64,000 nt of DNA from Caballeronia sp. TF1N1 (GTDB lineage: Bacteria; Pseudomonadota; Gammaproteobacteria; Burkholderiales; Burkholderiaceae), in the NCBI RefSeq assembly GCF_022878925.1, contig NZ_CP084626.1, forward strand, positions 1,798,001-1,862,000. Reading direction: 5' to 3'. Position 1 is the first letter of the stretch. Every line of letters begins with the position of its first letter. The notes beneath the pieces were generated by a model, which saw only the letters and a list, made by a program, of their open reading frames with translations, was not told the origin of the DNA and searched no databases. The position numbers and the translations under genes were made by a program. Shown here in pieces: positions 1-64,000 of the stretch.

Positions 1-1313
1 GACGTGACGAACACGCTTGCGACCACCGCGAAGTACGCAAAGCCGGAGCCCGCCAGGTGCGAGGCCTTGGCCGCTTCGATGATCGAATCTTTCGAGTAGA
101 AGCCGGAGAAGAACGGCGTGCCGATCAGCGCGAGCGAACCGATCAGCGACGTGATCCAGGTGATCGGCATGTACTTGCGCAGACCGCCCATGTTGCGCAT
201 GTCCTGGTCGTGGTGCATGCCGATGATGACCGAGCCCGCGCCGAGGAACAGCAACGCCTTGAAGAACGCGTGCGTGGCAAGGTGGAACACGGCGACCGGA
301 TAAGCCGACACGCCGAGCGCGACCGTCATGTAGCCGAGCTGCGATAGCGTGGAGTAAGCCACCACGCGTTTGATGTCGTTCTGCACGACGCCGAGAAAGC
401 CCATGAACAACGCGGTGATCGCACCGATGACCGTGACGAACGACAGCGCCGCATCCGAATGCTCGAAGAGCGGCGACATGCGCGTCACCATGAAGATACC
501 GGCCGTCACCATGGTTGCCGCGTGGATCAGCGCGGAGATCGGCGTCGGGCCTTCCATCGAGTCGGGCAGCCACACGTGCAGCGGAAACTGCGCGGACTTA
601 CCCATCGCGCCGATGAAGAGGCAAATGCACGATACCGTCAGCAAGCCCCATTGCGTGCCGGGGAAGGTCATGGTCGCGAGCTTGTCGCTTTGCGCGAACA
701 CGTCGCCGTAGTTCAACGAGCCACCGAACGCCAGCAACAGGCCGATGCCCAGCAGAAAACCGAAGTCGCCCACGCGGTTCACGATAAACGCCTTCATGTT
801 GGCGTAGATCGCGGTTTCACGCGTGAAGTAGAAGCCGATCAGCAAGTACGACACGAGACCCACGGCTTCCCAGCCGAAGAACAGCTGCAGGAAGTTGTTC
901 GCCATGACGAGCATCAGCATGGAGAACGTGAAGAGCGAGATGTATGAGAAGAACCGCTCGTAACCGACTTCTTCATCCGCCATGTAGCCGATGGTGTAGA
1001 TGTGCACCATCAGCGAGACGAAGGTCACGATGACCATCATCATCGCGGTGAGCGAGTCGACCAGGAAGCCGACTTCCATCTTGAGCGAACCGACCGTCAT
1101 CCATTCGTAGACGGTGGCGTTGTAGCTCGCGCCGTTCAGCACGTCGAAGAAGACCATCGCGGACAGCACGAAGGAGATCGCGACGCCGAGAATCGTCACG
1201 CTGTGCGCGCCCTTGCGCCCTATCGTCTTTCCCAGCAGCCCCGCGATCAGCGAACCGGCAAGCGGCGCCAGCGGAACCGCAAGCAGGACGTTTTCATTGA
1301 GTGTCATGGACAT
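1..1313 (-). CDS. nuoL: NADH-quinone oxidoreductase subunit L (partial, C-terminus cut by window edge)
   Basis: Membrane-arm antiporter-like subunit of respiratory complex I, which pumps protons while electrons pass from NADH to quinone. About 437 N-terminal residues are present; the family is usually 610-690, so the C-terminal helices and lateral helix lie outside the window. The frame is strongly hydrophobic and carries the GWEAVGLVSYLLIGFYF segment (Glu near residue 149), which matches the essential membrane glutamate of NuoL, and the GKSAQFPLHVWLPDSMEGPTP segment with its conserved lysine. ATG at 1313 is chosen; an in-frame ATG at 1307 is possible. It follows nuoK by 17 bases in the nuo operon. 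Confidence 0.96.
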   Translation of the reverse strand, partial: MSMTLNENVLLAVPLAPLAGSLIAGLLGKTIGRKGAHSVTILGVAISFVLSAMVFFDVLNGASYNATVYEWMTVGSLKMEVGFLVDSLTAMMMVIVTFVSLMVHIYTIGYMADEEVGYERFFSYISLFTFSMLMLVMANNFLQLFFGWEAVGLVSYLLIGFYFTRETAIYANMKAFIVNRVGDFGFLLGIGLLLAFGGSLNYGDVFAQSDKLATMTFPGTQWGLLTVSCICLFIGAMGKSAQFPLHVWLPDSMEGPTPISALIHAATMVTAGIFMVTRMSPLFEHSDAALSFVTVIGAITALFMGFLGVVQNDIKRVVAYSTLSQLGYMTVALGVSAYPVAVFHLATHAFFKALLFLGAGSVIIGMHHDQDMRNMGGLRKYMPITWITSLIGSLALIGTPFFSGFYSKDSIIEAAKASHLAGSGFAYFAVVASVFVT

Positions 1314-1330
1314 AACAGCCTAGCCTGAAA

Positions 1331-1636
1331 TTAACCTTTGAGCTGATCGAGGTCCTCGACGTTGATCGTGTCGAGGCTGCGGAACAGGGTCACGAGAATC
1401 GCGAGACCGATTGCCGCTTCAGCAGCAGCCACGGTCAGCACGAAGAACACGAAGATCTGGCCGTGTATGTCGCCCAGATAATGCGAGAACGCGACGAAAT
1501 TGGTGTTCACCGCGAGCAGCATCAGCTCGATGGCCATCAAAATGATGATGACGTTACGGCGATTCAGGAAGATGCCGACGATGCTGATCGCAAAGAGGAT
1601 CGCACCGAGCACGAGGTAATGGGCAAGACTCAACAT
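1331..1636 (-). CDS. nuoK: NADH-quinone oxidoreductase subunit K
   Basis: Small membrane subunit of complex I, 101 residues, which is the standard length for NuoK. Three transmembrane helices are visible. The conserved membrane acidic residues are in the second helix ([13 protein letters not shown]) and the third helix ([18 protein letters not shown]). These glutamates are part of the proton channel at the hinge with NuoJ. Start ATG at 1636 agrees with the family N-terminus ([15 protein letters not shown]). The gene sits between nuoJ (20 bases upstream) and nuoL, the usual order. Confidence 0.97.
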
Positions 1637-1656
1637 TTCGATATTCTCCTTCGCGC

Positions 1657-2334
1657 TCAGCCCTTGTTGTCGACCGTTCCCGCACCGATGTTGCCGGTCA
1701 CGGGCGGTTCCGTCGCGGCGTCGGGCGCCTCTGTCTCGGACTTCATCTTGACGATACGCACGCGGTCCTGGGCGCGCACCTTGACCTGCTGGCTGACGGT
1801 CTGCGTCTTCTTGTCCTTCTTGTCGCGAATGGTGAGCGAGATCGCCGCGATGATTGCGACCAGCAGCACGAGACCGGCGATTTCGAACGCGAAGATGTAG
1901 TCCGTGTAGATGATCTTGCCGATGAGCTGCGTGTTCGGCATCACCGCCGCGCCGCTGACAGCCGCGCCAACGACCGGCGTGGTCGTCGCGCCGAAACCGT
2001 GCCACAGGATCAGCGCCGTTTCCACCACGATGATCGCGCCCACGATGCTCGCGAGCGGCACGAAGCGTCTGAAGTCGCGTCGCAGTACGTCGATGTTGAT
2101 GTCGAGCATCATCACGACGAAGAGGAACAGCACCATCACGGCGCCCACGTAGACGAGAACCAGCAGGATCGCGAGGAATTCGGCCTGCAGCAGCATCCAG
2201 ATCGCGGCCGCGTTGAAGAACGCGAGCACGAGAAAGAGCGCGGATGACACCGGGTTGCGCGAAGTGATCACCTTCAGCGCCGACACGGTCAGGAGCAGCG
2301 CGAAGATATAGAACAGTACGGTTGTGAATTCCAT
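1657..2334 (-). CDS. nuoJ: NADH-quinone oxidoreductase subunit J
   Basis: Membrane subunit of complex I, 225 residues. Five transmembrane helices fill roughly the first 165 residues. The conserved third helix ([18 protein letters not shown]) carries the hinge sequence implicated in coupling quinone reduction to proton pumping. The C-terminal 55 residues are hydrophilic, a variable tail typical of beta-proteobacterial NuoJ. The start at 2334 gives [11 protein letters not shown]. It is separated from nuoI by an unusually long 233-base gap; all other nuo junctions are shorter. Confidence 0.96.
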
Positions 2335-2567
2335 GATTACCGGTTCATCGTTAGGCCATCAAGAGGCATGGTGTATCGGCGCTTCGGCTCGCTCTCTCCG
2401 TGCGACGGACAAAGCGCGGCCGGGGAAGATCAGCCACGAAGCACGGTCACTAAGCGCGCCGCATTGTGCCAGACAGCAACAACAAAAACGCAACGACATG
2501 TCGAGGACGGGAGCGCGCGAACGTGGTTTCTGTTTCTCTCGCGCGGCGCTCCAGGCTCGGCTTCGCA

Positions 2568-3056
2568 TCAACGATAAGGCGCGTCTGCCGCCTTCGATGC
2601 GGCGATTTCCGTCTCGTAACGATCGCCCACCGCAAGCAGCATGTCCTTCGTGAAGTACAGGTCGCCGCGCTTCTCGCCGTGATATTCGAGGATGTGCGTC
2701 TCGACGATCGAGTCGACCGGGCAGCTTTCTTCGCAGAAGCCGCAGAAGATGCACTTGGTCAGGTCGATGTCGTAACGCGTCGTGCGGCGCGTATTGTCAG
2801 CACGCGTTTCCGATTCGATCGTAATGGCGAGCGCCGGGCATACTGCCTCGCACAGCTTGCAGGCAATGCAGCGCTCTTCACCGTTTTCATAGCGGCGCAG
2901 TGCATGCAGGCCACGAAAACGCGGAGAAATAGGCGTCTTCTCTTCCGGGAACTGCACCGTGATCTTGCGCTGGAACGTGTAGCGTCCCGTCAGCGCCAGA
3001 CCCTTGAGCAGTTCGGTCAGGAAGAAGGTCTTAAAAAAGCTCTGTATTGCGTTCAT
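2568..3056 (-). CDS. nuoI: NADH-quinone oxidoreductase subunit I (2[4Fe-4S] ferredoxin-like)
   Basis: Peripheral-arm iron-sulfur subunit that carries clusters N6a and N6b toward the quinone site. The 162-residue protein has the two expected Cys motifs, [12 protein letters not shown] (Cys 63, 66, 69, 73) and [12 protein letters not shown] (Cys 102, 105, 108, 112). All eight ligands are present. The N-terminus [20 protein letters not shown] is the amphipathic segment that lies against the membrane. The gene lies 33 bases downstream of nuoH. Confidence 0.97.
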
Positions 3057-3089
3057 GATATTTGTCCGCTCTTGTCTCTTTGCGCGCCG

Positions 3090-4154
3090 TTACTTCCAGA
3101 TGTTGAGCGGCGACATGATCCAGAAGCCGACCACGACGACCCACACCACCGACACCGGCAGGAACACTTTCCAGCCAAGACGCATGATCTGGTCGTAGCG
3201 GTAACGCGGGAAAGTCGCGCGCGCCCAGATGAAGACCGACAGCAGGAGGAAGACCTTGAAAACAAACCAGAACACGCCCGGGATGAACGACAGGAAGCCG
3301 AACGGTGCGTCCCAGCCGCCGAGGAACAGCGTCGTGGCGATCGCCGAGATCACGATCATGTTGATGTACTCGGCGAGGAAGAACAGCGCGAACGCCATGC
3401 CGGAGTAATCGATCATGTGACCGGCGACGATTTCCGATTCGCCTTCCACCACGTCGAACGGATGGCGGTTCGTTTCGGCGATGCCCGAGATGAAGTACAC
3501 GACGAACATTGGCAGAAGCGGCAGCCAGTTCCACGACAGGAAGTTGACGCCGAAGCCCGCGAAAATGCCGCGTTGCTGCGACGTGACGATATCCGACATG
3601 TTCAACGTGCCCGCGACCATCAGCACGACGACCAACGCGAAGCCCATCGAGATTTCGTAGGACACCATCTGCGCCGCCGCGCGCATGGCGCCGAGGAACG
3701 CGTACTTCGAGTTCGACGCCCAGCCCGCTAGAATCACGCCGTACACGCCGATGGACGAGATCGCCATGACATACAGCAGACCGGCGTTGATGTCGCCGAG
3801 CACGGCCTTGGCCTGGAACGGAATGACCGCCCACACGGCGAACGCCGGGACCACCGTCATGATCGGCGCGATCACGTAGATCCACTTGCTTGCTTGCGTC
3901 GGCTGAATGACTTCCTTGAGCAACAGCTTCAGCACGTCCGCAATTGGCTGCAAGAGACCTGCCGGGCCGACGCGGTTCGGGCCGAGACGCACGTGCATCC
4001 AGCCGATAAGCTTGCGTTCCCAGAGAATCAGGTACGCGACGCACAGCAGGATCACTACCGCGACCACGACAATGCGCACCAGCGCCCACACCGTTGGCCA
4101 TGCGACGCCCAGAATCTGCGTGCCGCCCGCGTTGATCGTATCGAACAAGCCCAT
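3090..4154 (-). CDS. nuoH: NADH-quinone oxidoreductase subunit H
   Basis: Membrane subunit of complex I that forms most of the quinone chamber at the interface with NuoB/NuoD/NuoI. 354 residues, eight or so transmembrane helices. The family motif [24 protein letters not shown] follows the first helix, and the acidic loop near [17 protein letters not shown] is intact. ATG at 4154 directly abuts the nuoG stop codon (4157-4155), with no intervening base, which suggests translational coupling. Confidence 0.97.
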
Positions 4155-6491
4155 TTACGCCTTCTCCACTACCAGTTCGCCGAACAGGCCGCCAAGCGCG
4201 GCGCCGGCTGACGTGCCCGCCGATACGCGGACCACCGATTCCGCCAGATTCGCATCGCGAACCGCGGGCAGCACCACCGACAGATTGCCTTGCTTGACGC
4301 GCACTGCTTCGCCGTCTTTCAGGCCGAGCTGGTCGAAAAGCGCGGTCGGCAGACCCGCCATGTTCGCGTCGCGGGCCGCGGCCGTCAGATGCAGCGACGG
4401 GGCGCGGCGCACCAGTGCGTCGGCGTGATAGATCGGCACGTCGGCAAGACGCTGGAAGCCGCCGTTCGCCGTGACATTCGACGCCGCGCGCTTGGCCGCG
4501 ACCGTCGTCTCGTTCGACAAACGCGCGCTCAACTCACCCGTGCCGAGTGCGGCGATACGCACTTTTTCGGCCGTGTCGTAATCGAAGCCCGACAGACCGA
4601 GCAACGTGCCGAGCACCCGCAGAACCTTCCAGCCCGGACGCGTGTCGCCCAGCGCGCGCACGACGCCGTTGAACGACTGAGCCGTGCCTTCCGCGTTGAC
4701 GAAGGTGCCCGACGTTTCCGTGAATGGCGCGATGGGCAGCAACACGTCCGCGTAGTCGAGTCCGTGCTTGAACGACGACATCACCACGACCATTTCCGCC
4801 TGCTTCAATGCGGCGATGGCTTGTGCGGGGTTGGCCGTATCGAATTCCGGTTCTGCATTGAGCAGCACGTAGCCCTTGCGCGGCTGTTCGAACACTTCGC
4901 GCGCGTTGAGACCGCCTTCGCCCGGCAGGACGTCGACCAGATGCGCGCCCACTGAATTCGCGCCTTCGGTCAGGAAGCCAAGCGTGGCGCCCGTGCTGTT
5001 CGCGATCCATTGCGCCGCCGCGTGAATCTGCGCGAAATCGGGATGCTGAACCGCGAGGTTGCCGAGCAGCACGACGCGCTTGTCGCCCGCCGAGAGCGAT
5101 GCCGCGACATCTTTCGCCGCCGCCGATACTTCGCGTCCGGCAAACGCTTCCGGCAGTTCCGAGCCACGCGCTTCGGCCACCGCGGCTGCGATGCCCGCGA
5201 GCTGGTCGAGCCAAGCCGACGGCGCCGCCACCAGGCGATGCGCGGTCGGGATCAGCGAGTCGTCGTTGCTTGCGTTGAGAAGCGTGAGCATGGCGCCATT
5301 CTTCGCCGCCTGACGCAGACGCGCGGCCAGCAACGGATGATCGCGACGCAGGAACGAACCGATGACGAACGCGGTATCGACATTCGACAGATCCGCGATA
5401 GGCACGCCGAGCCAGGGTGCGCCGACGCCCACGGGCGCCGAAAAGTCGTTCTGACGCAGACGGAAATCGACGTTGGGCGTACCCACGCCTTCCGCGAATT
5501 GCTTCAGCAGGAAAAGTTCTTCGACCGTTGCATGCGGCGTGGCCAGCGCAGCGATGGCGTTCGCGCCGTGGTCCGCCTTGATACCCTTGATGCCCTTCGC
5601 CACATATTCGAGCGCGGTCTGCCAGTCGGTTTCGATCCAGTTGCCGCCTTGCTTGAGCATGGGCGTGCTCAGGCGCTCGTCGCCGTTCAGGCCTTCGTAG
5701 GAGAAGCGATCCTTGTCTGAAATCCAGCATTCGTTGATGGCTTCGTTTTCCATCGGCAGAACGCGCATGACGCGATTGTTCTTTACCTGGACGACGAGGT
5801 TCGCGCCAACGGAATCGTGCGGGCTCACCGACTTGCGGCGCGACAGTTCCCACGTACGCGCGCTATAGCGGAACGGCTTGCTCGTGAGCGCGCCGACCGG
5901 GCACAGATCGATCATGTTGCCGGACAGTTCGGAGTCGACCGTCTTGCCGACGAACGAGGTGATTTCCGAATGCTCGCCACGGCCCAGCATGCCGAGCTCC
6001 ATCACACCGGCCACTTCCTGGCCAAAGCGCACGCAGCGTGTGCAGTGGATGCAGCGCGTCATCTCTTCCATGGAGATGAGCGGGCCGACGTTCTTGTGGA
6101 ACACCACGCGCTTTTCTTCGCTATAGCGCGATTGCGACTTGCCGTAACCGACGGCCAGATCCTGCAATTGGCATTCGCCGCCCTGATCGCAAATAGGGCA
6201 ATCCAGCGGGTGGTTGATCAGCAGGAACTCCATCACCGACTGCTGCGCCTTCACGGCCTTGTCGGAGGTGGTACGCACGATCATGCCGTTGGATACGGGC
6301 GTGGCGCACGCGGGAACGGCCTTCGGCATCTTTTCGACTTCGACGAGGCACATCCGGCAGTTCGCCGCGATCGACAGCTTCTTGTGATAGCAGAAGTGAG
6401 GAATGTACGTATCGACCTTATGCGCAGCCTGGATCACCATGCTGCCTTCAGGAACCTCGACCGTCTTGCCGTCAATTTCTAGTTCAACCAT
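4155..6491 (-). CDS. nuoG: NADH-quinone oxidoreductase subunit G
   Basis: Largest peripheral subunit of complex I, 778 residues. The N-terminal ferredoxin-type domain supplies [2Fe-2S] cluster N1b (Cys 34, 45, 48, 62). It is followed by the His94-Cys98-Cys101-Cys107 ligands of cluster N5 ([14 protein letters not shown]) and by the N4 ligands ([10 protein letters not shown], Cys 147/150/153, and a later Cys in DLCPVGAL). The remainder is the molybdopterin-oxidoreductase-like fold, which lacks a cofactor in this family. The extra N7 Cys motif of enterobacterial NuoG was not obvious. It precedes nuoH without a gap and follows nuoF by 49 bases. Confidence 0.96.
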
Positions 6492-6540
6492 GATGGATAA
6501 AGATCCTCAACCTCTGTCGCGCATCTGATTGCGCGTCTGA

Positions 6541-7863
6541 TTACGCGGTAAGCGCTTCGGACGCCGCATGATGCGCGTGCCCGCCGACGAGACAATGCTT
6601 GTGCTCGACGTGATATTCGAATTCGTTCCAGAAGTGCTTGAGCATGCCGCGCACGGGCATGGCCGCCGCATCGCCGAGCGCGCAAATCGTGCGGCCCATG
6701 ATGTTTTCGGCAACCGAGTTCAAGAGATCCAGATCTTCCTTGCGGCCAAGTCCGTGCTCGATACGATGCACCACGCGATACAGCCAGCCCGTGCCTTCGC
6801 GGCAAGGCGTGCACTGACCGCACGACTCTTCGTAATAGAAGTACGACAGACGCAGCAGCGAACGCACCATGCAACGCGTTTCGTTCATGACGATGACCGC
6901 GCCCGAGCCGAGCATGGAGCCCGCCTTGGCGATGGAATCGTAGTCCATGTCCGTTGCGAGCATCATCTCGCCCGGCACGACCGGCGCCGACGAACCGCCT
7001 GGAATGACCGCCTTGATCGACTCGCCGCGTACACCGCCGGCCAGTTCCATCAGCGTGGCGAACGGCGTGCCGAGCGGCACTTCATAGTTGCCAGGACGAT
7101 TCACGTCACCCGACACCGAGAAGATCTTCGTGCCGCCGTTATTCGGCTTGCCGATCTCGAGGTAATTCTGCGGGCCGATTTCCAGCAGGAACGGCACGGC
7201 CGCGAACGTCTCGGTGTTGTTGATGGTGGTCGGCTTGCCGTACACGCCGAAGCTCGCCGGGAACGGCGGCTTGAAGCGCGGCTGGCCCTTCTTGCCTTCC
7301 AGCGATTCCAGCAGCGCGGTTTCTTCACCGCAGATATACGCGCCATAGCCATGATGCGCGTACAACTCGAACGAAAAGCCCGTGCCCAGGATGTTCGCGC
7401 CGAGATAACCGGCCGCGCGCGCCTCTTCGAGCGCCGCTTCGAACACGCGATAGACCTCGAAGATCTCGCCGTGAATGTAGTTGTAGCCCACGGTGATGCC
7501 CATTGCGTACGCGCCGATGGCCATGCCTTCGATCAGCGAATGCGGGTTCCAGCGCAGAATGTCGCGATCCTTGAACGTGCCCGGTTCGCCTTCGTCCGAA
7601 TTGCAGACGAGATACTTCTGCCCCGGAAACTGACGCGGCATGAAGCTCCACTTGAGGCCGGTCGGAAAACCCGCGCCGCCGCGGCCGCGCAGACCCGACG
7701 CCTTGACGTCGGCGATCACTTGCTCGGGCGGAATCTTCTCTTCGAGAATGCGCCGCAACTGCTTGTAGCCGCCGCGCGCAACGTAATCTTCGAGATGCCA
7801 GTTCTCGCCGTTGAGGCCAGCGAGGATCAGCGGCTTGATGTGACGATCGTGGAGTGACGTCAT
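6541..7863 (-). CDS. nuoF: NADH-quinone oxidoreductase subunit F (NADH/FMN-binding)
   Basis: Electron entry subunit of complex I: it binds NADH and FMN and holds [4Fe-4S] cluster N3. 440 residues from the chosen ATG at 7863. The [13 protein letters not shown] glycine-rich FMN/NADH motif is at residues 60-72, and the N3 ligands are Cys 348, 351, 354 (SCGQCTPC) and Cys 394 (RTICALGD). The ATG overlaps the nuoE stop in an ATGA arrangement, which decides the start over longer upstream in-frame options. The C-terminal tail is His/Ala-rich ([17 protein letters not shown]). Confidence 0.96.
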
Positions 7864-8345
7864 TTCGAAAGTTCCTCGATCAACTGGTCGATCTTCTCGT
7901 GGCTCAGGAAGCTGCACATGCGGTGATTGTTCACCAGCACGACGGGTGCGTCGCCGCACGCGCCGAAGCATTCGCCTTCTTTCAGCGTGAACTTGCCGTC
8001 CGGCGTGGTTTCGCCGAAGTCGATGCCAAGCTTCTGCTTGAGATACTGAGCAGCACTATCCGAGCCACCGTCCGGGCCAAGCTGGCAAGGCAGGTTCGTG
8101 CAAAGCGTGATCTTGTGCTTGCCGACCGGCGCGAGGTTATACATGGTGTAGAACGTCGCGACTTCCTGCACGGCGACCGGCGGCATGCTGAGATAGCTCG
8201 CCACGAACTGCATGAGTTCCGGCGAGAGCCACCCGTGCTCTTCCTGAGCGACAGCCAGTGCTGCCATCACCGCGGATTGCTTTTGCTCCGCGGGATATTT
8301 CGCGACCGCGCGATCGATTTCTTTCAGGCCTTCAGCTGAGATCAT
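7860..8345 (-). CDS. nuoE: NADH-quinone oxidoreductase subunit E
   Basis: Peripheral [2Fe-2S] subunit (cluster N1a) that pairs with NuoF. From ATG 8345 it is 161 residues, beginning [13 protein letters not shown] as is usual in Burkholderiaceae. The cluster ligands are Cys 82, 87, 126 and 130 (LCTNLPCQ and [11 protein letters not shown]). A TTG codon seven codons upstream (8366) would extend it, but ATG 8345 has GAAAGAG upstream and fits the family better. Its stop overlaps the nuoF start by four bases. The nuoD-nuoE gap of 144 bases contains a small hairpin. Confidence 0.95.
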
Positions 8346-8489
8346 TTTCAGACACGACTCTTTCAATTCCTACCGAACGAAAACCTGCCGCGCCCTTCTT
8401 GTTGCGGCAGACCTGGCGTCCTGCGGTTTGCTGTTATTGCTGCTGCGCTGTTCGCTTGGGCGTCGAGCGAGAACCAATACGAACGGCTA

Positions 8490-9743
<1,254 letters not shown>

Positions 9744-9752
9744 GGCGTTCTC

Positions 9753-10352
9753 TTAATGTTTCAGACCGCCGTAGCGATCTTCGCGAATCACGCGCGGCGT
9801 GATCTCGCGCGGTTCGATCGTCACAGGCTGATACACGACGCGCTTCTCTTCCGGGTCGTAGCGCATTTCCACGTAGCCGGAGATCGGGAAGTCCTTGCGG
9901 AACGGATGGCCGATGAAGCCATAGTCCGTGAGAATGCGGCGCAGGTCGGGGTGGCCTTCGAACACGATGCCGTACAGGTCGAACGCTTCGCGCTCGTACC
10001 AATTTGTCGACGACCAGATGTCGACCACCGACGGCACGATGGGCACTTCGTCGTCCGGTGCGAACACGCGCACGCGCACGCGCCAGTTGTTCGCGATGGA
10101 CAGAAGATGCAGCACCGCGGCAAAACGCGGGCCGTCGTAGACGCCGTCGCCGAAGGTCGAATAGTCGACGCCGCACAGGTCCATGCACTGCTCGAAGCCG
10201 AGCGAGCGATCGTCACGCAGTCGGGTCGCGACTTCGATGTAGTCGGCCGCTTTCACGACCACCGTTACCTGACCCAGCGACTCGGTGACTTGGAGACGGT
10301 CGCCAAACGCCGCCTCGAGGTTCGCTTTGAGGGTCTCGAGTTTGCTTGCCAT
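9753..10352 (-). CDS. nuoC: NADH-quinone oxidoreductase subunit C
   Basis: 30-kDa-type peripheral subunit of complex I, 199 residues. The conserved signature ERE(A/V)(F/Y)DLYGI(V/H)[10 protein letters not shown](L)TDYGF is visible in the second half ([20 protein letters not shown]), followed by [18 protein letters not shown]. It is a structural subunit without cofactors that bridges NuoD, NuoB and NuoI. The start ATG at 10352 lies 20 bases after the nuoB stop. Confidence 0.96.
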
Positions 10353-10372
10353 AATTGGGGAGGCTCAGGCCT

Positions 10373-10852
10373 TTATTGACGCGCGATGGTGTTGGTCCGG
10401 CGAATCTTCGCCTGCAACTGGATCACGCCGTAGACCAGCGCTTCGGCAGTCGGAGGACAGCCGGGCACGTAGACGTCGACCGGAACGATACGGTCGCAGC
10501 CGCGCACGACGGAATACGAATAGTGATAGTACCCGCCGCCGTTCGCGCACGAACCCATGGAGATGACCCAGCGCGGCTCGGCCATCTGGTCGTACACCTT
10601 ACGAAGCGCGGGCGCCATCTTGTTGCACAGCGTGCCTGCCACGATCATGACGTCGGACTGACGTGGGCTCGGGCGAAACACCACCCCGAAGCGATCCAGG
10701 TCGTAGCGCGCCGCGCCCGCATGCATCATCTCGACCGCACAGCAGGCGAGACCGAACGTCATCGGCCAAAGAGAGCCGGTGCGCGTCCAGTTGATCAGCT
10801 TGTCAGCCGTGGTGGTGACAAAGCCTTCCTTCAAGACCCCTTCGATACTCAT
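10373..10852 (-). CDS. nuoB: NADH-quinone oxidoreductase subunit B (cluster N2)
   Basis: PSST-type subunit holding the terminal [4Fe-4S] cluster N2 that reduces quinone. 159 residues from ATG 10852 ([19 protein letters not shown]), the usual start for the group; an in-frame ATG at 10894 is rejected because it adds residues absent from the family. N2 ligands are the tandem Cys37-Cys38 ([10 protein letters not shown]), Cys102 (GSCANGGG) and Cys132 ([11 protein letters not shown]). Between nuoA and nuoC. Confidence 0.97.
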
Positions 10853-10913
10853 TTGTTTTCCACTCCAGATGAGCTGCCAGCCATAGCCGCCCATGAATCC
10901 GGTGATCTAACTT

Positions 10914-11273
10914 TCATTCCCAGTCGAGTCCGCCCTTTCTCCAGATGTAGGCGAAGCCAAGCAAAAATTCGAGCAGAAAAATCATCATGGCCATGAAGCC
11001 CGGCCACCCGATATCGCGCAGGGCAACACCCCACGGAAACAGGAACGCCGTCTCAAGGTCGAAGATGATGAAAAGAATCGCGACGAGATAGTAACGCACA
11101 TCGAACTTCATACGCGCGTCTTCGAAGGCTTCGAAGCCGCATTCGTACGGTGCATTCTTTTCGGTGTCGGGTCTGTTGGGACCGAGAACTTTGCCGATGC
11201 TGACCAACGCTATACCCAGACCGAGGCCGACTACGATAAACAAGAAGACGGGGTAATAGGGTGCGAGGTTCAA
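10914..11273 (-). CDS. nuoA: NADH-quinone oxidoreductase subunit A
   Basis: First gene of the nuo operon. Small membrane subunit of complex I, 119 residues, three transmembrane helices, with the conserved loop ([22 protein letters not shown]) whose Cys is exposed near the quinone channel. Upstream of the ATG, on the coding strand, lies a TTGACT hexamer followed by the dyad CTTATC-GATAAG (11385-11401), a candidate promoter/operator area. No transcription start can be fixed by eye. Confidence 0.96.
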
Positions 11274-11384
11274 GGCTATCCTCAGATCGGTAGATGTGGT
11301 CTGTGACTGTCTGGGTGCTGCTGCCGGCGCAAACGCACGGCGGAGAATTCACTTCGGACCGCTTGGTAACTCTTCGGCACCATG

Positions 11385-11405
11385 CTTATCACAACGATAA
11401 GTCAA
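11385..11405 (-). promoter_or_regulatory. candidate promoter/operator of the nuo operon (dyad CTTATC-N5-GATAAG)
   Basis: A six-base inverted repeat with a five-base spacer overlaps the downstream side of a TTGACT hexamer (complement of 11400-11405), about 110 bases before nuoA. No good -10 hexamer is found at the standard distance from TTGACT, so this is a suggestion from position and symmetry only. Confidence 0.25.
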
Positions 11406-11436
11406 TGTGAAACCGTAAGGGTACTCCAGAAGTGAC

Positions 11437-11470
11437 AATGCCAGCCGAAGCGATGCATGCGGCTGGCATT
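11437..11470 (-). terminator. perfect 11-bp hairpin downstream of tRNA-Leu
   Basis: AATGCCAGCCG (11437-11447) pairs exactly with CGGCTGGCATT (11460-11470) around a 12-base loop. It lies 12 bases beyond the tRNA 3' end and upstream of nuoA. On the minus strand it is not followed by a clear U run, so it may terminate the tRNA transcript weakly or protect/process the nuo leader. Confidence 0.5.
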
Positions 11471-11482
11471 TGGATAACTTTT

Positions 11483-11567
11483 TGGTGCCGACGGCGAGAC
11501 TCGAACTCGCACAGCTTTCGCCACTACCCCCTCAAGATAGCGTGTCTACCAATTTCACCACGTCGGC
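11483..11567 (-). tRNA. tRNA-Leu(GAG)
   Basis: The minus strand folds into a class II tRNA. The acceptor stem GCCGACG pairs with CGTCGGC, followed by A and an encoded CCA (11485-11483). The anticodon arm CTATC-TTGAGGG-GGTAG has anticodon GAG (reads CUC/CUU), there is a long variable arm typical of tRNA-Leu, and the T loop is GTTCGAGTC. 85 bases including CCA. It sits between secG and nuoA. Confidence 0.97.
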
Positions 11568-11727
11568 ACTGTACTGCAATCCGGGAAAACAACTTCTTAA
11601 TTGCCGCGAATCGCTACAAGACTTGAATTATAACTAGGTCTCACGAATTGTTCAACGCACAAAACACGAATAACGCGAAAATTTGTTCTGGGCGTTTCTT
11701 GGACAACCGGCCGAGGAACTCCGCGAT

Positions 11728-12123
11728 TTACTTCGGCACGTCCGAACCCGGCGCGCTCGACGCAGGCGCGGCGGATGCCGGCGCAGTCGCAGCGGCAGGC
11801 GCCGAACCCGACTTTGCCGCAGCAGGCGCGGAAGCCGTGGGCGCAGGCATTGCACCGCCAAGAACGCCTGCGGAAACCTGCGGCTTGTAGCTGCCGATGT
11901 AGGTCAGCGCCAGCGTCGTCACGAAGAAGACCGCGGCAAGCACGGCGGTCGTGCGTGATAGGAAGTTAGCGGAACCGGTCGCGCCAAACAGACTGCCCGA
12001 TGCCCCACTTCCAAACGCCGCACCCATGTCCGCACCCTTGCCATGCTGCAACAGCACAAGCCCGATCACGCCAAGCGCCGACAACAACTGGACGACGATA
12101 ATCAAAGTCTTCAAATACAGCAT
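11728..12123 (-). CDS. secG: preprotein translocase subunit SecG
   Basis: Accessory subunit of the SecYEG protein-export channel in the inner membrane. 131 residues with two transmembrane helices (about 5-25 and 52-75) joined by the conserved loop LLQHGKGADMGAAFGSGASGSLFGATGSANFL. The C-terminal ~45 residues are low-complexity Ala/Ser/Pro, longer than the 110-residue enterobacterial form but common in beta-proteobacteria. It is downstream of tpiA, as in related genomes. Confidence 0.95.
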   Translation of the reverse strand: MLYLKTLIIVVQLLSALGVIGLVLLQHGKGADMGAAFGSGASGSLFGATGSANFLSRTTAVLAAVFFVTTLALTYIGSYKPQVSAGVLGGAMPAPTASAPAAAKSGSAPAAATAPASAAPASSAPGSDVPK

Positions 12124-12204
12124 TTCAACTCACCTGGATCTTGATGTTTCCGTGACACTCATGTGCCGCGATTTGCTTCTTTGTCTGCCTGACGCTTCGG
12201 CCGT

Positions 12205-12978
12205 TTACTGAACCTCGGCCAACGCCGCCTGGCAAATCGCAAGAAAATCTTCCGACTTCAAGGACGCGCCGCCAATCAGCCCGCCGTCGATGTCCTGTTG
12301 CCCGAACAATTCCTGCGCGTTCTCGGGCTTCACGCTGCCGCCATACAACAGCGGCACGTTCGCCACCGACGCACCCTTCTCCGCCAGCTTCGCACGCACG
12401 AACGCGTGAACATCCTGCGCTTGCTGCGCCGTGGCGCTCTTGCCCGTGCCGATGGCCCACACCGGCTCGTACGCCACCACGATGCTCGCTGCCTGTTCCT
12501 CGGTCAACGCGAGCAACACGGCTTCGAGCTGCGTGCCGACGACTTCTTCAGTCGAGCCTGCTTCGCGCTGTTCGAGCGTCTCGCCGACGCACACAATGGG
12601 CGTCAGGCCTGCGTCGATTGCACGCAGCGCCTTGGCCGCCACGAGTTCCGGACTTTCGCGATGATACGCGCGCCGCTCGGAATGTCCGACGATCGCGTAT
12701 GTCACACCGAAATCGGCGGCCATTTCCGCCGCGACTTCTCCGGTGAACGCGCCCTTCTCATGCGCGGACACATCCTGAACGCCCCAGCGCACGACCGAGC
12801 CGCTCAAAAGCGCCTGCGATTGCGCGAGGTACGGACATGGAACGCATACGCCCACACCCACGCTCTTCTGCAAGGCCGACGCCCCAACGGCGACCTCGCT
12901 CAGCAAAGCCGCGTTCTCTTTGATGCGGCCATGCATCTTCCAGTTGCCCACCACCAGTTTCGCTCGTTGTCTGGACAT
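12205..12978 (-). CDS. tpiA: triose-phosphate isomerase
   Basis: Glycolytic enzyme that interconverts dihydroxyacetone phosphate and glyceraldehyde-3-phosphate. 257 residues, normal length. The catalytic residues are visible: Asn12 and Lys14 in GNWKMHG, His99 in VGHSERR and Glu171 in YEPVWAIGTGKSA. The phosphate-binding LYGGSVKPEN and GLIGGASL segments are near the C-terminus. It is followed by secG 81 bases later, probably co-transcribed. Confidence 0.97.
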   Translation of the reverse strand: MSRQRAKLVVGNWKMHGRIKENAALLSEVAVGASALQKSVGVGVCVPCPYLAQSQALLSGSVVRWGVQDVSAHEKGAFTGEVAAEMAADFGVTYAIVGHSERRAYHRESPELVAAKALRAIDAGLTPIVCVGETLEQREAGSTEEVVGTQLEAVLLALTEEQAASIVVAYEPVWAIGTGKSATAQQAQDVHAFVRAKLAEKGASVANVPLLYGGSVKPENAQELFGQQDIDGGLIGGASLKSEDFLAICQAALAEVQ

Positions 12979-13231
12979 TGTCTCGTCACTCGACGGCGGT
13001 GGAATGACACCGCCATGCGTGGCGGCCTTTGAGGATCACCGGGGCGAACCCGATCGTTCATCAATCGTTCACCCGGAGGTTCAAAGACCACTCTGTTATC
13101 GGAATGTTTGAACCCTCTGCGCGTATTTCGAAAAAGCGAACTGCCAACTGCTTGCAAAACAGGCGATTTTACTGTGATACGGCGAAACCGGTCAAACCGC
13201 CAGAACCGCAACGCGCAATAATCAAGGGCAA

Positions 13232-14248
13232 TCAGGCGTCCTCGCGCCAGTCGAGCATGATCTTGCCGACATGCGTGCTGCTTTCCATCAACGTGTGTGC
13301 GGCCGCGGCTTCGCTTGCCGGGAACACCTGATGAATCACCGGCTTGATACGCCCCGCCTCGATCTCCGGCCAGACTTGCTCTTTCAGCTTAGCGGCAATC
13401 TTCGCCTTGAACGCCACCGGACGCGGCCGCAAGGTCGATCCGGTGATGACCAGCCGACGCCGCAGCACGTCATTGAGATTGATCTCCGCTTTTGCGCCGC
13501 CAAGCAGCGCGATCACGCAGATACGCCCGCCATCCGCGAGCGACTTCAGTTCGCGCGGCAGGTAATCGCCCGCGACCATGTCGAGAATGACGTCGACTCC
13601 ACGATCGTTCGTGAGCGAACGCACCACTTCGACGAAATCTTCCGTCTTGTAGTTGATCGCGCGCTCCGCGCCGAGTGCTTCGCAGGCGCGGCACTTTTCG
13701 TCGCTGCCGGCCGTGGCGAACACGCGAAAGCCGAGCGCCTTCGCAATCTGTATGGCCGTCACGCCGATACCGCTCGATCCGCCCTGCACGAGCAGCGTCT
13801 CCTCGTCGCCGTTTTCGCCCGAACCGAGATGCGCGCGCTCGAAGACATTGCTCCACACGGTGAAGAACGTTTCCGGCAGCGAAGCCGCTTCGATGTCCGT
13901 CAATCCAGCCGGAACCGGCAAACATTGTTCGAGCGGCGCAACCGCGTATTCCGCGTAACCGCCGCCCGCGAGCAGCGCGCAGACGCGATCGCCCTTCTTG
14001 AGGCCGAACGGATTATGTTTTGGATCGAAGTCGCCATCGACGATCTCGCCCGCCACTTCGAGCCCCGGCAAATCCGACGCGCCCGGCGGCGGCGCATACG
14101 CGCCCTTGCGCTGAAATACATCGGGCCGGTTGACGCCCGAAGCGCTCACCTTGATGAGCACTTCGCACTTGCCCGGCTCGGGCTTCGGGCGCTCGCCCAG
14201 CTTCAGCACTTCGGGTGCACCAAACTCAGTGATTTCGATGGCCTTCAT
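13232..14248 (-). CDS. zinc-free NAD(P)H:quinone oxidoreductase (MDR family, PIG3/QorA-like)
   Basis: Predicted cytosolic medium-chain reductase of 338 residues that uses NADPH to reduce quinones or similar carbonyl substrates. It begins MKAIEITEFGAPEVLKLGERP, has the GroES-like N-terminal half (VSASGVNRPDVFQRKGAYAPPPGASDLPGLEVAGEI) and a Rossmann domain with VQGGSSGIGVTAIQIAKALG. The Cys/His zinc ligands of alcohol dehydrogenases are absent, which places it in the quinone oxidoreductase subgroup. ATG 14248 is preferred over upstream in-frame codons that would add 40 atypical residues. It lies between pnp and tpiA. The substrate is not known from sequence. Confidence 0.88.
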   Translation of the reverse strand: MKAIEITEFGAPEVLKLGERPKPEPGKCEVLIKVSASGVNRPDVFQRKGAYAPPPGASDLPGLEVAGEIVDGDFDPKHNPFGLKKGDRVCALLAGGGYAEYAVAPLEQCLPVPAGLTDIEAASLPETFFTVWSNVFERAHLGSGENGDEETLLVQGGSSGIGVTAIQIAKALGFRVFATAGSDEKCRACEALGAERAINYKTEDFVEVVRSLTNDRGVDVILDMVAGDYLPRELKSLADGGRICVIALLGGAKAEINLNDVLRRRLVITGSTLRPRPVAFKAKIAAKLKEQVWPEIEAGRIKPVIHQVFPASEAAAAHTLMESSTHVGKIMLDWREDA

Positions 14249-14300
14249 TGCTTCTCCCAGACAGTCAGTCGTGTGGCAAGCGCGTTGACTTGGCGAACCA

Positions 14301-14345
14301 GATGGCACTGTGTCGCGCGGGCGACACGCGCTCCACAGTGCCATC
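14301..14345. repeat. nested inverted repeat between pnp and the oxidoreductase gene
   Basis: GATGGCACTGTG (14301-14312) is the exact reverse complement of CACAGTGCCATC (14334-14345). Inside it TGTCGC-GCGG-GCGACA (14311-14326) forms a second stem. Neither side has a T run, so it is not a standard intrinsic terminator. It could separate the pnp transcript from the downstream gene or be part of an mRNA-processing site. Confidence 0.6.
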
Positions 14346-14442
14346 GGGTCCGGCGATGCATCGGACAAAGCGTCGCCCGCTGCACCTCATACAAGAAAAC
14401 GGCCGGCTCGCAGATGCGGCCGGCCGTCGACACATTACCGCA

Positions 14443-16581
14443 TTACTGCTGCGGCTGCGTCGGTTCGGCTTGTTGCGCGGCTTCGTTCAGAAGCGCCTTG
14501 GCCGACAGACGCACGCGACCCTTCTCGTCCGTCTGGATGACCTTGACCTTCACGATCTGGCCTTCCTTCAGGTAGTCGTTGATGTCCTTCACACGCTCGT
14601 TGACGATTTCCGAGATGTGCAGGAGACCATCCTTGCCCGGCAGGATATTCACGATCGCGCCGAAGTCCAGCAGCTTGAGCACCGGACCTTCGTACACTTG
14701 GCCCACTTCCACTTCGGCCGTGATGTTCTCGATACGCTTCTTCGCCTCGGCCATGCCTTCCGAGCTCGTGCTCGCAATGGTCACGACGCCGTCGTCGGAA
14801 ATGTCGATGGTCGTGCCGGTCTCTTCCGTCAGCGCGCGGATCACCGAACCGCCCTTGCCGATCACGTCGCGAATCTTCTCCGGATTGATCTTGATGGTGA
14901 TCATGCGCGGCGCGTAGTCCGATAACTCCGTGTTCGTGGTCGGCACCGCGGCGGTCATCTTGCCGAGGATATGCATGCGGCCTTCCTTCGCCTGCGCGAG
15001 CGCGACCTGCATGATTTCCTTGGTGATGCCCTGAATCTTGATGTCCATTTGCAGCGCCGTCACGCCTTGCGCGGTGCCGGCCACCTTGAAGTCCATGTCG
15101 CCGAGGTGATCTTCGTCGCCGAGGATGTCGGTCAGAACCGCGAACTTGTTGTCTTCGAGGATCAGGCCCATGGCGATGCCGGCCACGTGCGCCTTCATCG
15201 GCACGCCGGCGTCCATCAGCGCGAGGCAACCGCCGCAGACCGAAGCCATCGACGAAGAGCCGTTCGATTCCGTGATTTCCGACACGACGCGGATGGAATA
15301 GCCGAATTCGTCGGCGTTCGGCAGGCACGCGACCAGCGCGCGCTTGGCGAGACGGCCGTGACCGATTTCACGGCGCTTCGGCGAACCGACGCGGCCCGTT
15401 TCGCCCGTCGCGAACGGCGGCATGTTGTAGTGAAGCATGAAGCGCTCGCGGTATTCGCCTTCGAGCGCGTCGATGTTCTGCTCGTCGCCCTTCGTGCCGA
15501 GCGTGGCGACGACCAGCGCCTGCGTCTCGCCGCGCGTGAAGAGCGCCGAGCCGTGGGTGCGCGGCAGAACGCCGGTGCGGATTTCGATCGGACGCACGGT
15601 GCGCGTGTCGCGACCGTCGATACGCGGTTCGCCGTTCAAAATCTGCGAACGGACGATCTTCGCTTCGATGTCGAACAACACGTTGCCGATGGTCGCCGCA
15701 TCCGCCGCTGCCGTGCCCGAAGCAGCCGCGTCCGCTGCGAGCTTCGCCGAGGTCGCCGCGAAAACTTCCTTCAGCTTGGCCGAACGCGCTTGCTTGTTGC
15801 GCAGTTGATAAGCCGCTTCCAGTTCCGGCTTGGCGATTTCCGTGACGCGCGAGATGAGCGCTTCGTTCTTCGGGGCCGGCTGCCAGTCCCATTCCGGCTT
15901 GCCGCCGTCGCGCACCAGTTCATGGATTGCGTCGATGGCGATTTGCATTTGCTCGTGGCCGAACACGACCGCGCCGAGCATGACTTCCTCGGACAACTGC
16001 TGCGCTTCCGATTCCACCATCAGCACCGCGCGTTCCGTACCGGCGACCACGAGGTCGAGCGCCGATTCCTTCATTTGCGGACGCGTCGGGTTCAGCACGT
16101 ATTCGTTGTTGATGTAGGCGACGCGCGCGGCGCCGACCGGGCCGTTGAACGGCAGACCGGACACGGCGAGCGCTGCCGACGCGCCGATCAGCGCGGGAAT
16201 GTCGGCGGGAACGTCCGGGTTCAGCGACAGGACGTGGATCACGACCTGCACTTCGTTATAGAAGCCTTCCGGGAAGAGCGGGCGCAGCGGACGGTCGATC
16301 AGGCGCGAGATGAGCGTCTCGCCTTCGGACGGACGGCCTTCGCGGCGGAAGAAGCCACCCGGAATCTTGCCGGCAGCGTAGGTCTTTTCGAGGTAATCGA
16401 CGGTCAGCGGGAAGAAATCCTGACCCGGCTTGGCGGTCTTTGCGCCGACGACAGTGGCGAGCACGACGGTATCTTCGACATCGACGATCACCGCGCCGCT
16501 TGCCTGACGAGCGATTTCACCCGTTTCCAGGCGGACGTTATGCTGTCCCCACTTGAATTCCTTGACGATCTTATTGAACAT
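14443..16581 (-). CDS. pnp: polyribonucleotide nucleotidyltransferase (PNPase)
   Basis: 3'-5' phosphorolytic exoribonuclease that degrades mRNA and forms part of the degradosome. 712 residues, normal length. Domains in order: first RNase PH domain (about 1-140), helical linker, second RNase PH domain (about 310-540), KH domain with [20 protein letters not shown] (GKGG loop, about 560-590), and S1 domain (about 620-690). The C-terminus is Gln/Pro-rich. It lies downstream of rpsO as in most proteobacteria. The 388-base rpsO-pnp spacer contains a long hairpin reminiscent of the RNase III-processed autoregulatory leader of E. coli pnp. Confidence 0.97.
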
Positions 16582-16683
16582 TGCGACTCCTTCTACGTTG
16601 CGCCACGCCGGATCGGTGGACGTTTGCCCACCGGACGGCGCTGGCTAGGCGGTACCGAGCCGCGCTTGAGAGGTGTGTTATGC

Positions 16684-16730
16684 CATTCCAGCGCGCCGCG
16701 CGCATTGAGTGTTCATACCGCGCTGGAATG
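16684..16730 (-). promoter_or_regulatory. 12-bp hairpin in the pnp leader (possible RNase III/PNPase autoregulation site)
   Basis: CATTCCAGCGCG (16684-16695) is the exact reverse complement of CGCGCTGGAATG (16719-16730), with a 23-base loop. It lies about 100 bases upstream of the pnp ATG. GTGT/ACAC flanks could lengthen the stem after a bulge. Established knowledge: E. coli pnp is autoregulated through a leader hairpin cut by RNase III. Equivalence here is inferred from position. Confidence 0.5.
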
Positions 16731-16890
16731 ACACAAAGCTCCGCCGCGAGGCTGCACCGAGTGTCTGTCCGGATGAAGCATCCGGGGTAAAGCATGTGAA
16801 CTACTTGCCGATTATCAGCATTCGACGAACCCAATGATGAGAGATCGACCGAGCGCTGACCGGGCAAATGATCAGGCGAGCGGATCGCGC

Positions 16891-16928
16891 AAAAACAAAA
16901 TGCCTGTATCAGCGAACTGACACAGGCA
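16891..16928 (-). terminator. intrinsic terminator downstream of rpsO
   Basis: On the minus strand TGCCTGTGTCAG-TTCG-CTGATACAGGCA forms a stem of 12 pairs (one mismatch) with a UUCG tetraloop, followed by TTTTGTTTTT. This is a textbook intrinsic terminator 41 bases after the rpsO stop. It may be partly read through into pnp. Confidence 0.9.
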
Positions 16929-16969
16929 CTTCGTTAGAACGCTGGCCGCAAAGCCACGTTTGGGCGCAA

Positions 16970-17239
16970 TTACTTACGCAGACCCAGTTTTTCGATCAGC
17001 GAGCGGTAACGGTCCGCGTCCTTGCCCTTCAGGTAGTCGAGCAGCTTGCGGCGACGGCTCACCATGCGCAGCAAACCGCGGCGGCTGTGGTGGTCCTTCG
17101 TGTGGGCCTTGAAGTGGACGGTCAGTTCGTTGATGCGGCTCGTGAGCAGTGCGACTTGCACTTCGGGGGAGCCAGTGTCGTTGGCGCCGCGCGCGTATTC
17201 GGCGACGACGTCGGACTTCTTGATTTCTGCTGCGGACAT
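16970..17239 (-). CDS. rpsO: 30S ribosomal protein S15
   Basis: 89 residues, the standard length of S15, a primary 16S rRNA-binding protein. The sequence [33 protein letters not shown] and the later [24 protein letters not shown] helix are diagnostic. A TATACT hexamer (complement of 17380-17385) about 140 bases upstream is a possible -10 element without a clear -35. Followed by a strong terminator and then pnp. Confidence 0.98.
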
Positions 17240-17413
17240 TTGCTTTTCCTTTAAAACAGACAGGCGGTCACGGAAGAAAGGCCGTGCCGTGGTTTGTTCA
17301 CGATAGTTTCGCTTCTTCCAAACTCTTGGTTTCAGACTGTTTTCGACAGCCGGATCGAGTCAAAAAAGCGAAGCGCAGAGTATAGCATAGGGCGAAGTCC
17401 GAAAGACGGGAGA

Positions 17414-18709
17414 CTAGCGCGCCGGACGCGCCATCTGGCACGTCGACGGCTGGACGGTCTTTTCCGCCGGCACCGCGAGCAGCGTCCGAAAGCCATAGTC
17501 CGAGCCTTCGTTATCGAACCGGATGCCCGCCGTGCCCGCCTTGTCCATCTCCATGACATACAGGGGCTGGATCAGTTGATGATCTTCCGCGCGCATGGTC
17601 GATGCGTGGAATCCTTCGCCATCGAACTTCATGCCTTCGAGCGCGCGGGCCACGGCGTAAGGGTCCGCGCTCCCGGCGCGCGTCATCGCGGCGGCGAGCA
17701 TCTCGATCATCAGCGGCATGCGCAGCACGAGGTAATCGTCCGATGCCGCCGGATAGCGCGCGCGGAAATCGCGGTAATACGCGTCCGATAACGCGCCGCC
17801 CGCATTCGGATGCCAGTCGGCGACCGCGATCACGCGCTTTACGCCGGCGTCACCCAGCGCGGCCGGTGCGCCGAGACTGTTGCCGTAGAACGTGTAGAAC
17901 TTCGTGTCGAGCCCCTGCTCGCGCGCCGCCTTGACGAGCAGCGTGAGATCGTTGCCCCAATTTCCGGTGATGACCGCGTCGGCCCCGCTCGCGCGAATCT
18001 TCGCGATATACGGCGCGAAATCCTTCACGCGGCCGATCGGATGAAACTCGTCGCCCGCAATCGCGATATCCGGCCTGCGTTCCTTCAGCGCACGCTGCGC
18101 TTCGCGGCTGACGTCGTGGCCGAAGCTGTAATCCTGATTCAGCAGATAGACCTTTTTGACCGCGCGATCGTTCTTCAGCGCGTCCGCGAGCGCGTCCATG
18201 CGCATGCCGGCGTGGGCATCGAAGCGAAAATGCCAGAAACTACACGCGGCGTTGGTCAGGGCGGGATCGTCGGCGGAGTAGTTGAGGAACACCACGCGAT
18301 GCTCGGGCTCGCGCCCGTTCTGCTTGTCGATGGCCGTCACCAGCGCGGCCGCCACCGCCGAACTGTTGCCCTGCATGACGAAGCCGATCCTGTCGTCGAT
18401 CGCCGCGCGCAACTGTACGAGGCTCGCCTCGCTGCTGCCTTTGCCATCGAGCACGACGAGTCGCAGCGGGTGCATGCCGTCGGCGAGCTTCACGCCGCCC
18501 TTCGCATTCACGCGCTCCACGCCGAAGCGCAAGTTGCGCTCGACCGCCGCGCCTGCGTTGGCGAAAGGTCCGGACATGCCCTCGATCATCGCGAGCTCGA
18601 TGGGCGGCAAATCGGCGGCGCTTACGTGCGCCATGAAAGACGACATCGCGCAGGCCAGCGCGGCCCGTTGCAGCCATCGCGCGGCTCGTTTGCTTGCGGA
18701 TTCGCTCAC
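17414..18709 (-). CDS. periplasmic substrate-binding protein of the Leu/Ile/Val-type (orphan)
   Basis: 431 residues from a GTG start at 18709 that has AAGGG about seven bases upstream. A signal peptide is clear (ARWLQRAALACAMSSFMAHVSA, cleavage before ADLPPIEL). The mature part opens with IELAMIEGMSGPFANAGAAVERNLRFGVERVNAKGG, a type I periplasmic-binding fold (Peripla_BP_6 family) as in branched-chain amino acid or urea-type ABC importers. No permease or ATPase gene is adjacent, so either it serves a transporter elsewhere or works as a sensor-linked binder. The ligand cannot be named. It is divergent from the lipoprotein gene at 18975. Confidence 0.82.
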   Translation of the reverse strand: MSESASKRAARWLQRAALACAMSSFMAHVSAADLPPIELAMIEGMSGPFANAGAAVERNLRFGVERVNAKGGVKLADGMHPLRLVVLDGKGSSEASLVQLRAAIDDRIGFVMQGNSSAVAAALVTAIDKQNGREPEHRVVFLNYSADDPALTNAACSFWHFRFDAHAGMRMDALADALKNDRAVKKVYLLNQDYSFGHDVSREAQRALKERRPDIAIAGDEFHPIGRVKDFAPYIAKIRASGADAVITGNWGNDLTLLVKAAREQGLDTKFYTFYGNSLGAPAALGDAGVKRVIAVADWHPNAGGALSDAYYRDFRARYPAASDDYLVLRMPLMIEMLAAAMTRAGSADPYAVARALEGMKFDGEGFHASTMRAEDHQLIQPLYVMEMDKAGTAGIRFDNEGSDYGFRTLLAVPAEKTVQPSTCQMARPAR

Positions 18710-18974
18710 CGTCAGCCCTTCCAGTCGAAGAAAGGGCGGATCATAGAACGGCTACGGCTCGCGGTGCAAGTGCGGCGATTCCGCGAGCGCCCTCTTCGCG
18801 CCGATGAGAGGCATCGCGCTTTTGTCCCGATGGCGTGTCAAAATCGAACGCGAACGATCCAGGCTTTGGCGACGATCGTCAAAACGATGAATGCGACAAC
18901 GCGCGGCGCGCTGGAATCATCGAGGCGCCAAGAACGTTAACACTGTCGCGACACAAGAATGTGTGGAGGCCTTC

Positions 18975-19490
18975 ATGCTGAACTCTTTCAACCGGCTGCG
19001 CGGCACGCTCGCTTGCGTGGGCGCCGCGCTCATGCTCACGGCTTGCGCGCAGCCCTGGCAAAACTTTCAGACGGGCGCGGATTCATCCACGCTCACCGCG
19101 CGCTTGGGCCCGCCACGCGAAGTCTACGATTTGCCCAACGGCGGCAAGCGCCTGATGTGGCCGACTCAACCGCTCGGTGAAGTCACGACCGCCGCCGATG
19201 TCGATGCTTCCGGCAAGATCGTCAGCGTGCGGCAAGTGCTCGACGAGAACGAGTTCTACAAGGCGCAGATCGGCACATGGACCAAGACGGACGTGCTCGT
19301 GAATTTCGGCCGTCCGGTGGAGACGTCGTACTTCCCGCTGATGAAGCGCGAAGTCTGGACGTATCGCTACATGGAGGCGAACGTCTGGTACATGATGTAC
19401 AACTTCTATTTCGATGAACAAGGCATCGTGCGTCTCACGCAAAAAACGCCAGACCCGCTGCACGATCCCGACCGCCGCAACGCCTTTTGA
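18975..19490 (+). CDS. small lipoprotein with BamE/SmpA-like architecture
   Basis: 171 residues from ATG 18975, supported by GGAGG at 18965-18969. Lipoprotein signal: MLNSFNRLRGTLACVGAALMLTAC, with the lipobox LTAC. The mature protein has two beta-rich modules; the second (VLVNFGRPVETSYFPLMKREVWTYRY) follows the F/G-x-P...EVWxY pattern of the SmpA/BamE and related envelope lipoproteins. The function is not known; a role in outer membrane maintenance is only suggested by the fold pattern. It converges on leuA with a shared terminator between them. Confidence 0.78.
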   Translation: MLNSFNRLRGTLACVGAALMLTACAQPWQNFQTGADSSTLTARLGPPREVYDLPNGGKRLMWPTQPLGEVTTAADVDASGKIVSVRQVLDENEFYKAQIGTWTKTDVLVNFGRPVETSYFPLMKREVWTYRYMEANVWYMMYNFYFDEQGIVRLTQKTPDPLHDPDRRNAF

Positions 19491-19506
19491 AGTATTCAAA
19501 ATGACG

Positions 19507-19531
19507 AAGGCCTCGCTAATCGCGAGGCCTT
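19507..19531. terminator. bidirectional terminator between the lipoprotein gene and leuA
   Basis: AAGGCCTCGC (19507-19516) pairs perfectly with GCGAGGCCTT (19522-19531) around a five-base loop. It is flanked by TTCGTTTCG on the plus side and TTCGTCATTTTG on the minus side. It lies 16 bases past the lipoprotein stop and 26 bases past the leuA stop. Confidence 0.85.
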
Positions 19532-19557
19532 TCGTTTCGAGCTACATCAAGCCGCGA

Positions 19558-21102
19558 TCAAAGCTGCGGGTTGAGCTTTTCGACCTTCGAATGCAGCTTG
19601 TTCAACGCGGCGATATAAGCCTTCGCCGACGCCGCGATGATGTCCGGGTCCGTGCCCACGCCATTCACGATCCGCCCGCTCTTCGAAAGACGCACCGTGA
19701 CTTCGCCCTGTGCCTGCGTGCCGGTCGTGATTGCGTTGACCGAATACAGCACCAGTTCCGCGCCGCTATCCACCTTCGATTCGATCGCGTGCAACGTCGC
19801 ATCGACCGGGCCGTTGCCGCGCGCTTCGCCCGTCACTTCCGCGCCTTCGACCGCGAACACCACTTGTGCTTGCGGTTGCTCGCCGGTCTCCGAGTGCTGC
19901 TTCATCGACACGAAGCGGAAGTGTTCCTTCGCCTGCGCTTCCGCCGATTCCTCCGAGACGATCTGCATGATGTCTTCGTCGAAAATCTCGGCCTTGCGGT
20001 CGGCGAGTTCCTTGAAGCGCGCGAACGCGGCGTTCACGTCGGCTTCGGATTCGAGTTGCACGCCGAGTTCTTCCAGACGCTGCTTGAACGCGTTACGGCC
20101 TGACAACTTGCCGAGCACGATCTTGTTCGCCGCCCAGCCCACGTCTTCCGCGCGCATGATTTCGTACGTGTCGCGCGCCTTCAGGACGCCGTCCTGGTGG
20201 ATGCCCGACGCGTGTGCAAACGCGTTTGCGCCGACCACTGCCTTGTTCGGCTGCACGACGAAGCCGGTGATCTGCGAAACGAGCTTCGACGTGGGCACGA
20301 TCTGCGTCGTATCGATACCGACATCGAGCCCGAAGTAGTCCTTGCGCGTCTTGATCGCCATCACGATTTCTTCGAGCGACGTATTGCCCGCGCGTTCGCC
20401 GAGTCCGTTCATCGTGCACTCGACCTGACGCGCGCCGCCGATCTGCACGCCCGCCAGCGAATTGGCGACGGCCATGCCGAGGTCATCGTGACAATGCACG
20501 GAGAAGACCGCCTTGTCCGAATTCGGGATGCGCTCGCGCAGCGTCTTCACGAGATTGCCGTACAGCTCGGGCACGCCGTAACCGACCGTATCCGCGATAT
20601 TGATGGTGCGCGCGCCTTCGTCGATCACCGCTTCGAGCACGCGGCAAAGAAAGTCGATGTCCGAGCGGCTGCCGTCTTCCGGCGAAAACTCGACGTCGTC
20701 CGTGAACTTGCGCGCGAAACGCACCGCAAGACGCGACTGCTCGTACACCTGTTCCGGCGTCATGCGCAGCTTCTTTTCCATATGCAGCGCGGACGTCGCG
20801 ATGAACGTATGGATGCGAAACTGGCTCGCGGGTTTCAAGGCGTCGGCGGCGCGCTGGATGTCCTTGTCGTTCGCGCGGGCGAGCGAGCAGACCGTGCTGT
20901 CCTTGATCATCGAGGCGATCGTGTGGATGGCGTCGAAGTCTCCGTTCGAGCTGGCCGCGAAGCCCGCCTCGATCACGTCGACCTTCATGCGCTCCAGTTG
21001 CCGCGCGATACGGATTTTTTCTTCCTTCGTCATGGACGCGCCGGGGGACTGCTCGCCATCGCGCAAGGTCGTATCGAAGATGATCAACTTGTCTGCTGCC
21101 AT
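19558..21102 (-). CDS. leuA: 2-isopropylmalate synthase
   Basis: First committed step of leucine biosynthesis: condenses acetyl-CoA with 2-oxoisovalerate. 514 residues. The catalytic TIM barrel starts with [18 protein letters not shown] (Arg14/Asp15), includes the metal-binding [13 protein letters not shown] and ends near residue 330. The linker and C-terminal leucine-binding regulatory domain follow (about 390-510). ATG 21102 has GGAG seven bases upstream. The 132 bases between the putative leader peptide stop and this ATG may contain the regulatory RNA. Confidence 0.97.
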
Positions 21103-21234
21103 GTTGGACTCCAGTGGGGAGAATTATCGACTGTTGGAATTATCGCGTTGAAGCGAAAGACAAAAGGGAATTCGGGTGTTCGCGCCACCGCTGGCGTCGA
21201 AAACCTTGAACGAGCAGACGGGAGGCGAGAAGAA

Positions 21235-21321
21235 TCAGCGCGGTAGGCGCGCTAGTAGCGATAGTGCGCGTAGCGACGCACTAGCCGAATGAAGCGAGAG
21301 GGAGAACGAGAAAAAGTTCAT
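21235..21321 (-). CDS. putative leucine-rich leader peptide of leuA (attenuator), not too short to matter: 28 aa
   Basis: Seen directly: ATG at 21321 opens a 28-codon frame ending TGA at 21235. It encodes MNFFSFSLSLHSASAS followed by LRALSLLARLPR. Seven residues are leucine and five of these use CTA (codons 17, 20, 22, 23, 26), a rare codon in such a GC-rich genome. It lies 132 bases upstream of leuA in the same direction. Family knowledge: enterobacterial leuL peptides sense leucyl-tRNA through runs of rare leucine codons. Inference: ribosome stalling at the CTA cluster controls leuA. There is no Shine-Dalgarno, and the promoter spacing puts the transcript start at or next to the ATG, so it is probably leaderless. 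No strong U-tailed terminator is visible downstream, so the mechanism (Rho or anti-antiterminator) is open. Confidence 0.72.
   Translation of the reverse strand: MNFFSFSLSLHSASASLRALSLLARLPR
21251..21285 (-). promoter_or_regulatory. mutually exclusive RNA stems within the leuA leader
   Basis: TAGTGCG (21262-21268) can pair with CGCACTA (21277-21283), while GCTAGT (21251-21256) can pair with ACTAGC (21280-21285). The two stems share bases 21280-21283, so only one can form. They overlap the CTA codons of the leader peptide, the arrangement expected of a translation-dependent switch. Confidence 0.5.
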
Positions 21322-21327
21322 TCGAAA

Positions 21328-21356
21328 ACTATAACGGCTTTTAGGAACGCGTGCAA
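21328..21356 (-). promoter_or_regulatory. sigma-70 promoter of the leuA leader
   Basis: On the minus strand TTGCAC (complement of 21351-21356) is followed after exactly 17 bases by TATAGT (complement of 21328-21333). Both hexamers match consensus at four or more positions. Standard spacing from the -10 places the start nucleotide at about 21321, the first base of the leader ATG. Confidence 0.72.
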
Positions 21357-21420
21357 TCGGGCTTTCCGATCGAACCGATTGACTTTTACCTGCCGATAGT
21401 CATGCAAAACAGCGCGTAGG

Positions 21421-21458
21421 AAAACAAAAAGCCTGCATTCCGTTGGGAAGCAGGCTTT
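21421..21458 (-). terminator. intrinsic terminator of the NlpC/P60 gene
   Basis: On the minus strand AAAGCCTGC and GCAGGCTTT (21428-21436 with 21450-21458) form a nine-pair stem followed by TTTTTGTTTT, 30 bases beyond the stop at 21489. Confidence 0.9.
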
Positions 21459-21488
21459 CGTAGATTCAGACGGCTTACAACTTACGGC

Positions 21489-22163
21489 TTAGTAACCGCT
21501 GATACTCGCGCTCACGCGCTGACGCAGTTCGCTACCGTCGGTGAACTGCACGTTGTCGATGCGGCGCGCGCCCTGGAAGCGCTGCTCCCAGTAACCGCTT
21601 TCCATGTCGTCAACGCGGATCGTGCTGCCGGTGGACGGCGAATGCACGAACTTGTTGTCGCCAATATAGATGCCGACATGCGAAAACGAACGGCGCATGG
21701 TGTTGAAGAACACGAGATCGCCTGGCTTGAGATCCGACACGCGGACCTTCTCGCCGACACGGCTCATTTCCTCGGCGCGGCGCGGCAAGGTCATGCCGAG
21801 CGTGTCCTGGAAGACGTATCGCACGAAGCCGCTGCAATCGAGGCCGGAATCCGGTGTATTGCCACCCCAGCGATAACGCACGCCAATCATATTGAGTGCG
21901 CCGACGACCACATCGCCCGCCTTGCTGGCAACGCCAGAAAGAAACGAGCGTGCGCCGCCAGGAGCGCTGGCGGTGTCCGCCGTGGCGGCCACTGAGGTGA
22001 TCTGGGAGGAATTTGAAGCGTTGCCGTTGTTGGCAACTTGGCTACTTTGGCTATTACTGCTGACTTCGTCGGCGAACGCGCCGGAAGTTGTTGTCATCAG
22101 AAGGCCGATCAACATGCCTGCGGCTGCCCGCGCGCATGTCTGAGTCAATGTCAATGGCTGCAT
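21489..22163 (-). CDS. exported NlpC/P60 (C40) peptidoglycan endopeptidase
   Basis: 224 residues from ATG 22163. The N-terminus is a signal peptide (CARAAAGMLIGLLMTTTSGAFA, cut before DEVSS), followed by a Ser/Asn/Thr-rich linker (33-70) and the NlpC/P60 catalytic domain. The catalytic triad residues are Cys110 in GLDCSGFVRYVFQ, His162 in FSHVGIYIGD and His174 in KFVHSPSTG. It is predicted to cut peptide stems in the periplasm, like E. coli MepS/Spr, but no lipobox is obvious, so it is probably soluble. Monocistronic with its own terminator. Confidence 0.9.
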   Translation of the reverse strand: MQPLTLTQTCARAAAGMLIGLLMTTTSGAFADEVSSNSQSSQVANNGNASNSSQITSVAATADTASAPGGARSFLSGVASKAGDVVVGALNMIGVRYRWGGNTPDSGLDCSGFVRYVFQDTLGMTLPRRAEEMSRVGEKVRVSDLKPGDLVFFNTMRRSFSHVGIYIGDNKFVHSPSTGSTIRVDDMESGYWEQRFQGARRIDNVQFTDGSELRQRVSASISGY

Positions 22164-22310
22164 CGGTCGGTAGGTTTTACAATTAAAGACTGAAAAATCA
22201 GGGAGATACGAGAAAGTTTGGAAGGATACTAGCCACAAATTATTTAACTGTCAAAAGAAATAGGAAAATACAATTGAGACGAGCACCCAATTGATGAAAA
22301 AGAAAGATTT

Positions 22311-23909
22311 TTAGGATTCGAGCGCTGCCCTCAGTAGCTTTCGTGTGTATTCCTCTGAAGGGTTCGAAAAAATCTTCTCTACTTCTCCCGCTTCCACGAC
22401 AATTCCGTTTCTCATCACGGCCACGCGATGCGCCATTGCGCCGATCACTTCGAGGTCGTGGCTAATGAAAACATAACCGAGATTGTGCTTCTTCTGAATC
22501 TCGGCGAGCAGCGTCAGAACTTGCTGCTGAATCGAAACGTCTAGTGCACTCGTCGGTTCGTCGAGAATCAGAATGCTGGGTTCAAGCACCAATGCTCGCG
22601 CAATTGCGATGCGTTGCCGTTGTCCGCCGGAAAACTCGTGCGGATAACGCCTGAGCGCCGTCCGATCCATCCCCACCTCACGCAGCACGGCAATGACCTT
22701 GTCGCGCCGCGCCGGCGCCTTCAGTTCCGGCCGATGCAACGCAAGCCCCTCCCCGACGATTCGTTCCACCGTCTGACGAGGCGAAAGCGAGCTGAACGGG
22801 TCCTGAAACACCACTTGCAGATTCGACCGCAGCACGGTTTTTTCGCGTCCGCGAAAATCGCCGAGCGCGCGCCCCTGGAACTGCACAGCGCCGTTCGATA
22901 CGCGCTGCAAGCCGAGCAACGCCATGGCCAGCGTGGATTTGCCCGATCCCGATTCCCCGACGATGCCAAGCGTCTCGCCTTGCCGCACGGAAACGCTCAC
23001 GTCGTCGACGGCTTTGAAGCGGCCGCGCCTGAACCAGCCGTTGATGCCTGGCAGTTTCGTCGCATAGTCGACCGAGAGGTTTTTGGCGTCGAGCAAGACC
23101 GGCGCGATGGGCAGCACGGGCAGGACGTGGCGCTTCGGTTTGCTTTCGAGCAATCGCTGCGTGTACGGGTGCTGCGGCGAGGTGAAAATCTGCTCCACCG
23201 GCCCGCTTTCCACCAGAAGACCCTTCTCCATCACCGCGACGCGCTCCGCGAAGCGCCGCACGAGATTCAGATCGTGGGTGATCAGCAGCACGGCCATGCC
23301 GCGCTTCTCGGCTTCGTCACGCTGCAGTTCCAGCAGGAGATCGACGATCTGCGCGCGGATGGTCACGTCGAGCGCGGTGGTCGGCTCATCCGCGAGCAGA
23401 AGGCGCGGCCGGCACGCGAGCGCCATCGCGATCATCACGCGCTGACGCTGCCCGCCCGACAACTGATGCGGATAGCTGTCCACACGCCGCTCGGGCTCGG
23501 TGATGCCGGTACGCGCCAGCAACACGATGGCACGCTGACGCGCCTCGCGCGGCGTCGCGCCGTCGTGCAACTGAATGGTCTCGCCGATCTGGTCGCCGAC
23601 CGTGTAGAGCGGATTGAGCGCGGTCATCGGCTCCTGGAAGATCATCGCGATGTCGGAGCCGCGCAGGCCGCGCATCGCGTGCTCGCTCTTCGACAGCAAC
23701 TCCTCGCCATTGAAGCGAATGGAGCCGCTGAGTTCGGCATCGCGCACGAGGCGCAGGATTGCCAGCGCCGTCACGCTCTTGCCCGATCCCGATTCGCCGA
23801 CGAGCGCCACGCGTTCGCCCGCGCGAATGTCGAGACTCACGCCGTCGACCGCGACGGTATCGCCGAAACGCACGCGCAGGTCGTCGATCGCCAATAACGG
23901 TTCGCTCAT
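22311..23909 (-). CDS. yejF: ABC transporter dual ATPase, peptide/microcin C type (YejF-like)
   Basis: 532 residues with two complete ABC ATPase domains in one chain, as in YejF. The first half has Walker A GESGSGKS (38-45) and signature [15 protein letters not shown]; the second has [15 protein letters not shown] and [15 protein letters not shown], each followed by a Walker B LLADEP/LILDEP. It powers oligopeptide (microcin C-like) import with YejA, YejB and YejE. ATG 23909 is chosen, 8 bases after the yejE stop; a GTG at 23921 would overlap it. Confidence 0.93.
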
Positions 23910-23917
23910 GCTCGCGC

Positions 23918-25030
23918 TCACTTCGCGCCTCCGGCCTTCACCGCATCCGCAATCCGCGTGTCGAGCGCGTTGCGCAAGGCGTCGCCCATGAAAGTCAGAA
24001 GCAACAGGGTCGCCACCAGCACGCCGAAGGTGGACAGCGAAATCCACCACGCGTCGAGATTGGCCTTGCCTTGCGCGAGCAATTCACCAAGCGACGGCGT
24101 CGGCGACGGCACGCCCAAGCCGAGAAAATCGAGACTCGTGAGCGCGAGAATCGCTCCGCTCATGCGAAATGGCAGAAATGTGATGACGGGCGTCAGGCCA
24201 TTGGGCAGCACGTGCCGCCAGATGATCTGCCAGTTGGACAAACCCATCGCGCGCGCGGCGCGTACGTAGTCTTGCGTGCGGTTGCGCAGAAACTCCGCGC
24301 GCACGTAGTCCGACAGCCCGATCCAGCCGAACAGCGACAGCAGGATGACCAGCAAAACGAGGCTCGGCTCGAAGATCGACGCGAAGATGATCAGCAGATA
24401 AAGCTCCGGCAACGCGCTCCAGATTTCGATCAGCCGCTGCCCGGCGATGTCGGTCCGGCCGCCGAAGTAGCCCTGCACCGCGCCCGCCACCACGCCGAGC
24501 ACCGTGCCGATGGCCGTCAGCACGAGCGCGAACAGCACCGATACGCGAAAGCCGTAGACGAGCCGTGCGAACACATCGCGCCCGCGGTCGTCGGTGCCGA
24601 GCCAGTTCTCGCGCGACGGCGGCGCGGGATTCGAGCCCTTCGAGAAGTAATTGAGCGTGTCGTAGTAATAGTGATTCGGCGGATAAACCGCGAAATTGCC
24701 CGGCGCGCTGAAGCGGTCGCGCACGAACGGGTCGAGATAATCGGCGGGCGTCGGATAGTCGCCGCCGAACGTCGTTTCCGCGTAGGTCTGCACGATCGGA
24801 AAATACAAGTGTCCCTGGTAGCGCACGACGAGCGGCTTGTCGTTCGACCAAAGCGGGCCGGCCAGGCTGATCGCGAACGCCACGACGAACACGATCAGAC
24901 TCCAGTAGCCGAGCTTGTGCTGCCTGAAACGCATCCACACCCGCCGCGAAGGCGATGGCGAAACCGGCTCGCGCAAGGGCTGCGCATCGGCGGCGCCGCG
25001 TGAGGATCGTGAAGAAGCGGCTCGGTTCAT
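23918..25030 (-). CDS. yejE: ABC transporter permease, peptide/microcin C type (YejE-like)
   Basis: 370-residue inner-membrane permease. After a cytoplasmic Arg/Ser-rich N-terminus (residues 1-35) and the helix YWSLIVFVVAFAISLAGPLW comes a periplasmic segment (LVVRYQGHLYFPIVQTYAETTFGGDYPTPADYLDPF) characteristic of YejE. The BPD_transp_1 domain includes the EAA-like loop (YVRAARAMGLSNWQIIWRHVLPNGL). ATG 25030 shares its A with the last base of the yejB stop (TGATG), so translation is coupled. Confidence 0.93.
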   Translation of the reverse strand: MNRAASSRSSRGAADAQPLREPVSPSPSRRVWMRFRQHKLGYWSLIVFVVAFAISLAGPLWSNDKPLVVRYQGHLYFPIVQTYAETTFGGDYPTPADYLDPFVRDRFSAPGNFAVYPPNHYYYDTLNYFSKGSNPAPPSRENWLGTDDRGRDVFARLVYGFRVSVLFALVLTAIGTVLGVVAGAVQGYFGGRTDIAGQRLIEIWSALPELYLLIIFASIFEPSLVLLVILLSLFGWIGLSDYVRAEFLRNRTQDYVRAARAMGLSNWQIIWRHVLPNGLTPVITFLPFRMSGAILALTSLDFLGLGVPSPTPSLGELLAQGKANLDAWWISLSTFGVLVATLLLLTFMGDALRNALDTRIADAVKAGGAK

Positions 25031-26067
25031 CAGCGCTCCAGTTGCTCGAATTGAATGCGCGGATCGACCCAGACGTAGCAGAGGTCGGAAATGAGCTTGG
25101 TCGCAAGCCCGATCAGCGTGAAGAGATAGAGCGTGCCTAGCACGACGGGATAGTCGCGCCGCACCACGGATTCGTACGAGAGCAGTCCGAGTCCGTCGAG
25201 CGAGAACAGCGTTTCGATCAGCAGACTGCCCGTGAAGAATGCGCCGATAAACGCTGCGGGAAAGCCGACGATCAGCGGCAAGAGCGCATTGCGGAACACG
25301 TGCTTCCAGAGCACGCGTCTTTCGGAAAGGCCCTTCGCGCGCGCGGTCAGCACGTATTGCTTGCGGATTTCGTCGAGAAACGCGTTCTTGGTCAGCATGG
25401 TGACGATGGCGAAGCTGCCGACCACCGACGCCACCACCGGCAAGGTGATGTGCCACAGATAATCGACGATCTTGCCGCCGAGCGAGAGCGTGGCCCAGTT
25501 ATCCGAAGTGAGATTGCGCAACGGGAAAAGCTGCCAGAACGAGCCGCCGCCGAACAGCACGAGCAGCAGCACGCCGAGCACGAAGCCGGGAATCGCGAAA
25601 CCGATCAGCACGATGAGACTCGTCGCCACGTCGAAGCGCGAGCCGTTTCTCACCGCCTTCGCTATCCCGAGCGGCACCGATATCAGATAAGTGATGAAAA
25701 ACGTCCATACGCCGATGCTGATCGACACCGGCAGTTTCGACACGATCAGCGACCAGACGCTCTGATGCCGGAAGTAACTGTCGCCGAGATCGAAGCGCGC
25801 GAACTTGCCGAGCATCAGCCAGTAACGCTGCAAAGGCGGCTTGTCGAAGCCGTAGAGCGCCTTGAGTTGCGCGACCTGCTGGGCATCCACGCCAGTATGC
25901 GTGCGCAGCCCGAAGCCGCCGCCTTCCGCGTTGCCGCGCCGCAGATCGTGCACCGCCTGCTCGACAGGCCCGCCCGGCACGAACTGAATCACGACGAAGG
26001 TCAGCGTGAGCACGCCGATGAGCGTCGGGATCATCAACAGAATGCGTTTGAGTATGTAGCTCCACAT
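25030..26067 (-). CDS. yejB: ABC transporter permease, peptide/microcin C type (YejB-like)
   Basis: 345 residues from ATG 26067 (MWSYILKRILLMIPTLIGVLTLTFVVIQFVPGGP), the standard DppB/OppB-type N-terminus, with six transmembrane helices and the loop YVLTARAKGLSERRVLWKHVFRNALLPL. The longer than usual insert after the first helix (EQAVHDLRRGNAEGGGFGLRTHTGVDAQQVAQLKALYG) is typical of YejB. It lies 14 bases downstream of yejA and overlaps yejE. Confidence 0.93.
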   Translation of the reverse strand: MWSYILKRILLMIPTLIGVLTLTFVVIQFVPGGPVEQAVHDLRRGNAEGGGFGLRTHTGVDAQQVAQLKALYGFDKPPLQRYWLMLGKFARFDLGDSYFRHQSVWSLIVSKLPVSISIGVWTFFITYLISVPLGIAKAVRNGSRFDVATSLIVLIGFAIPGFVLGVLLLVLFGGGSFWQLFPLRNLTSDNWATLSLGGKIVDYLWHITLPVVASVVGSFAIVTMLTKNAFLDEIRKQYVLTARAKGLSERRVLWKHVFRNALLPLIVGFPAAFIGAFFTGSLLIETLFSLDGLGLLSYESVVRRDYPVVLGTLYLFTLIGLATKLISDLCYVWVDPRIQFEQLER

Positions 26068-26081
26068 GGCGCGCGGTCCTG

Positions 26082-27947
26082 TTATTTCGACGCGGCGGCT
26101 TTCGCCCACCACGCCGACACTACCCACTCTTCCGCCGTGTAGTAGAGCGGCAAGGTCGCGGGGTACTGAAGCGTATTGCGATACGCCACCCGATGCGTCG
26201 CCGAATACCAATGCGGCACCACGTAATAGCCATTCATCAGCACGCGATCGAGCGCGTGAGTGGCATCGACGAGTTGTTCGCGCGTCTGTGCGCCCACCAC
26301 TTTTTGCAGAATCGCGTCGACCGCCTTCGACTTGACGCCGGCGAGATTGTCGGAGCCTTGCTCGTCTGCGGACTTGCTGCCGAAGCGCGAGACTTGCTCC
26401 GTGCCGGGAATCTGCACGTCGGGCATGCGCACGCTCGTGACGTCGAAATCGAACGCGTCGAGCCGTTTTTGGATCAGCGCGTAGTCGACGGTGCGAAAGT
26501 TCATCGTGATGCCGAGCTTTTGCAGATTGCGCCCGAACGCGGCGGCGACCGGTTCCATGGAGGCGCCGCCGCCCGTATCGTCGAGAATCTCGAACACGAA
26601 GGGCTCGCCCTTCGCATTGCGCAGCGCGCCATCGCGATACGTCCAGCCCGCCTCGGCGAGCAATCCGCGCGCCTTGATGAGGTTGGCGCGCAGCGATCCG
26701 GGCGGATCGGTGTCGGGCTGACGCGGCATCTCGCCGAACACGGACGCATCGAGGTCCTTTTTGAGCGGATCGAGAATGGCGAGTTCGCCGTCGCTCGGCT
26801 TGCCCTTCGCCTGCAAGTCCGTATTGACGAAGAAGCTGTCGATGCGCCTGTACTGATTGAAGAACAGTTGCCGGTTGAGCCACTCGAAGTCGAGCGCGAG
26901 ATCGAGCGCCTGACGCACGCGCACGTCCTTGAAGAGCGGCCGGCGCGTGTTCATGAAAAAGCCCTGCATGCCGGTGCCGTTATGCTGCGGGAATTCGCGC
27001 TTGATGAGTTCGCCGCTGTCGAAGCGCTTGCCGATATCGCGCCGCACCCAGCTTCGCGCAACGTATTCGACGAGCACGTCGTACTCGCCCGCCTTGAAGG
27101 CTTCGAGCCGCGCGACCGGGTCCGAATACAGCTTGTAGTGAATCTGCGCGAAATTGAACAAGCCCACGCGCACCGGCAACGCCGCGCCCCAGTAGTTCGG
27201 GTTGCGCTTGTACGAGATGGTGCGGCCGTTGTCGTATTGGTCGATCAGATATGCCCCGCTGCCGATCGGCTTCTGAAACGCGAGTTGATCGAACGGAATA
27301 CGCGTGCCGTCGGGCTTCACTCCCCATTTGCGCGAAAACACGGGGATGCCGCCCGCGAGCAACGGCATCTCGCGCGTCGCGGTCTTGAATTCGAAGCGAA
27401 TGGTCGATGCATCCACCACGACCGCGCGCGCGATCTGCCCGAAGTACACGGAGAACTGCGGCGCGGCGAGCGGGCTTTTCAGCGTCTCGAACGAGAACTT
27501 GACGTCCTCCGCGGTAACGGGATCGCCATTCGAGAAATACGCTTTCGGGTTGATGTGGAACGTGGTGGACAGGCCATCGGGCGCGACGGCGATGTCGTCG
27601 GCAAGCAAGCCATAACCGGTCGATACTTCATCGAGACTGCCGGTGGTCAGGCTTTCGAACATCAGCGAGAGCCCCGGCGCGGGATTACCGCGCAAGGTGA
27701 ACGGATTGAACTTGTCGAAGCTCGTCAGGCGGTTCGGATTGGCGAGTACGAGCGTGCCGTCGCGCGGCGCGTCGGGATTGACGTAATCGAAGTGACTGAA
27801 GCCGGCCGGATATTTCGGCTCGCCGTACTGTGCGTAGGCGTGCGCCGCCTCGGCCTGGTTCGCGCCCGAGACGATCGATCCGGCCAGCGCGAGCGCAATG
27901 GCCATGCGCCATGCGCGGGTTAGGCGGATCGTCGTGCGAGTCGTCAT
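26082..27947 (-). CDS. yejA: extracellular solute-binding protein family 5 (YejA-like)
   Basis: 621-residue periplasmic peptide-binding protein. AAGGAG lies five bases before ATG 27947, which fixes the start. A Sec signal peptide is visible (RMAIALALAGSIVSGANQAEA, cut before AHAYAQYG). The SBP_bac_5 core includes GTLVLANPNRLTSFDKFNPF and YWGAALPVRVGLFNF. It is first in yejABEF, which in E. coli imports microcin C and in other bacteria antimicrobial peptides; the native substrate here is unknown. Divergent from fabI. Confidence 0.93.
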   Translation of the reverse strand: MTTRTTIRLTRAWRMAIALALAGSIVSGANQAEAAHAYAQYGEPKYPAGFSHFDYVNPDAPRDGTLVLANPNRLTSFDKFNPFTLRGNPAPGLSLMFESLTTGSLDEVSTGYGLLADDIAVAPDGLSTTFHINPKAYFSNGDPVTAEDVKFSFETLKSPLAAPQFSVYFGQIARAVVVDASTIRFEFKTATREMPLLAGGIPVFSRKWGVKPDGTRIPFDQLAFQKPIGSGAYLIDQYDNGRTISYKRNPNYWGAALPVRVGLFNFAQIHYKLYSDPVARLEAFKAGEYDVLVEYVARSWVRRDIGKRFDSGELIKREFPQHNGTGMQGFFMNTRRPLFKDVRVRQALDLALDFEWLNRQLFFNQYRRIDSFFVNTDLQAKGKPSDGELAILDPLKKDLDASVFGEMPRQPDTDPPGSLRANLIKARGLLAEAGWTYRDGALRNAKGEPFVFEILDDTGGGASMEPVAAAFGRNLQKLGITMNFRTVDYALIQKRLDAFDFDVTSVRMPDVQIPGTEQVSRFGSKSADEQGSDNLAGVKSKAVDAILQKVVGAQTREQLVDATHALDRVLMNGYYVVPHWYSATHRVAYRNTLQYPATLPLYYTAEEWVVSAWWAKAAASK

Positions 27948-28141
27948 AAGCTCCTTGGGCGCCGGGTATCGCGCAATCGACGTTCGGGTCGGGCAGGCCA
28001 TTGCGATGTGAGAGAATTCTACCCAAATCAAAAGCCGTGCGACCGTGGGTCAATTGCGCCGCACGCGCTTGAGGCTCACGCGGCGCGGGCAGATGCGGCT
28101 CGTTCGCCACCGTGCGCGACATTGACTTCAAAGGAGCATTC

Positions 28142-28933
28142 ATGGGCTTTCTCGCTGGAAAACGAATTCTGCTGACGGGCTTGCTGTCGAACCGTTCGAT
28201 TGCCTACGGCATCGCACAGGCCTGCAAGCGCGAAGGCGCGGAGCTGGCGTTCACCTATGTCGGCGAGCGTTTCAAGGATCGCATCACCGAATTCGCAACC
28301 GAATTCGAAAGCGATCTGATCTTTCCGTGCGATGTCGCGAACGACGCCGACATCGACGCACTCTTCGCGTCGCTCAAGGAACGCTGGGATTCGCTCGACG
28401 GTCTCGTGCATTCCATCGGCTTCGCGCCGCGTGAAGCGATCGCGGGCGACTTCCTCGACGGCATGACGCGCGAAAACTTCCGTATCGCGCACGACATTTC
28501 GGCGTACAGCTTTCCGGCGCTCGCCAAGGCCGCCAAGTCGATGCTGTCGGACAGTTCGTCGCTGCTCACATTGAGCTACCTCGGCGCCGAGCGCGCGATT
28601 CCCAACTACAACACGATGGGTCTTGCCAAGGCATCGCTCGAAGCAAGCGTGCGCTATCTCGCGGCTTCGATGGGCAACAACGGCGTGCGCGTGAACGGCA
28701 TCTCGGCCGGCCCCATCAAGACGCTCGCGGCAAGCGGCATCAAGGGCTTCGGCAAGATTCTCGATTTCGTCGAAAACAACGCGCCGCTCAAGCGCAACGT
28801 GACGATCGAACAAGTGGGTAACGTGGCGGCGTTCCTGCTGTCGGATCTCGCGGCCGGCGTGAGCGCGGAAATCGTGCACGTCGATGCGGGATTCAATGCG
28901 GTGGTCGGCGGCATGGCGGGCGTGACGGAATAA
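28142..28933 (+). CDS. fabI: enoyl-[acyl-carrier-protein] reductase (NADH)
   Basis: Last step of each fatty-acid elongation cycle, a target of triclosan. 263 residues; ATG 28142 follows AAAGGAG. The short-chain dehydrogenase-like fold has [13 protein letters not shown] for NADH binding, and the catalytic Tyr146, Tyr156 and Lys163 fall at the same numbers as in E. coli FabI ([19 protein letters not shown]). It ends with [10 protein letters not shown]. Followed by a strong terminator. Confidence 0.97.
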
Positions 28934-28959
28934 CGCCTGCGGCGCTCGATCATGTGCAA

Positions 28960-28994
28960 AGGGCTGCTCTCTTGCGAGAGCGGCTCTTTTGTTT
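28960..28994 (+). terminator. intrinsic terminator of fabI
   Basis: AGGGCTGCTCTC-TTGC-GAGAGCGGCTCT forms a 12-pair stem (two G-U) with a four-base loop, followed by TTTGTTTT. It lies 26 bases beyond the fabI stop. Confidence 0.9.
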
Positions 28995-29177
28995 TGTGCG
29001 TCTGGGTTTTTGCGAATGGCGGCGTCGTGACAGCCGCTTACACAGCGCCATGCATGCGGGCGTGATCTTCGTGAACCTCGCCTTCGGGAACGTTGGCTTT
29101 GTGAAGAACGCCTTTGACAGCGTCGTCTAAAGGCCCGCTATGTCTGCCGACTCGGCAGCCAGACTGGACCAGCGCGT

Positions 29178-29573
29178 TCAATGCCTGCCATGCGGACCAC
29201 CATGCCCGTTGCCATGACCATTGCCGTGTCCGTACCCGTTACCGTGTCCGTGTTGCGGCCCGCGATTGTAGCCATGCCCGTAACCGTGGCCGTGATAACG
29301 GTTCCAGTCGTTCCGGTTCCAGTAACGGCGCCCATCCCAATACCGGTTTCCATACCAGCCGATGACCACGGGCGGACGCGCATAAACCGGAGCCGGCTGG
29401 TAAATCACAGGCGGCGGAGGCGGCGCGTACACAGGCGCGGGTGCAACGTACACCGGCGCGGGGATGCCGACGTTCACGCCTACGTGTACATCGGCGTGCG
29501 CGGTGCCACTTATCGCTGACGCGGTCACGATCAACATGCCGCCCAGCACTCGCCCCATGACATTCACTTTCAT
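29178..29573 (-). CDS. small exported Pro/Val/Tyr- and His/Gly-rich protein (paralogue of the next gene)
   Basis: 131 residues. GAGGA lies seven bases before ATG 29573. A signal peptide (MGRVLGGMLIVTASAISGTAHA, cut before DVHVGVN) is followed by a repeated PAPVY/APPPPPVIY segment, a WYGNRYWDGRRYWNRNDW aromatic block, and a His/Gly tail built from HGHGNG-type repeats. Proteins of this YWDG/His-Gly layout are common as unknown exported proteins in Burkholderiaceae. The His-rich tail could bind metal ions; that is only a guess. The downstream neighbour (29774-30124) is a shorter copy of the same design. Confidence 0.75.
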   Translation of the reverse strand: MKVNVMGRVLGGMLIVTASAISGTAHADVHVGVNVGIPAPVYVAPAPVYAPPPPPVIYQPAPVYARPPVVIGWYGNRYWDGRRYWNRNDWNRYHGHGYGHGYNRGPQHGHGNGYGHGNGHGNGHGGPHGRH

Positions 29574-29721
29574 CGCGTGGTCCTCGTTTTGTTTTGATTG
29601 GCTTGCGACAAAATATAACGGACGCCTTTCAGCGCAATATTTCAGCTTTGTAAGTTCTTCCCATGACGTGACTCTCGTCAGGAGAAACCTTACCTTTTGT
29701 TACACGCTGCCGCGCGGCGAC

Positions 29722-29754
29722 AAATAAAAAGCCACCCTTCGACCGGGTGGCTTT
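29722..29754 (-). terminator. intrinsic terminator of the 29774-30124 gene
   Basis: On the minus strand AAAGCCACCC and GGGTGGCTTT (29728-29737 with 29745-29754) form a ten-pair stem with a seven-base loop, followed by TTTTTATTT. Confidence 0.9.
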
Positions 29755-29773
29755 CTCTTAGCGCGACGTTCGC

Positions 29774-30124
29774 TCAATGGTCGTGATGACCGTGATCGTG
29801 ATGATCGTAGTCGCGGCCGCCGTATCCGTGACCGCCGTGACCGTGATTCCACTCGTCGCGGTTCCAGTAGCGATGGCCATCCCAGTACTGGTCGCCATGC
29901 CATCCGATCACGATAGCCGGTTGCGCATAAACCGGCGGAGGCGGCGGCGCATAGACCACGGGCGGAGGCGGAGGCGCATAGACCGGCGCCGGCGCAACGT
30001 ACACGGGCGCGGGCACGCCGAGATTGATGCCGACGGAAACGCCCGCCATGGCCGCGCCGGACAGCGTCATACCACCGATGACGAACGCTCCTGCGAGCGC
30101 GGATGTCCTCAATACCTTGTTCAT
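29774..30124 (-). CDS. small exported Pro/Val/Tyr- and His/Gly-rich protein
   Basis: 116 residues from ATG 30124 (GAGGTGGG upstream). Signal peptide (SALAGAFVIGGMTLSGAAMA, cut before GVSVGIN), then GVPAPVYVAPAPVYAPPPPPVVY, then WHGDQYWDGHRYWNRDEW, then a His/Asp/Gly tail ending HHDHGHHDH. It matches the upstream 29178-29573 protein block by block, so the two arose by duplication. The acidic-His tail differs from the Asn-His tail of its partner. The function is unknown; secretion to the envelope is likely. Confidence 0.75.
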   Translation of the reverse strand: MNKVLRTSALAGAFVIGGMTLSGAAMAGVSVGINLGVPAPVYVAPAPVYAPPPPPVVYAPPPPPVYAQPAIVIGWHGDQYWDGHRYWNRDEWNHGHGGHGYGGRDYDHHDHGHHDH

Positions 30125-30324
30125 GTGAAGCCCACCTCGATGGGATGTTTGTTGTGTTGAGTGGACTATATCGAACGAACGCCTTTGCTTGTGTGCCACT
30201 TGGTAACGTCCCATTACCAATGCCTACCAGACAAATGATTACGGAGAGTAAGGATCATGCACGCCGAGCGCCAATGAGAAACGGCGGCTCGTGAAAGCCG
30301 CCGTCAGGGACCGTGCAACGGGCA

Positions 30325-31641
30325 CTAATTGGGCAGTTCCTGTCCGCGCGTTTCAGGCGCGAGCGGAATCACCGCGAGGCCGATGAGAAACGCAATACCC
30401 GTGAGCGCGATCGGCACGCCGAGCGTCTTCATATGCAGCACCATCGCGCCGATGCCGAAGTTTACGATCGCGCCGAAGAAGCGTCCCACCGACGTGCAGA
30501 ATGCGAACGCCGTCGCTCGGACGCGCGTTTCGAACTGTTCCGGCAGCCACAGGCTGAAGAGCGCAAAGTTGCCACCGAAGAAGCCGAGCACGACGAGCAG
30601 CGCAATGAACGGCACGAGCCCGTTCGGCAGATAGAACGCCCAGCCGAACGACAGCGCAATGGAAGCCGCCATGCCGACGAAATACACCGCGAGCGTCTTG
30701 CGCCGGCCGATGCGCTCGGCCATCGGCGGCAAGGCGAGACAGCCGATGATCGTGCCGATGGACAGCAAGCCCGTCGCGATCGACGCCATGCGCGCGGCTT
30801 CGGGCTTGCTCATGCCGGCCTTCGTCGCAAGCTGAATGACTGCCGACGGTTCATACACCGCGCCGGCCCACAGACCGATGATCGCCACGGTCAGCAGCAC
30901 CGCCGCGACGATCGTGCGCTTGCGATACTGCGGCGAGAAGATCGTGCGCAACGAACCGTGCTGCTTGACGGCAGGCGCGCTCGTCGCTTCGGCGCGCTGC
31001 CACTTGTCGGTTTCCTTCACGCGCAAGAGCACGAGAATCGATACGACGACCGGGAACAGTCCAACCAGAAACATCGCGCGCCAGCCGAATGCCGCGCCGA
31101 TCGTGTAGTTGAGCGCGGCCGCCAGAAAGAAGCCCGCGTAATAGCCGGTTTGCAGATAACCCGCGCCCATCTTGCGACGATCTTCCGGCCATGCCTCGGC
31201 GACGTAGGTTCCGGCAAGCGCCCACTCCCCGCCTATGCCGACGCCCGCAAAGAAGCGATAAATGCCCAACTCCCAAACCGAATGCGATGTTGCGGCCAGC
31301 CCCGTGAAAATCGCGAACGTGAAGATGGTCGCGGCGAGCACCTTGGTGCGCCCGAAGCGATCGGCGAGCGGTCCCCAGATGAACGACAGTCCCCATCCGA
31401 CCAGAAAGAGCGCGAAGAGTATGGAGCCTGCAAGACCGACGTTCGCGGGCGTGGCCGCGTAGCCTGAACGCGGCAGCAGTTCGGTGAGCGCGGGCGCAAG
31501 CACGAGCGCGTAGATGAACGAATCCATTCCGTCGAGCGTCCAGCCGGCCCAGGCACCCCAGAAGCCGGTGATCTGCGAGCGGTTGAGCGGGGTTTTGATC
31601 GGGCGCGAGGCGCGTAACTCTCGGTCCACCGTGGTTGGCAT
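30325..31641 (-). CDS. MFS transporter, possibly for malonate or another organic acid
   Basis: 438 residues, twelve transmembrane helices. The loop 2-3 motif GPLADRFGRTKVL and its repeat PPMAERIGRRKTL are clear, and GWTLDGMDSFIYALVLAPAL in the first helix resembles the sialate/benzoate-type (SHS/AAHS) families. ATG 31641 has GGAG eight bases upstream; ATG 31647 is only two bases from it. It is divergent from a GntR gene that heads the mdc operon, so malonate uptake is a fair inference. It is unlike the known MdcLM, MdcF and MatC carriers. Confidence 0.82.
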   Translation of the reverse strand: MPTTVDRELRASRPIKTPLNRSQITGFWGAWAGWTLDGMDSFIYALVLAPALTELLPRSGYAATPANVGLAGSILFALFLVGWGLSFIWGPLADRFGRTKVLAATIFTFAIFTGLAATSHSVWELGIYRFFAGVGIGGEWALAGTYVAEAWPEDRRKMGAGYLQTGYYAGFFLAAALNYTIGAAFGWRAMFLVGLFPVVVSILVLLRVKETDKWQRAEATSAPAVKQHGSLRTIFSPQYRKRTIVAAVLLTVAIIGLWAGAVYEPSAVIQLATKAGMSKPEAARMASIATGLLSIGTIIGCLALPPMAERIGRRKTLAVYFVGMAASIALSFGWAFYLPNGLVPFIALLVVLGFFGGNFALFSLWLPEQFETRVRATAFAFCTSVGRFFGAIVNFGIGAMVLHMKTLGVPIALTGIAFLIGLAVIPLAPETRGQELPN

Positions 31642-31743
31642 GGCCATGTCTCCGGAAAAGGATGATCGATACACGCGCGCTCTCGATTCTTGTCAGCCGC
31701 TCCCAGCTTAGGGAAAGCACCTTCTGTGAAGTCGCGCATCGTT

Positions 31744-31769
31744 TTATATATAATATTTGAACATTGACA
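31744..31769. promoter_or_regulatory. divergent promoter/operator between the MFS and gntR-mdc genes
   Basis: The perfect ten-base palindrome TTATATATAA (31744-31753) overlaps a consensus TATAAT hexamer (31749-31754). Just downstream is an exact TTGACA (31764-31769), 17 bases ahead of TACACC (31787-31792). AT-rich palindromes are typical sites for GntR/FadR-type repressors such as MdcY/MatR. The only gene of that type here is next to the site, so autorepression plus control of the divergent transporter is inferred. Confidence 0.5.
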
Positions 31770-31797
31770 CGCGGCAAGTCCGCACTTACACCTAGCC

Positions 31798-32592
31798 ATG
31801 CCGACAGATCTCTCCACTTCCGATGCAGCGCAGCCACTTGCATCGTTTCGTCACGCACAGTTCGAACCGCGCCAGAGCACGTCGCGCTTCATCGCGGATG
31901 CGTTGCGCACGGCTATCGTCGAAGGTGCGTTGTTGCCGGGCGAACCGCTGCGCCAGGACGCCATCGCACGGCAGTTTTCGGTGAGCGCGATTCCGGTGCG
32001 CGAAGCGTTCCGGCAACTCGAAAGCGAAGGCTGGGTGACCATCGAGCCGAATCGTGGCGCGGCCGTCAGCCTGCAATCGGCCGACGAGGCGCGCGAGATC
32101 TACGAGATACGCGCGTCGCTCGAAAGCTTGGCGATCGGCATCGCGCTCGAACATCACACGGCGCAAACGCTCGCTGAATCGCAGCGTCTGCTCGAAGCGG
32201 CGGAAAGCGAGCCGGACCCGGCGCTCTACGTCGTGCGCAACGAGCAGTTCCATATGAGCCTTTACGCGCCCGCGGACCGGCCGCGTCTGATGGAGCTGAT
32301 CGGCCAGATGCATCGGCGCGGCGAACGTTATTTGCGGCTGAAGCTCGGCTTGCCGATTCACAAGGATTCGTCGGATGCGGAGCATCGCGCGATTCTTGCC
32401 GCGCTCGTCGCCCGCGATATCGAACAGGCGCAAACGCTCGTCGCGCGTCATCTGCTTGCGACAGGCGATTTGATCCACCGCTTTCTCGCCGATGCGCAAG
32501 CGCTTGCCGCGGCGAGCCATGTCAAGAAGAAGCGCCGCCCGCGCGCCGCGCCCGCAACGGCTTCTGCAACCTCTTTGAAGGAGGATCGATGA
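31798..32592 (+). CDS. GntR-family (FCD/FadR-type) regulator of the malonate operon
   Basis: 264 residues. The N-terminal winged helix-turn-helix (about 28-88) reads STSRFIADALRTAIVEGALLPGEPL then ARQFSVSAIPVREAFRQLESEGWV. The C-terminal all-helical FCD effector domain (about 100-230) follows, and a basic tail (VKKKRRPRAAPA) ends it. There is no Shine-Dalgarno before ATG 31798; the TTGACA-N17-TACACC promoter would make this message leaderless. Its stop overlaps mdcA by four bases (ATGA), so it is the first cistron of the mdc operon. Predicted to respond to malonate or malonyl-CoA by analogy with MdcY; unproven. Confidence 0.88.
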   Translation: MPTDLSTSDAAQPLASFRHAQFEPRQSTSRFIADALRTAIVEGALLPGEPLRQDAIARQFSVSAIPVREAFRQLESEGWVTIEPNRGAAVSLQSADEAREIYEIRASLESLAIGIALEHHTAQTLAESQRLLEAAESEPDPALYVVRNEQFHMSLYAPADRPRLMELIGQMHRRGERYLRLKLGLPIHKDSSDAEHRAILAALVARDIEQAQTLVARHLLATGDLIHRFLADAQALAAASHVKKKRRPRAAPATASATSLKEDR

Positions 32593-34283
32593 ACTCGTCC
32601 CCGACGCCTGCCACGTCGCCCGCGCGCGACACGAGCCCGCAAACCCGGCAGTGGAACACGCGCGCGCAGGAAAAAGCGCGCCGCCTCAAGCTGATCGAAC
32701 CGTGGCTCGACGGCTCGGTGCTCGCGACCGACCGTATCGTCGATGCCTTGCACGCGCTGATCGTCACGGGCGACCGCGTGGCGCTCGAAGGCAACAACCA
32801 GAAACAGGCCGACTTCCTCTCGCGCGCCTTCGCCAGACTCGATCCCGAACGCGTGCACGACGTTCATCTGCTGATTTCGAGCATCAGCCGCCCGGACCAT
32901 CTCGCGCTGTTCGAACAGGGCATCGCGCGCAAGGTCGATTTCGCGTTCGCCGGTCCGCAAAGTCTGCGCGTCGCGCAACTGCTCGAAGACGGACAACTCG
33001 AGATCGGCGCAATCTATACGTATATCGAACTGTATGCGCGCATGTTCATCGACCTCACGCCGCAGGTGGCGCTCGTGTGCGCGGTGCAGGCAGACCGGCG
33101 CGGCAATCTCTACACGGGCGCGAACACCGAAGACACGCCTACCATCGTCGAGGCCACCGCGTTCAGACATGGCATCGTGATCGCGCAGGTCAACGAGATC
33201 GTCGATGAACTGCCGCGCGTCGATATCCCCGGTTCGTGGATCGATGTCGTCGTGAAGGCAGACCGCCCGTTCGCCGTCGAGCCGCTCTTCACGCGCGATC
33301 CGCGGCATATCGGCGAGTTGCAGATTCTCATGGCGATGATGACCATTCGCGGCATCTACGACCGCTACGGCGTGACGTCGCTGAATCACGGCATCGGTTT
33401 CGATACGGCGGCCATCGAACTTCTGCTGCCGACATATGGCGAATCGCTCGGGCTGAAGGGAAAGATCTGCACGCACTGGGCGCTCAATCCGCATCCGACC
33501 TTGATCCCCGCGATCGAAAGCGGCTGGGTGCAGAGCGTGCACTGCTTCGGCAGCGAGGTCGGCATGGAGGACTACATCACGGCGCGGCCGGACGTGTTCT
33601 TCACCGGCCGCGATGGCAGCCTGCGTTCTAACCGCGTGTTCTGCCAGTTGGCAGGGCAATACGGCGTCGATCTCTTCATCGGTTCGACCCTGCAGATGGA
33701 CGCCGACGCCAACTCGTCCACCGTCACGCTCGGGCGGCTGGCGGGCTTCGGCGGCGCGCCCAACATGGGCCACGATCCACGCGGCCGCCGTCATTCGAGC
33801 GAGGCGTGGCTCAAGCTGCTGAAAAACGACGGCCCGAACCCGGCCATCGCGCGCGGTCACAAGCTCGTCGTGCAGACCGCCGAGACGTACAAGAAAGGCG
33901 GCGAGCCGACCATCGTCGATGCATTGGATGCCATCGCCGTCGGTGAAAAAAGCAACATGCCGATCGCGCCCGTCATGATCTACGGCGACGATGTCACGCA
34001 TGTCGTGACGGAAGAAGGCATCGCGTATCTGCATGCGGCCGAAGGTGTCGATGAGCGCCGCGCCGCGCTTGCCGCCGTGGCGGGCGTCACGCCCATCGGC
34101 ATGCGCGCGGATGCGAAGAAGACGGCGGAGTTGAGAAGGCGCGGCATCGTCGCGTTGCCGGAAGACCTCGGCGTGCGGCGCGGCGAAGCGAAGCGTTCGC
34201 TGCTCGCGGCACGCAGTATCGATGACCTGGTGGCGTGGTCGGGCGGTCTGTATGCGCCGCCTGCGCGCTTCAGAAGCTGGTGA
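32589..34283 (+). CDS. mdcA: malonate decarboxylase alpha subunit (acetyl-ACP:malonate ACP transferase)
   Basis: 564 residues, close to the usual ~550. The alpha subunit transfers the acyl-carrier protein thiol from acetyl to malonyl, like citrate lyase alpha. Recognisable stretches are VALEGNNQKQADFL, the IEIGAIYTYIELYARMF-type CoA-transferase core and FGGAPNMGHDPRGRRHSSEAWLKLL near residue 400. ATG 32589 has GGAGG just upstream and overlaps the gntR stop (ATGA). The operon order mdcA-B-C-D-E-G-H matches the biotin-independent, soluble enzyme of Klebsiella and Acinetobacter. Confidence 0.95.
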   Translation: MNSSPTPATSPARDTSPQTRQWNTRAQEKARRLKLIEPWLDGSVLATDRIVDALHALIVTGDRVALEGNNQKQADFLSRAFARLDPERVHDVHLLISSISRPDHLALFEQGIARKVDFAFAGPQSLRVAQLLEDGQLEIGAIYTYIELYARMFIDLTPQVALVCAVQADRRGNLYTGANTEDTPTIVEATAFRHGIVIAQVNEIVDELPRVDIPGSWIDVVVKADRPFAVEPLFTRDPRHIGELQILMAMMTIRGIYDRYGVTSLNHGIGFDTAAIELLLPTYGESLGLKGKICTHWALNPHPTLIPAIESGWVQSVHCFGSEVGMEDYITARPDVFFTGRDGSLRSNRVFCQLAGQYGVDLFIGSTLQMDADANSSTVTLGRLAGFGGAPNMGHDPRGRRHSSEAWLKLLKNDGPNPAIARGHKLVVQTAETYKKGGEPTIVDALDAIAVGEKSNMPIAPVMIYGDDVTHVVTEEGIAYLHAAEGVDERRAALAAVAGVTPIGMRADAKKTAELRRRGIVALPEDLGVRRGEAKRSLLAARSIDDLVAWSGGLYAPPARFRSW

Positions 34284-34288
34284 GCGCG

Positions 34289-35359
34289 ATGGGTTCGTGT
34301 ATGTCTGACCGTGAAGACAAAGCGTCGAGCCTTTGCGTGGTTGCCGACATTCCCGCTGGCGTGTGTTCGTGGAACGCAGAGGCGCGGCTCGATGACGCCA
34401 CGCATGCGAACCCGTCGAATTCGCGTGCCGTCGCAACGCACGCCAATACCGGAGCCGCTGCCCGCCCGAGCATGGGCCATGCGATGCAAACGGCGCTAGC
34501 GTCGCGCGAAGCCACTCGGTTCGCCCACTTGCAGCCGATCGCGCCCGATGCCATCGCGACCCGCGCCGTGGCCGCGCTCATCGACGAAGCGTGTCTCACA
34601 CCGAAACCCGCATTGGTGGACCGGCGCGGCAGCGGCGCGCATCGCGATTTGTCGCTCGACATCATGTTGCGCTCGGCAAAAGCGTTGCACCCCACGTTTG
34701 TCGCCATCGCTCGCGCGTCGGCCGATCTCGACCCGTCGCAGACGTTACGCGAACAGCTTGCACGTATCGGCCGCGAAGGCGAGATTGCGATGATGCGCGC
34801 GACCGCCGGCAGCAACGCGCATCGCGGTGCGATCTGGATCGTCGGCTTGCTGTGCGCCGGCGCGGCGATGCATGCGCCCGACGACAGCGCGGCGATCTGC
34901 GCAAGCGCGGCACGCATCGCGCGCTTCGAGGATCGTTACGCGCCCGCGTCGGCACAAACGAGTCACGGCGCGCGCGTGTCGGCGCGATACCGTGTGGCGG
35001 GCGCGCGCGGCGAAGCGTGCGATGGCTTTCCGCATGCGCTCGAAATTGGGCTGCCCGCGCTCGATGCAGCCCGTCGCCGCAATCTCGATGAAAACGACGC
35101 GCGCCTCGAAGCGCTCGTCGCGATCATGGCGTCGCTCGACGATACCTGTCTCCTGCATCGCGGCGGCATGACGGCGCTGCGAGTCGCGCAACACGGCGCG
35201 CGTCGTGTGCTCGACGCAGGCGGCGTTGCATCGGCGAGCGGCAAGACAGCGCTTCACGAGCTCGACCGCGAGCTGCTCGCGCTCGATGCATCGCCTGGCG
35301 GCGCCGCCGACTTGCTTGCGGCGACGCTCTTTCTCGACAGTCTCAGGCGCTTGCATTGA
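34289..35359 (+). CDS. mdcB: triphosphoribosyl-dephospho-CoA synthase
   Basis: Makes the 2'-(5''-triphosphoribosyl)-3'-dephospho-CoA precursor of the MdcC prosthetic group from ATP and dephospho-CoA. Family motifs: TPKPALVDRRGSGAHRDLSLD, REGEIAMMRATAGSNAHRGAIW and LDDTCLLHRGG. The start is uncertain. ATG 34289 (5 bases after the mdcA stop) gives 356 residues, about 60 more than the family's ~290; the extra N-terminus has weak codon bias and no recognisable fold. ATG 34471 or 34483 would give 296 or 292 residues. The true start may therefore be the later one. Confidence 0.85.
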   Translation: MGSCMSDREDKASSLCVVADIPAGVCSWNAEARLDDATHANPSNSRAVATHANTGAAARPSMGHAMQTALASREATRFAHLQPIAPDAIATRAVAALIDEACLTPKPALVDRRGSGAHRDLSLDIMLRSAKALHPTFVAIARASADLDPSQTLREQLARIGREGEIAMMRATAGSNAHRGAIWIVGLLCAGAAMHAPDDSAAICASAARIARFEDRYAPASAQTSHGARVSARYRVAGARGEACDGFPHALEIGLPALDAARRRNLDENDARLEALVAIMASLDDTCLLHRGGMTALRVAQHGARRVLDAGGVASASGKTALHELDRELLALDASPGGAADLLAATLFLDSLRRLH

Positions 35360-35390
35360 TTCGCAACGCGCGCATCGAAGAGGAACGATG

Positions 35391-35690
35391 ATGGAAAACA
35401 TCCGATACGAATACCCCGCCACCCGCCCCGTGCCGCGTCGCGCACACGTCGGCGTGGTCGGCTCGGGCGATCTCGAAGTGCTGCTCTCGCCATCGGCGAC
35501 AGCGAATGCGGAAGTGGTGATCCGCACGAGCGTCGACGGCTACGAGCATGTCTGGAAGAGTGTGCTCGACCGTTTTTTTCAGCGATACGACGGCGCCGCG
35601 AAACTCGAACTCAACGACTTCGGCGCGACGCCCGGCGTGGTCATGCTGCGCCTGAATGAAGCCGTCGAAGCCAGCGAGGGCACGCCATGA
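35391..35690 (+). CDS. mdcC: malonate decarboxylase acyl-carrier protein (delta subunit)
   Basis: 99-residue carrier protein. With ATG 35391 (not the adjacent ATG 35388) the conserved serine in GVVGSGDLEVLL becomes Ser25, the number at which the phosphoribosyl-dephospho-CoA arm is attached in Klebsiella MdcC; GAGGA lies six bases upstream. The ending (FGATPGVVMLRLNEAVEA) is typical. The stop overlaps the mdcD start (ATGA). Confidence 0.95.
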   Translation: MENIRYEYPATRPVPRRAHVGVVGSGDLEVLLSPSATANAEVVIRTSVDGYEHVWKSVLDRFFQRYDGAAKLELNDFGATPGVVMLRLNEAVEASEGTP

Positions 35691-36532
35691 ACGCTCACGA
35701 CACCTTTCTCGCGCGTCACAGCTTCATCGAGATGACCGCGCGCGAACGCGCCCGCGCCCTGCTCGATGCCGGCACCTTTCGCGAACTGCTCGGCCCCTTC
35801 GACCGGCTCGAATCGCCGTGGCTTGCCATGCAGAACGTCGTCTGCCAGTCCGACGACGGCGCGGTGATCGCGCGCGGCATGCTCGATGGCGAACCCGCCG
35901 TGATCGCGGCGATCGAACCCGCGTTTCAGGGCGGCAGCATCGGCGAAGTCTCGGGCGCGAAGATCGCGGCCGCGCTCGAAATGGCGCTCGGCGAATTCGA
36001 AGCGGGCCGCGCGATCCGTCCCGTCGTACTGTTCGAAACGGGCGGCGTGCGTCTGCAGGAGGCGAACCTCGGGCTTGCGGCCATCGCCGAGATTCAGGCG
36101 GCGATCGTCGCGTTGCGGCGGCACGTGCCGGTGGTCGGCGTGATCGGCGGCATGGTCGGCTGCTTCGGCGGCATGTCGCTCGCGGCGGCGCTCTGCACCG
36201 AACTCGTGATGACGCGGCAGGCGCGCCTTGGCATGAACGGGCCGGAGGTGATCGAACAGGAAGCGGGCATCGACGAGCTCGATTCGAGCGACCGGCGCCT
36301 CATCTGGTCGATGATCGGCGGAGAAGAACGCGCGGCGGTCGGCCTCGTCGATGCGCTCGTCGAAGACGATACCGCGCAAGTACGCGACGCGGTGCTGGCG
36401 GCGTTCGCGCGCGGCGTGCCAACGCGACATCGCACCGAGGACGTGGACGGTTTCATCGAGCGTCTGGCGCGCGTGAACCCGGACGCCATCGATCCCGAAA
36501 CGCTGCGCACGCTCTGGGGAACATCACGATGA
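35687..36532 (+). CDS. mdcD: malonate decarboxylase beta subunit
   Basis: 281-residue crotonase-type carboxyltransferase subunit that, with gamma, decarboxylates malonyl-S-ACP to acetyl-S-ACP. Visible features are FQGGSIGEVSGAKIAAALEMA, the oxyanion region ETGGVRLQEANLGLAAIAEI and GVIGGMVGCFGGMSLAAALC. It overlaps mdcC and mdcE by four bases each, which implies balanced translation of the subunits. Confidence 0.95.
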   Translation: MNAHDTFLARHSFIEMTARERARALLDAGTFRELLGPFDRLESPWLAMQNVVCQSDDGAVIARGMLDGEPAVIAAIEPAFQGGSIGEVSGAKIAAALEMALGEFEAGRAIRPVVLFETGGVRLQEANLGLAAIAEIQAAIVALRRHVPVVGVIGGMVGCFGGMSLAAALCTELVMTRQARLGMNGPEVIEQEAGIDELDSSDRRLIWSMIGGEERAAVGLVDALVEDDTAQVRDAVLAAFARGVPTRHRTEDVDGFIERLARVNPDAIDPETLRTLWGTSR

Positions 36533-37350
36533 ACACGACGACTCTCTCGCGCGGCGAACGCTGGATCGACGCGCTGACTTCGCCTGCGTCCGGCGCGCAA
36601 GCCGGTCCGATTCGCGCGCGTGGCGGGCTTTTGAACGGCGAGCACGCGCATTTTCTCGCCGTCGTTCCCGATCCCGACAACCGCTTTCCACGCGCTCGCG
36701 ACAACGTCGTCGGCCTCGAACAGGGATGGCTGCTGGCGCGCGCGGTGCGCGAGGTTATCGACGCGGATCGCGAGCGTGACGTGAAGCGTCCGATCGTCGC
36801 CGTCGTCGATGTCAAAAGTCAGGCTTACGGCCGGCGCGAGGAACTGCTCGGCGTGCATCTTGCCTGCGCCGCTGCCGTCGATGCTTATGCGAGCGCGCGT
36901 CTTGCGGGTCATCCGGTGATTGCGTTGATCGTCGGGCCGGCCATGTCGGGCGCGTATTTGGCGCACGGTTATCAGGCGAACCGGATCGTCGCGCTCGATT
37001 CACCCGGCACCGCCGTGCATGCAATGGGTCGCGAAGCAGCCGCGCGCGTCACGCGGCGCAGCGTGGAAAGTCTGGATGCGCTCGGCGACACCGTCTTGCC
37101 GATGTCGTACAAGATGAGCGCTTATGCAAAGCTCGGATTGCTGCATGAACTGATCGAAGGCGTCGATGCGGATGCGCCCTCGGCGGCCGAGATCGAGCGC
37201 GTGAAGGCATCGCTTGCGGCGGCCGTGAACGATGCGCGCGGTGCTTTGCGTGATCTGTCGAGCCGGCTTGGTTCTGCCGATGCGAAGCGCACGCGGGCTG
37301 CGTCGGTGGAGGTGCGCAAGCAGATGCGTGAGCAGTGGGATGAAGCTTGA
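36529..37350 (+). CDS. mdcE: malonate decarboxylase gamma subunit
   Basis: 273 residues from ATG 36529 (ATGA overlap with mdcD). Partner of MdcD in the decarboxylase; the crotonase-like fold shows PIVAVVDVKSQAYGRREELLG, VIALIVGPAMSGAYLAHGYQANRI and HAMGREAAARVTRRSVESL. A longer in-frame extension upstream exists only as an antisense-free overlap with mdcD and is rejected. A 200-base gap separates it from mdcG, the only large gap in the operon. Confidence 0.94.
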   Translation: MNTTTLSRGERWIDALTSPASGAQAGPIRARGGLLNGEHAHFLAVVPDPDNRFPRARDNVVGLEQGWLLARAVREVIDADRERDVKRPIVAVVDVKSQAYGRREELLGVHLACAAAVDAYASARLAGHPVIALIVGPAMSGAYLAHGYQANRIVALDSPGTAVHAMGREAAARVTRRSVESLDALGDTVLPMSYKMSAYAKLGLLHELIEGVDADAPSAAEIERVKASLAAAVNDARGALRDLSSRLGSADAKRTRAASVEVRKQMREQWDEA

Positions 37351-37550
37351 GTCAGGGCGGTGCTCCATGCGGCTTGGCGCATCGAGAATGCCTTGTCACG
37401 CACCGATGAAGCAGTTGTCACCGACGATAAGCTCCGCTTCGACGCAACATGCAAGAGGCCTTTGTGCGGCCCGTTTGCCGCGCATCGTTCGACACGGTTG
37501 CGCGATTCGTGACTGCGCGTGCCCAGCGAGCGTCACCGACGAGAACACTG

Positions 37551-38228
37551 ATGAACGCAAGGCAGTATGAGATACGGCCACATGACCTGCTGAAGATCGA
37601 CACGCTGTCGTCATCGGCCGGAGGCGGCGCGGACGTCGCGGTCTCGCTTCTCTTCGCGCCCAACGTGCCGTCCTGGGTCGCCACCTCGCTCGCGCACTCA
37701 CCCTTCGTCGTCGTCCGCCGTGCGCCGCGCCTGGGCGACGCAATTCCCATCGGCGTACGCGGTTCGACGCGCGGCGAGCGCTTCGGCGCGTGGATCGATC
37801 CACGATCGATCGCGTCTGTCTTGTCTCCCGAAGCCTTGCTCGAACGCACGCCTGATTCGGACCGCGCAAACTTGCCCGCGTTCGCGCTTCTGCGAGCAAT
37901 CACGTCTTCGATCCAGGCAACGGGACTCGCCTGGGGCCCCGCCGGCAGCACAGGCTTCGAACTCGCGAGCGGGACACCCACGGTCACACCCGAAAGCGAT
38001 CTCGACATCGTGATTCGCGCGCCCTCGCCGCTTTCGCGCGATGCAGCCGCCGCGCTTCTCGACACACTGTCGCGAACCGTGCGGGAGATCGGCACGCGCA
38101 TCGACGTTCAGATCGAAACGCCGGAAGCCGCCTTCTCGCTCGCGGAATTCGCGCGCGCGAATCTACGCGTGATGCTGCGTCACGCCGACGGGCCGCGACT
38201 CGTCGCCGATCCGTGGGCAGCCGCATGA
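37551..38228 (+). CDS. mdcG: phosphoribosyl-dephospho-CoA transferase (holo-MdcC synthase)
   Basis: 225 residues from ATG 37551. Attaches the prosthetic group made by MdcB to MdcC. A nucleotidyltransferase-like signature is present: AGSTGFELASG (131-141) followed by SDLDIVI with Asp150 and Asp152 as the likely metal ligands. The N-terminal RPHDLLKI is typical for MdcG. An upstream in-frame codon at 37449 would add 34 atypical residues. The last codons overlap mdcH (ATGA). Confidence 0.93.
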   Translation: MNARQYEIRPHDLLKIDTLSSSAGGGADVAVSLLFAPNVPSWVATSLAHSPFVVVRRAPRLGDAIPIGVRGSTRGERFGAWIDPRSIASVLSPEALLERTPDSDRANLPAFALLRAITSSIQATGLAWGPAGSTGFELASGTPTVTPESDLDIVIRAPSPLSRDAAAALLDTLSRTVREIGTRIDVQIETPEAAFSLAEFARANLRVMLRHADGPRLVADPWAAA

Positions 38229-39160
38229 TCGCGTATCTCTTTCCGGGACAGGGTGCGCAGACGCCAGGCTTGTTGCATCGGCTGGGCGGCGAGCGGCCGC
38301 ATCCGGTCATCGGACAGACGCTCGCCGAAGCATCCGACATCCTCGGCGAAAACATCCTGCAACTCGATGACGCCACCGCGCTTGAGTCGACCGTCGCGGT
38401 GCAAGTCACGTTGCTGGCGGCAGCCGTGGCGGCGGCGCGCGCGCTCGCGGCCGAAGGTATCGAGCCGGAAGCCGTCGCGGGTTTGTCGGTCGGCGCGTAT
38501 GGCGCGGCGGTGACGAGCGGCGCCGTTGCGTTCGACGATGCCCTGCGCCTCGTTCGCCTGCGCGCGACGCTCATGCAGAACGCGTATCCGCACGGCTACG
38601 GCATGCTGGCGGTGCTCGGGCTGAACGAACGAGAGATTGCACGCGTGATCGCCGACGGTCACGCCGATGCCTATATCGGCAATCTGAACGCGCCGCGTCA
38701 AATCGTCGTATCCGGCAGCGATGATGCGCTCGAAGCCGTGAGCCGCCTCGCGCTCGAACGCGGCGCGCGCAAGGCCGAACGGTTAGCGGTGAGCGTGCCT
38801 TCGCATTGCGTGCTGCTCGAAGACGCGGCCACGCAATTGATCGAAGCTGCCGCGAAAGTCCGCTTCGATGCGCCACGCGTTCCATATGTCGGCAATCGCG
38901 GCGCACGCGTGCTGCGTCGCGCCGATGCCGTGCGCGATGACCTCGCGACCAACTTGCGCTATCCGGTGCGCTGGCACGAATCGACCATCGCGCTGTTCGA
39001 ACTCGGCGCAAATGTCTTCGTCGAAATGCCGCCCGGCCACACGCTGACGCAACTCGCAAGCGACGCCCTGCCCGATGCGCAGGCGCTATCCATGGACGCC
39101 GCGTCCACTCATCCGACCGCCGCTCGCGTACGCGCGGCAAACCAGCGCGCCGCAGATTGA
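38225..39160 (+). CDS. mdcH: malonyl-CoA:ACP transacylase (epsilon subunit)
   Basis: 311 residues. Loads the first malonyl group onto MdcC so that the cycle can start. FabD-type motifs are clear: YLFPGQGAQTPG near the N-terminus, active-site Ser88 in GLSVGAYG and His194 in SVPSHCVLL. ATG 38225 overlaps the mdcG stop. It is the last gene of the mdc operon; no intrinsic terminator was seen after it. Confidence 0.94.
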   Translation: MIAYLFPGQGAQTPGLLHRLGGERPHPVIGQTLAEASDILGENILQLDDATALESTVAVQVTLLAAAVAAARALAAEGIEPEAVAGLSVGAYGAAVTSGAVAFDDALRLVRLRATLMQNAYPHGYGMLAVLGLNEREIARVIADGHADAYIGNLNAPRQIVVSGSDDALEAVSRLALERGARKAERLAVSVPSHCVLLEDAATQLIEAAAKVRFDAPRVPYVGNRGARVLRRADAVRDDLATNLRYPVRWHESTIALFELGANVFVEMPPGHTLTQLASDALPDAQALSMDAASTHPTAARVRAANQRAAD

Positions 39161-39320
39161 TCCGCTTTTTCCGCACTTTTCCGACAGCGAATTGTCAACG
39201 CCCGTAAGCAAAATCAGAATGTTCCGCTAGCTTTTTGTTCGACGGACATCGACGATGCCGCTCCGTGCGCGAAGCATCGCGTCACGGACGCCCCAAAAAC
39301 AATTCTAGGAAGACCGAAAC

Positions 39321-40079
39321 ATGAAATTCATCCGCTTGGCGCTCGCGGCGCCCGCTCTGTGCGCGCTCATCTCCTGCAGCAGCATGAACGCGCTCAATCC
39401 CGACACGTTGTTGCAGTCTGGCCAACTCGCATCGCAAGCCTTCACGCTGAGTGACGCCGATGTGCGCACGCTCTCCGACAAATCGTGCGCGGACCTGGAC
39501 AAGGAAAACAAGATTGCGCCGGCGTCGAGTCAATACACGCAGCGTCTAAACCGCATCTCGAAGCAACTGGGCGACAACATCAATGGCGTGCCGGTCAACT
39601 ACAAGGTCTACGTCACGAAGGATGTCAACGCCTGGGCGATGGCCAACGGTTGCGTGCGCGTCTACAGCGGCCTCATGGACGCAATGAACGACGACGAAGT
39701 GCGCGGCGTGGTGGGCCATGAAATGGGTCACGTGGCGCTCGGCCACACCAAGAAGGCGATGCAGCTTGCTTATGCGACCTCGGCCGTGCGCTCGGCGGCG
39801 GCATCGACGGGCGGCGCGGTGGCGAATCTGTCGGCATCGCAATTGGGCGACTTGTCCGAGAAGTTCGTCCAGGCGCAATTCTCGCAATCGCAAGAAAGCG
39901 CCGCCGACGATTACTCGTTCGACATGCAGAAAAAGAAGGGATACAGCCCGGCCGGCCTTGTGACGGCGTTCCAGAAGCTCGCGACGATCGACGGCGGCAA
40001 GTCGAGCATGATGGATTCGCACCCGTCGTCGCCTTCGCGCGCGAAGCACATTCAAGATCGGATTGCGTCGGGCAAGTAA
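39321..40079 (+). CDS. M48-family zinc metalloprotease lipoprotein (LoiP/YggG-like)
   Basis: 252 residues. Signal peptide with lipobox ALISC (Cys19), so predicted to be a membrane-anchored periplasmic protease. The zinc site is HEMGH (His133, Glu134, His137) with the distal Glu192 in QESAADDY. The conserved NAWAMANGCVRVYSGLMD strand precedes it. It resembles E. coli LoiP, which trims outer-membrane or envelope proteins, but lacks adjacent BepA-type TPR repeats. The separate 5' region has no operon partner. Confidence 0.9.
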   Translation: MKFIRLALAAPALCALISCSSMNALNPDTLLQSGQLASQAFTLSDADVRTLSDKSCADLDKENKIAPASSQYTQRLNRISKQLGDNINGVPVNYKVYVTKDVNAWAMANGCVRVYSGLMDAMNDDEVRGVVGHEMGHVALGHTKKAMQLAYATSAVRSAAASTGGAVANLSASQLGDLSEKFVQAQFSQSQESAADDYSFDMQKKKGYSPAGLVTAFQKLATIDGGKSSMMDSHPSSPSRAKHIQDRIASGK

Positions 40080-40094
40080 GGACGGGGCAAAAAA

Positions 40095-40123
40095 AAAGCG
40101 CGAGCAGCGGTTGCTCGCGCTTT
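40095..40123. terminator. shared terminator between M48 protease and outer-membrane barrel gene
   Basis: AAAGCGCGAGCA (40095-40106) pairs with TGCTCGCGCTTT (40112-40123), a perfect 12-pair stem with a five-base loop. Ten A residues precede it on the plus strand, so on the minus strand the hairpin is followed by a long U run; it is a strong terminator for the minus-strand gene and a weaker one for the plus. Confidence 0.92.
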
Positions 40124-40142
40124 CGATTCCAATTCGTGACGA

Positions 40143-40643
40143 TCAGAAGTAGTAATGCACGCCGACGGTCAGGCTGTCGTTACGACGATGGCCGCCGTCG
40201 CAGTGCGCCGTGTCGGCCGTGTATTCGCCAGCGACACTCCATTGCTTCGCGAACTTATACTCGACGCCCGCGCCATAGTGCAAACGCGTGTCCGGCCAGG
40301 TGCCAGTGAAGCCCACGCGCGCGTAGGGCATGATGTTGCCGTCGATAGGCATGCCGACTTTTACGTCGATGCCGCCGTCCTTCTTGGTCGTGGAACCAGC
40401 GTGAAGATCAGCGAATCCTTCGACGCCGACCACGAACTGGTTGACATCGACGTTATAGCCTGCCGTCAGGCCCGGAAAGAACGTCGTGTGCGTCGATTCC
40501 TCGAAATCGTGTCCGGTTGCATCGGAGAAATTCAAGCCGAGCTTCGCGCCGACGAACGGGCCGGAGAATTCGCTAGCGTGCGCGCTAGCCATATAGAGAA
40601 GCGAGACGAAAATCGGCGCCGCTACCTTTTTGATACTTACCAT
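40143..40643 (-). CDS. small outer-membrane beta-barrel protein
   Basis: 166 residues. Signal peptide (KKVAAPIFVSLLYMASAHA, cut before SEFSGPFVG). Mature sequence alternates hydrophobic and polar residues in strands (GPFVGAKLGLNFSDA, TTFFPGLTAGYNVDVNQFVVGVEGFADL, YGAGVEYKFAKQWSVAGEY) and ends SLTVGVHYYF. The C-terminal aromatic residue is the outer-membrane insertion signal. It resembles the OmpA/OmpX-type 8-stranded porin-like proteins, but no family can be fixed. The function is unknown. Confidence 0.8.
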   Translation of the reverse strand: MVSIKKVAAPIFVSLLYMASAHASEFSGPFVGAKLGLNFSDATGHDFEESTHTTFFPGLTAGYNVDVNQFVVGVEGFADLHAGSTTKKDGGIDVKVGMPIDGNIMPYARVGFTGTWPDTRLHYGAGVEYKFAKQWSVAGEYTADTAHCDGGHRRNDSLTVGVHYYF

Positions 40644-40935
40644 GAGTGAGCCAACCGTGAGAAAGGCGTCGCCAGAACACGCAAATTGAATTCAGGCAAG
40701 AAAATAATCGAGACAGCGAAGGCTGTGCAATTGACTGCTTCCAAACAATCAACGCGGAAGATTAGTTTCCGACTGTTAACTCGGATAGCGGACTTGTCTT
40801 AAAGGTTGGGCTCGGCGGCGTAGGGTGTGACATGCGTCATGTGTTGCCTGGCCGATGACGCCGATGAGACCGGCAAGCCTCATGGGAAAGTGGCGGCGAT
40901 TGGTGGTAGTACCGGTGGGTTAGTGAACTTGCCGC

Positions 40936-41037
40936 CTACTTCCCGCGCAGAATGTCCCAAATTGCGATACTTCCCAAAAGCAAAACGACGATCAGCGCCG
41001 CCGTTCCAAGCACGTTAAAAATCACATTCACGGTCAA
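40936..41037 (-). CDS. putative 33-aa single-pass membrane peptide
   Basis: Seen directly: a TTG start at 41037 lies exactly eight bases after GGAGG (complement of 41046-41050). The frame of 33 codons, ending TAG at 40936, encodes an N-terminal polar stretch (MTVNVIFNVLG), one hydrophobic helix (TAALIVVLLLGSIAIW) and a short basic/acidic tail (DILRGK). Size and layout are those of single-pass small proteins that modify membrane complexes. No family is recognised. In-frame GTG codons lie two and four codons later. Expression is not shown. Confidence 0.5.
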   Translation of the reverse strand: MTVNVIFNVLGTAALIVVLLLGSIAIWDILRGK

Positions 41038-41648
41038 CTTCGTCGCCTCCAGACACTGGTTGTCTTTTTGAATGGTTCGAGTAAGTATTCGCTATTTTTG
41101 CACGCCAGCCGTTTGAACGATCGAAGATGGGAACTGACTCTCATACATGATCGTGCGTCGCTCGTTCTTTATTGCGTGTGGAAGACCTCGTCCGGGCAGA
41201 GAGTTTCTCCTGAACCATCCTGATACTGCAATCTGCCATTCGGTCGGTGTGTGACGCGTGGCACGTCCGAGACATGGCTGGCGTGCTCCGCAAAGTTTCT
41301 AAGCTTGGACCCTGAGCACGCCATCTCCACAAAGTTGCATTCCAAAAGACATCGATAGACTCGCTCCGATGATAAGATCGTTAGTCTTCTTTAGCTTTCG
41401 AACGCGTCGTTTTCGTCAGAGCCGATTTTCTTCAAGTTGGCTCGCTCGTGTCGTTCATCGTGCGAAACCATCCGCCATTACGCGAACGCGATCACATAGC
41501 CCACAACCGTGACTTCAGACTGCATACCCATGCGATCGTCTTGAGGTCCCGTGGTCAAACTCGCAGCGTGCTTGAAGACTCGTAACTTCTCTCATCGTCA
41601 ACAGTGCGACATCCCCTCGTTAGCTCATCCAATTGGAGCATTACTTAA
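41038..41648. other. gene-free stretch before the exopolysaccharide cluster
   Basis: About 610 bases without a supported gene. It holds the ribosome-binding region of the small ORF and probably the promoter of the plus-strand glycosyltransferase at 41649, but no convincing hexamer pair was found. The base composition is lower in GC than the flanks. Confidence 0.5.
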
Positions 41649-42851
41649 ATGAAAATCACGCTATTGGTGAGTTCCATGGGAAGCGGCGGCGCGGAAAGGG
41701 TCGCGGCTACGCTCGTGAATGCCTGGAGTGAGCGCGGTGACGATGTCACGCTAGTCGCTACATATAGCGGTAAGGGTGATTGCTTTTACAAGATTTCCGA
41801 GAACGTTCGCTTCATCTATCTGACTGACCGTGCAGGGAGTCAAGGCGGCAAGTTATCAAGCTTCGTTCAGCGGCAGCGGGCTTTGCGCTCGCTCATCCGG
41901 GAGAACCGTCCCGACGTTGTGATTTCTTTTTTAACCAATGTCAACGTAGCCGCAATTCTTGCAACATTAGGCTTGGGCATTCCGGTTATCGCTTGCGAAC
42001 ATAACGATCCATCTCGCGACGGACGATCCGCGTTATGGAAACTGCTTACTCGTCTGACTTACCCGCATGCCAGCGCGATAACGGTGCTCACCGAAAATGT
42101 CGTCGCGCCGTTCAAGACAATGGTGCCCGGCATGCGACATATTGCTGTCGTTCCAAATCCGCTGCCTGACGAATTATTCCAGCAGTCGGCGCCGTCTATC
42201 GAAACCGGCGCGCGCATGCGCCTCGTTTCGCTCGGACGATTGCATCCGCAAAAGAACTATCGCCTTTTGATCGACGCATTCTCGTCCATTGCGAATGCAT
42301 GCCCGAAATGGGATCTGTGGATCTGGGGTGAAGGTGCCGAACGCGCATCGCTCGAAGCGGAGATCGAAAGGCGAGGTATGACCCAGCGCATCTTTCTTCC
42401 GGGTGTCACCGAAAATCCATGGACGGAGATTCTGCGCTCGCAGGCATTCGTCATGTCATCCCGCTTCGAAGGATTCGGCCTCGCCCTCGCCGAGAGTATG
42501 GCTTTAGGCGTTCCCGCCATAGCTGTCGATTGTCTCAGTGGTCCGCGCTACATCACGCGCGACGGGCAGGACGCGCTGCTTGTGCCAGTCGCCAATCCGC
42601 AAGCGTTAGCCGCTGCAATTCAAAGGATGCTCACCGATGACACGCTGCGTGCCGAACTGAGTCGCAAAGGCGCAAAGTCCGTTCGCGAGCGATATTCAAC
42701 GAATACGATTCTTCGCGTGTGGGACGAGTTGTTCACGCGCGTTGGCGTGGACAACGACGATGCCGCGGCGCGCCGACCCATCCATGAAAACGACATGACA
42801 GATTACGACTCACACGAATCGCAAGGCGCCTACGACTCGACGCGCCGTTGA
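41649..42851 (+). CDS. glycosyltransferase family 4 (exopolysaccharide cluster)
   Basis: 400 residues, GT-B fold. The N-terminal Rossmann half begins MKITLLVSSMGSGGAERVAATLVNAW; the donor half has SLGRLHPQKNYRLLIDAF and the EX7E motif (Glu274-Glu282, FEGFGLALAES). Resembles retaining hexose/HexNAc transferases of the CapM/WbpY-type group; donor and acceptor are unknown. Only EPS gene on the plus strand, convergent with the polymerase-like gene with 6 bases between stops. Confidence 0.88.
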   Translation: MKITLLVSSMGSGGAERVAATLVNAWSERGDDVTLVATYSGKGDCFYKISENVRFIYLTDRAGSQGGKLSSFVQRQRALRSLIRENRPDVVISFLTNVNVAAILATLGLGIPVIACEHNDPSRDGRSALWKLLTRLTYPHASAITVLTENVVAPFKTMVPGMRHIAVVPNPLPDELFQQSAPSIETGARMRLVSLGRLHPQKNYRLLIDAFSSIANACPKWDLWIWGEGAERASLEAEIERRGMTQRIFLPGVTENPWTEILRSQAFVMSSRFEGFGLALAESMALGVPAIAVDCLSGPRYITRDGQDALLVPVANPQALAAAIQRMLTDDTLRAELSRKGAKSVRERYSTNTILRVWDELFTRVGVDNDDAAARRPIHENDMTDYDSHESQGAYDSTRR

Positions 42852-42857
42852 TATCGC

Positions 42858-43931
42858 CTAATGAAGAAAATAGCTGTAGACATCAGCCTGATAATTCTTG
42901 AGGGCATCTGCCGACAGGGCTAGAAGAATCAGCGCAGTCCACCATATCACGAACGCGTTCCTGAATCGAATTTGCGAAATCACGTACGGCAGCAGTAACG
43001 CTATGCAATACCACACGCGTCCCTTCCCAAACGGAAACAGCACATACGCAAAGACCAAATAAGCCATGAGCGCAACGTGCATCGTGCATAGCTCCGTCCA
43101 TACCTTGTCCTTCGCTGTGCCCTTCTCTTTCCATTGCGTATAAAGCACGATGACAGAAGCCGTTGCATAGACGATCAACAGGATGAGCAGCCGGATAGTG
43201 AAATCGTCCTGGTAGTCCGCATATTCCTCGACTCGCCTGCCGCCGAAATTATTGAAAAGATAGCCCGCCGCGGCGGCGAGTACGAACGCCGTCAAACTCG
43301 AAACGATCAACGCTCGCCATTTTCGATCTCCGCACGCTCGAATGGAGAGCAATAGCAACGCGGGTATCGCGAAGGTCGTATGAACGAAGCTCGCGAGCAC
43401 CCATCCGAGGACGGGCCGCTGATAGCGCAGCGTGATAAGCATCGCTATGCCGAATGCCAAACCTTGACGGATTTGAAACAGTCCGACCGTAGCCAAGGCT
43501 ACCGGAACGACCGCCCAAAGAAGCAGCCCTAGTAGCGGTCGCCGGACTTCTAAAAGCGCCGCAATGACAAGTGCGTTCGCCAATACGACGGTCACTCTTA
43601 CACCAATATCGGGTGTTACGCCGAACGCATTCAATACGATCAACCAGGTACGCCAGCCGAATTCCTCCGTCACCGTGCTGATGACAAAACTGAGCGTTGA
43701 AGTGCGTGTCTGATAAAGATTGACGAACCAGTCCCACGTTGTCTGGCTGAAGTACTCCAGGTAATTGTCCTGATCGAGCAGCATCGTACGATCACCTACC
43801 GCAACCACCACCAGCAACAGAATCGCTATCAGGATGAATAGCCAGCCGCCAGGAGTAGTCAAGTAGGCTCGCGCCTGAGTTTTGCGACGGGGAACTGGTG
43901 GACTCGGCGCTTGAGTCATTCTGACTTTCAT
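42858..43931 (-). CDS. EpsG/Wzy-like exopolysaccharide polymerase
   Basis: 357 residues with around ten transmembrane segments (WLFILIAILLLVVVAVGD first; PLLGLLLWAVVPVALATVGLFQIRQGLAFGIAMLITL in the middle). The order of helices, a large periplasmic loop and the FQIRQGLAFG segment are like EpsG/O-antigen-polymerase family proteins. It would polymerise repeat units in the periplasm. ATG 43931 used; ATG 43919 is also possible. Third-position AT content is higher than in the nuo genes. Confidence 0.7.
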   Translation of the reverse strand: MKVRMTQAPSPPVPRRKTQARAYLTTPGGWLFILIAILLLVVVAVGDRTMLLDQDNYLEYFSQTTWDWFVNLYQTRTSTLSFVISTVTEEFGWRTWLIVLNAFGVTPDIGVRVTVVLANALVIAALLEVRRPLLGLLLWAVVPVALATVGLFQIRQGLAFGIAMLITLRYQRPVLGWVLASFVHTTFAIPALLLLSIRACGDRKWRALIVSSLTAFVLAAAAGYLFNNFGGRRVEEYADYQDDFTIRLLILLIVYATASVIVLYTQWKEKGTAKDKVWTELCTMHVALMAYLVFAYVLFPFGKGRVWYCIALLLPYVISQIRFRNAFVIWWTALILLALSADALKNYQADVYSYFLH

Positions 43932-44009
43932 CGAAATTCTTTTAGGTCGGATAATGCGCTCGGCGCCGGCTTGCTGCCTTGCGAGGTTGTCGTCGGCGAA
44001 GTGCGCCGG

Positions 44010-45029
44010 TTATCGAATAGTCTTCAAGTTTGTTACTACGATCTGCGGTCCGCGCTTGTCGTAATCGTGGCTTTCGACGGAAAGAAGCTTCGGCTTGATC
44101 CAGGTCGCCGATCGATTGACGATTCGTCCTTTCACAATTGAACCTTTGGTATCGAGACCTGAAACGCTAAAGGCGGCGATCTTCGCGGATTCATCGCGCT
44201 GACCGCTGATATCGATCTGCACGTCCTTGGGATCGACACCGGCAATCTTCAAGAGATAGACGAGGATGCCGATCTTGCAGTTTCGCGTGACAGGATTGAC
44301 GATCCTGATGTTCTCCAGCACGTCACGATTCGAATTGGGCTCGATATCCAGACCCGCCGACGGCGCCGTTCCACCGATGTTCTCCCACAGACCGCCTTCA
44401 ATGAAAACGTTCCTTCCGCTAATGATGGATATTCCCTGTCGACGACAGTTCTTCGCGTGATGGTCGATCACGTGAATATCCTGAGGCGGCATGCTGGTCG
44501 GCTGATAACTGTTCGCCAGGTAGATACCGTCGCCCCAGCAACCCACCGTGGTTGCCGATTTGATCGTAATTTTTGAACTACCTGCTATCGAAATGCCCAT
44601 GCCGTAGCCTTCCGAATGCGTTTTGGGCTGCGCCGAGTTCAACTCACGACTGCCGTCCAGCGTCGCGTTCTCCAGCACAACGTCGCTCACGTCCCACATG
44701 CGCAACATTTGATACGAAGGCGTGTCATGCGCAAGCAACTTGATCGAGGCGCCCGGTTCGAAGCGAACGCGCGAGCCGCTTCGCAGACTCAGTCCTTGCG
44801 TGTCGATGCGGCACTGTCCGCCAATGAGTAACGTCTTGCCAACTGAGCGATCGATCGCATCCTGAAGACGCGACGTGTCATTGCTCACGCCATCGCTGAC
44901 GACGCCGAAGACACTCGCATGCACGACGTCGTCGTCATTCGATATCTTAGCCGCTGCCGACCGACACGCAAGCCCATGCGCCAGAGGCATCGACGCTATT
45001 ACCTTGAGCGCAACTCTTCTGCTTATCAT
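44010..45029 (-). CDS. exported right-handed beta-helix protein (possible polysaccharide lyase/modifying enzyme)
   Basis: 339 residues from ATG 45029. The N-terminus has an SRRVALK twin-arginine-like motif and a hydrophobic stretch ending in Ala-rich residues (CRSAAA), so Tat or Sec export is likely. The mature part shows Pectate_lyase_3/beta-helix rungs: FGVVSDGVSNDTSRLQDAID, GSRVRFEPGASIKLLAH, VVLENATLDGS, GYGMGISIAGSSKITIKSA and NVFIEGGLWENIGG. Proteins of this type in EPS clusters often act on the nascent polymer or trim it. Catalytic residues cannot be assigned. A TTG start at 45041 would overlap the upstream GT stop. Confidence 0.75.
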   Translation of the reverse strand: MISRRVALKVIASMPLAHGLACRSAAAKISNDDDVVHASVFGVVSDGVSNDTSRLQDAIDRSVGKTLLIGGQCRIDTQGLSLRSGSRVRFEPGASIKLLAHDTPSYQMLRMWDVSDVVLENATLDGSRELNSAQPKTHSEGYGMGISIAGSSKITIKSATTVGCWGDGIYLANSYQPTSMPPQDIHVIDHHAKNCRRQGISIISGRNVFIEGGLWENIGGTAPSAGLDIEPNSNRDVLENIRIVNPVTRNCKIGILVYLLKIAGVDPKDVQIDISGQRDESAKIAAFSVSGLDTKGSIVKGRIVNRSATWIKPKLLSVESHDYDKRGPQIVVTNLKTIR

Positions 45030-45037
45030 GATCGTTC

Positions 45038-46177
45038 TCAAGCGTTCTGCGTTGTTCCATACACCGCAACGGTCCGCTCGATCACGATCCTTTCGTCGAA
45101 CTCTGCGAGCGCGCGAACGCGCGCATTGGCACCGATCGTTTCGCGCAACACCGGGTCGTCATGCAGACGCGCGATTGCATCTGTCAGCGCGACGCTGTCC
45201 TTCACCGGAACGCGCAAGCCATCGACGCCATCTTGACTCACGACCTCGCGACAACCCGGCGCGTCCGTCGTCACCAGCGCGATGCCGCATGCTGCGGCTT
45301 CGATCATCGCCTTTGGCAATCCTTCTCTATAACTGGGCAACACCATGATGTCGATGTCGCGTAGCAACGCCGGCATGTCACCGACATGACCGAGCCAAGT
45401 CAGCGTGCCCTCCTCGACCCAGGCCTCAACCGTTTTTGTCGGGACCGAAGCAGGATTGCCCTCGTCGGGATCGCCGGCAAGCAGGAATTCGAACGAGCGC
45501 TGGCTGTTTCGCAGCGCGCGAGCTGCTTCCACGTATTCCGCGATGCCCTTGTCCCAAAGCAGGCGCGCAGCCAGCAAAACGCGAATCGGTCGTGGCGTGC
45601 CGCTCGTGTCCTTCGCGCGTTGGGCGAACTTCTGTACGTTCACGCCCGATCCGGGAATGAGGTGGATGCAAGACTTGTCGACGATACCGGCGTTGATGAA
45701 CATCGCGACATCGTCCGGGTTCTGGAGAATCAGCGATGCGCCGCGGCCATTCAACGTCGCGCGCATCAATATTTTGACCAGCGGCCGTAAGACGCGCGCC
45801 TTCAACGAATCGTTCGTAAACACGAAGCCGAGACCCGCCACAGCGTTGACGCGCTGCCTGACGCGCGCGAGACGCGCCGCAAGCGAACCGTACACCGCGC
45901 ATTTAATGGTGAACCCATGCACGACATCTGGCCGCTCTTTGCGGAACAGGCGGCAAAGGTGCAAGACCAGCAAGAGTTCCCGCAAGGGGTTCAGACTGCG
46001 TCGTTGCATCGGCACGGGAAGCCAGCGGAATCCGGCGTCCTCTAACCCCGCGACATAAGGCCCCGGCGGCGACATGAGCAACACCGACCAGCCATTGTCC
46101 CGAAGATACTTCGCGAGCGACAAACGAAAATTGAAAAGGTACCAATCCGTATTGGCAAAGAGAACGACTTTTTTCAT
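45038..46177 (-). CDS. glycosyltransferase family 4 (exopolysaccharide cluster)
   Basis: 379 residues, GT-B. N-terminus MKKVVLFANTDWYLFNFRLSLAKYL is the typical motif of the family 4 group related to PglA/CapH-like enzymes; the donor-binding half contains VLLAARLLWDKGIAEYVEAARAL and the EX7E motif SYREGLPKAMIEAA. It probably adds one sugar to the repeat unit. It ends eight bases before the beta-helix start, so the two are coupled. Confidence 0.88.
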   Translation of the reverse strand: MKKVVLFANTDWYLFNFRLSLAKYLRDNGWSVLLMSPPGPYVAGLEDAGFRWLPVPMQRRSLNPLRELLLVLHLCRLFRKERPDVVHGFTIKCAVYGSLAARLARVRQRVNAVAGLGFVFTNDSLKARVLRPLVKILMRATLNGRGASLILQNPDDVAMFINAGIVDKSCIHLIPGSGVNVQKFAQRAKDTSGTPRPIRVLLAARLLWDKGIAEYVEAARALRNSQRSFEFLLAGDPDEGNPASVPTKTVEAWVEEGTLTWLGHVGDMPALLRDIDIMVLPSYREGLPKAMIEAAACGIALVTTDAPGCREVVSQDGVDGLRVPVKDSVALTDAIARLHDDPVLRETIGANARVRALAEFDERIVIERTVAVYGTTQNA

Positions 46178-46180
46178 GAC

Positions 46181-47080
46181 CTACCGACCTAACTCACGTC
46201 GAAACTTGAACCGCCAGTACAAATAAAGCGCTGATCCGAATGGCAGATTCAACAGCACCTGCAAGCGATGCCCGGACGCCATCGCGATCTGGTACACAGA
46301 ACGTCGCGCCAAAAACTCGTAAGCAATGAGCCGCCACGTCATCACGATCCGCGTGCGCATGTTGACCGGCGGCGCGATTGCCCAGCGAATGCCGTGTGCG
46401 GACCCGACCGGGCACAGGACCGTCAGCGCCGCGCCGCCTCGCGTCAGACCATCGGACAGATACTCGCAAACATAGAAGCCGATGTTCACGTGCAGCATCC
46501 GATACCGCCGCCCGATCATTCCCCATACGGCGGACTCCATCATGAAGCGCTCGCCTTCGACTTCCGGAAAAGGAAACTGCTTCAAGACGTCTGCGCGCCA
46601 GACTTCCGCCTTGTCGCCACGCACGCCGCGATTGATGCGCATATCGATGTATGTCGCCAACTCGCGGTCCGGTTCGAAACGGTCACCGATCACGCGTCCA
46701 TCCGCGCGCAGTCTGAGAAAGCTCATGCCGCATACGTCGGGAATGGTTCGACACGAAGACCAGTTTTCGCGAATCGTCGCGATGGCATCGAGCGTGAGCG
46801 TGTCATCGCTATCGACCGTGATGATCAACTCGCCTTTCGCAAGTGCGAAGCCCCGATTCAGCGCGGTATGCTTCCCGCCGTTCGGTTTCTGAATGTAGCG
46901 CAGCGGCCAATCGACCTGGTCAGCCCAGCGCTCGCAAAGCGCGCGCGTGTTGTCGACGCTGCCATCATCGACGACTATCCATTCGAAATCTCTGTCGCTT
47001 TGTTTTTCGAGGCTGGCGAACAAGCTTGGCAACTGAGCCGCACGGTTATAGCTGGCGGTAATAACAGAGATGAACGTCAT
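46181..47080 (-). CDS. glycosyltransferase family 2 (exopolysaccharide cluster)
   Basis: 299 residues from ATG 47080, GT-A fold. The nucleotide-binding start is TFISVITASYNRAAQLPSLFASL with VVDDGSVDNT, the GGKHTALNRGFALA acceptor-side loop and the DxD-type metal site TVDSDDTLTLDA. A C-terminal hydrophobic region may associate with the membrane. Inverting transfer is expected for the family; donor unknown. It lies 3 bases before the 46177 gene start. Confidence 0.88.
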   Translation of the reverse strand: MTFISVITASYNRAAQLPSLFASLEKQSDRDFEWIVVDDGSVDNTRALCERWADQVDWPLRYIQKPNGGKHTALNRGFALAKGELIITVDSDDTLTLDAIATIRENWSSCRTIPDVCGMSFLRLRADGRVIGDRFEPDRELATYIDMRINRGVRGDKAEVWRADVLKQFPFPEVEGERFMMESAVWGMIGRRYRMLHVNIGFYVCEYLSDGLTRGGAALTVLCPVGSAHGIRWAIAPPVNMRTRIVMTWRLIAYEFLARRSVYQIAMASGHRLQVLLNLPFGSALYLYWRFKFRRELGR

Positions 47081-47161
47081 CGAGAAAACTTGACAATGCG
47101 TGGAATGCGGGTGAGGCGATTCCACGTCGGCGATCGCGTCAGATCAGGCATCGGCGAGAAA

Positions 47162-48532
47162 TCAGGCTGCATGCTCTTGCTCCATGTCCTCTTCCTCGTT
47201 CTCGTGGATGGAGAAAAGGTAGAGAACGAACACGACGCCGGCCATGACAGCAGTGCCTACAGGAAGCGCCGCCAAACCGAGCATTGGTGTGAAGGCGAAG
47301 TTGGCCGCGACCTTGGCGACGAAGCCTGCGCATGTGATGAACGCGATCGACCGATAGCGCCCTTCGCTGGCTGCCATCTGCATCAACACTAATGTGGCAA
47401 ATGCTGGCGCTAATTGCAGCGTGAACCAGCGAAGCAAGACCGCGACATGTTCAGTATCGACTGCCGTGAAAGCGCCTCGTTGAAACAGCACACGCACGAT
47501 CAAAGGCGCGGCGAACGAAGCGACACATGCCGCCACGGCGCCGATTCCGAACATGACGTAGGCCCATTTGATCGCCATGGATCGAGCGCGCTCGCGTTCG
47601 CCATTACGGATTGTCTGCGTCAACACGGGCAACGTCGCCCTTCCGATTGCCGATGCACCGAGACCCATCAGCAACGCAATCAGCCGATTGGCATAACCGA
47701 GCGTGGCGACCGCTCCAGCGCCATCACGGGTCGCCATGTATTGATCGATAGGCACGATACAAGCAAGGATGGCCTGACTGACGAGCATGACGCCGATCGA
47801 ATGCGCCATGGCCCGCCACTGCGGCGAACTGAATCCGAAGCGAATGGGAGCGCGGACCTTATCCGCACGCCTTGCGAACATCGACAACAAATAGACTTGC
47901 AGCGCAAGTCCGAGCGTAACGGCCATGTAAAGCGGCTTGATCGACGAACCGGTACTGAGGATCACCACGAAAAAGAGCACTGCAGCCGGCACGGCTTCGA
48001 GCAACGTGTTGATATGCCGCTCGCGTGCCTGCAAGCGCGCGGCATCGATACACATGAGCAAGGTGAGCGGCACGAGCGGCGACATGCCGACGATAAATTG
48101 CATCGCGAGCGATCTCGTATGCTCGGGCAGCGGTCCACCCACATAGGCGATCACCACGGGCGATGCGAAGACGAGCACGTTGGCGATGGCAAGACCGACC
48201 AGCCACGCCAAGCCACGCAATTCGCCGATGAAGTTGGCGAGCGTGTCCGTGTCGTCGTTGCGCATGCGCACGAGCACGGGAATCAGCACGGTACTGAGCA
48301 CCGTGACGAGCATGGAAGGTATCCATGTGGCGAGCGTGAAGGACAACTGGTAGGCATCGACGATACCGCTCACGCCATAGCGATACGCGATCGCCATTTC
48401 CTTGAAGGCGCCGGCACTCTTGCCCATGAGCACGAAGAGTGATACCCATGCCGCGCCCTTCGCTATCCTGCGATGATCCGGATGCGCGTTCGCAAGCTTG
48501 GCCCGAAGCTTGGAGGCCAGTCCGAAGCTCAT
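47162..48532 (-). CDS. MurJ/MviN-superfamily flippase (Wzx function)
   Basis: 456 residues, 13-14 transmembrane helices. The N-terminal KGAAWVSLFVLMGKSAGAFKEMAIAYRYGVSGIVDAYQLSFTLATW resembles MurJ (lipid II flippase). In an EPS cluster the same fold is used to translocate undecaprenyl-linked repeat units, and the absence of any other Wzx-like gene here supports that. Shorter than MurJ (~510). The ATG overlaps the 48529 gene stop (ATGA). Confidence 0.82.
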   Translation of the reverse strand: MSFGLASKLRAKLANAHPDHRRIAKGAAWVSLFVLMGKSAGAFKEMAIAYRYGVSGIVDAYQLSFTLATWIPSMLVTVLSTVLIPVLVRMRNDDTDTLANFIGELRGLAWLVGLAIANVLVFASPVVIAYVGGPLPEHTRSLAMQFIVGMSPLVPLTLLMCIDAARLQARERHINTLLEAVPAAVLFFVVILSTGSSIKPLYMAVTLGLALQVYLLSMFARRADKVRAPIRFGFSSPQWRAMAHSIGVMLVSQAILACIVPIDQYMATRDGAGAVATLGYANRLIALLMGLGASAIGRATLPVLTQTIRNGERERARSMAIKWAYVMFGIGAVAACVASFAAPLIVRVLFQRGAFTAVDTEHVAVLLRWFTLQLAPAFATLVLMQMAASEGRYRSIAFITCAGFVAKVAANFAFTPMLGLAALPVGTAVMAGVVFVLYLFSIHENEEEDMEQEHAA

Positions 48533-49704
48533 GTCCGCTTCTCTCTGCGATGCCGCGGAACGACCTTGCCCCCGCGCGCGGCGACTTCGCGCCAGGTCGA
48601 CTCATACGCTTGCTGCATCCGCTCGAGACCGAAGTTACTCACGATGCGAGTGCGCGCGCGTTCCCTGCGCGCTTTACCTTCAGTCGTGCGGTTCATTGCA
48701 ATTGCTGCACCAAGCGCCTTTGAAAGCGCGACTGAATGACCAGGCGGGACGACCCATCCTTCGCTACCGACTATCGTGGCAACGTCGCCTACATCGGTAT
48801 TCACGCTCAACGTGCCGCAAGCCATCGCCTCGGCGACCACGTTCGGGAACGCTTCGCCAGCGCTCGGCAACACGTGGATATCGAGCGCGTTCATGACGCC
48901 TGGGATATCGTCCGACGGTCCGGCCAGAAGCACGCGTTCGCGCAAACCGACAGCATCGAGCGATGCGAGAAGATCGGCGTTCGCGGATGTCATGTCGGCG
49001 CCGACGAGCACCAGTTTGAAAGCGACGCCATTATCGGCGAGCATCGCCGCGGCGCGAAACAGGTTCGGATGGTCTTTCTGAGGATTCCAACGCGCGACGC
49101 ATCCGATAAGCGGCGTATCGTCCGAGACTTGCCAGAGCTGTCGTTGCGCGGCCCTTGCATGAGGATCCGGCGAGAAGCGTTCGATGTCGTAGCCGTTCGG
49201 GATCCACGAGAACTTGCTGCCGTCATAGCCGATCTGTTGATGCGCGGCCTGGCCTCGTTTCGAGCAGCACACGATGCGGTCCGGCACGAAGCGCGAGAGC
49301 AATCCGCACATCTTCGCGATCCGGACCGTCATGCGTGTGTTTTTGTCGGAGTCGAGATTCGCGTGATGAACTGCCCAGCAAATCGGCTTGAAGCGCGTCA
49401 GATAGGCAAGCACGCCGCCGATGAGATCGGCGTGATACATCCAGGTCTGCACGACGTCCGGGCCGAACGCGCGCATGACCGACCAGAGACGAAGCAACGC
49501 GCGCGGCGTGATTCGGCCTTTCGAACAATTCAGCGCTTCGACTTCGATGCCTTGTTCGAGCAACTTCGCCGTGTAGTACCCTTCTCCGCGCATACAGACC
49601 ACGCGATGCTCGATACCGCTCGTGCGCCCGTGCGACACAACCTGGAACAACACGGCCTCTGCGCCACCGCGATCGAGGCTGCTGATGATATGCAGAACCT
49701 TCAT
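48529..49704 (-). CDS. glycosyltransferase family 4 (exopolysaccharide cluster)
   Basis: 391 residues. N-terminus [23 protein letters not shown] is the GT4 acceptor-side glycine loop. The donor half has [24 protein letters not shown] and [29 protein letters not shown] with the EX7E pair. Retaining transferase; donor unknown. It overlaps the epimerase stop (ATGA) and the flippase start, so the four genes are translated as a unit. Confidence 0.88.
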
Positions 49705-50777
49705 CGCGATGTATTACCGTTGCTCGCATCGGAAGATTGGACGTGGTCTCGCTGCGTCTTCGTCGACGCGATATACCACGGCACGGCGGTCCGAATGCCT
49801 TCGTCGAGCCGCACGCCGTCGGCATATCCAAGCATCGACTTCGCCTTCTCTATACTGGCCTGCGAATGACGTACGTCCCCTGCGCGAAACGCGCGGTATG
49901 TCGGCGGCCGATCGTATCGAATGCCGTGTTCTTCAAGCGTGTCACGCAGCAAGCCGAACAACTCGTTCAATGTCGTGCGATCGCCGAGTGCGACGTTGAA
50001 GACCTGTCCGCGCACATCATCGCTCGCCGTTGCTGCGAGCAGATTGACCTGTACCGCGTTATCGACGAAGCAGAAGTCGCGGCTCGTCTCGCCGTCGCCA
50101 TTGATCTGCACGTCTTCGCCGCCCGTCATGGTGGCGATCCAGCGCGGAATGACCGCCGCATACGCGCCGTTCGGGTCCTGGCGTTTGCCAAAGACGTTGA
50201 AGTAGCGCAAGCCTGTCGCCTTGAAGCCGTAGCAACGCGCGAAGACTTCTGCATAGAGCTCATTCACATACTTCGTGACGGCGTAAGGCGAAAGCGGACG
50301 TCCAATATTCGCTTCCTCTTTGGGAAGCGCCGGATGATCGCCGTATGTCGAGCTGGACGCCGCGTAGGTGAAGCTGGATACGCCTGCATCGCGCGCGGCG
50401 ACCAGCATGTTGAGGAAGCCACCGATGTTCACCTGATCGGTCGCGACCGGATCGTTCAGCGAACGCGGCACCGAACCCAAGGCGGCCTGATGCAGCACAT
50501 GCTTTACGCCAGCGACAGCGGTCTCGCAATCTCGCGCATTGCGGATATCGCCTTCTATCAGCGTGAAGCGTGACCATTGCTCCGGCAACACCGAGGTCGC
50601 CACTTCATCGAGATTGCGCCGATGACCGGTCGCGAAGTTATCGAGCCCGACGACTTCCTGATTCAGCCTGAGCAGCGTCTCGACGAGATTCGAACCGATG
50701 AATCCCGCTGCGCCCGTGACCAGCCATCGCACTGTATTCGCTCGCAACGCTTCGCAGATAACCTGATAGCGATTCAT
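49701..50777 (-). CDS. UDP-GlcNAc/GlcNAcA 4-epimerase, WbpP/TviC type
   Basis: 358 residues, short-chain dehydrogenase/reductase fold. NAD site GAAGFIGSN (22-30), Ser-rich catalytic loop [13 protein letters not shown] (Ser 141-143) and Tyr165-x3-Lys169 (YAVTKYVNE). It follows the WbpP sequence closely ([68 protein letters not shown]). In Pseudomonas WbpP and Salmonella TviC it turns UDP-GlcNAc or UDP-GlcNAcA into the galacto form. Its neighbour is a UDP-HexNAc dehydrogenase, which suggests UDP-GalNAcA supply. Confidence 0.92.
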
Positions 50778-50788
50778 CGTGAGTATCC

Positions 50789-52057
50789 TTACAGGCGCAG
50801 ATCCGAACCATCGGCCGGCAAGACATATTTGAGGTCATAAAGAAGGTGCTCCTTCTTGCCGAAATCGCGCATGCCCTTTCCGAGCGTGACGAACTGCTCA
50901 TGAGCAACCGCGATAACGATCGCGTCATAAGCACCCGCCTCAGGCGACTCGACGAGATCGATGCCGTATTCGTCCTTGACCTCGTGCACAAGCGCCCACG
51001 GATCGCAGACATCGACATGCGCCCGATACTCTGCAAGCTCGCTGACGATGTCGATGACACGCGTGTTGCGAATATCCGGGCAGTTTTCCTTGAACGTGAG
51101 ACCGAGAATGAGCACGCGCGCATCGGCGATAGCAATGCGCTTCTGCGCCAGCGCCTTGACGAGTTGCGCGACGACATACTGCCCCATGTTGTCGTTGAGG
51201 CGACGACCCGCGAGGATGATCTCCGGGTGATATCCAATCTCTTCGGCCTTATGCGTCAGATAGTAAGGATCGACGCCGATGCAGTGACCACCGACCAAAC
51301 CCGGCTTGAACGGCAGGAAGTTCCACTTTGTACCCGCCGCGCGCAGCACGGACTCGGTATCGATATTCATGCGATTGAAGATGATCGCGAGTTCGTTGAT
51401 CAACGCGATATTCACGTCACGCTGCGTGTTCTCGATGACCTTCGCGGCTTCGGCCACGCGGATGCTCTCGGCCATGTGCGTTCCCGCCGTGATGATCTCG
51501 CGATAAACGGCATCGACCTTGCGCGCGGTTTGCGGCGTCGAACCGGACGTCACCTTGCGAATGTCCACTACGCGATGCGTCTTGTCGCCGGGATTGATGC
51601 GCTCGGGACTGTAGCCGACGAAGAAGTCGACGTTCATCTTGAGACCAGAGACGCGCTCGAGCACGGGCACGCAGACTTCTTCGGTGGCGCCCGGATAGAC
51701 CGTCGATTCGAACACGACGATGTCGTTTTTCTTCAGCACCTTGCCGACGGTCTGGCTCGCCGAGATGAGCGCGCCGAGGTCGGGCCGGTTGTACGCGTCG
51801 ATTGGCGTCGGCACCGTGACGATGAAGAAGTTGCACTTGGCAAGATCCGCCGCATCGGCGCTGAAACTAAGCTGACTTGCGCGGGCGAGTTCCTCGGTAC
51901 TTACTTCGAGCGTCGAATCGATACCCTGCTTCAGCGCATCGATACGCGTCGTGTTGATATCGAAGCCAACTACGGGACGGCCGCGACCAAACTCGACGGC
52001 AAGAGGCAAACCTACATAGCCCAGACCGATGATTGCAATACGGAGATTTTCTAACAT
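50789..52057 (-). CDS. UDP-N-acetyl-D-glucosamine/galactosamine 6-dehydrogenase (WbpO/TviB type)
   Basis: 422 residues. The N-terminal NAD site is [18 protein letters not shown]; the conserved [11 protein letters not shown] and the active-site Cys259 in [20 protein letters not shown] are intact. Members of this family oxidise UDP-GlcNAc or UDP-GalNAc to the uronic acid. With the epimerase it makes UDP-GalNAcA, the sugar of Salmonella Vi antigen. The precise order of epimerisation and oxidation cannot be decided by eye. Confidence 0.92.
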
Positions 52058-52147
52058 TTCGTTTAACCAACCTTCAGTGTTTCTCGATGCTTCGCTTGAA
52101 ACATCGACGCCGAATTCGTCACGGCGTGCTTTTAGCGAGTGCTGCGA

Positions 52148-54385
52148 TCAGGAGCGGTCCTGGTAGTAACCGTCTCCGGTATAGCGATAGCTTTGGTATC
52201 GGCCGCCGTAGCCATAGATCCTTCCGCGCGGCTTGATTGCGTTGAACAGCAAGCCGGTGACTTGCGTGCCGGTCTGCGTCAGACGCTTTATGGATTCGCT
52301 GACCTCTCCGCCGCGCGTCACGCCAGAGCGCGTGACGAGGAAGACGCTGCCCGCCGAGCCAACGATGGTTTCCGCGTCGGAAACGACGAGTACTGGCGGC
52401 GCGTCGACGATGACGACGTCATAGGCACGGGATGCCGCCGAGATGAAATCGCCCCAGTTTTTATGCGAGAGCACTTCCGCAGGGTTCTGCGGATAATTGC
52501 CCGACGAGACGAAATCGAGATTGGGAAGAACGTCCCGATGCACGACAGAATCGACCGACCTGGCTTCGGATATCGCGTCGGACAGCCCGGCATCGCGCCC
52601 CAGACCGAAGTACCGGTTGAGATAACCCTTGCGCATGTCCGCGTCGATGAGCAACACGCGGGCGCCGCTCGACGCCAGCACCGTCGCGAAGTTGACGGAC
52701 ACGAACGACTTGCCGATTCCCGGTGTCGGACCCGCGATCAACACGACGTTATTTTTTCCGCCCAATGCGACGAACTTGAACGCGGTCCGAAGACTGCGCA
52801 GGCTCTCCACGGCTGGATCGTTCGGATACAGATTCGCGAGCACCAGCGGGCGCGAACCGTCGCTTCGCAGGTTACGGATGAGTTCGGCCTGCTTGTCGCT
52901 AACGGGAATCGTGGCGTAGACGCTGAGACCGGTGTGCTCTTCCAGCGAGATCGGATCGGTGACGCCCGTGAACAAGCGGTCCTTCACGAGAGCGAGCAAG
53001 GTTCCGAGGAACAGACCGACGATCGCCGCTGCGGCCATGACGATCAGCTTGCGCGGCTTGACCGGGCGCTCGGGAATATCGGCGGTATCGACGATCCGCA
53101 CATTGCCGATCTTGCCCGCCTTCACCAGACGCAACTGCTCGACGTTGCTGCGCATGGCGACATACAGGTCCGTCGAAACACGCACATCCCGCTGAAGCTT
53201 GAGCATGTCCTGCTCGGTCAGCGGCATCTGGCGAATCTGCGCGGCGATGCTATCGATCTGCTTCTGGTTCGTCGCAATTTGTTCGTCGATAGCGAGCAAC
53301 GACGGATGCATCGGACCGAAACGCGTCGCCAAGTCCTGGCGCTTTTGCTTCATCGCGATGAGGCGTGTCTCCGCGTCGGCCGATTGCTGCAAGCTGACCT
53401 TGCCGGCCTCGGACAAGTCCACGATCGTGTGACTGTTTTGATACTCGCTCAACTTCGCTTCAGCGTCTTCGAGTTGCTGCTTCATGACGGGAAGCTGAGC
53501 GTCGAGGAACGAGATGGAATGTTCCGCCTGAGCCGCTTTGCGGTCGGCATTCTGCTTGACGTATTGGCGGCCGAGTTCATTCAGCGTGTCGCTCAGAAGC
53601 ACGGGGTCCGTGCTTTCGAGCGTCGCGGAAATCACGCCCGAGTGCTTGCCCTGCTCGATGATCTGCAACGACTTGATGAGGTCATCGGTCGTGAGTTGGC
53701 TGGAACGAGATTTCAGGACGAAGCTGGCGCCCGGTCTTCCGGACAGCTTGGTGACCTTCAGGGTGAGCGCGCCGAAACTCGAGTTGAACTTCTCTTCGGT
53801 GCCGATAGAACCCGTCACTGGAGATTCCAGTCCGTAACCGCTCAGGCTGTACCGGTTGTCCTTCAGCACTGTCAGGTCGTAGCTGCGTCCCTGAAGCTTG
53901 CGGGGAACGTCGAACGCGGCAAGCTCGATCGATTCGCTGCCCCAATCGAAACCGCCCCAACCGAATACCCCAGGATTCGACAGTCCGTCGTTGTGAGATG
54001 CCATCCATTTACCGAACACGGGAAAATAGCTTGGTTTCGCTTCGACATTGAGTTTCAGCGCGTCGACCGTTCCGGACGCGACGAGCCGCGAACCGAGAAT
54101 CTGGATTTCGCCATCCGCTGACGATTTGACATCGAACATGGCGGAAACATCGCTGAGCAGATTCTTGGCGCTGGCCGCATCGGAAGAATCTTCGACGGCT
54201 ACCAGAATGCGCGAGCTATAAACCGGCGTCGCGAGAAACGCATACATTGCGCCGACGATCACGAACAGCGCAGCGACGATGGCAATCAGCTTTCTGTGAT
54301 CCAACAGGGCGTCCAGCAACTCGACGATACTTAGTTGATCGCTGCTCTCGCCATGCAACATAACCGGTAGATTCTCTTGTTTCAT
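52148..54385 (-). CDS. exopolysaccharide tyrosine autokinase/chain-length regulator (Wzc type)
   Basis: 745 residues from ATG 54385, which overlaps the phosphatase stop. Domains: N-terminal Wzz region flanked by two membrane helices (about 31-50 and 440-460) around a large periplasmic coiled-coil portion, then a cytoplasmic BY-kinase. Walker A is AGPTPGIGKSFVSVNFA, A' is LLIDADMRKGYLNRYFGL, and Walker B is VVIVDAPPVL. The end has seven Tyr (IYGYGGRYQSYRYTGDGYYQ), the autophosphorylation cluster. It controls polymer length with the Wzb-like phosphatase and Wza-like channel beside it. Confidence 0.94.
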   Translation of the reverse strand: MKQENLPVMLHGESSDQLSIVELLDALLDHRKLIAIVAALFVIVGAMYAFLATPVYSSRILVAVEDSSDAASAKNLLSDVSAMFDVKSSADGEIQILGSRLVASGTVDALKLNVEAKPSYFPVFGKWMASHNDGLSNPGVFGWGGFDWGSESIELAAFDVPRKLQGRSYDLTVLKDNRYSLSGYGLESPVTGSIGTEEKFNSSFGALTLKVTKLSGRPGASFVLKSRSSQLTTDDLIKSLQIIEQGKHSGVISATLESTDPVLLSDTLNELGRQYVKQNADRKAAQAEHSISFLDAQLPVMKQQLEDAEAKLSEYQNSHTIVDLSEAGKVSLQQSADAETRLIAMKQKRQDLATRFGPMHPSLLAIDEQIATNQKQIDSIAAQIRQMPLTEQDMLKLQRDVRVSTDLYVAMRSNVEQLRLVKAGKIGNVRIVDTADIPERPVKPRKLIVMAAAAIVGLFLGTLLALVKDRLFTGVTDPISLEEHTGLSVYATIPVSDKQAELIRNLRSDGSRPLVLANLYPNDPAVESLRSLRTAFKFVALGGKNNVVLIAGPTPGIGKSFVSVNFATVLASSGARVLLIDADMRKGYLNRYFGLGRDAGLSDAISEARSVDSVVHRDVLPNLDFVSSGNYPQNPAEVLSHKNWGDFISAASRAYDVVIVDAPPVLVVSDAETIVGSAGSVFLVTRSGVTRGGEVSESIKRLTQTGTQVTGLLFNAIKPRGRIYGYGGRYQSYRYTGDGYYQDRS

Positions 54386-54828
54386 AACTTCCAACGCGTT
54401 GATTCAATTCGCCCGACCCAGTCCGAAAGTCCTCTTTCGATCAAGTCAAAACAGTCTTCGAAAACATTCCGTTCTTTTCGGTATGGGTCCGGTACTTCAA
54501 AGTCACTGAATTGACCTAGCCTGAAGACGCGACCTTTTACAAACGGATATCGCTTTTCCAGATAGCGCTTTTGCTGTTCCTGCATTACGAGGATCAACTC
54601 GGCGCGCTTGCAGTCGAAGCCGCTCAACTGAGCGCCACGATGAGACGAGATGTCGATGCCGTGATCCTTCATCACGCCTTGTGCGTATGGATCGGCCGGC
54701 TGTCCGGCAAGCGCGCTGATTCCGGCGGACCAGACTTCCAGCGACGGCACTTTCGACTGCAACCAACCCGCTGCCATCGGACTGCGGCAGATATTTCCCT
54801 CGCACACGAGGAGAACGGAGTCGATCAT
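54382..54828 (-). CDS. low-molecular-weight protein tyrosine phosphatase (Wzb type)
   Basis: 148 residues from ATG 54828 (AGGAG seven bases upstream). The P-loop is VCEGNICRSPMAAG (Cys9, Arg15) and the general acid lies in VPDPYR. It dephosphorylates the tyrosine cluster of the Wzc-like kinase encoded next, with which it overlaps. The set Wza-Wzb-Wzc in this order is standard for group 1-like capsule or EPS export. Confidence 0.93.
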   Translation of the reverse strand: MIDSVLLVCEGNICRSPMAAGWLQSKVPSLEVWSAGISALAGQPADPYAQGVMKDHGIDISSHRGAQLSGFDCKRAELILVMQEQQKRYLEKRYPFVKGRVFRLGQFSDFEVPDPYRKERNVFEDCFDLIERGLSDWVGRIESTRWKL

Positions 54829-54877
54829 CCCGAGACTCCTGTGCGATCGTTCATGCGAGTCGTGCGTGAGGACATGA

Positions 54878-56035
54878 TCAATAGCCCGCGACCTGGCGCC
54901 CGATGTTCGCGCCTTGCGCGCTCGGCAAGAGCAGATTGACAATGCGGTTCCAGCGAGCAAGACCGGTGGCGTCCACATAAACGACATCCTTTGGCTGCAG
55001 CTCGAAGTGCTCCGCGAGCGCCAGTGCCACCGGCGACGTGCTGTCGAGATGAAAGACCTGCGGCGCGGCCGGGTCTTCGGTCGGACGTACGACATAAACT
55101 CCTGCCGCTTCGGCCGTCGAAGGATTCACGCCGGCAGCCGAGGCCAGTGCGTCATTCAAGGTGAGTCGACCGTCGTGCATCGGCAACGTCATCGGGCGCA
55201 TTACTTCGCCGGTGACGAACACCTGGTTATAGGTCTGCGGCAAGACACGAACGACATCGCGGTCTTTGAGGAAGATCATCGATGCATCGAGTTTCTGTTC
55301 CGCGAGTTGCGGCAAGCTAATCTGGAAGGTCCGGCCGTTACGCAAGATCTGAATCCGGCTCGTGTCGCCCACGCCGGCGGTGACGCCATTGGCCTCGCTG
55401 AGCGCTTCCGACAGGGACATCGGGACATTCGTGATCGGCTTGATGCCAGGCTGATTGACTTGGCCCTCCACGAACACGCGCTGACTGCGATAGGCGATTA
55501 CGCTTACCGTCAGTTGCGGATTTCTCAGATAAGGCGTGAGAAGGCGCTTCAACGTCGCTTGTAATTGAGCGACGGTTCCGCCAGAAGCCTTCACTTTTCC
55601 AACATATGGAAACTGAATGTCGCCGTTATCCCCGACGACGAAGCCGGGGACCGTCTGTGTGCTGAGACCCGGCCCATTGGGCAGCGTGCCGGCTGTATCG
55701 CCGATGCTGTAGGTCAGATTTGGAACGACCAGTTCGGGGTGATCCCATACGATGATGGAAAGCACATCGGCCGGCCCGATGACGTAATGACTGGGATAGC
55801 CGATGAGCTGGCGATAATCGCCTTGAGACGTGGCATCGCGCTCAGCCTTTTGCTGCCTGACCAGTTGCGGCGTGATGGTCGCGATGTCGGGTGTTGAGGC
55901 TGGGTCGGAAGAGTCGACTGGTGCTTTGGGATCGAGTCGCATGCCGGGGGCAAGCGCGCATGCGCCAAGCAGGGCGGGCAGCATTGCGATAGCGAGAGCC
56001 AACTTGAGACGGCCGGAAAATTTCAAATCAACCAT
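54878..56035 (-). CDS. polysaccharide export outer-membrane lipoprotein (Wza type)
   Basis: 385 residues. Lipobox ALLGAC (Cys26). The Poly_export domain (VIGPADVLSIIVWDHPEL, DNGDIQFPYVGKVKASGGTVAQLQ) is followed by SLBB repeats (RVFVEGQVNQPGIKPITNVPMSLSEALSEANG and QVFVTGEVMRPMTLPMHDG). The C-terminal region (residues ~350-380) would span the outer membrane. It is the exit channel for the polymer. There is a 49-base gap to the phosphatase and ~110 bases to the priming enzyme. Confidence 0.94.
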   Translation of the reverse strand: MVDLKFSGRLKLALAIAMLPALLGACALAPGMRLDPKAPVDSSDPASTPDIATITPQLVRQQKAERDATSQGDYRQLIGYPSHYVIGPADVLSIIVWDHPELVVPNLTYSIGDTAGTLPNGPGLSTQTVPGFVVGDNGDIQFPYVGKVKASGGTVAQLQATLKRLLTPYLRNPQLTVSVIAYRSQRVFVEGQVNQPGIKPITNVPMSLSEALSEANGVTAGVGDTSRIQILRNGRTFQISLPQLAEQKLDASMIFLKDRDVVRVLPQTYNQVFVTGEVMRPMTLPMHDGRLTLNDALASAAGVNPSTAEAAGVYVVRPTEDPAAPQVFHLDSTSPVALALAEHFELQPKDVVYVDATGLARWNRIVNLLLPSAQGANIGRQVAGY

Positions 56036-56146
56036 TGCTTGCGGGTGTTCAATTCAATTCGGTTCAAACACTGGCTTGACGCTGAATCGGCGTCGGCCTT
56101 AGTCCGTGTTCTCAATCAAAATTTCAGGGTTAAAACAGAGACGGTT

Positions 56147-57277
56147 TTATTGTTCAGCGTGCACGACAATAGGTTGCTCCTTGACAGGCGCTGGCCGAAG
56201 CCAAGCCGGCACGTGAAATCTCACGATTGCGGCATACAACCAGATATAGGTGGCAATAAAGAGGAGTGCCGACGCGCCGAGAAGAACTGGAGATTCTGAA
56301 AACAAGGTTGCCGGAACGACCGCGCAAAGCGTCAGCGTCCACAAATAAGGAGATGCCCGGGAATTTCTAAGACTCAAGGCGCGTGAATCGCATCGATTCA
56401 ATTCTCCGCCAAGCACGCGACGATAAACCAGTGTATGCAAATGAACCGCATCAGGCGCACCGGCGGGCAAACCGCGCACGAGTTTTCTTCGGTAGATCGA
56501 GAAGACGGTTTCGAAGACTGGGTAGATCGTTACCAGAATTGCGTAAAGCGGCGAAATGCTAGGATTGCGCATGGTGAGCAAGATCAGCAACTCGGCGATT
56601 AGAAAACCGATGAAATACGCGCCGCCGTCTCCGAGAAAGACTCGGGAGATCGGAAAATTCCAGGCAAGAAAACCGGTAATCGCACCAATCAGCGTCAACG
56701 AGACAATAACAATTGTCGAGTCGCCCACATGAAACGCCACTAGGCCGATCGACGCTAAAATGATGATCGCAACAACCGATGCAAGCCCATTCAAACCGTC
56801 GATGATGTTAATCGCGTGCACCACGCCAGATACTGAAAATACTGTCAGAGCAATCGCGATGGGCGAAAAAACAAGCACTGCATCGACATAAGAAAAATTC
56901 ACCCGTGTAACCACCGCCCTCAGTGCGAAGCAAGCAAGCAGTGCCGCAATCATGGACGCGATCAAACGCGTTCTCGGGCTGATTTTCTTGGTCAGATCCT
57001 CCGCGAAACCTGACAGGAACGCGGGCAAGGAACAGCCAAGCAAAATCAGAGCTTCGCTACTGTTACGCGAAGGATTCAGAAAGGCATTCAAGAGTAACGA
57101 AGCAGCGACTGCGACGATGACGCCCGCGCCACCGATTCGTGGCACCGCAACCGCATGGACTTTTTGAATCCCATCCAGATCGCGGTCCATTGAGAAGGAA
57201 CCATGCCAGCGCTCGAAGCGAACAATGAACAGTACCGAAACAAAGGAGACCAGAAGCGCGATCAACACAACCAACAT
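56147..57277 (-). CDS. WecA/MraY-family glycosyl-1-phosphate transferase (priming enzyme)
   Basis: 376 residues from ATG 57277, integral membrane, about eleven helices. It carries the family motifs IQKVHAVAVPRIGGAGV, HAINIIDGLNGLA (Asp-rich catalytic loop) and ISRVFLGDGGAYFIGF. It transfers HexNAc-1-P (or a related sugar-P) to undecaprenyl phosphate to start each repeat. TTG/GTG codons at 57292-57286 extend the frame; GGTGG before 57277 supports the ATG. First gene of the minus-strand part of the cluster. Confidence 0.88.
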   Translation of the reverse strand: MLVVLIALLVSFVSVLFIVRFERWHGSFSMDRDLDGIQKVHAVAVPRIGGAGVIVAVAASLLLNAFLNPSRNSSEALILLGCSLPAFLSGFAEDLTKKISPRTRLIASMIAALLACFALRAVVTRVNFSYVDAVLVFSPIAIALTVFSVSGVVHAINIIDGLNGLASVVAIIILASIGLVAFHVGDSTIVIVSLTLIGAITGFLAWNFPISRVFLGDGGAYFIGFLIAELLILLTMRNPSISPLYAILVTIYPVFETVFSIYRRKLVRGLPAGAPDAVHLHTLVYRRVLGGELNRCDSRALSLRNSRASPYLWTLTLCAVVPATLFSESPVLLGASALLFIATYIWLYAAIVRFHVPAWLRPAPVKEQPIVVHAEQ

Positions 57278-58203
57278 CGAAATCACCACCAAGTCCTCAA
57301 CCTAAAAATCGAAAGCCTTTCTGCGCAAGATCAAAATAAGCGTGAATATTGGCTTCTTCTTTCCTGCCAAACATGCGAGATAGTCCGCTTGTTTATGCTT
57401 TTCATTATCTCCGCTTTCAGGCCCTAAAGGCCTACCAACTTTCAAAGCAATTTATTTCACTCAAACCTTTCAAGGCCATCCGTCATCCCGGTAACGGTGT
57501 CGAGTCCGTATCAATGGACGCGTCGCTAGTGCTATTCGGAAATTTCTTAAGGAAGGAACAATATGGCTACGGTCGCGAGACCGCCATTACCAACTTTGGC
57601 GGACTGTGATTTAAACGCTCACAACGAACAAGTGTACTAGCAGTTGTAAAAAGTCTGGTAGCGATCGGGTGATAAACCGTGTAATTTCGTCACATTCCTA
57701 GGTTTTACTGACATACTTTTAGGCGCTATTACAGACACCTCTTAGTCTCTTGAGGTTTATCAGACAAAAAGCGTAAAGCCGGTGAAACAATCTGTTTTGT
57801 ATCAAGGTTTCAGAAGCGTGCTAAAAGAAGCAAAATCGCTCAATCGGGATGAGAGGTCTGGCTAGCGCGGTTGAAGTTAGAAGTTTGAGCAGCGGACGCG
57901 TCGCGCGTTTTTGTTCGTGCACGGAGGCTGTGGATTCGATAGCGCCGCCGGAGCATACTGCGATCAACGTGCGGATCGACTGGTGCGTGTGCGCGTTTCG
58001 ATGTTTGACATCGCGATCCCCTCATGCCAGACGCGCGATTGCTCGAATTCAAAACGCAGACAACGCCGCGCCTGAAAAAGAGGGAGACAGTTCCGCGCGA
58101 GCACTGCTCGGGCAAGCGACACAGCGAATCGCCATGCATGGCTGCTAGAACTTATCCACGCAAGCCAAGTTGAATCTCACGCGACCGGGCCCGATCACCG
58201 CCC
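57278..58203. other. gene-free stretch upstream of the exopolysaccharide operon
   Basis: About 925 bases with no supported gene. The part 57278-57850 is AT-rich compared with the rest and probably contains the operon promoter and long 5' leader. Two inverted GATAAACC/GGTTTATC octamers lie at 57671-57678 and 57754-57761. No sure sigma-70 hexamer pair was identified. Beyond 57850 composition returns to genome-like GC, with no ribosome-binding site plus frame combination worth calling. Confidence 0.5.
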
Positions 58204-58243
58204 AAAAACAAAAAGCCCCGCAAGTTTTTAACCTTGCGGGGCT
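58204..58243 (-). terminator. intrinsic terminator downstream of tRNA-Ser
   Basis: On the minus strand AGCCCCGCAAG and CTTGCGGGGCT (58214-58224 with 58233-58243) form an 11-pair stem with an eight-base AT-rich loop, followed by TTTTTGTTTTT. It lies 13 bases after the tRNA 3' end. Confidence 0.93.
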
Positions 58244-58256
58244 CTTCTACTACTAC

Positions 58257-58349
58257 TGGCGGAGACGGAGGGATTCGAACCCTCGATCCAGTTTTTAGCC
58301 AGATGCTCCCTTAGCAGGGGAGTGCCTTCGACCACTCGGCCACGTCTCC
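58257..58349 (-). tRNA. tRNA-Ser(GCU)
   Basis: The minus strand is a class II tRNA of 93 bases. The acceptor stem GGAGACG pairs with CGTCTCC, followed by G and an encoded CCA (58259-58257). The anticodon loop in CTCCC-CTGCTAA-GGGAG has anticodon GCT, reading AGC/AGU. The long variable arm (CATCTGGCTAAAAACTGGATC region) and the T loop GGTTCGAATCC are typical of serine tRNAs. Confidence 0.97.
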
Positions 58350-58547
58350 CAAACTGTTCGTCGCACCGGGAGTGCAGCGCAACGAGATCGAGATAATAGC
58401 GTGTTCGCCCGCGTCGGTCAAATTCGCATTACGATTTTTTCCAATCGATTACGCATCGGCTCATGGCTTACGCGATCCGCAACAGCGCATGAGCCCTCGA
58501 ACCCGTCGCAACGCTCAACGCCACATTCAACAAGACTCAAGCAACAC

Positions 58548-59798
58548 TCAAGCGCGATCGAGCTCGAACGCCTTATGCAGCGCGCGCACCGCGAGTTCGG
58601 TGTACTTCTCGTCGATCAGTACGGAGATCTTGATTTCGGAGGTCGAGATCATCTGGATGTTGATGCCCTCTTCCGACAACGTGCGGAACATGGTGCTCGC
58701 GATACCCACGTGCGAACGCATGCCGACACCCACCACCGACACCTTCGACACCTTCGGGTCGCCCAGCACGGTCTCGGCCTGCACGTGGCCCTTCACCTGG
58801 CCATTCAGGATCTCGAGCGCGCGCTGATAGTCGCCGCGGCCCACCGTGAACGTGAAGTCGGTCTTGCCGTTCACGCTCTGGTTCTGAATGATCATGTCGA
58901 TGTCGATGTTCGCATCGGCGACCGGTCCGAGAATCTGATACGCGACGCCCGGCTTGTCCGGCACGCCCATCACGGCGATGCGCGCTTCGTCGCGCTGAAA
59001 CGCGATGCCAGAAATCACTGCTTTTTCCATGTTCTCGTCTTCTTCAAAAGTAATCAGGGTGCCCGAGTGCATTTCCTTTTCGAGCGGCATAAGCGGGTCG
59101 GTCAGGCTCGAAAGCACACGCGTCTTCACCTGATACTTGCCGGCAAATTCCACCGAACGGATCTGCAGCACCTTCGAGCCCAGGCTCGCCATCTCCAGCA
59201 TCTCTTCGAAGGTCACGCGGTCGAGCCGGCGCGCTTCTTCGACGACGCGTGGATCGGTCGTATAGACGCCGTCGACATCGGTATAGATCAGGCACTCGTC
59301 AGCCTTGAGCGCCGCGGCGATCGCGACCGCCGAGGTGTCCGAGCCGCCGCGCCCGAGCGTGGCAATGTGACCTTCCGGATCGACGCCCTGAAAGCCCGTG
59401 ATGACCACGACCTTGCCCGCATCGAGATCCTTGAGCACGCGCTCGCCGTCGATTTCGCTGATGCGCGCCTTGGTGAACGCGCTGTCCGTCTTGATCGGCA
59501 CTTGCCAGCCGGCGTAGCTCACGGCTTCGAGGCCTTCGGCGTGCAGCGCGATGGCGAGCAAGCCCACGCTAACCTGTTCGCCGGTGGAGGCGATCATGTC
59601 GAGTTCGCGCGGGTCCGGATTGGGCGTGATGTCTTTCGCGAGGCCGAGCAGGCGGTTGGTTTCGCCGGACATCGCCGAGGGCACGACGACCAGCTTGTGG
59701 CCTGCCTTGTGCCATTTGGCGACGCGCTTGGCGACGTTCTTGATGCGCTCGACCGAGCCCATCGAAGTGCCGCCGTATTTGTGTACGATGAGTGCCAT
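58548..59798 (-). CDS. lysC: aspartate kinase
   Basis: 416 residues from ATG 59798. First enzyme of the aspartate pathway to lysine, methionine and threonine. The catalytic domain begins IVHKYGGTSMGSVERI and includes MSGETNRLLGLA, FTKARISEIDGERVL and GFQGVDPEGHIATLGRGGSDTSAVA. Two ACT domains (about 265-340 and 345-415) bind feedback inhibitors; ARIAVMGVPDKPG and KVSVVGVGMRSHVGIA are visible. The 446-base upstream stretch has no lysine riboswitch fold that I can recognise. Confidence 0.95.
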   Translation of the reverse strand: MALIVHKYGGTSMGSVERIKNVAKRVAKWHKAGHKLVVVPSAMSGETNRLLGLAKDITPNPDPRELDMIASTGEQVSVGLLAIALHAEGLEAVSYAGWQVPIKTDSAFTKARISEIDGERVLKDLDAGKVVVITGFQGVDPEGHIATLGRGGSDTSAVAIAAALKADECLIYTDVDGVYTTDPRVVEEARRLDRVTFEEMLEMASLGSKVLQIRSVEFAGKYQVKTRVLSSLTDPLMPLEKEMHSGTLITFEEDENMEKAVISGIAFQRDEARIAVMGVPDKPGVAYQILGPVADANIDIDMIIQNQSVNGKTDFTFTVGRGDYQRALEILNGQVKGHVQAETVLGDPKVSKVSVVGVGMRSHVGIASTMFRTLSEEGINIQMISTSEIKISVLIDEKYTELAVRALHKAFELDRA

Positions 59799-60244
59799 TG
59801 TCGTTTTGAACTGGAAGGAAAACCGCGCTTCATGCGCTCGTTGCAATGCGCTTTAAGCGTTGTGGCCGATCACTTCGGGGATGATTTGAAGCTGGCGACG
59901 CGACGCGTTGGCGCATATGCCGCCGCGTGCTTGGGGTACCGGATTGCAATACCAGGCAGCAGTTGCGTTAGCCAATCGCGCATGAAAGTCGCGCGGTTGG
60001 TACGCAGCGAATTCGCGCGATGGCTGGCGATTTAACGTTGAATATCACGTCTTTTGGACGGAGATGACGAGCAAAACGCCAAGCGGACAAACGAGCTACG
60101 GTACCGGATCGAAGCCGAAATTACAAGATGAAGCGGCTGGGCGTCTATTTTAACGGGTTTGCGGCGGAGCATCCCGAAAAGAGGTGTGCGCAAGTTGCTG
60201 CACTCCCGTACTGGAAACTCGTTGCCGGGCGGACACCGCACCCC
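59799..60244. other. lysC upstream region, no gene
   Basis: 446 bases between tilS and lysC. On the minus strand GTTAAAATAG-type and TTGTAA-N17-TACCGT-type hexamers occur, none decisive. An exact 10-base repeat GGTACCGGAT is at 59935-59944 and 60100-60109. No small coding frame with a good ribosome-binding site was found. Confidence 0.45.
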
Positions 60245-61669
60245 TCAGGCGATCAACAAATCCGGCCGCCAGATCAACCGCCGCCACGGCCCCTTCGCGT
60301 TTTCGACTTCGCGATTCACGCCGACGAGCGGCACGAACATCAGCAACGCGCCGATGAAGATGAGCGGCACATCGCGCTTCCACGCTGGCACGCCGCGCTC
60401 CTGGAAGAGATTCTTGAGCGTGCGGCTAGGTGCATCGGATGCAACGCGCAAACGCTCGCCGCCCGCGCGTGAACGCGCGCTCAACGGCGCGGCGCGCAAC
60501 ACGCTTTCGGCGATGACGTCATCGCCCGGTTCGGCGGCAGGCTCGAACACCAGCGACCCGCGCCACTGCGGCAAACGCCAGACTTCCTCGCCCTGCCAGC
60601 GCAGTTCGACCAACGCTCTCGCTTGACTCGGACCGTCGTCGAGATCGGGTGCATCGGCGCTGTCGGCCTTCTCCCAGAACAACGCATTGCGATAAACCCG
60701 CAGCGCGTGTCCCACATGATCGATACGAAGCGCGTGCCCGTCGCGCGCGTCGGCGGCTGCGTGCAGTTGACGCAGAATGTCCGCGACACGCGCGGTGGAT
60801 GCCGCCTGCAAGCCGCGATCTCGCATCCAATAACGAAGCAGATTGGTCGCGCGTTCGTCGTCGAGTGCGAGCAGCGCATCGAGCGCGAGCGCGCCTTCTT
60901 CCGCGTGCCGCGCCTTTTCCATGTCGATGCCCGCCAGCTCGTCGAGCAAGCGTTGCGCCGAAGCGGCATGCGACGCCGTGCGCGCGAGCGCATCGCGAAA
61001 GCCGGGGAAATGCACGGCGAGCACCGGCAGCACGTCATGCCGCAGCGCGTTGCGCGCATAACGCGTGTCGGCGTTGGATTCGTCCTCGATCCAGCTCAGG
61101 TCGCGCTCATGCGCGTATTGCTCGAGTTGCGCGCGCAGCAGCCGCAACAACGGACGCAGACGCAGCACCTCGCTTGCGTGAAGACGCTGCGGCGCCATCG
61201 CCGCGAGGCCCGCGACGCCCGCGCCGCGCAGCAATTGCAGCAGCACGGTTTCGGCCTGATCGTCGGCGTGATGCGCGATCAGAAGCGCCGCCGCGCCTTG
61301 CTCGTCGCAGAGATCGTCGAGCGCGCGATAACGCGCATCGCGCGCGGCGGCTTCGAGACTTTCGCCGCCCATGCGGACGACATCGACATGACGCGACGCA
61401 TAACGTACATCGAGCGAGGCAGCCAGCGCCTCGCAATGCGATACCCACGCATCCGCGTTAGGGCTCAGGCCGTGATGGATATGCAGCGCGATCACGCGCG
61501 ATGCGCCGAAGCAGCGCACGGCGGCATCGAGGAGAACCGTGGAGTCGAGACCGCCGCTGAGCGCGACGGCCAGTAGCGAGTCGGCGGGCAGCGCCGCCTC
61601 CGACAAAGCGCCGCGCAACGCCTCGATAACGAGGCGGCCGGCCGGGGTTTCAGTGTCGAAGTTCGCCAT
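60245..61669 (-). CDS. tilS: tRNA(Ile)-lysidine synthase
   Basis: 474 residues. Converts cytidine 34 of the CAU anticodon of tRNA-Ile2 to lysidine, changing its codon from AUG to AUA. The ATP-pyrophosphatase P-loop SGGLDS (38-43) and the downstream HHADDQAETVLLQLLRG block are diagnostic. The N-terminal domain ends near 240; the C-terminal all-beta domain includes LVELRWQGEEVWRLPQWRGSLVFE. Normal length for beta-proteobacteria. It starts 12 bases after the accA stop. Confidence 0.95.
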   Translation of the reverse strand: MANFDTETPAGRLVIEALRGALSEAALPADSLLAVALSGGLDSTVLLDAAVRCFGASRVIALHIHHGLSPNADAWVSHCEALAASLDVRYASRHVDVVRMGGESLEAAARDARYRALDDLCDEQGAAALLIAHHADDQAETVLLQLLRGAGVAGLAAMAPQRLHASEVLRLRPLLRLLRAQLEQYAHERDLSWIEDESNADTRYARNALRHDVLPVLAVHFPGFRDALARTASHAASAQRLLDELAGIDMEKARHAEEGALALDALLALDDERATNLLRYWMRDRGLQAASTARVADILRQLHAAADARDGHALRIDHVGHALRVYRNALFWEKADSADAPDLDDGPSQARALVELRWQGEEVWRLPQWRGSLVFEPAAEPGDDVIAESVLRAAPLSARSRAGGERLRVASDAPSRTLKNLFQERGVPAWKRDVPLIFIGALLMFVPLVGVNREVENAKGPWRRLIWRPDLLIA

Positions 61670-61681
61670 GAGGAACGCGGA

Positions 61682-62653
61682 TCACGCGCCCGGCAGCGTT
61701 TCCTTGAACTTGCCGTACGCCATCAGCTTGTCGAAGCGGCGCTCGCGCAGATCCTGCACGCTCATGCCCTGGAACTGGCGCAGGGAATCGGCAAGTGCTC
61801 GACGCAAAAGCGCCGCCATGCCCTTGGGGTCGCGATGCGCGCCGCCGAGCGGTTCGTTCACGATCTTGTCGATGAGACCCAGCGCCTTCAACCGATGCGC
61901 CGTGAGCCCGAGCGCTTCCGCGGCTTCCGGCGCCTTGGCCGCGCTCTTCCATAAGATCGACGCGCAGCCTTCCGGCGAGATGACCGAGTACGTGGAGAAT
62001 TGCAGCATCATGACGGTGTCGGCCACGGCGATGGCAAGCGCGCCGCCCGAACCGCCCTCGCCGATGATCGTCGTGATGATCGGCGTCTTCAACTCCGCCA
62101 TGACGTAGAGATTGCGCCCGATGGCTTCCGACTGCCCGCGTTCCTCCGCGCCGATGCCGGGATACGCGCCGGGTGTATCGACGAAAGTGAAGATGGGCAG
62201 ATTGAACTTCTCGGCGAGACGCATGAGGCGCTCGGCCTTGCGATACCCTTCCGGGCGCGGCATGCCGAAGTTGCGCAACGCGCGCTCCTTGGTGTCGCGG
62301 CCCTTTTGATGGCCGATCACCATGCACGGCTGGCCATTGAAACGCGCAAAGCCGCCGACGATGGCGAGATCGTCCGCATAGGAACGATCGCCATGCAGTT
62401 CATGGAAGTCCGTGAACAACTCGTTCACGTAGTCGAGCGTGTACGGACGCTGCGGATGCCGCGCGATTTGCGATACCTGCCACGGCGACAGATTCGCGTA
62501 CAGATCTTTGGTGAGCTGCTGGCTCTTTTTCGACAGCCGCTCGATTTCTTCCGAAATATCGACAGCGGAATCGTCCTGAACGAAGCGGAGTTCTTCGATC
62601 TTCGCTTCGAGTTCAGCGATCGGCTGCTCGAAATCCAGAAACGTGGTCTTCAT
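61682..62653 (-). CDS. accA: acetyl-CoA carboxylase carboxyltransferase subunit alpha
   Basis: 323 residues. Forms the carboxyltransferase with AccD, making malonyl-CoA for fatty-acid synthesis. [22 protein letters not shown] begins the family; the crotonase-like core shows [52 protein letters not shown] and [37 protein letters not shown]. It is followed closely by tilS. Confidence 0.96.
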
Positions 62654-62771
62654 GTGTTCGAGTCCTAGAACATCGGGCAGGGCGTATTTTAACCGCGTCC
62701 GTCCCTGATAAATGCGCGCGGGAACTATCGATTATAAATCAACGATAGTTCGCCGATCTTTTAGTCGGTTC

Positions 62772-63836
62772 TTAATGGTCCGCGGGAATCGGATTGAGAC
62801 TGCGCCACATGTACCACGTTGCAACCGTGCGCCACGGCTCCCAGTTAGCAGCCACTTCGCGCGCTTCACTGCGCGTGACAGGTTCGCCGCTGAAGTAGTT
62901 GACGCTGATCGCCTGAATCAGACCGAGGTCGTCGAGCGGCAAAACGTCCGGGCGCGCCAGGTTGAAGATGAGGAACATCTCCGCCGTCCACCGGCCGATA
63001 CCGCGAATCTGCGTGAGTTCGGCGATCACGGCTTCGTCGTCCATCGACGCCCAGGTATCCACGTGCAACGCGCCCGATACGAAGTGCTGCGCGAGATCGA
63101 GAATGTACTCCGTCTTGCGTTTGGACAAGCCGCACGCCTGAAGCTTCTCCGGGCCGAGCTTGATAAAACGCGCCGGCACGACATCCGGACAAGCGCCCTT
63201 CACGCGCTCCCAAATGGCTTGCGCGGCCTTCACCGAGATCTGCTGGCCAGCAACCGAACGCGCGAGCGTCGAGAAGGGATCGCCCAGATTCACGAGATGC
63301 ATCTGGCCGAACTTTGGAATGAGTTTCTTGAGGATGCGGTCGCGCTTCATCAGGTCGGCGCACGCTTTGTCCCAGTAATCGGGACGCACGACTTCGCGCG
63401 TGAGTCCGCCGATCTGCACGGGCACCTCGGCATCTGCCGTGACGACGCGCGACTTGCGCACGACTTCACCGCGCTCCTTGTCGGCGACGAGCGCTTGCGC
63501 GTTCGTGGCATCGCCGGCATGCGCGCGTCCGTTCGCCTTGACGGGCGACGCTTCCGCTTCCTCGCTACGCGCTTTTGTCACGCGCGCGGATACGCGGATC
63601 GCTTTCGTGTCCGTCTTTGCATCCGCTTTTACGTCCTCACGGCTTACGCCGTTCAGACGCGTGCCGTCGCTACGTTTGAGTGCTGCGCGCTTGACTGCCT
63701 TCTGAGCCGAAGCTCTTGCACCATCACTCTTGAGCGTGCTTGTCGTCGCTTGCTCGCCGCGCGTTCGCTTCGTCGCGGGCGATGCATTCCTGACAGACGC
63801 GGGTCGCTTGACCGGCGTCTTCCTGGCCGTTGCCAT
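62772..63836 (-). CDS. AlkA-type DNA-3-methyladenine glycosylase with a long basic N-terminal extension
   Basis: 354 residues. The C-terminal ~220 residues are a HhH-GPD DNA glycosylase: helix-hairpin-helix RGIGRWTAEMFLIF and the catalytic aspartate in LPLDDLGLIQA (Asp302/303, in AlkA the second). The N-terminal ~130 residues are Lys/Arg/Ala/Ser-rich and low complexity, likely disordered, and would bind DNA by charge. AlkA homologues usually lack it. Predicted role: base excision of alkylated purines. It lies between cysS and accA. Confidence 0.88.
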   Translation of the reverse strand: MATARKTPVKRPASVRNASPATKRTRGEQATTSTLKSDGARASAQKAVKRAALKRSDGTRLNGVSREDVKADAKTDTKAIRVSARVTKARSEEAEASPVKANGRAHAGDATNAQALVADKERGEVVRKSRVVTADAEVPVQIGGLTREVVRPDYWDKACADLMKRDRILKKLIPKFGQMHLVNLGDPFSTLARSVAGQQISVKAAQAIWERVKGACPDVVPARFIKLGPEKLQACGLSKRKTEYILDLAQHFVSGALHVDTWASMDDEAVIAELTQIRGIGRWTAEMFLIFNLARPDVLPLDDLGLIQAISVNYFSGEPVTRSEAREVAANWEPWRTVATWYMWRSLNPIPADH

Positions 63837-63883
63837 CGTGCCTCCTGCCTGGTGAGTCGATCAGAGGGTATGAAGGGCTGCGT

Positions 63884-64000
63884 TCACACGCGGCGCCATT
63901 CGGTCGACCCACCCGGTTTGTCTTCAAGCGCAATACCGGCTTCGAGCAAGTCGGCCCGAATACGGTCTGCTTCGGCATAGTTCCTTGCCTGCTTCGCGGC
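63884..64000 (-). CDS. cysS: cysteinyl-tRNA synthetase (partial, C-terminal end only)
   Basis: Only the last 38 codons plus stop (TGA at 63884-63886) are in the window. The translation reads [30 protein letters not shown] and ends STEWRRV, the typical end of bacterial CysRS, including the ALEDKPGG(T/S)EWRR signature. The rest lies to the right of the window. It is upstream of alkA by 47 bases. Confidence 0.93.

Follow-up and report, generated by a model that had tools for sequence, protein, structure and literature searches.

In E. coli, the leucine run of the leuL leader peptide is encoded by CUA codons, and leuL is furnished with a Shine-Dalgarno (SD) sequence and an intrinsic terminator. 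In the tnaC leader of the same species, a Rho site lies directly after the leader stop codon and is shielded by a stalled ribosome, the stalling being due to free tryptophan together with the nascent chain. Leucine leader peptides are already known, from enterobacteria, Campylobacter and Corynebacterium, as are leaderless attenuator leaders, from Sinorhizobium and Corynebacterium. The leader described here, upstream of leuA in Caballeronia sp. TF1N1, is predicted to be leaderless and has no U-tailed terminator, in both respects unlike E. coli leuL. As in tnaC, the stop codon is adjoined by a candidate Rho loading site, here a C-rich, G-poor tract, but stalling is predicted to come from a lack of charged leucine tRNA. 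With leuL of E. coli and Salmonella the leader shares a short ORF in which Leu codons are clustered, 28 residues long in E. coli and located before leuABCD in those species, and the proposed use of ribosome stalling as the sensor (PMC6123439). Campylobacter jejuni LeuL also has 28 residues, with five Leu codons that are all rare and lie near the stop codon, before leuABCD, and transcripts there end shortly after the LeuL stop codon (PMC3847290). That study sought leader ORFs with a ribosome binding site (PMC3847290), whereas the Caballeronia leader has no SD sequence. As at our locus, a Leu-rich leader ORF precedes leuA in Corynebacterium (PMC4046766; PMC5784534) and in the actinobacterial LEU element, which likewise has no obvious terminator; LEU forms a pseudoknot, with the Leu codons and the SD sequence paired in its base stem (PMC1262725), whereas computed folds give no such SD switch here.

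In Sinorhizobium meliloti trpL the leader ATG is the transcript start (PMC7298713), and the ilvB leader of Corynebacterium diphtheriae is leaderless (PMC5784534), both as predicted for our leader, but these two systems concern other amino acids and belong to other classes or phyla. Burkholderia cenocepacia (PMC4603805) and Cupriavidus metallidurans (PMC7563307) both have leaderless mRNAs, and 82 5′ UTRs of B. cenocepacia yield short RNAs, some of them via attenuation (PMC5688073); leuA does not appear in the main text of any of these three reports. Nor is leuA named in the main text of a broad terminator-based survey (PMC2965389). Our literature search, which covered mostly openly available papers and, for the Burkholderia transcript studies, the main texts, returned no report of such a leader for Betaproteobacteria.

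An earlier note on this DNA had pointed to a 28-codon frame with five rare CTA codons upstream of leuA, preceded by TTGCAC-N17-TATAGT; both were confirmed in the window, by which we mean the whole stretch that was analysed, 64,000 nucleotides in length (Table 1). The frame has seven Leu codons, five of them CTA, the last of which sits three codons ahead of the stop codon. Of the 642 Leu codons counted over 17 long window ORFs, 0.93% are CTA, and the chance probability of at least five CTA among seven Leu codons is 1.5e-9. None of the 34 Leu codons of leuA is CTA, and leuL is the sole site in the window, in any frame, with five CTA within ten codons. From the leuL stop codon to leuA there are 132 bases. 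Most loci of the genus alignment keep TTGCAC, and TTGC stands at -35 in most of the leaders listed from other families. Across the 7.07-Mb genome the arrangement TTG-N19/21-TATAKT-N6/7-ATG has four matches, leuL being one of them. A search of the leader region with Rfam 15 at the gathering score (in the window and 16 related loci) gave zero matches, and at E values up to 10 just an unrelated chance match; the Rfam matches elsewhere in the window are two tRNA genes (11486-11567 and, on the minus strand, 58260-58349). An NlpC/P60-like gene, whose matches fall below curated cut-offs, lies 5′ of leuL on the same strand (21489-22238). By eye, it is followed by a terminator-like hairpin and T run at 21458-21426, and leuL therefore seems to have a promoter of its own.

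Table 1. Features of the leuL-leuA region, in window coordinates.
Feature	Position	Strand	Basis or remark
leuL leader peptide gene	21235..21321	-	28 codons plus TGA (ATG at 21321, TGA at 21235); product MNFFSFSLSLHSASASLRALSLLARLPR; frame kept in relatives
leuL CTA codons	21273-21271, 21264-21262, 21258-21256, 21255-21253, 21246-21244	-	
-35 box TTGCAC	21351..21356	-	sequence; kept in most loci of the genus alignment
-10 box TATAGT	21328..21333	-	sequence; 17 bases from the -35 box, 6 before the ATG
Predicted transcript start, A of the leader ATG	21321	-	promoter spacing, because TATAGT ends six bases 5′ of the ATG
Stem over the first CTA codons, 8 bp	21262..21283	-	minimum-energy fold; arms 21283-21276 with 21269-21262
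Leader-end stem, 7 bp; overlaps the stop codon and the final CTA	21236..21254	-	minimum-energy fold; arms 21254-21248 with 21242-21236
C-rich, G-poor tract, candidate Rho loading site	21210..21234	-	directly 3′ of the stop codon
Conserved downstream hairpin, core CGCCA-GCGG-UGGCG plus lower stems	21170..21211	-	folds; z -1.55 for a 51-base segment
GCGGTGG in the downstream hairpin, candidate antiterminator partner	21185..21191	-	complementary to CTACCGC (21246-21240) in the leader tail
Shine-Dalgarno GGAG of leuA	21109..21112	-	sequence
leuA, 2-isopropylmalate synthase	19558..21102	-	NCBIfam, 905 bits

We read leuL as a likely Leu-sensing attenuator, predicted to be leaderless, in which a stalled ribosome would keep Rho off the transcript before leuA (probability roughly 0.6). 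That the locus is an attenuator of some kind is highly probable, and, if it is one, a Rho step is a good deal more plausible than its absence. The ribosome would start on the 5′ end of the leader mRNA. With ample charged leucine tRNA it would finish the leader and leave at the stop codon, baring the C-rich tract, on which Rho would load so that the transcript ends before leuA. With little leucine, the ribosome would halt on the CTA codons, a few codons before the stop, and shield the tract; the tail sequence CUACCGC would then be available for pairing with the hairpin's GCGGUGG, and RNA polymerase would read on into leuA. The target of this sensor in four sister genera would be a classical intrinsic terminator.

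The frame and its Leu codons had been expected to persist while the rest of the sequence drifts, and aligned relatives agree. With a 318-base DNA query, the region was located in 35 of the genus's 36 other genomes, the exception being a genome that is 60% complete (G003), and in none of 24 genomes of other families. Among 30 genus loci (the window's counted), 29 have an unbroken leader with the same ATG and clustered Leu codons, while L020 is frameshifted; the distance to the -10 box is identical in all 30, the box itself reading TATATT in L013 and TATAGC in L017. In 65 leaders from five genera, aligned to one reference and leaving out the frameshifted L020, all 59 gap runs inside the leader are multiples of three; 56 of them have length three, and these are mostly a single shared event. 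On the 3′ side of the leader stop codon, gap runs of all lengths occur. Also 3′ of the stop codon, the 30 genus loci share a near-invariant noncoding block that the earlier reader had not seen. CTA as such is not the conserved unit, because leaders outside the family mostly carry CTG at the equivalent places. Judged from these alignments, the reading frame is a conserved, Leu-codon-rich leader peptide gene, and a real one.

In the following, the group labels g1, g35 and g44 stand for Caballeronia (the window's genus), Burkholderia and Paraburkholderia, and g37 and g49 both for Trinickia; g27, g48 and g36 may be Cupriavidus, Ralstonia and Polynucleobacter. Five of 15 Paraburkholderia genomes gave no leader call (L067, L127, L131, L132 and L137), and in L067 TATAGT is retained before leuA with no Leu-rich ATG frame behind it. 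The leader is frameshifted in L020/L331 and in L336, though the promoter box and the tail persist. L020 and L331 are one contig, of Candidatus Paraburkholderia calva, and L336 is from Candidatus Burkholderia crenata. Both organisms are reduced leaf-nodule symbionts, and leader decay may go along with symbiotic life.

A normal SD sequence before the leader, which the earlier note counted against a leaderless start, is next to absent: SD-like 4-mers precede 1 of 129 leader ATGs, as against 128 of 129 leuA ATGs. Among 82 leaders found by their frame alone and with a box no more than 60 bases away, TATA[GTA]T ends 6-10 bases 5′ of the ATG in 81; where there was a choice of start or box, the one closest to seven bases was used. 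The other 7 of the 89 frame-only leaders lack such a -10 box in that range. Because SD-like 4-mers are rare and the -10 box lies 6-10 bases from the ATG, the prediction that translation of the leader begins on the first base of the mRNA is well supported. In some leaders the box stands 9 bases (L101, L102, L108, L199, L201, L251, L255) or 10 bases (L104, L188) before the ATG, and their transcripts may therefore carry a 5′ UTR of a few bases.

The spread of the leader was assessed in 203 leuA upstream regions (24 + 29 + 30 + 120). Eight places had been left out, namely G342 (contig end), G362 (inner stop), G399 and the partial or second copies G384, G388, G049 and G054 (twice), as had three more (G151, with inner stops, and second copies in G135 and G169); L099, with 31 bases upstream at hand, was scored as a miss. 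A strict test (a start codon, a length of 14-42 codons, four or more Leu within ten codons, and TANNNT ending 5-8 bases 5′) was passed by 107 of the 203 regions, three of which (L072, L222, L237) seem to be false and one (L112) is open to doubt, as against a mean of 2.0 and a highest count of 5 in 20 runs on dinucleotide shuffles and 0 of 203 on the reverse strand. A relaxed test was passed by 129, and a test on the frame only (a length of 18-40 codons, four or more Leu among the final 14 and an Arg among the final four) by 89, with 0-2 passes in five mononucleotide shuffles. The relaxed set, joined with those frame-only leaders whose box lies 5-9 bases before the ATG, comes to 136 of 203. The leader precedes leuA in 28 of the 46 sampled families of the order; the other 18 gave none, nor did genera g40, g41, g42 and g47 of the window's own family (6 genomes). 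The earlier suggestion of a leaderless leucine sensor in a beta-proteobacterium is supported by sequence in its substance, but the feature is not confined to one such organism. In L070, L072, L082 and L083 there is a different frame, by eye seemingly one gene, that ends 54-131 bases before leuA. In many leaders of families f3, f11, f15, f21 and others, a CAATTCG-like motif or CAATTTGAGCAGTA is shared, which sits after a C run, 15-25 bases 3′ of the stop codon.

A wider scan covered one genome per species for 84,980 species with the pattern TATAKT-N6/7-ATG-N42/72-YTRSYGCGCNNNSCGCGCTRA, in which neither leuA nor a frame between ATG and tail was specified, and gave at least 119 matches. Among the matches listed, 116 of 119 are followed by a LeuA start motif no more than 420 bases on, and the frame is unbroken in 115 of the 116 leuA-linked matches. 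Those listed without the link are L306, where the contig ends 14 bases on, L364 and L336; those listed with a frameshift are L331 and L336. Nitrosomonas europaea, Nitrosospira, Nitrotoga, Gallionella, Aromatoleum and Denitromonas are among the matches listed, as are Burkholderia, Paraburkholderia, Trinickia and Caballeronia and many MAGs with broad names. The LeuA start could be placed in 106 of the 119 listed matches, which we refer to as named loci. MAGs titled Sulfuricaulis (L285), Lysobacter (L327), Gammaproteobacteria (L372) and Chitinophaga (L380) bear leaders of the betaproteobacterial kind, and may be mislabelled bins or cases of transfer.

The absence of a U-tailed terminator, reported earlier for this one locus, is confirmed for the window's lineage: an intrinsic terminator occurs in 1 of 41 window-type leaders (2 from g1, 18 from g35, 3 from g37, 10 from g44 and 8 from g49). 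None was found in the five leaders of g31, g32 and g34, and 2 of 46 leaders in other families have one, as have 8 of the 106 named loci, three of them of the Burkholderia type. Conversely, all 37 leaders from the four sister genera (15 from g27, 13 from g48, 1 from g29 and 8 from g36) have an intrinsic terminator between leader and leuA, and all 37 are without the C-rich tract. After removal of the doubtful rows L112, L157, L158 and L172, C minus G over the 25 bases after the stop codon was +0.30 in the 41 window-type leaders and +0.30 in 45 other leaders without a terminator, as against -0.05 in the 37 with one (Mann-Whitney U 2, p 1e-18), a p value that is inflated because the terminator genera cluster in one part of the LeuA tree, with 2-3 changes. 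In 43 leaders of other families, G drops to 4% and C climbs to 51% over the ten bases immediately 3′ of the stop codon. Measured against its own locus, the tract is at or above the 95th percentile in all 35 named loci of the Burkholderia type, and above it in only 46% of the 71 other named loci; it is short, at about 20-25 nt. The earlier idea that Rho or another device stands in for the terminator is strengthened by this tract, though short of proof.

In the LeuA tree (58 rows, a few leaders with the box at 9-10 bases being labelled "none"), the terminator rows stand together in an 11-row branch with support 83/89. The tree requires 2-3 changes of output device, and a leader without a terminator is the widespread state; few events lie behind the alternation of terminator and C-rich tract. 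A tentative scenario, to which we give a little less than even odds, is that Betaproteobacteria share an ancestral leaderless Leu attenuator with a Rho off-switch, and that one branch of Burkholderiaceae swapped in an intrinsic terminator while keeping the sensor. Should these readings hold, leucine synthesis in much of a bacterial class would be under the control of a leader peptide that bypasses SD initiation, leaderless translation would be tied to nutrient sensing and would not be a rarity, and one sensor would work with two output devices, Rho and the intrinsic terminator, the evolutionary exchange of which would be open to study. The leaders would also provide many candidate small genes to annotate, and a ready leucine-responsive part.

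Downstream of the tract, a conserved hairpin, formed by the block that is near-invariant in the genus, occupies the terminator position without an adjoining U run, its lower stem differing in sequence between genera. The 252-base leader region as a whole folds better than shuffles (z -2.16), and the 51-base hairpin segment does so less clearly (z -1.55); three other segments of the leader region are not better than shuffles (z -0.48 to +0.04). Against dinucleotide shuffles, the mean z of the hairpin region was -1.57 in g1 (29 rows), -2.25 in g44 (10), -1.56 in g37 (3), -1.03 in g49 (8), -1.33 in other families (46) and -1.48 in named loci (69). The 29 genus rows represent 28 genomes, L025 and L086 being from the same genome, with L017 (TATAGC) and the frameshifted L020 outside the set. 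In genera with a true terminator, the downstream region reached -4.96 (g27), -4.25 (g48) and -3.21 (g36). No excess structure over shuffles was seen in g35 (z +0.30, 18 rows), nor in g32 and g34 (4 rows).

This hairpin is the basis of the rival that survives best, an unlikely one in our estimate, in which the leader and the stalling are the same and the hairpin itself terminates transcription without Rho, as a weak terminator, either intrinsic or aided by NusA, whose U tract is poor and distant. It sits where the four sister genera have their true terminator, the window has a U-rich stretch, UCCCUUUUGUCUUU, after the hairpin base, the region folds below shuffles in most lineages, and a few loci do score as weak terminators (the 1/41 and 8/106 above). 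Against this, 40 of the 41 window-type leaders are without a terminator by the test used, Burkholderia has no excess structure at the hairpin, and neither the C-rich tract nor its absence in the terminator genera would be explained.

Under the Rho reading the hairpin would be a pairing partner of the leader tail. The tail motif and its hairpin complement both occur in all 29 genus rows; elsewhere the respective counts are 17 and 17 of 18 for g35, 3 and 3 of 3 for g37, 6 and 8 of 8 for g49, and 9 and 6 of 10 for g44. Compared with shuffled tails, the real tail paired more strongly with the hairpin or terminator arm in g1 (z -2.14), g48 (-2.38) and g36 (-2.56), less so in g27 and g35 (-1.35 each), g44 (-1.11), g37 (-1.05) and g49 (-0.88), and no stronger in the single row of g29 (-0.02); outside the genus it is weak, with a median p of 0.09-0.16 in g35, g37, g44 and g49. 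An antiterminator pairing of the tail with the hairpin is plausible on these figures, though not proven. Equilibrium folding of the stalled, at-stop and free states gave no usable switch, and the hairpin positions are doubtful for the window's group; in the terminator genera no useful switch appeared because the finished terminator always wins. We attach no weight to this simulation.

Within the leader, folding reproduced the two short stems over the CTA region that had been proposed as mutually exclusive. Both coexist in the minimum-energy fold, but a third pairing, that of GCUAGU (21285-21280) and ACUAGC (21256-21251), noticed by eye, is incompatible with either stem, and mutual exclusion is therefore possible by sequence. 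Compared with dinucleotide shuffles, the leader end has a lower folding energy in the genus (29 rows, mean z -1.84), but not in other families (-0.20, 46 rows) or named loci (+0.88, 69 rows). RNAalifold gave a short leader-end hairpin in most clade alignments and weak structure elsewhere; its appearance in the named set is not evidence, because the selection pattern fixes part of the tail. Compensatory changes in the leader-end hairpin of family f43, where TGCCC with GGGCA/GGGCG replaces TGCGC with GCGCA/GCGCG, come from two sequences only. In 26 genus leaders, codons 2-12 vary about equally at the three codon positions (0.262, 0.241, 0.293), and amino acid constraint is therefore not visible there. 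Codons 21-28 are near-constant at every position (0.069, 0.000, 0.095); the tail is therefore probably under RNA-level constraint as well.

The same figures bear on a reading in which the peptide itself acts, as a stalling nascent chain or as a small protein in trans, with the conserved end LLLR-x-AR or ARLPR as the working part, which we consider improbable. These tail residues are alike even among distant families, and in Sinorhizobium a leaderless leader peptide has a role in trans (PMC7298713). However, the low variation at third positions of the tail codons (0.095, against 0.293 in codons 2-12) points to the RNA, and the terminator genera have other tails (GRQVGTRA, LGAGKA).

Slightly less probable still is translational attenuation, in which the stalled ribosome would alter access to the leuA SD sequence, as proposed for actinobacterial leuA, where the LEU element pairs Leu codons with the SD sequence (PMC1262725). 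CUCC in the C-rich tract is complementary to GGAG, but the pairing of tract with SD was no better than that of shuffled tracts (z +0.31, +0.54), and we rejected the tract as an anti-SD element. Computed access to the leuA SD is near-constant over the free, stalled and at-stop states (0.41 throughout in g1), the largest rise being from 0.47 to 0.58, in g36. SD sequestration as the output is thus unsupported, and by these computations neither the Leu codons nor the leader sequester the leuA SD. That the CTA run is a chance frame, a by-product of a DNA or RNA palindrome with no leucine sensor, is very improbable and is refuted by in-frame conservation: the CTA region is indeed rich in inverted repeats, but Leu codons, as CTG or GGCCTACTAGG, keep their place in the unrelated sequence of other lineages.

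Two further sites in the same genome came to our attention. L384 (C2:384405-384443, minus strand) is a 34-codon, leaderless-looking frame, MLIKFNPFSAGSPENRIEALFTTPKASLRKYRSI, behind TTGACG and TATATT. In L385 (C2:1391560-1391598, plus strand) a 308-codon frame starts six bases after TATATT; by eye it encodes a helix-turn-helix repressor, and it is a candidate leaderless regulator.
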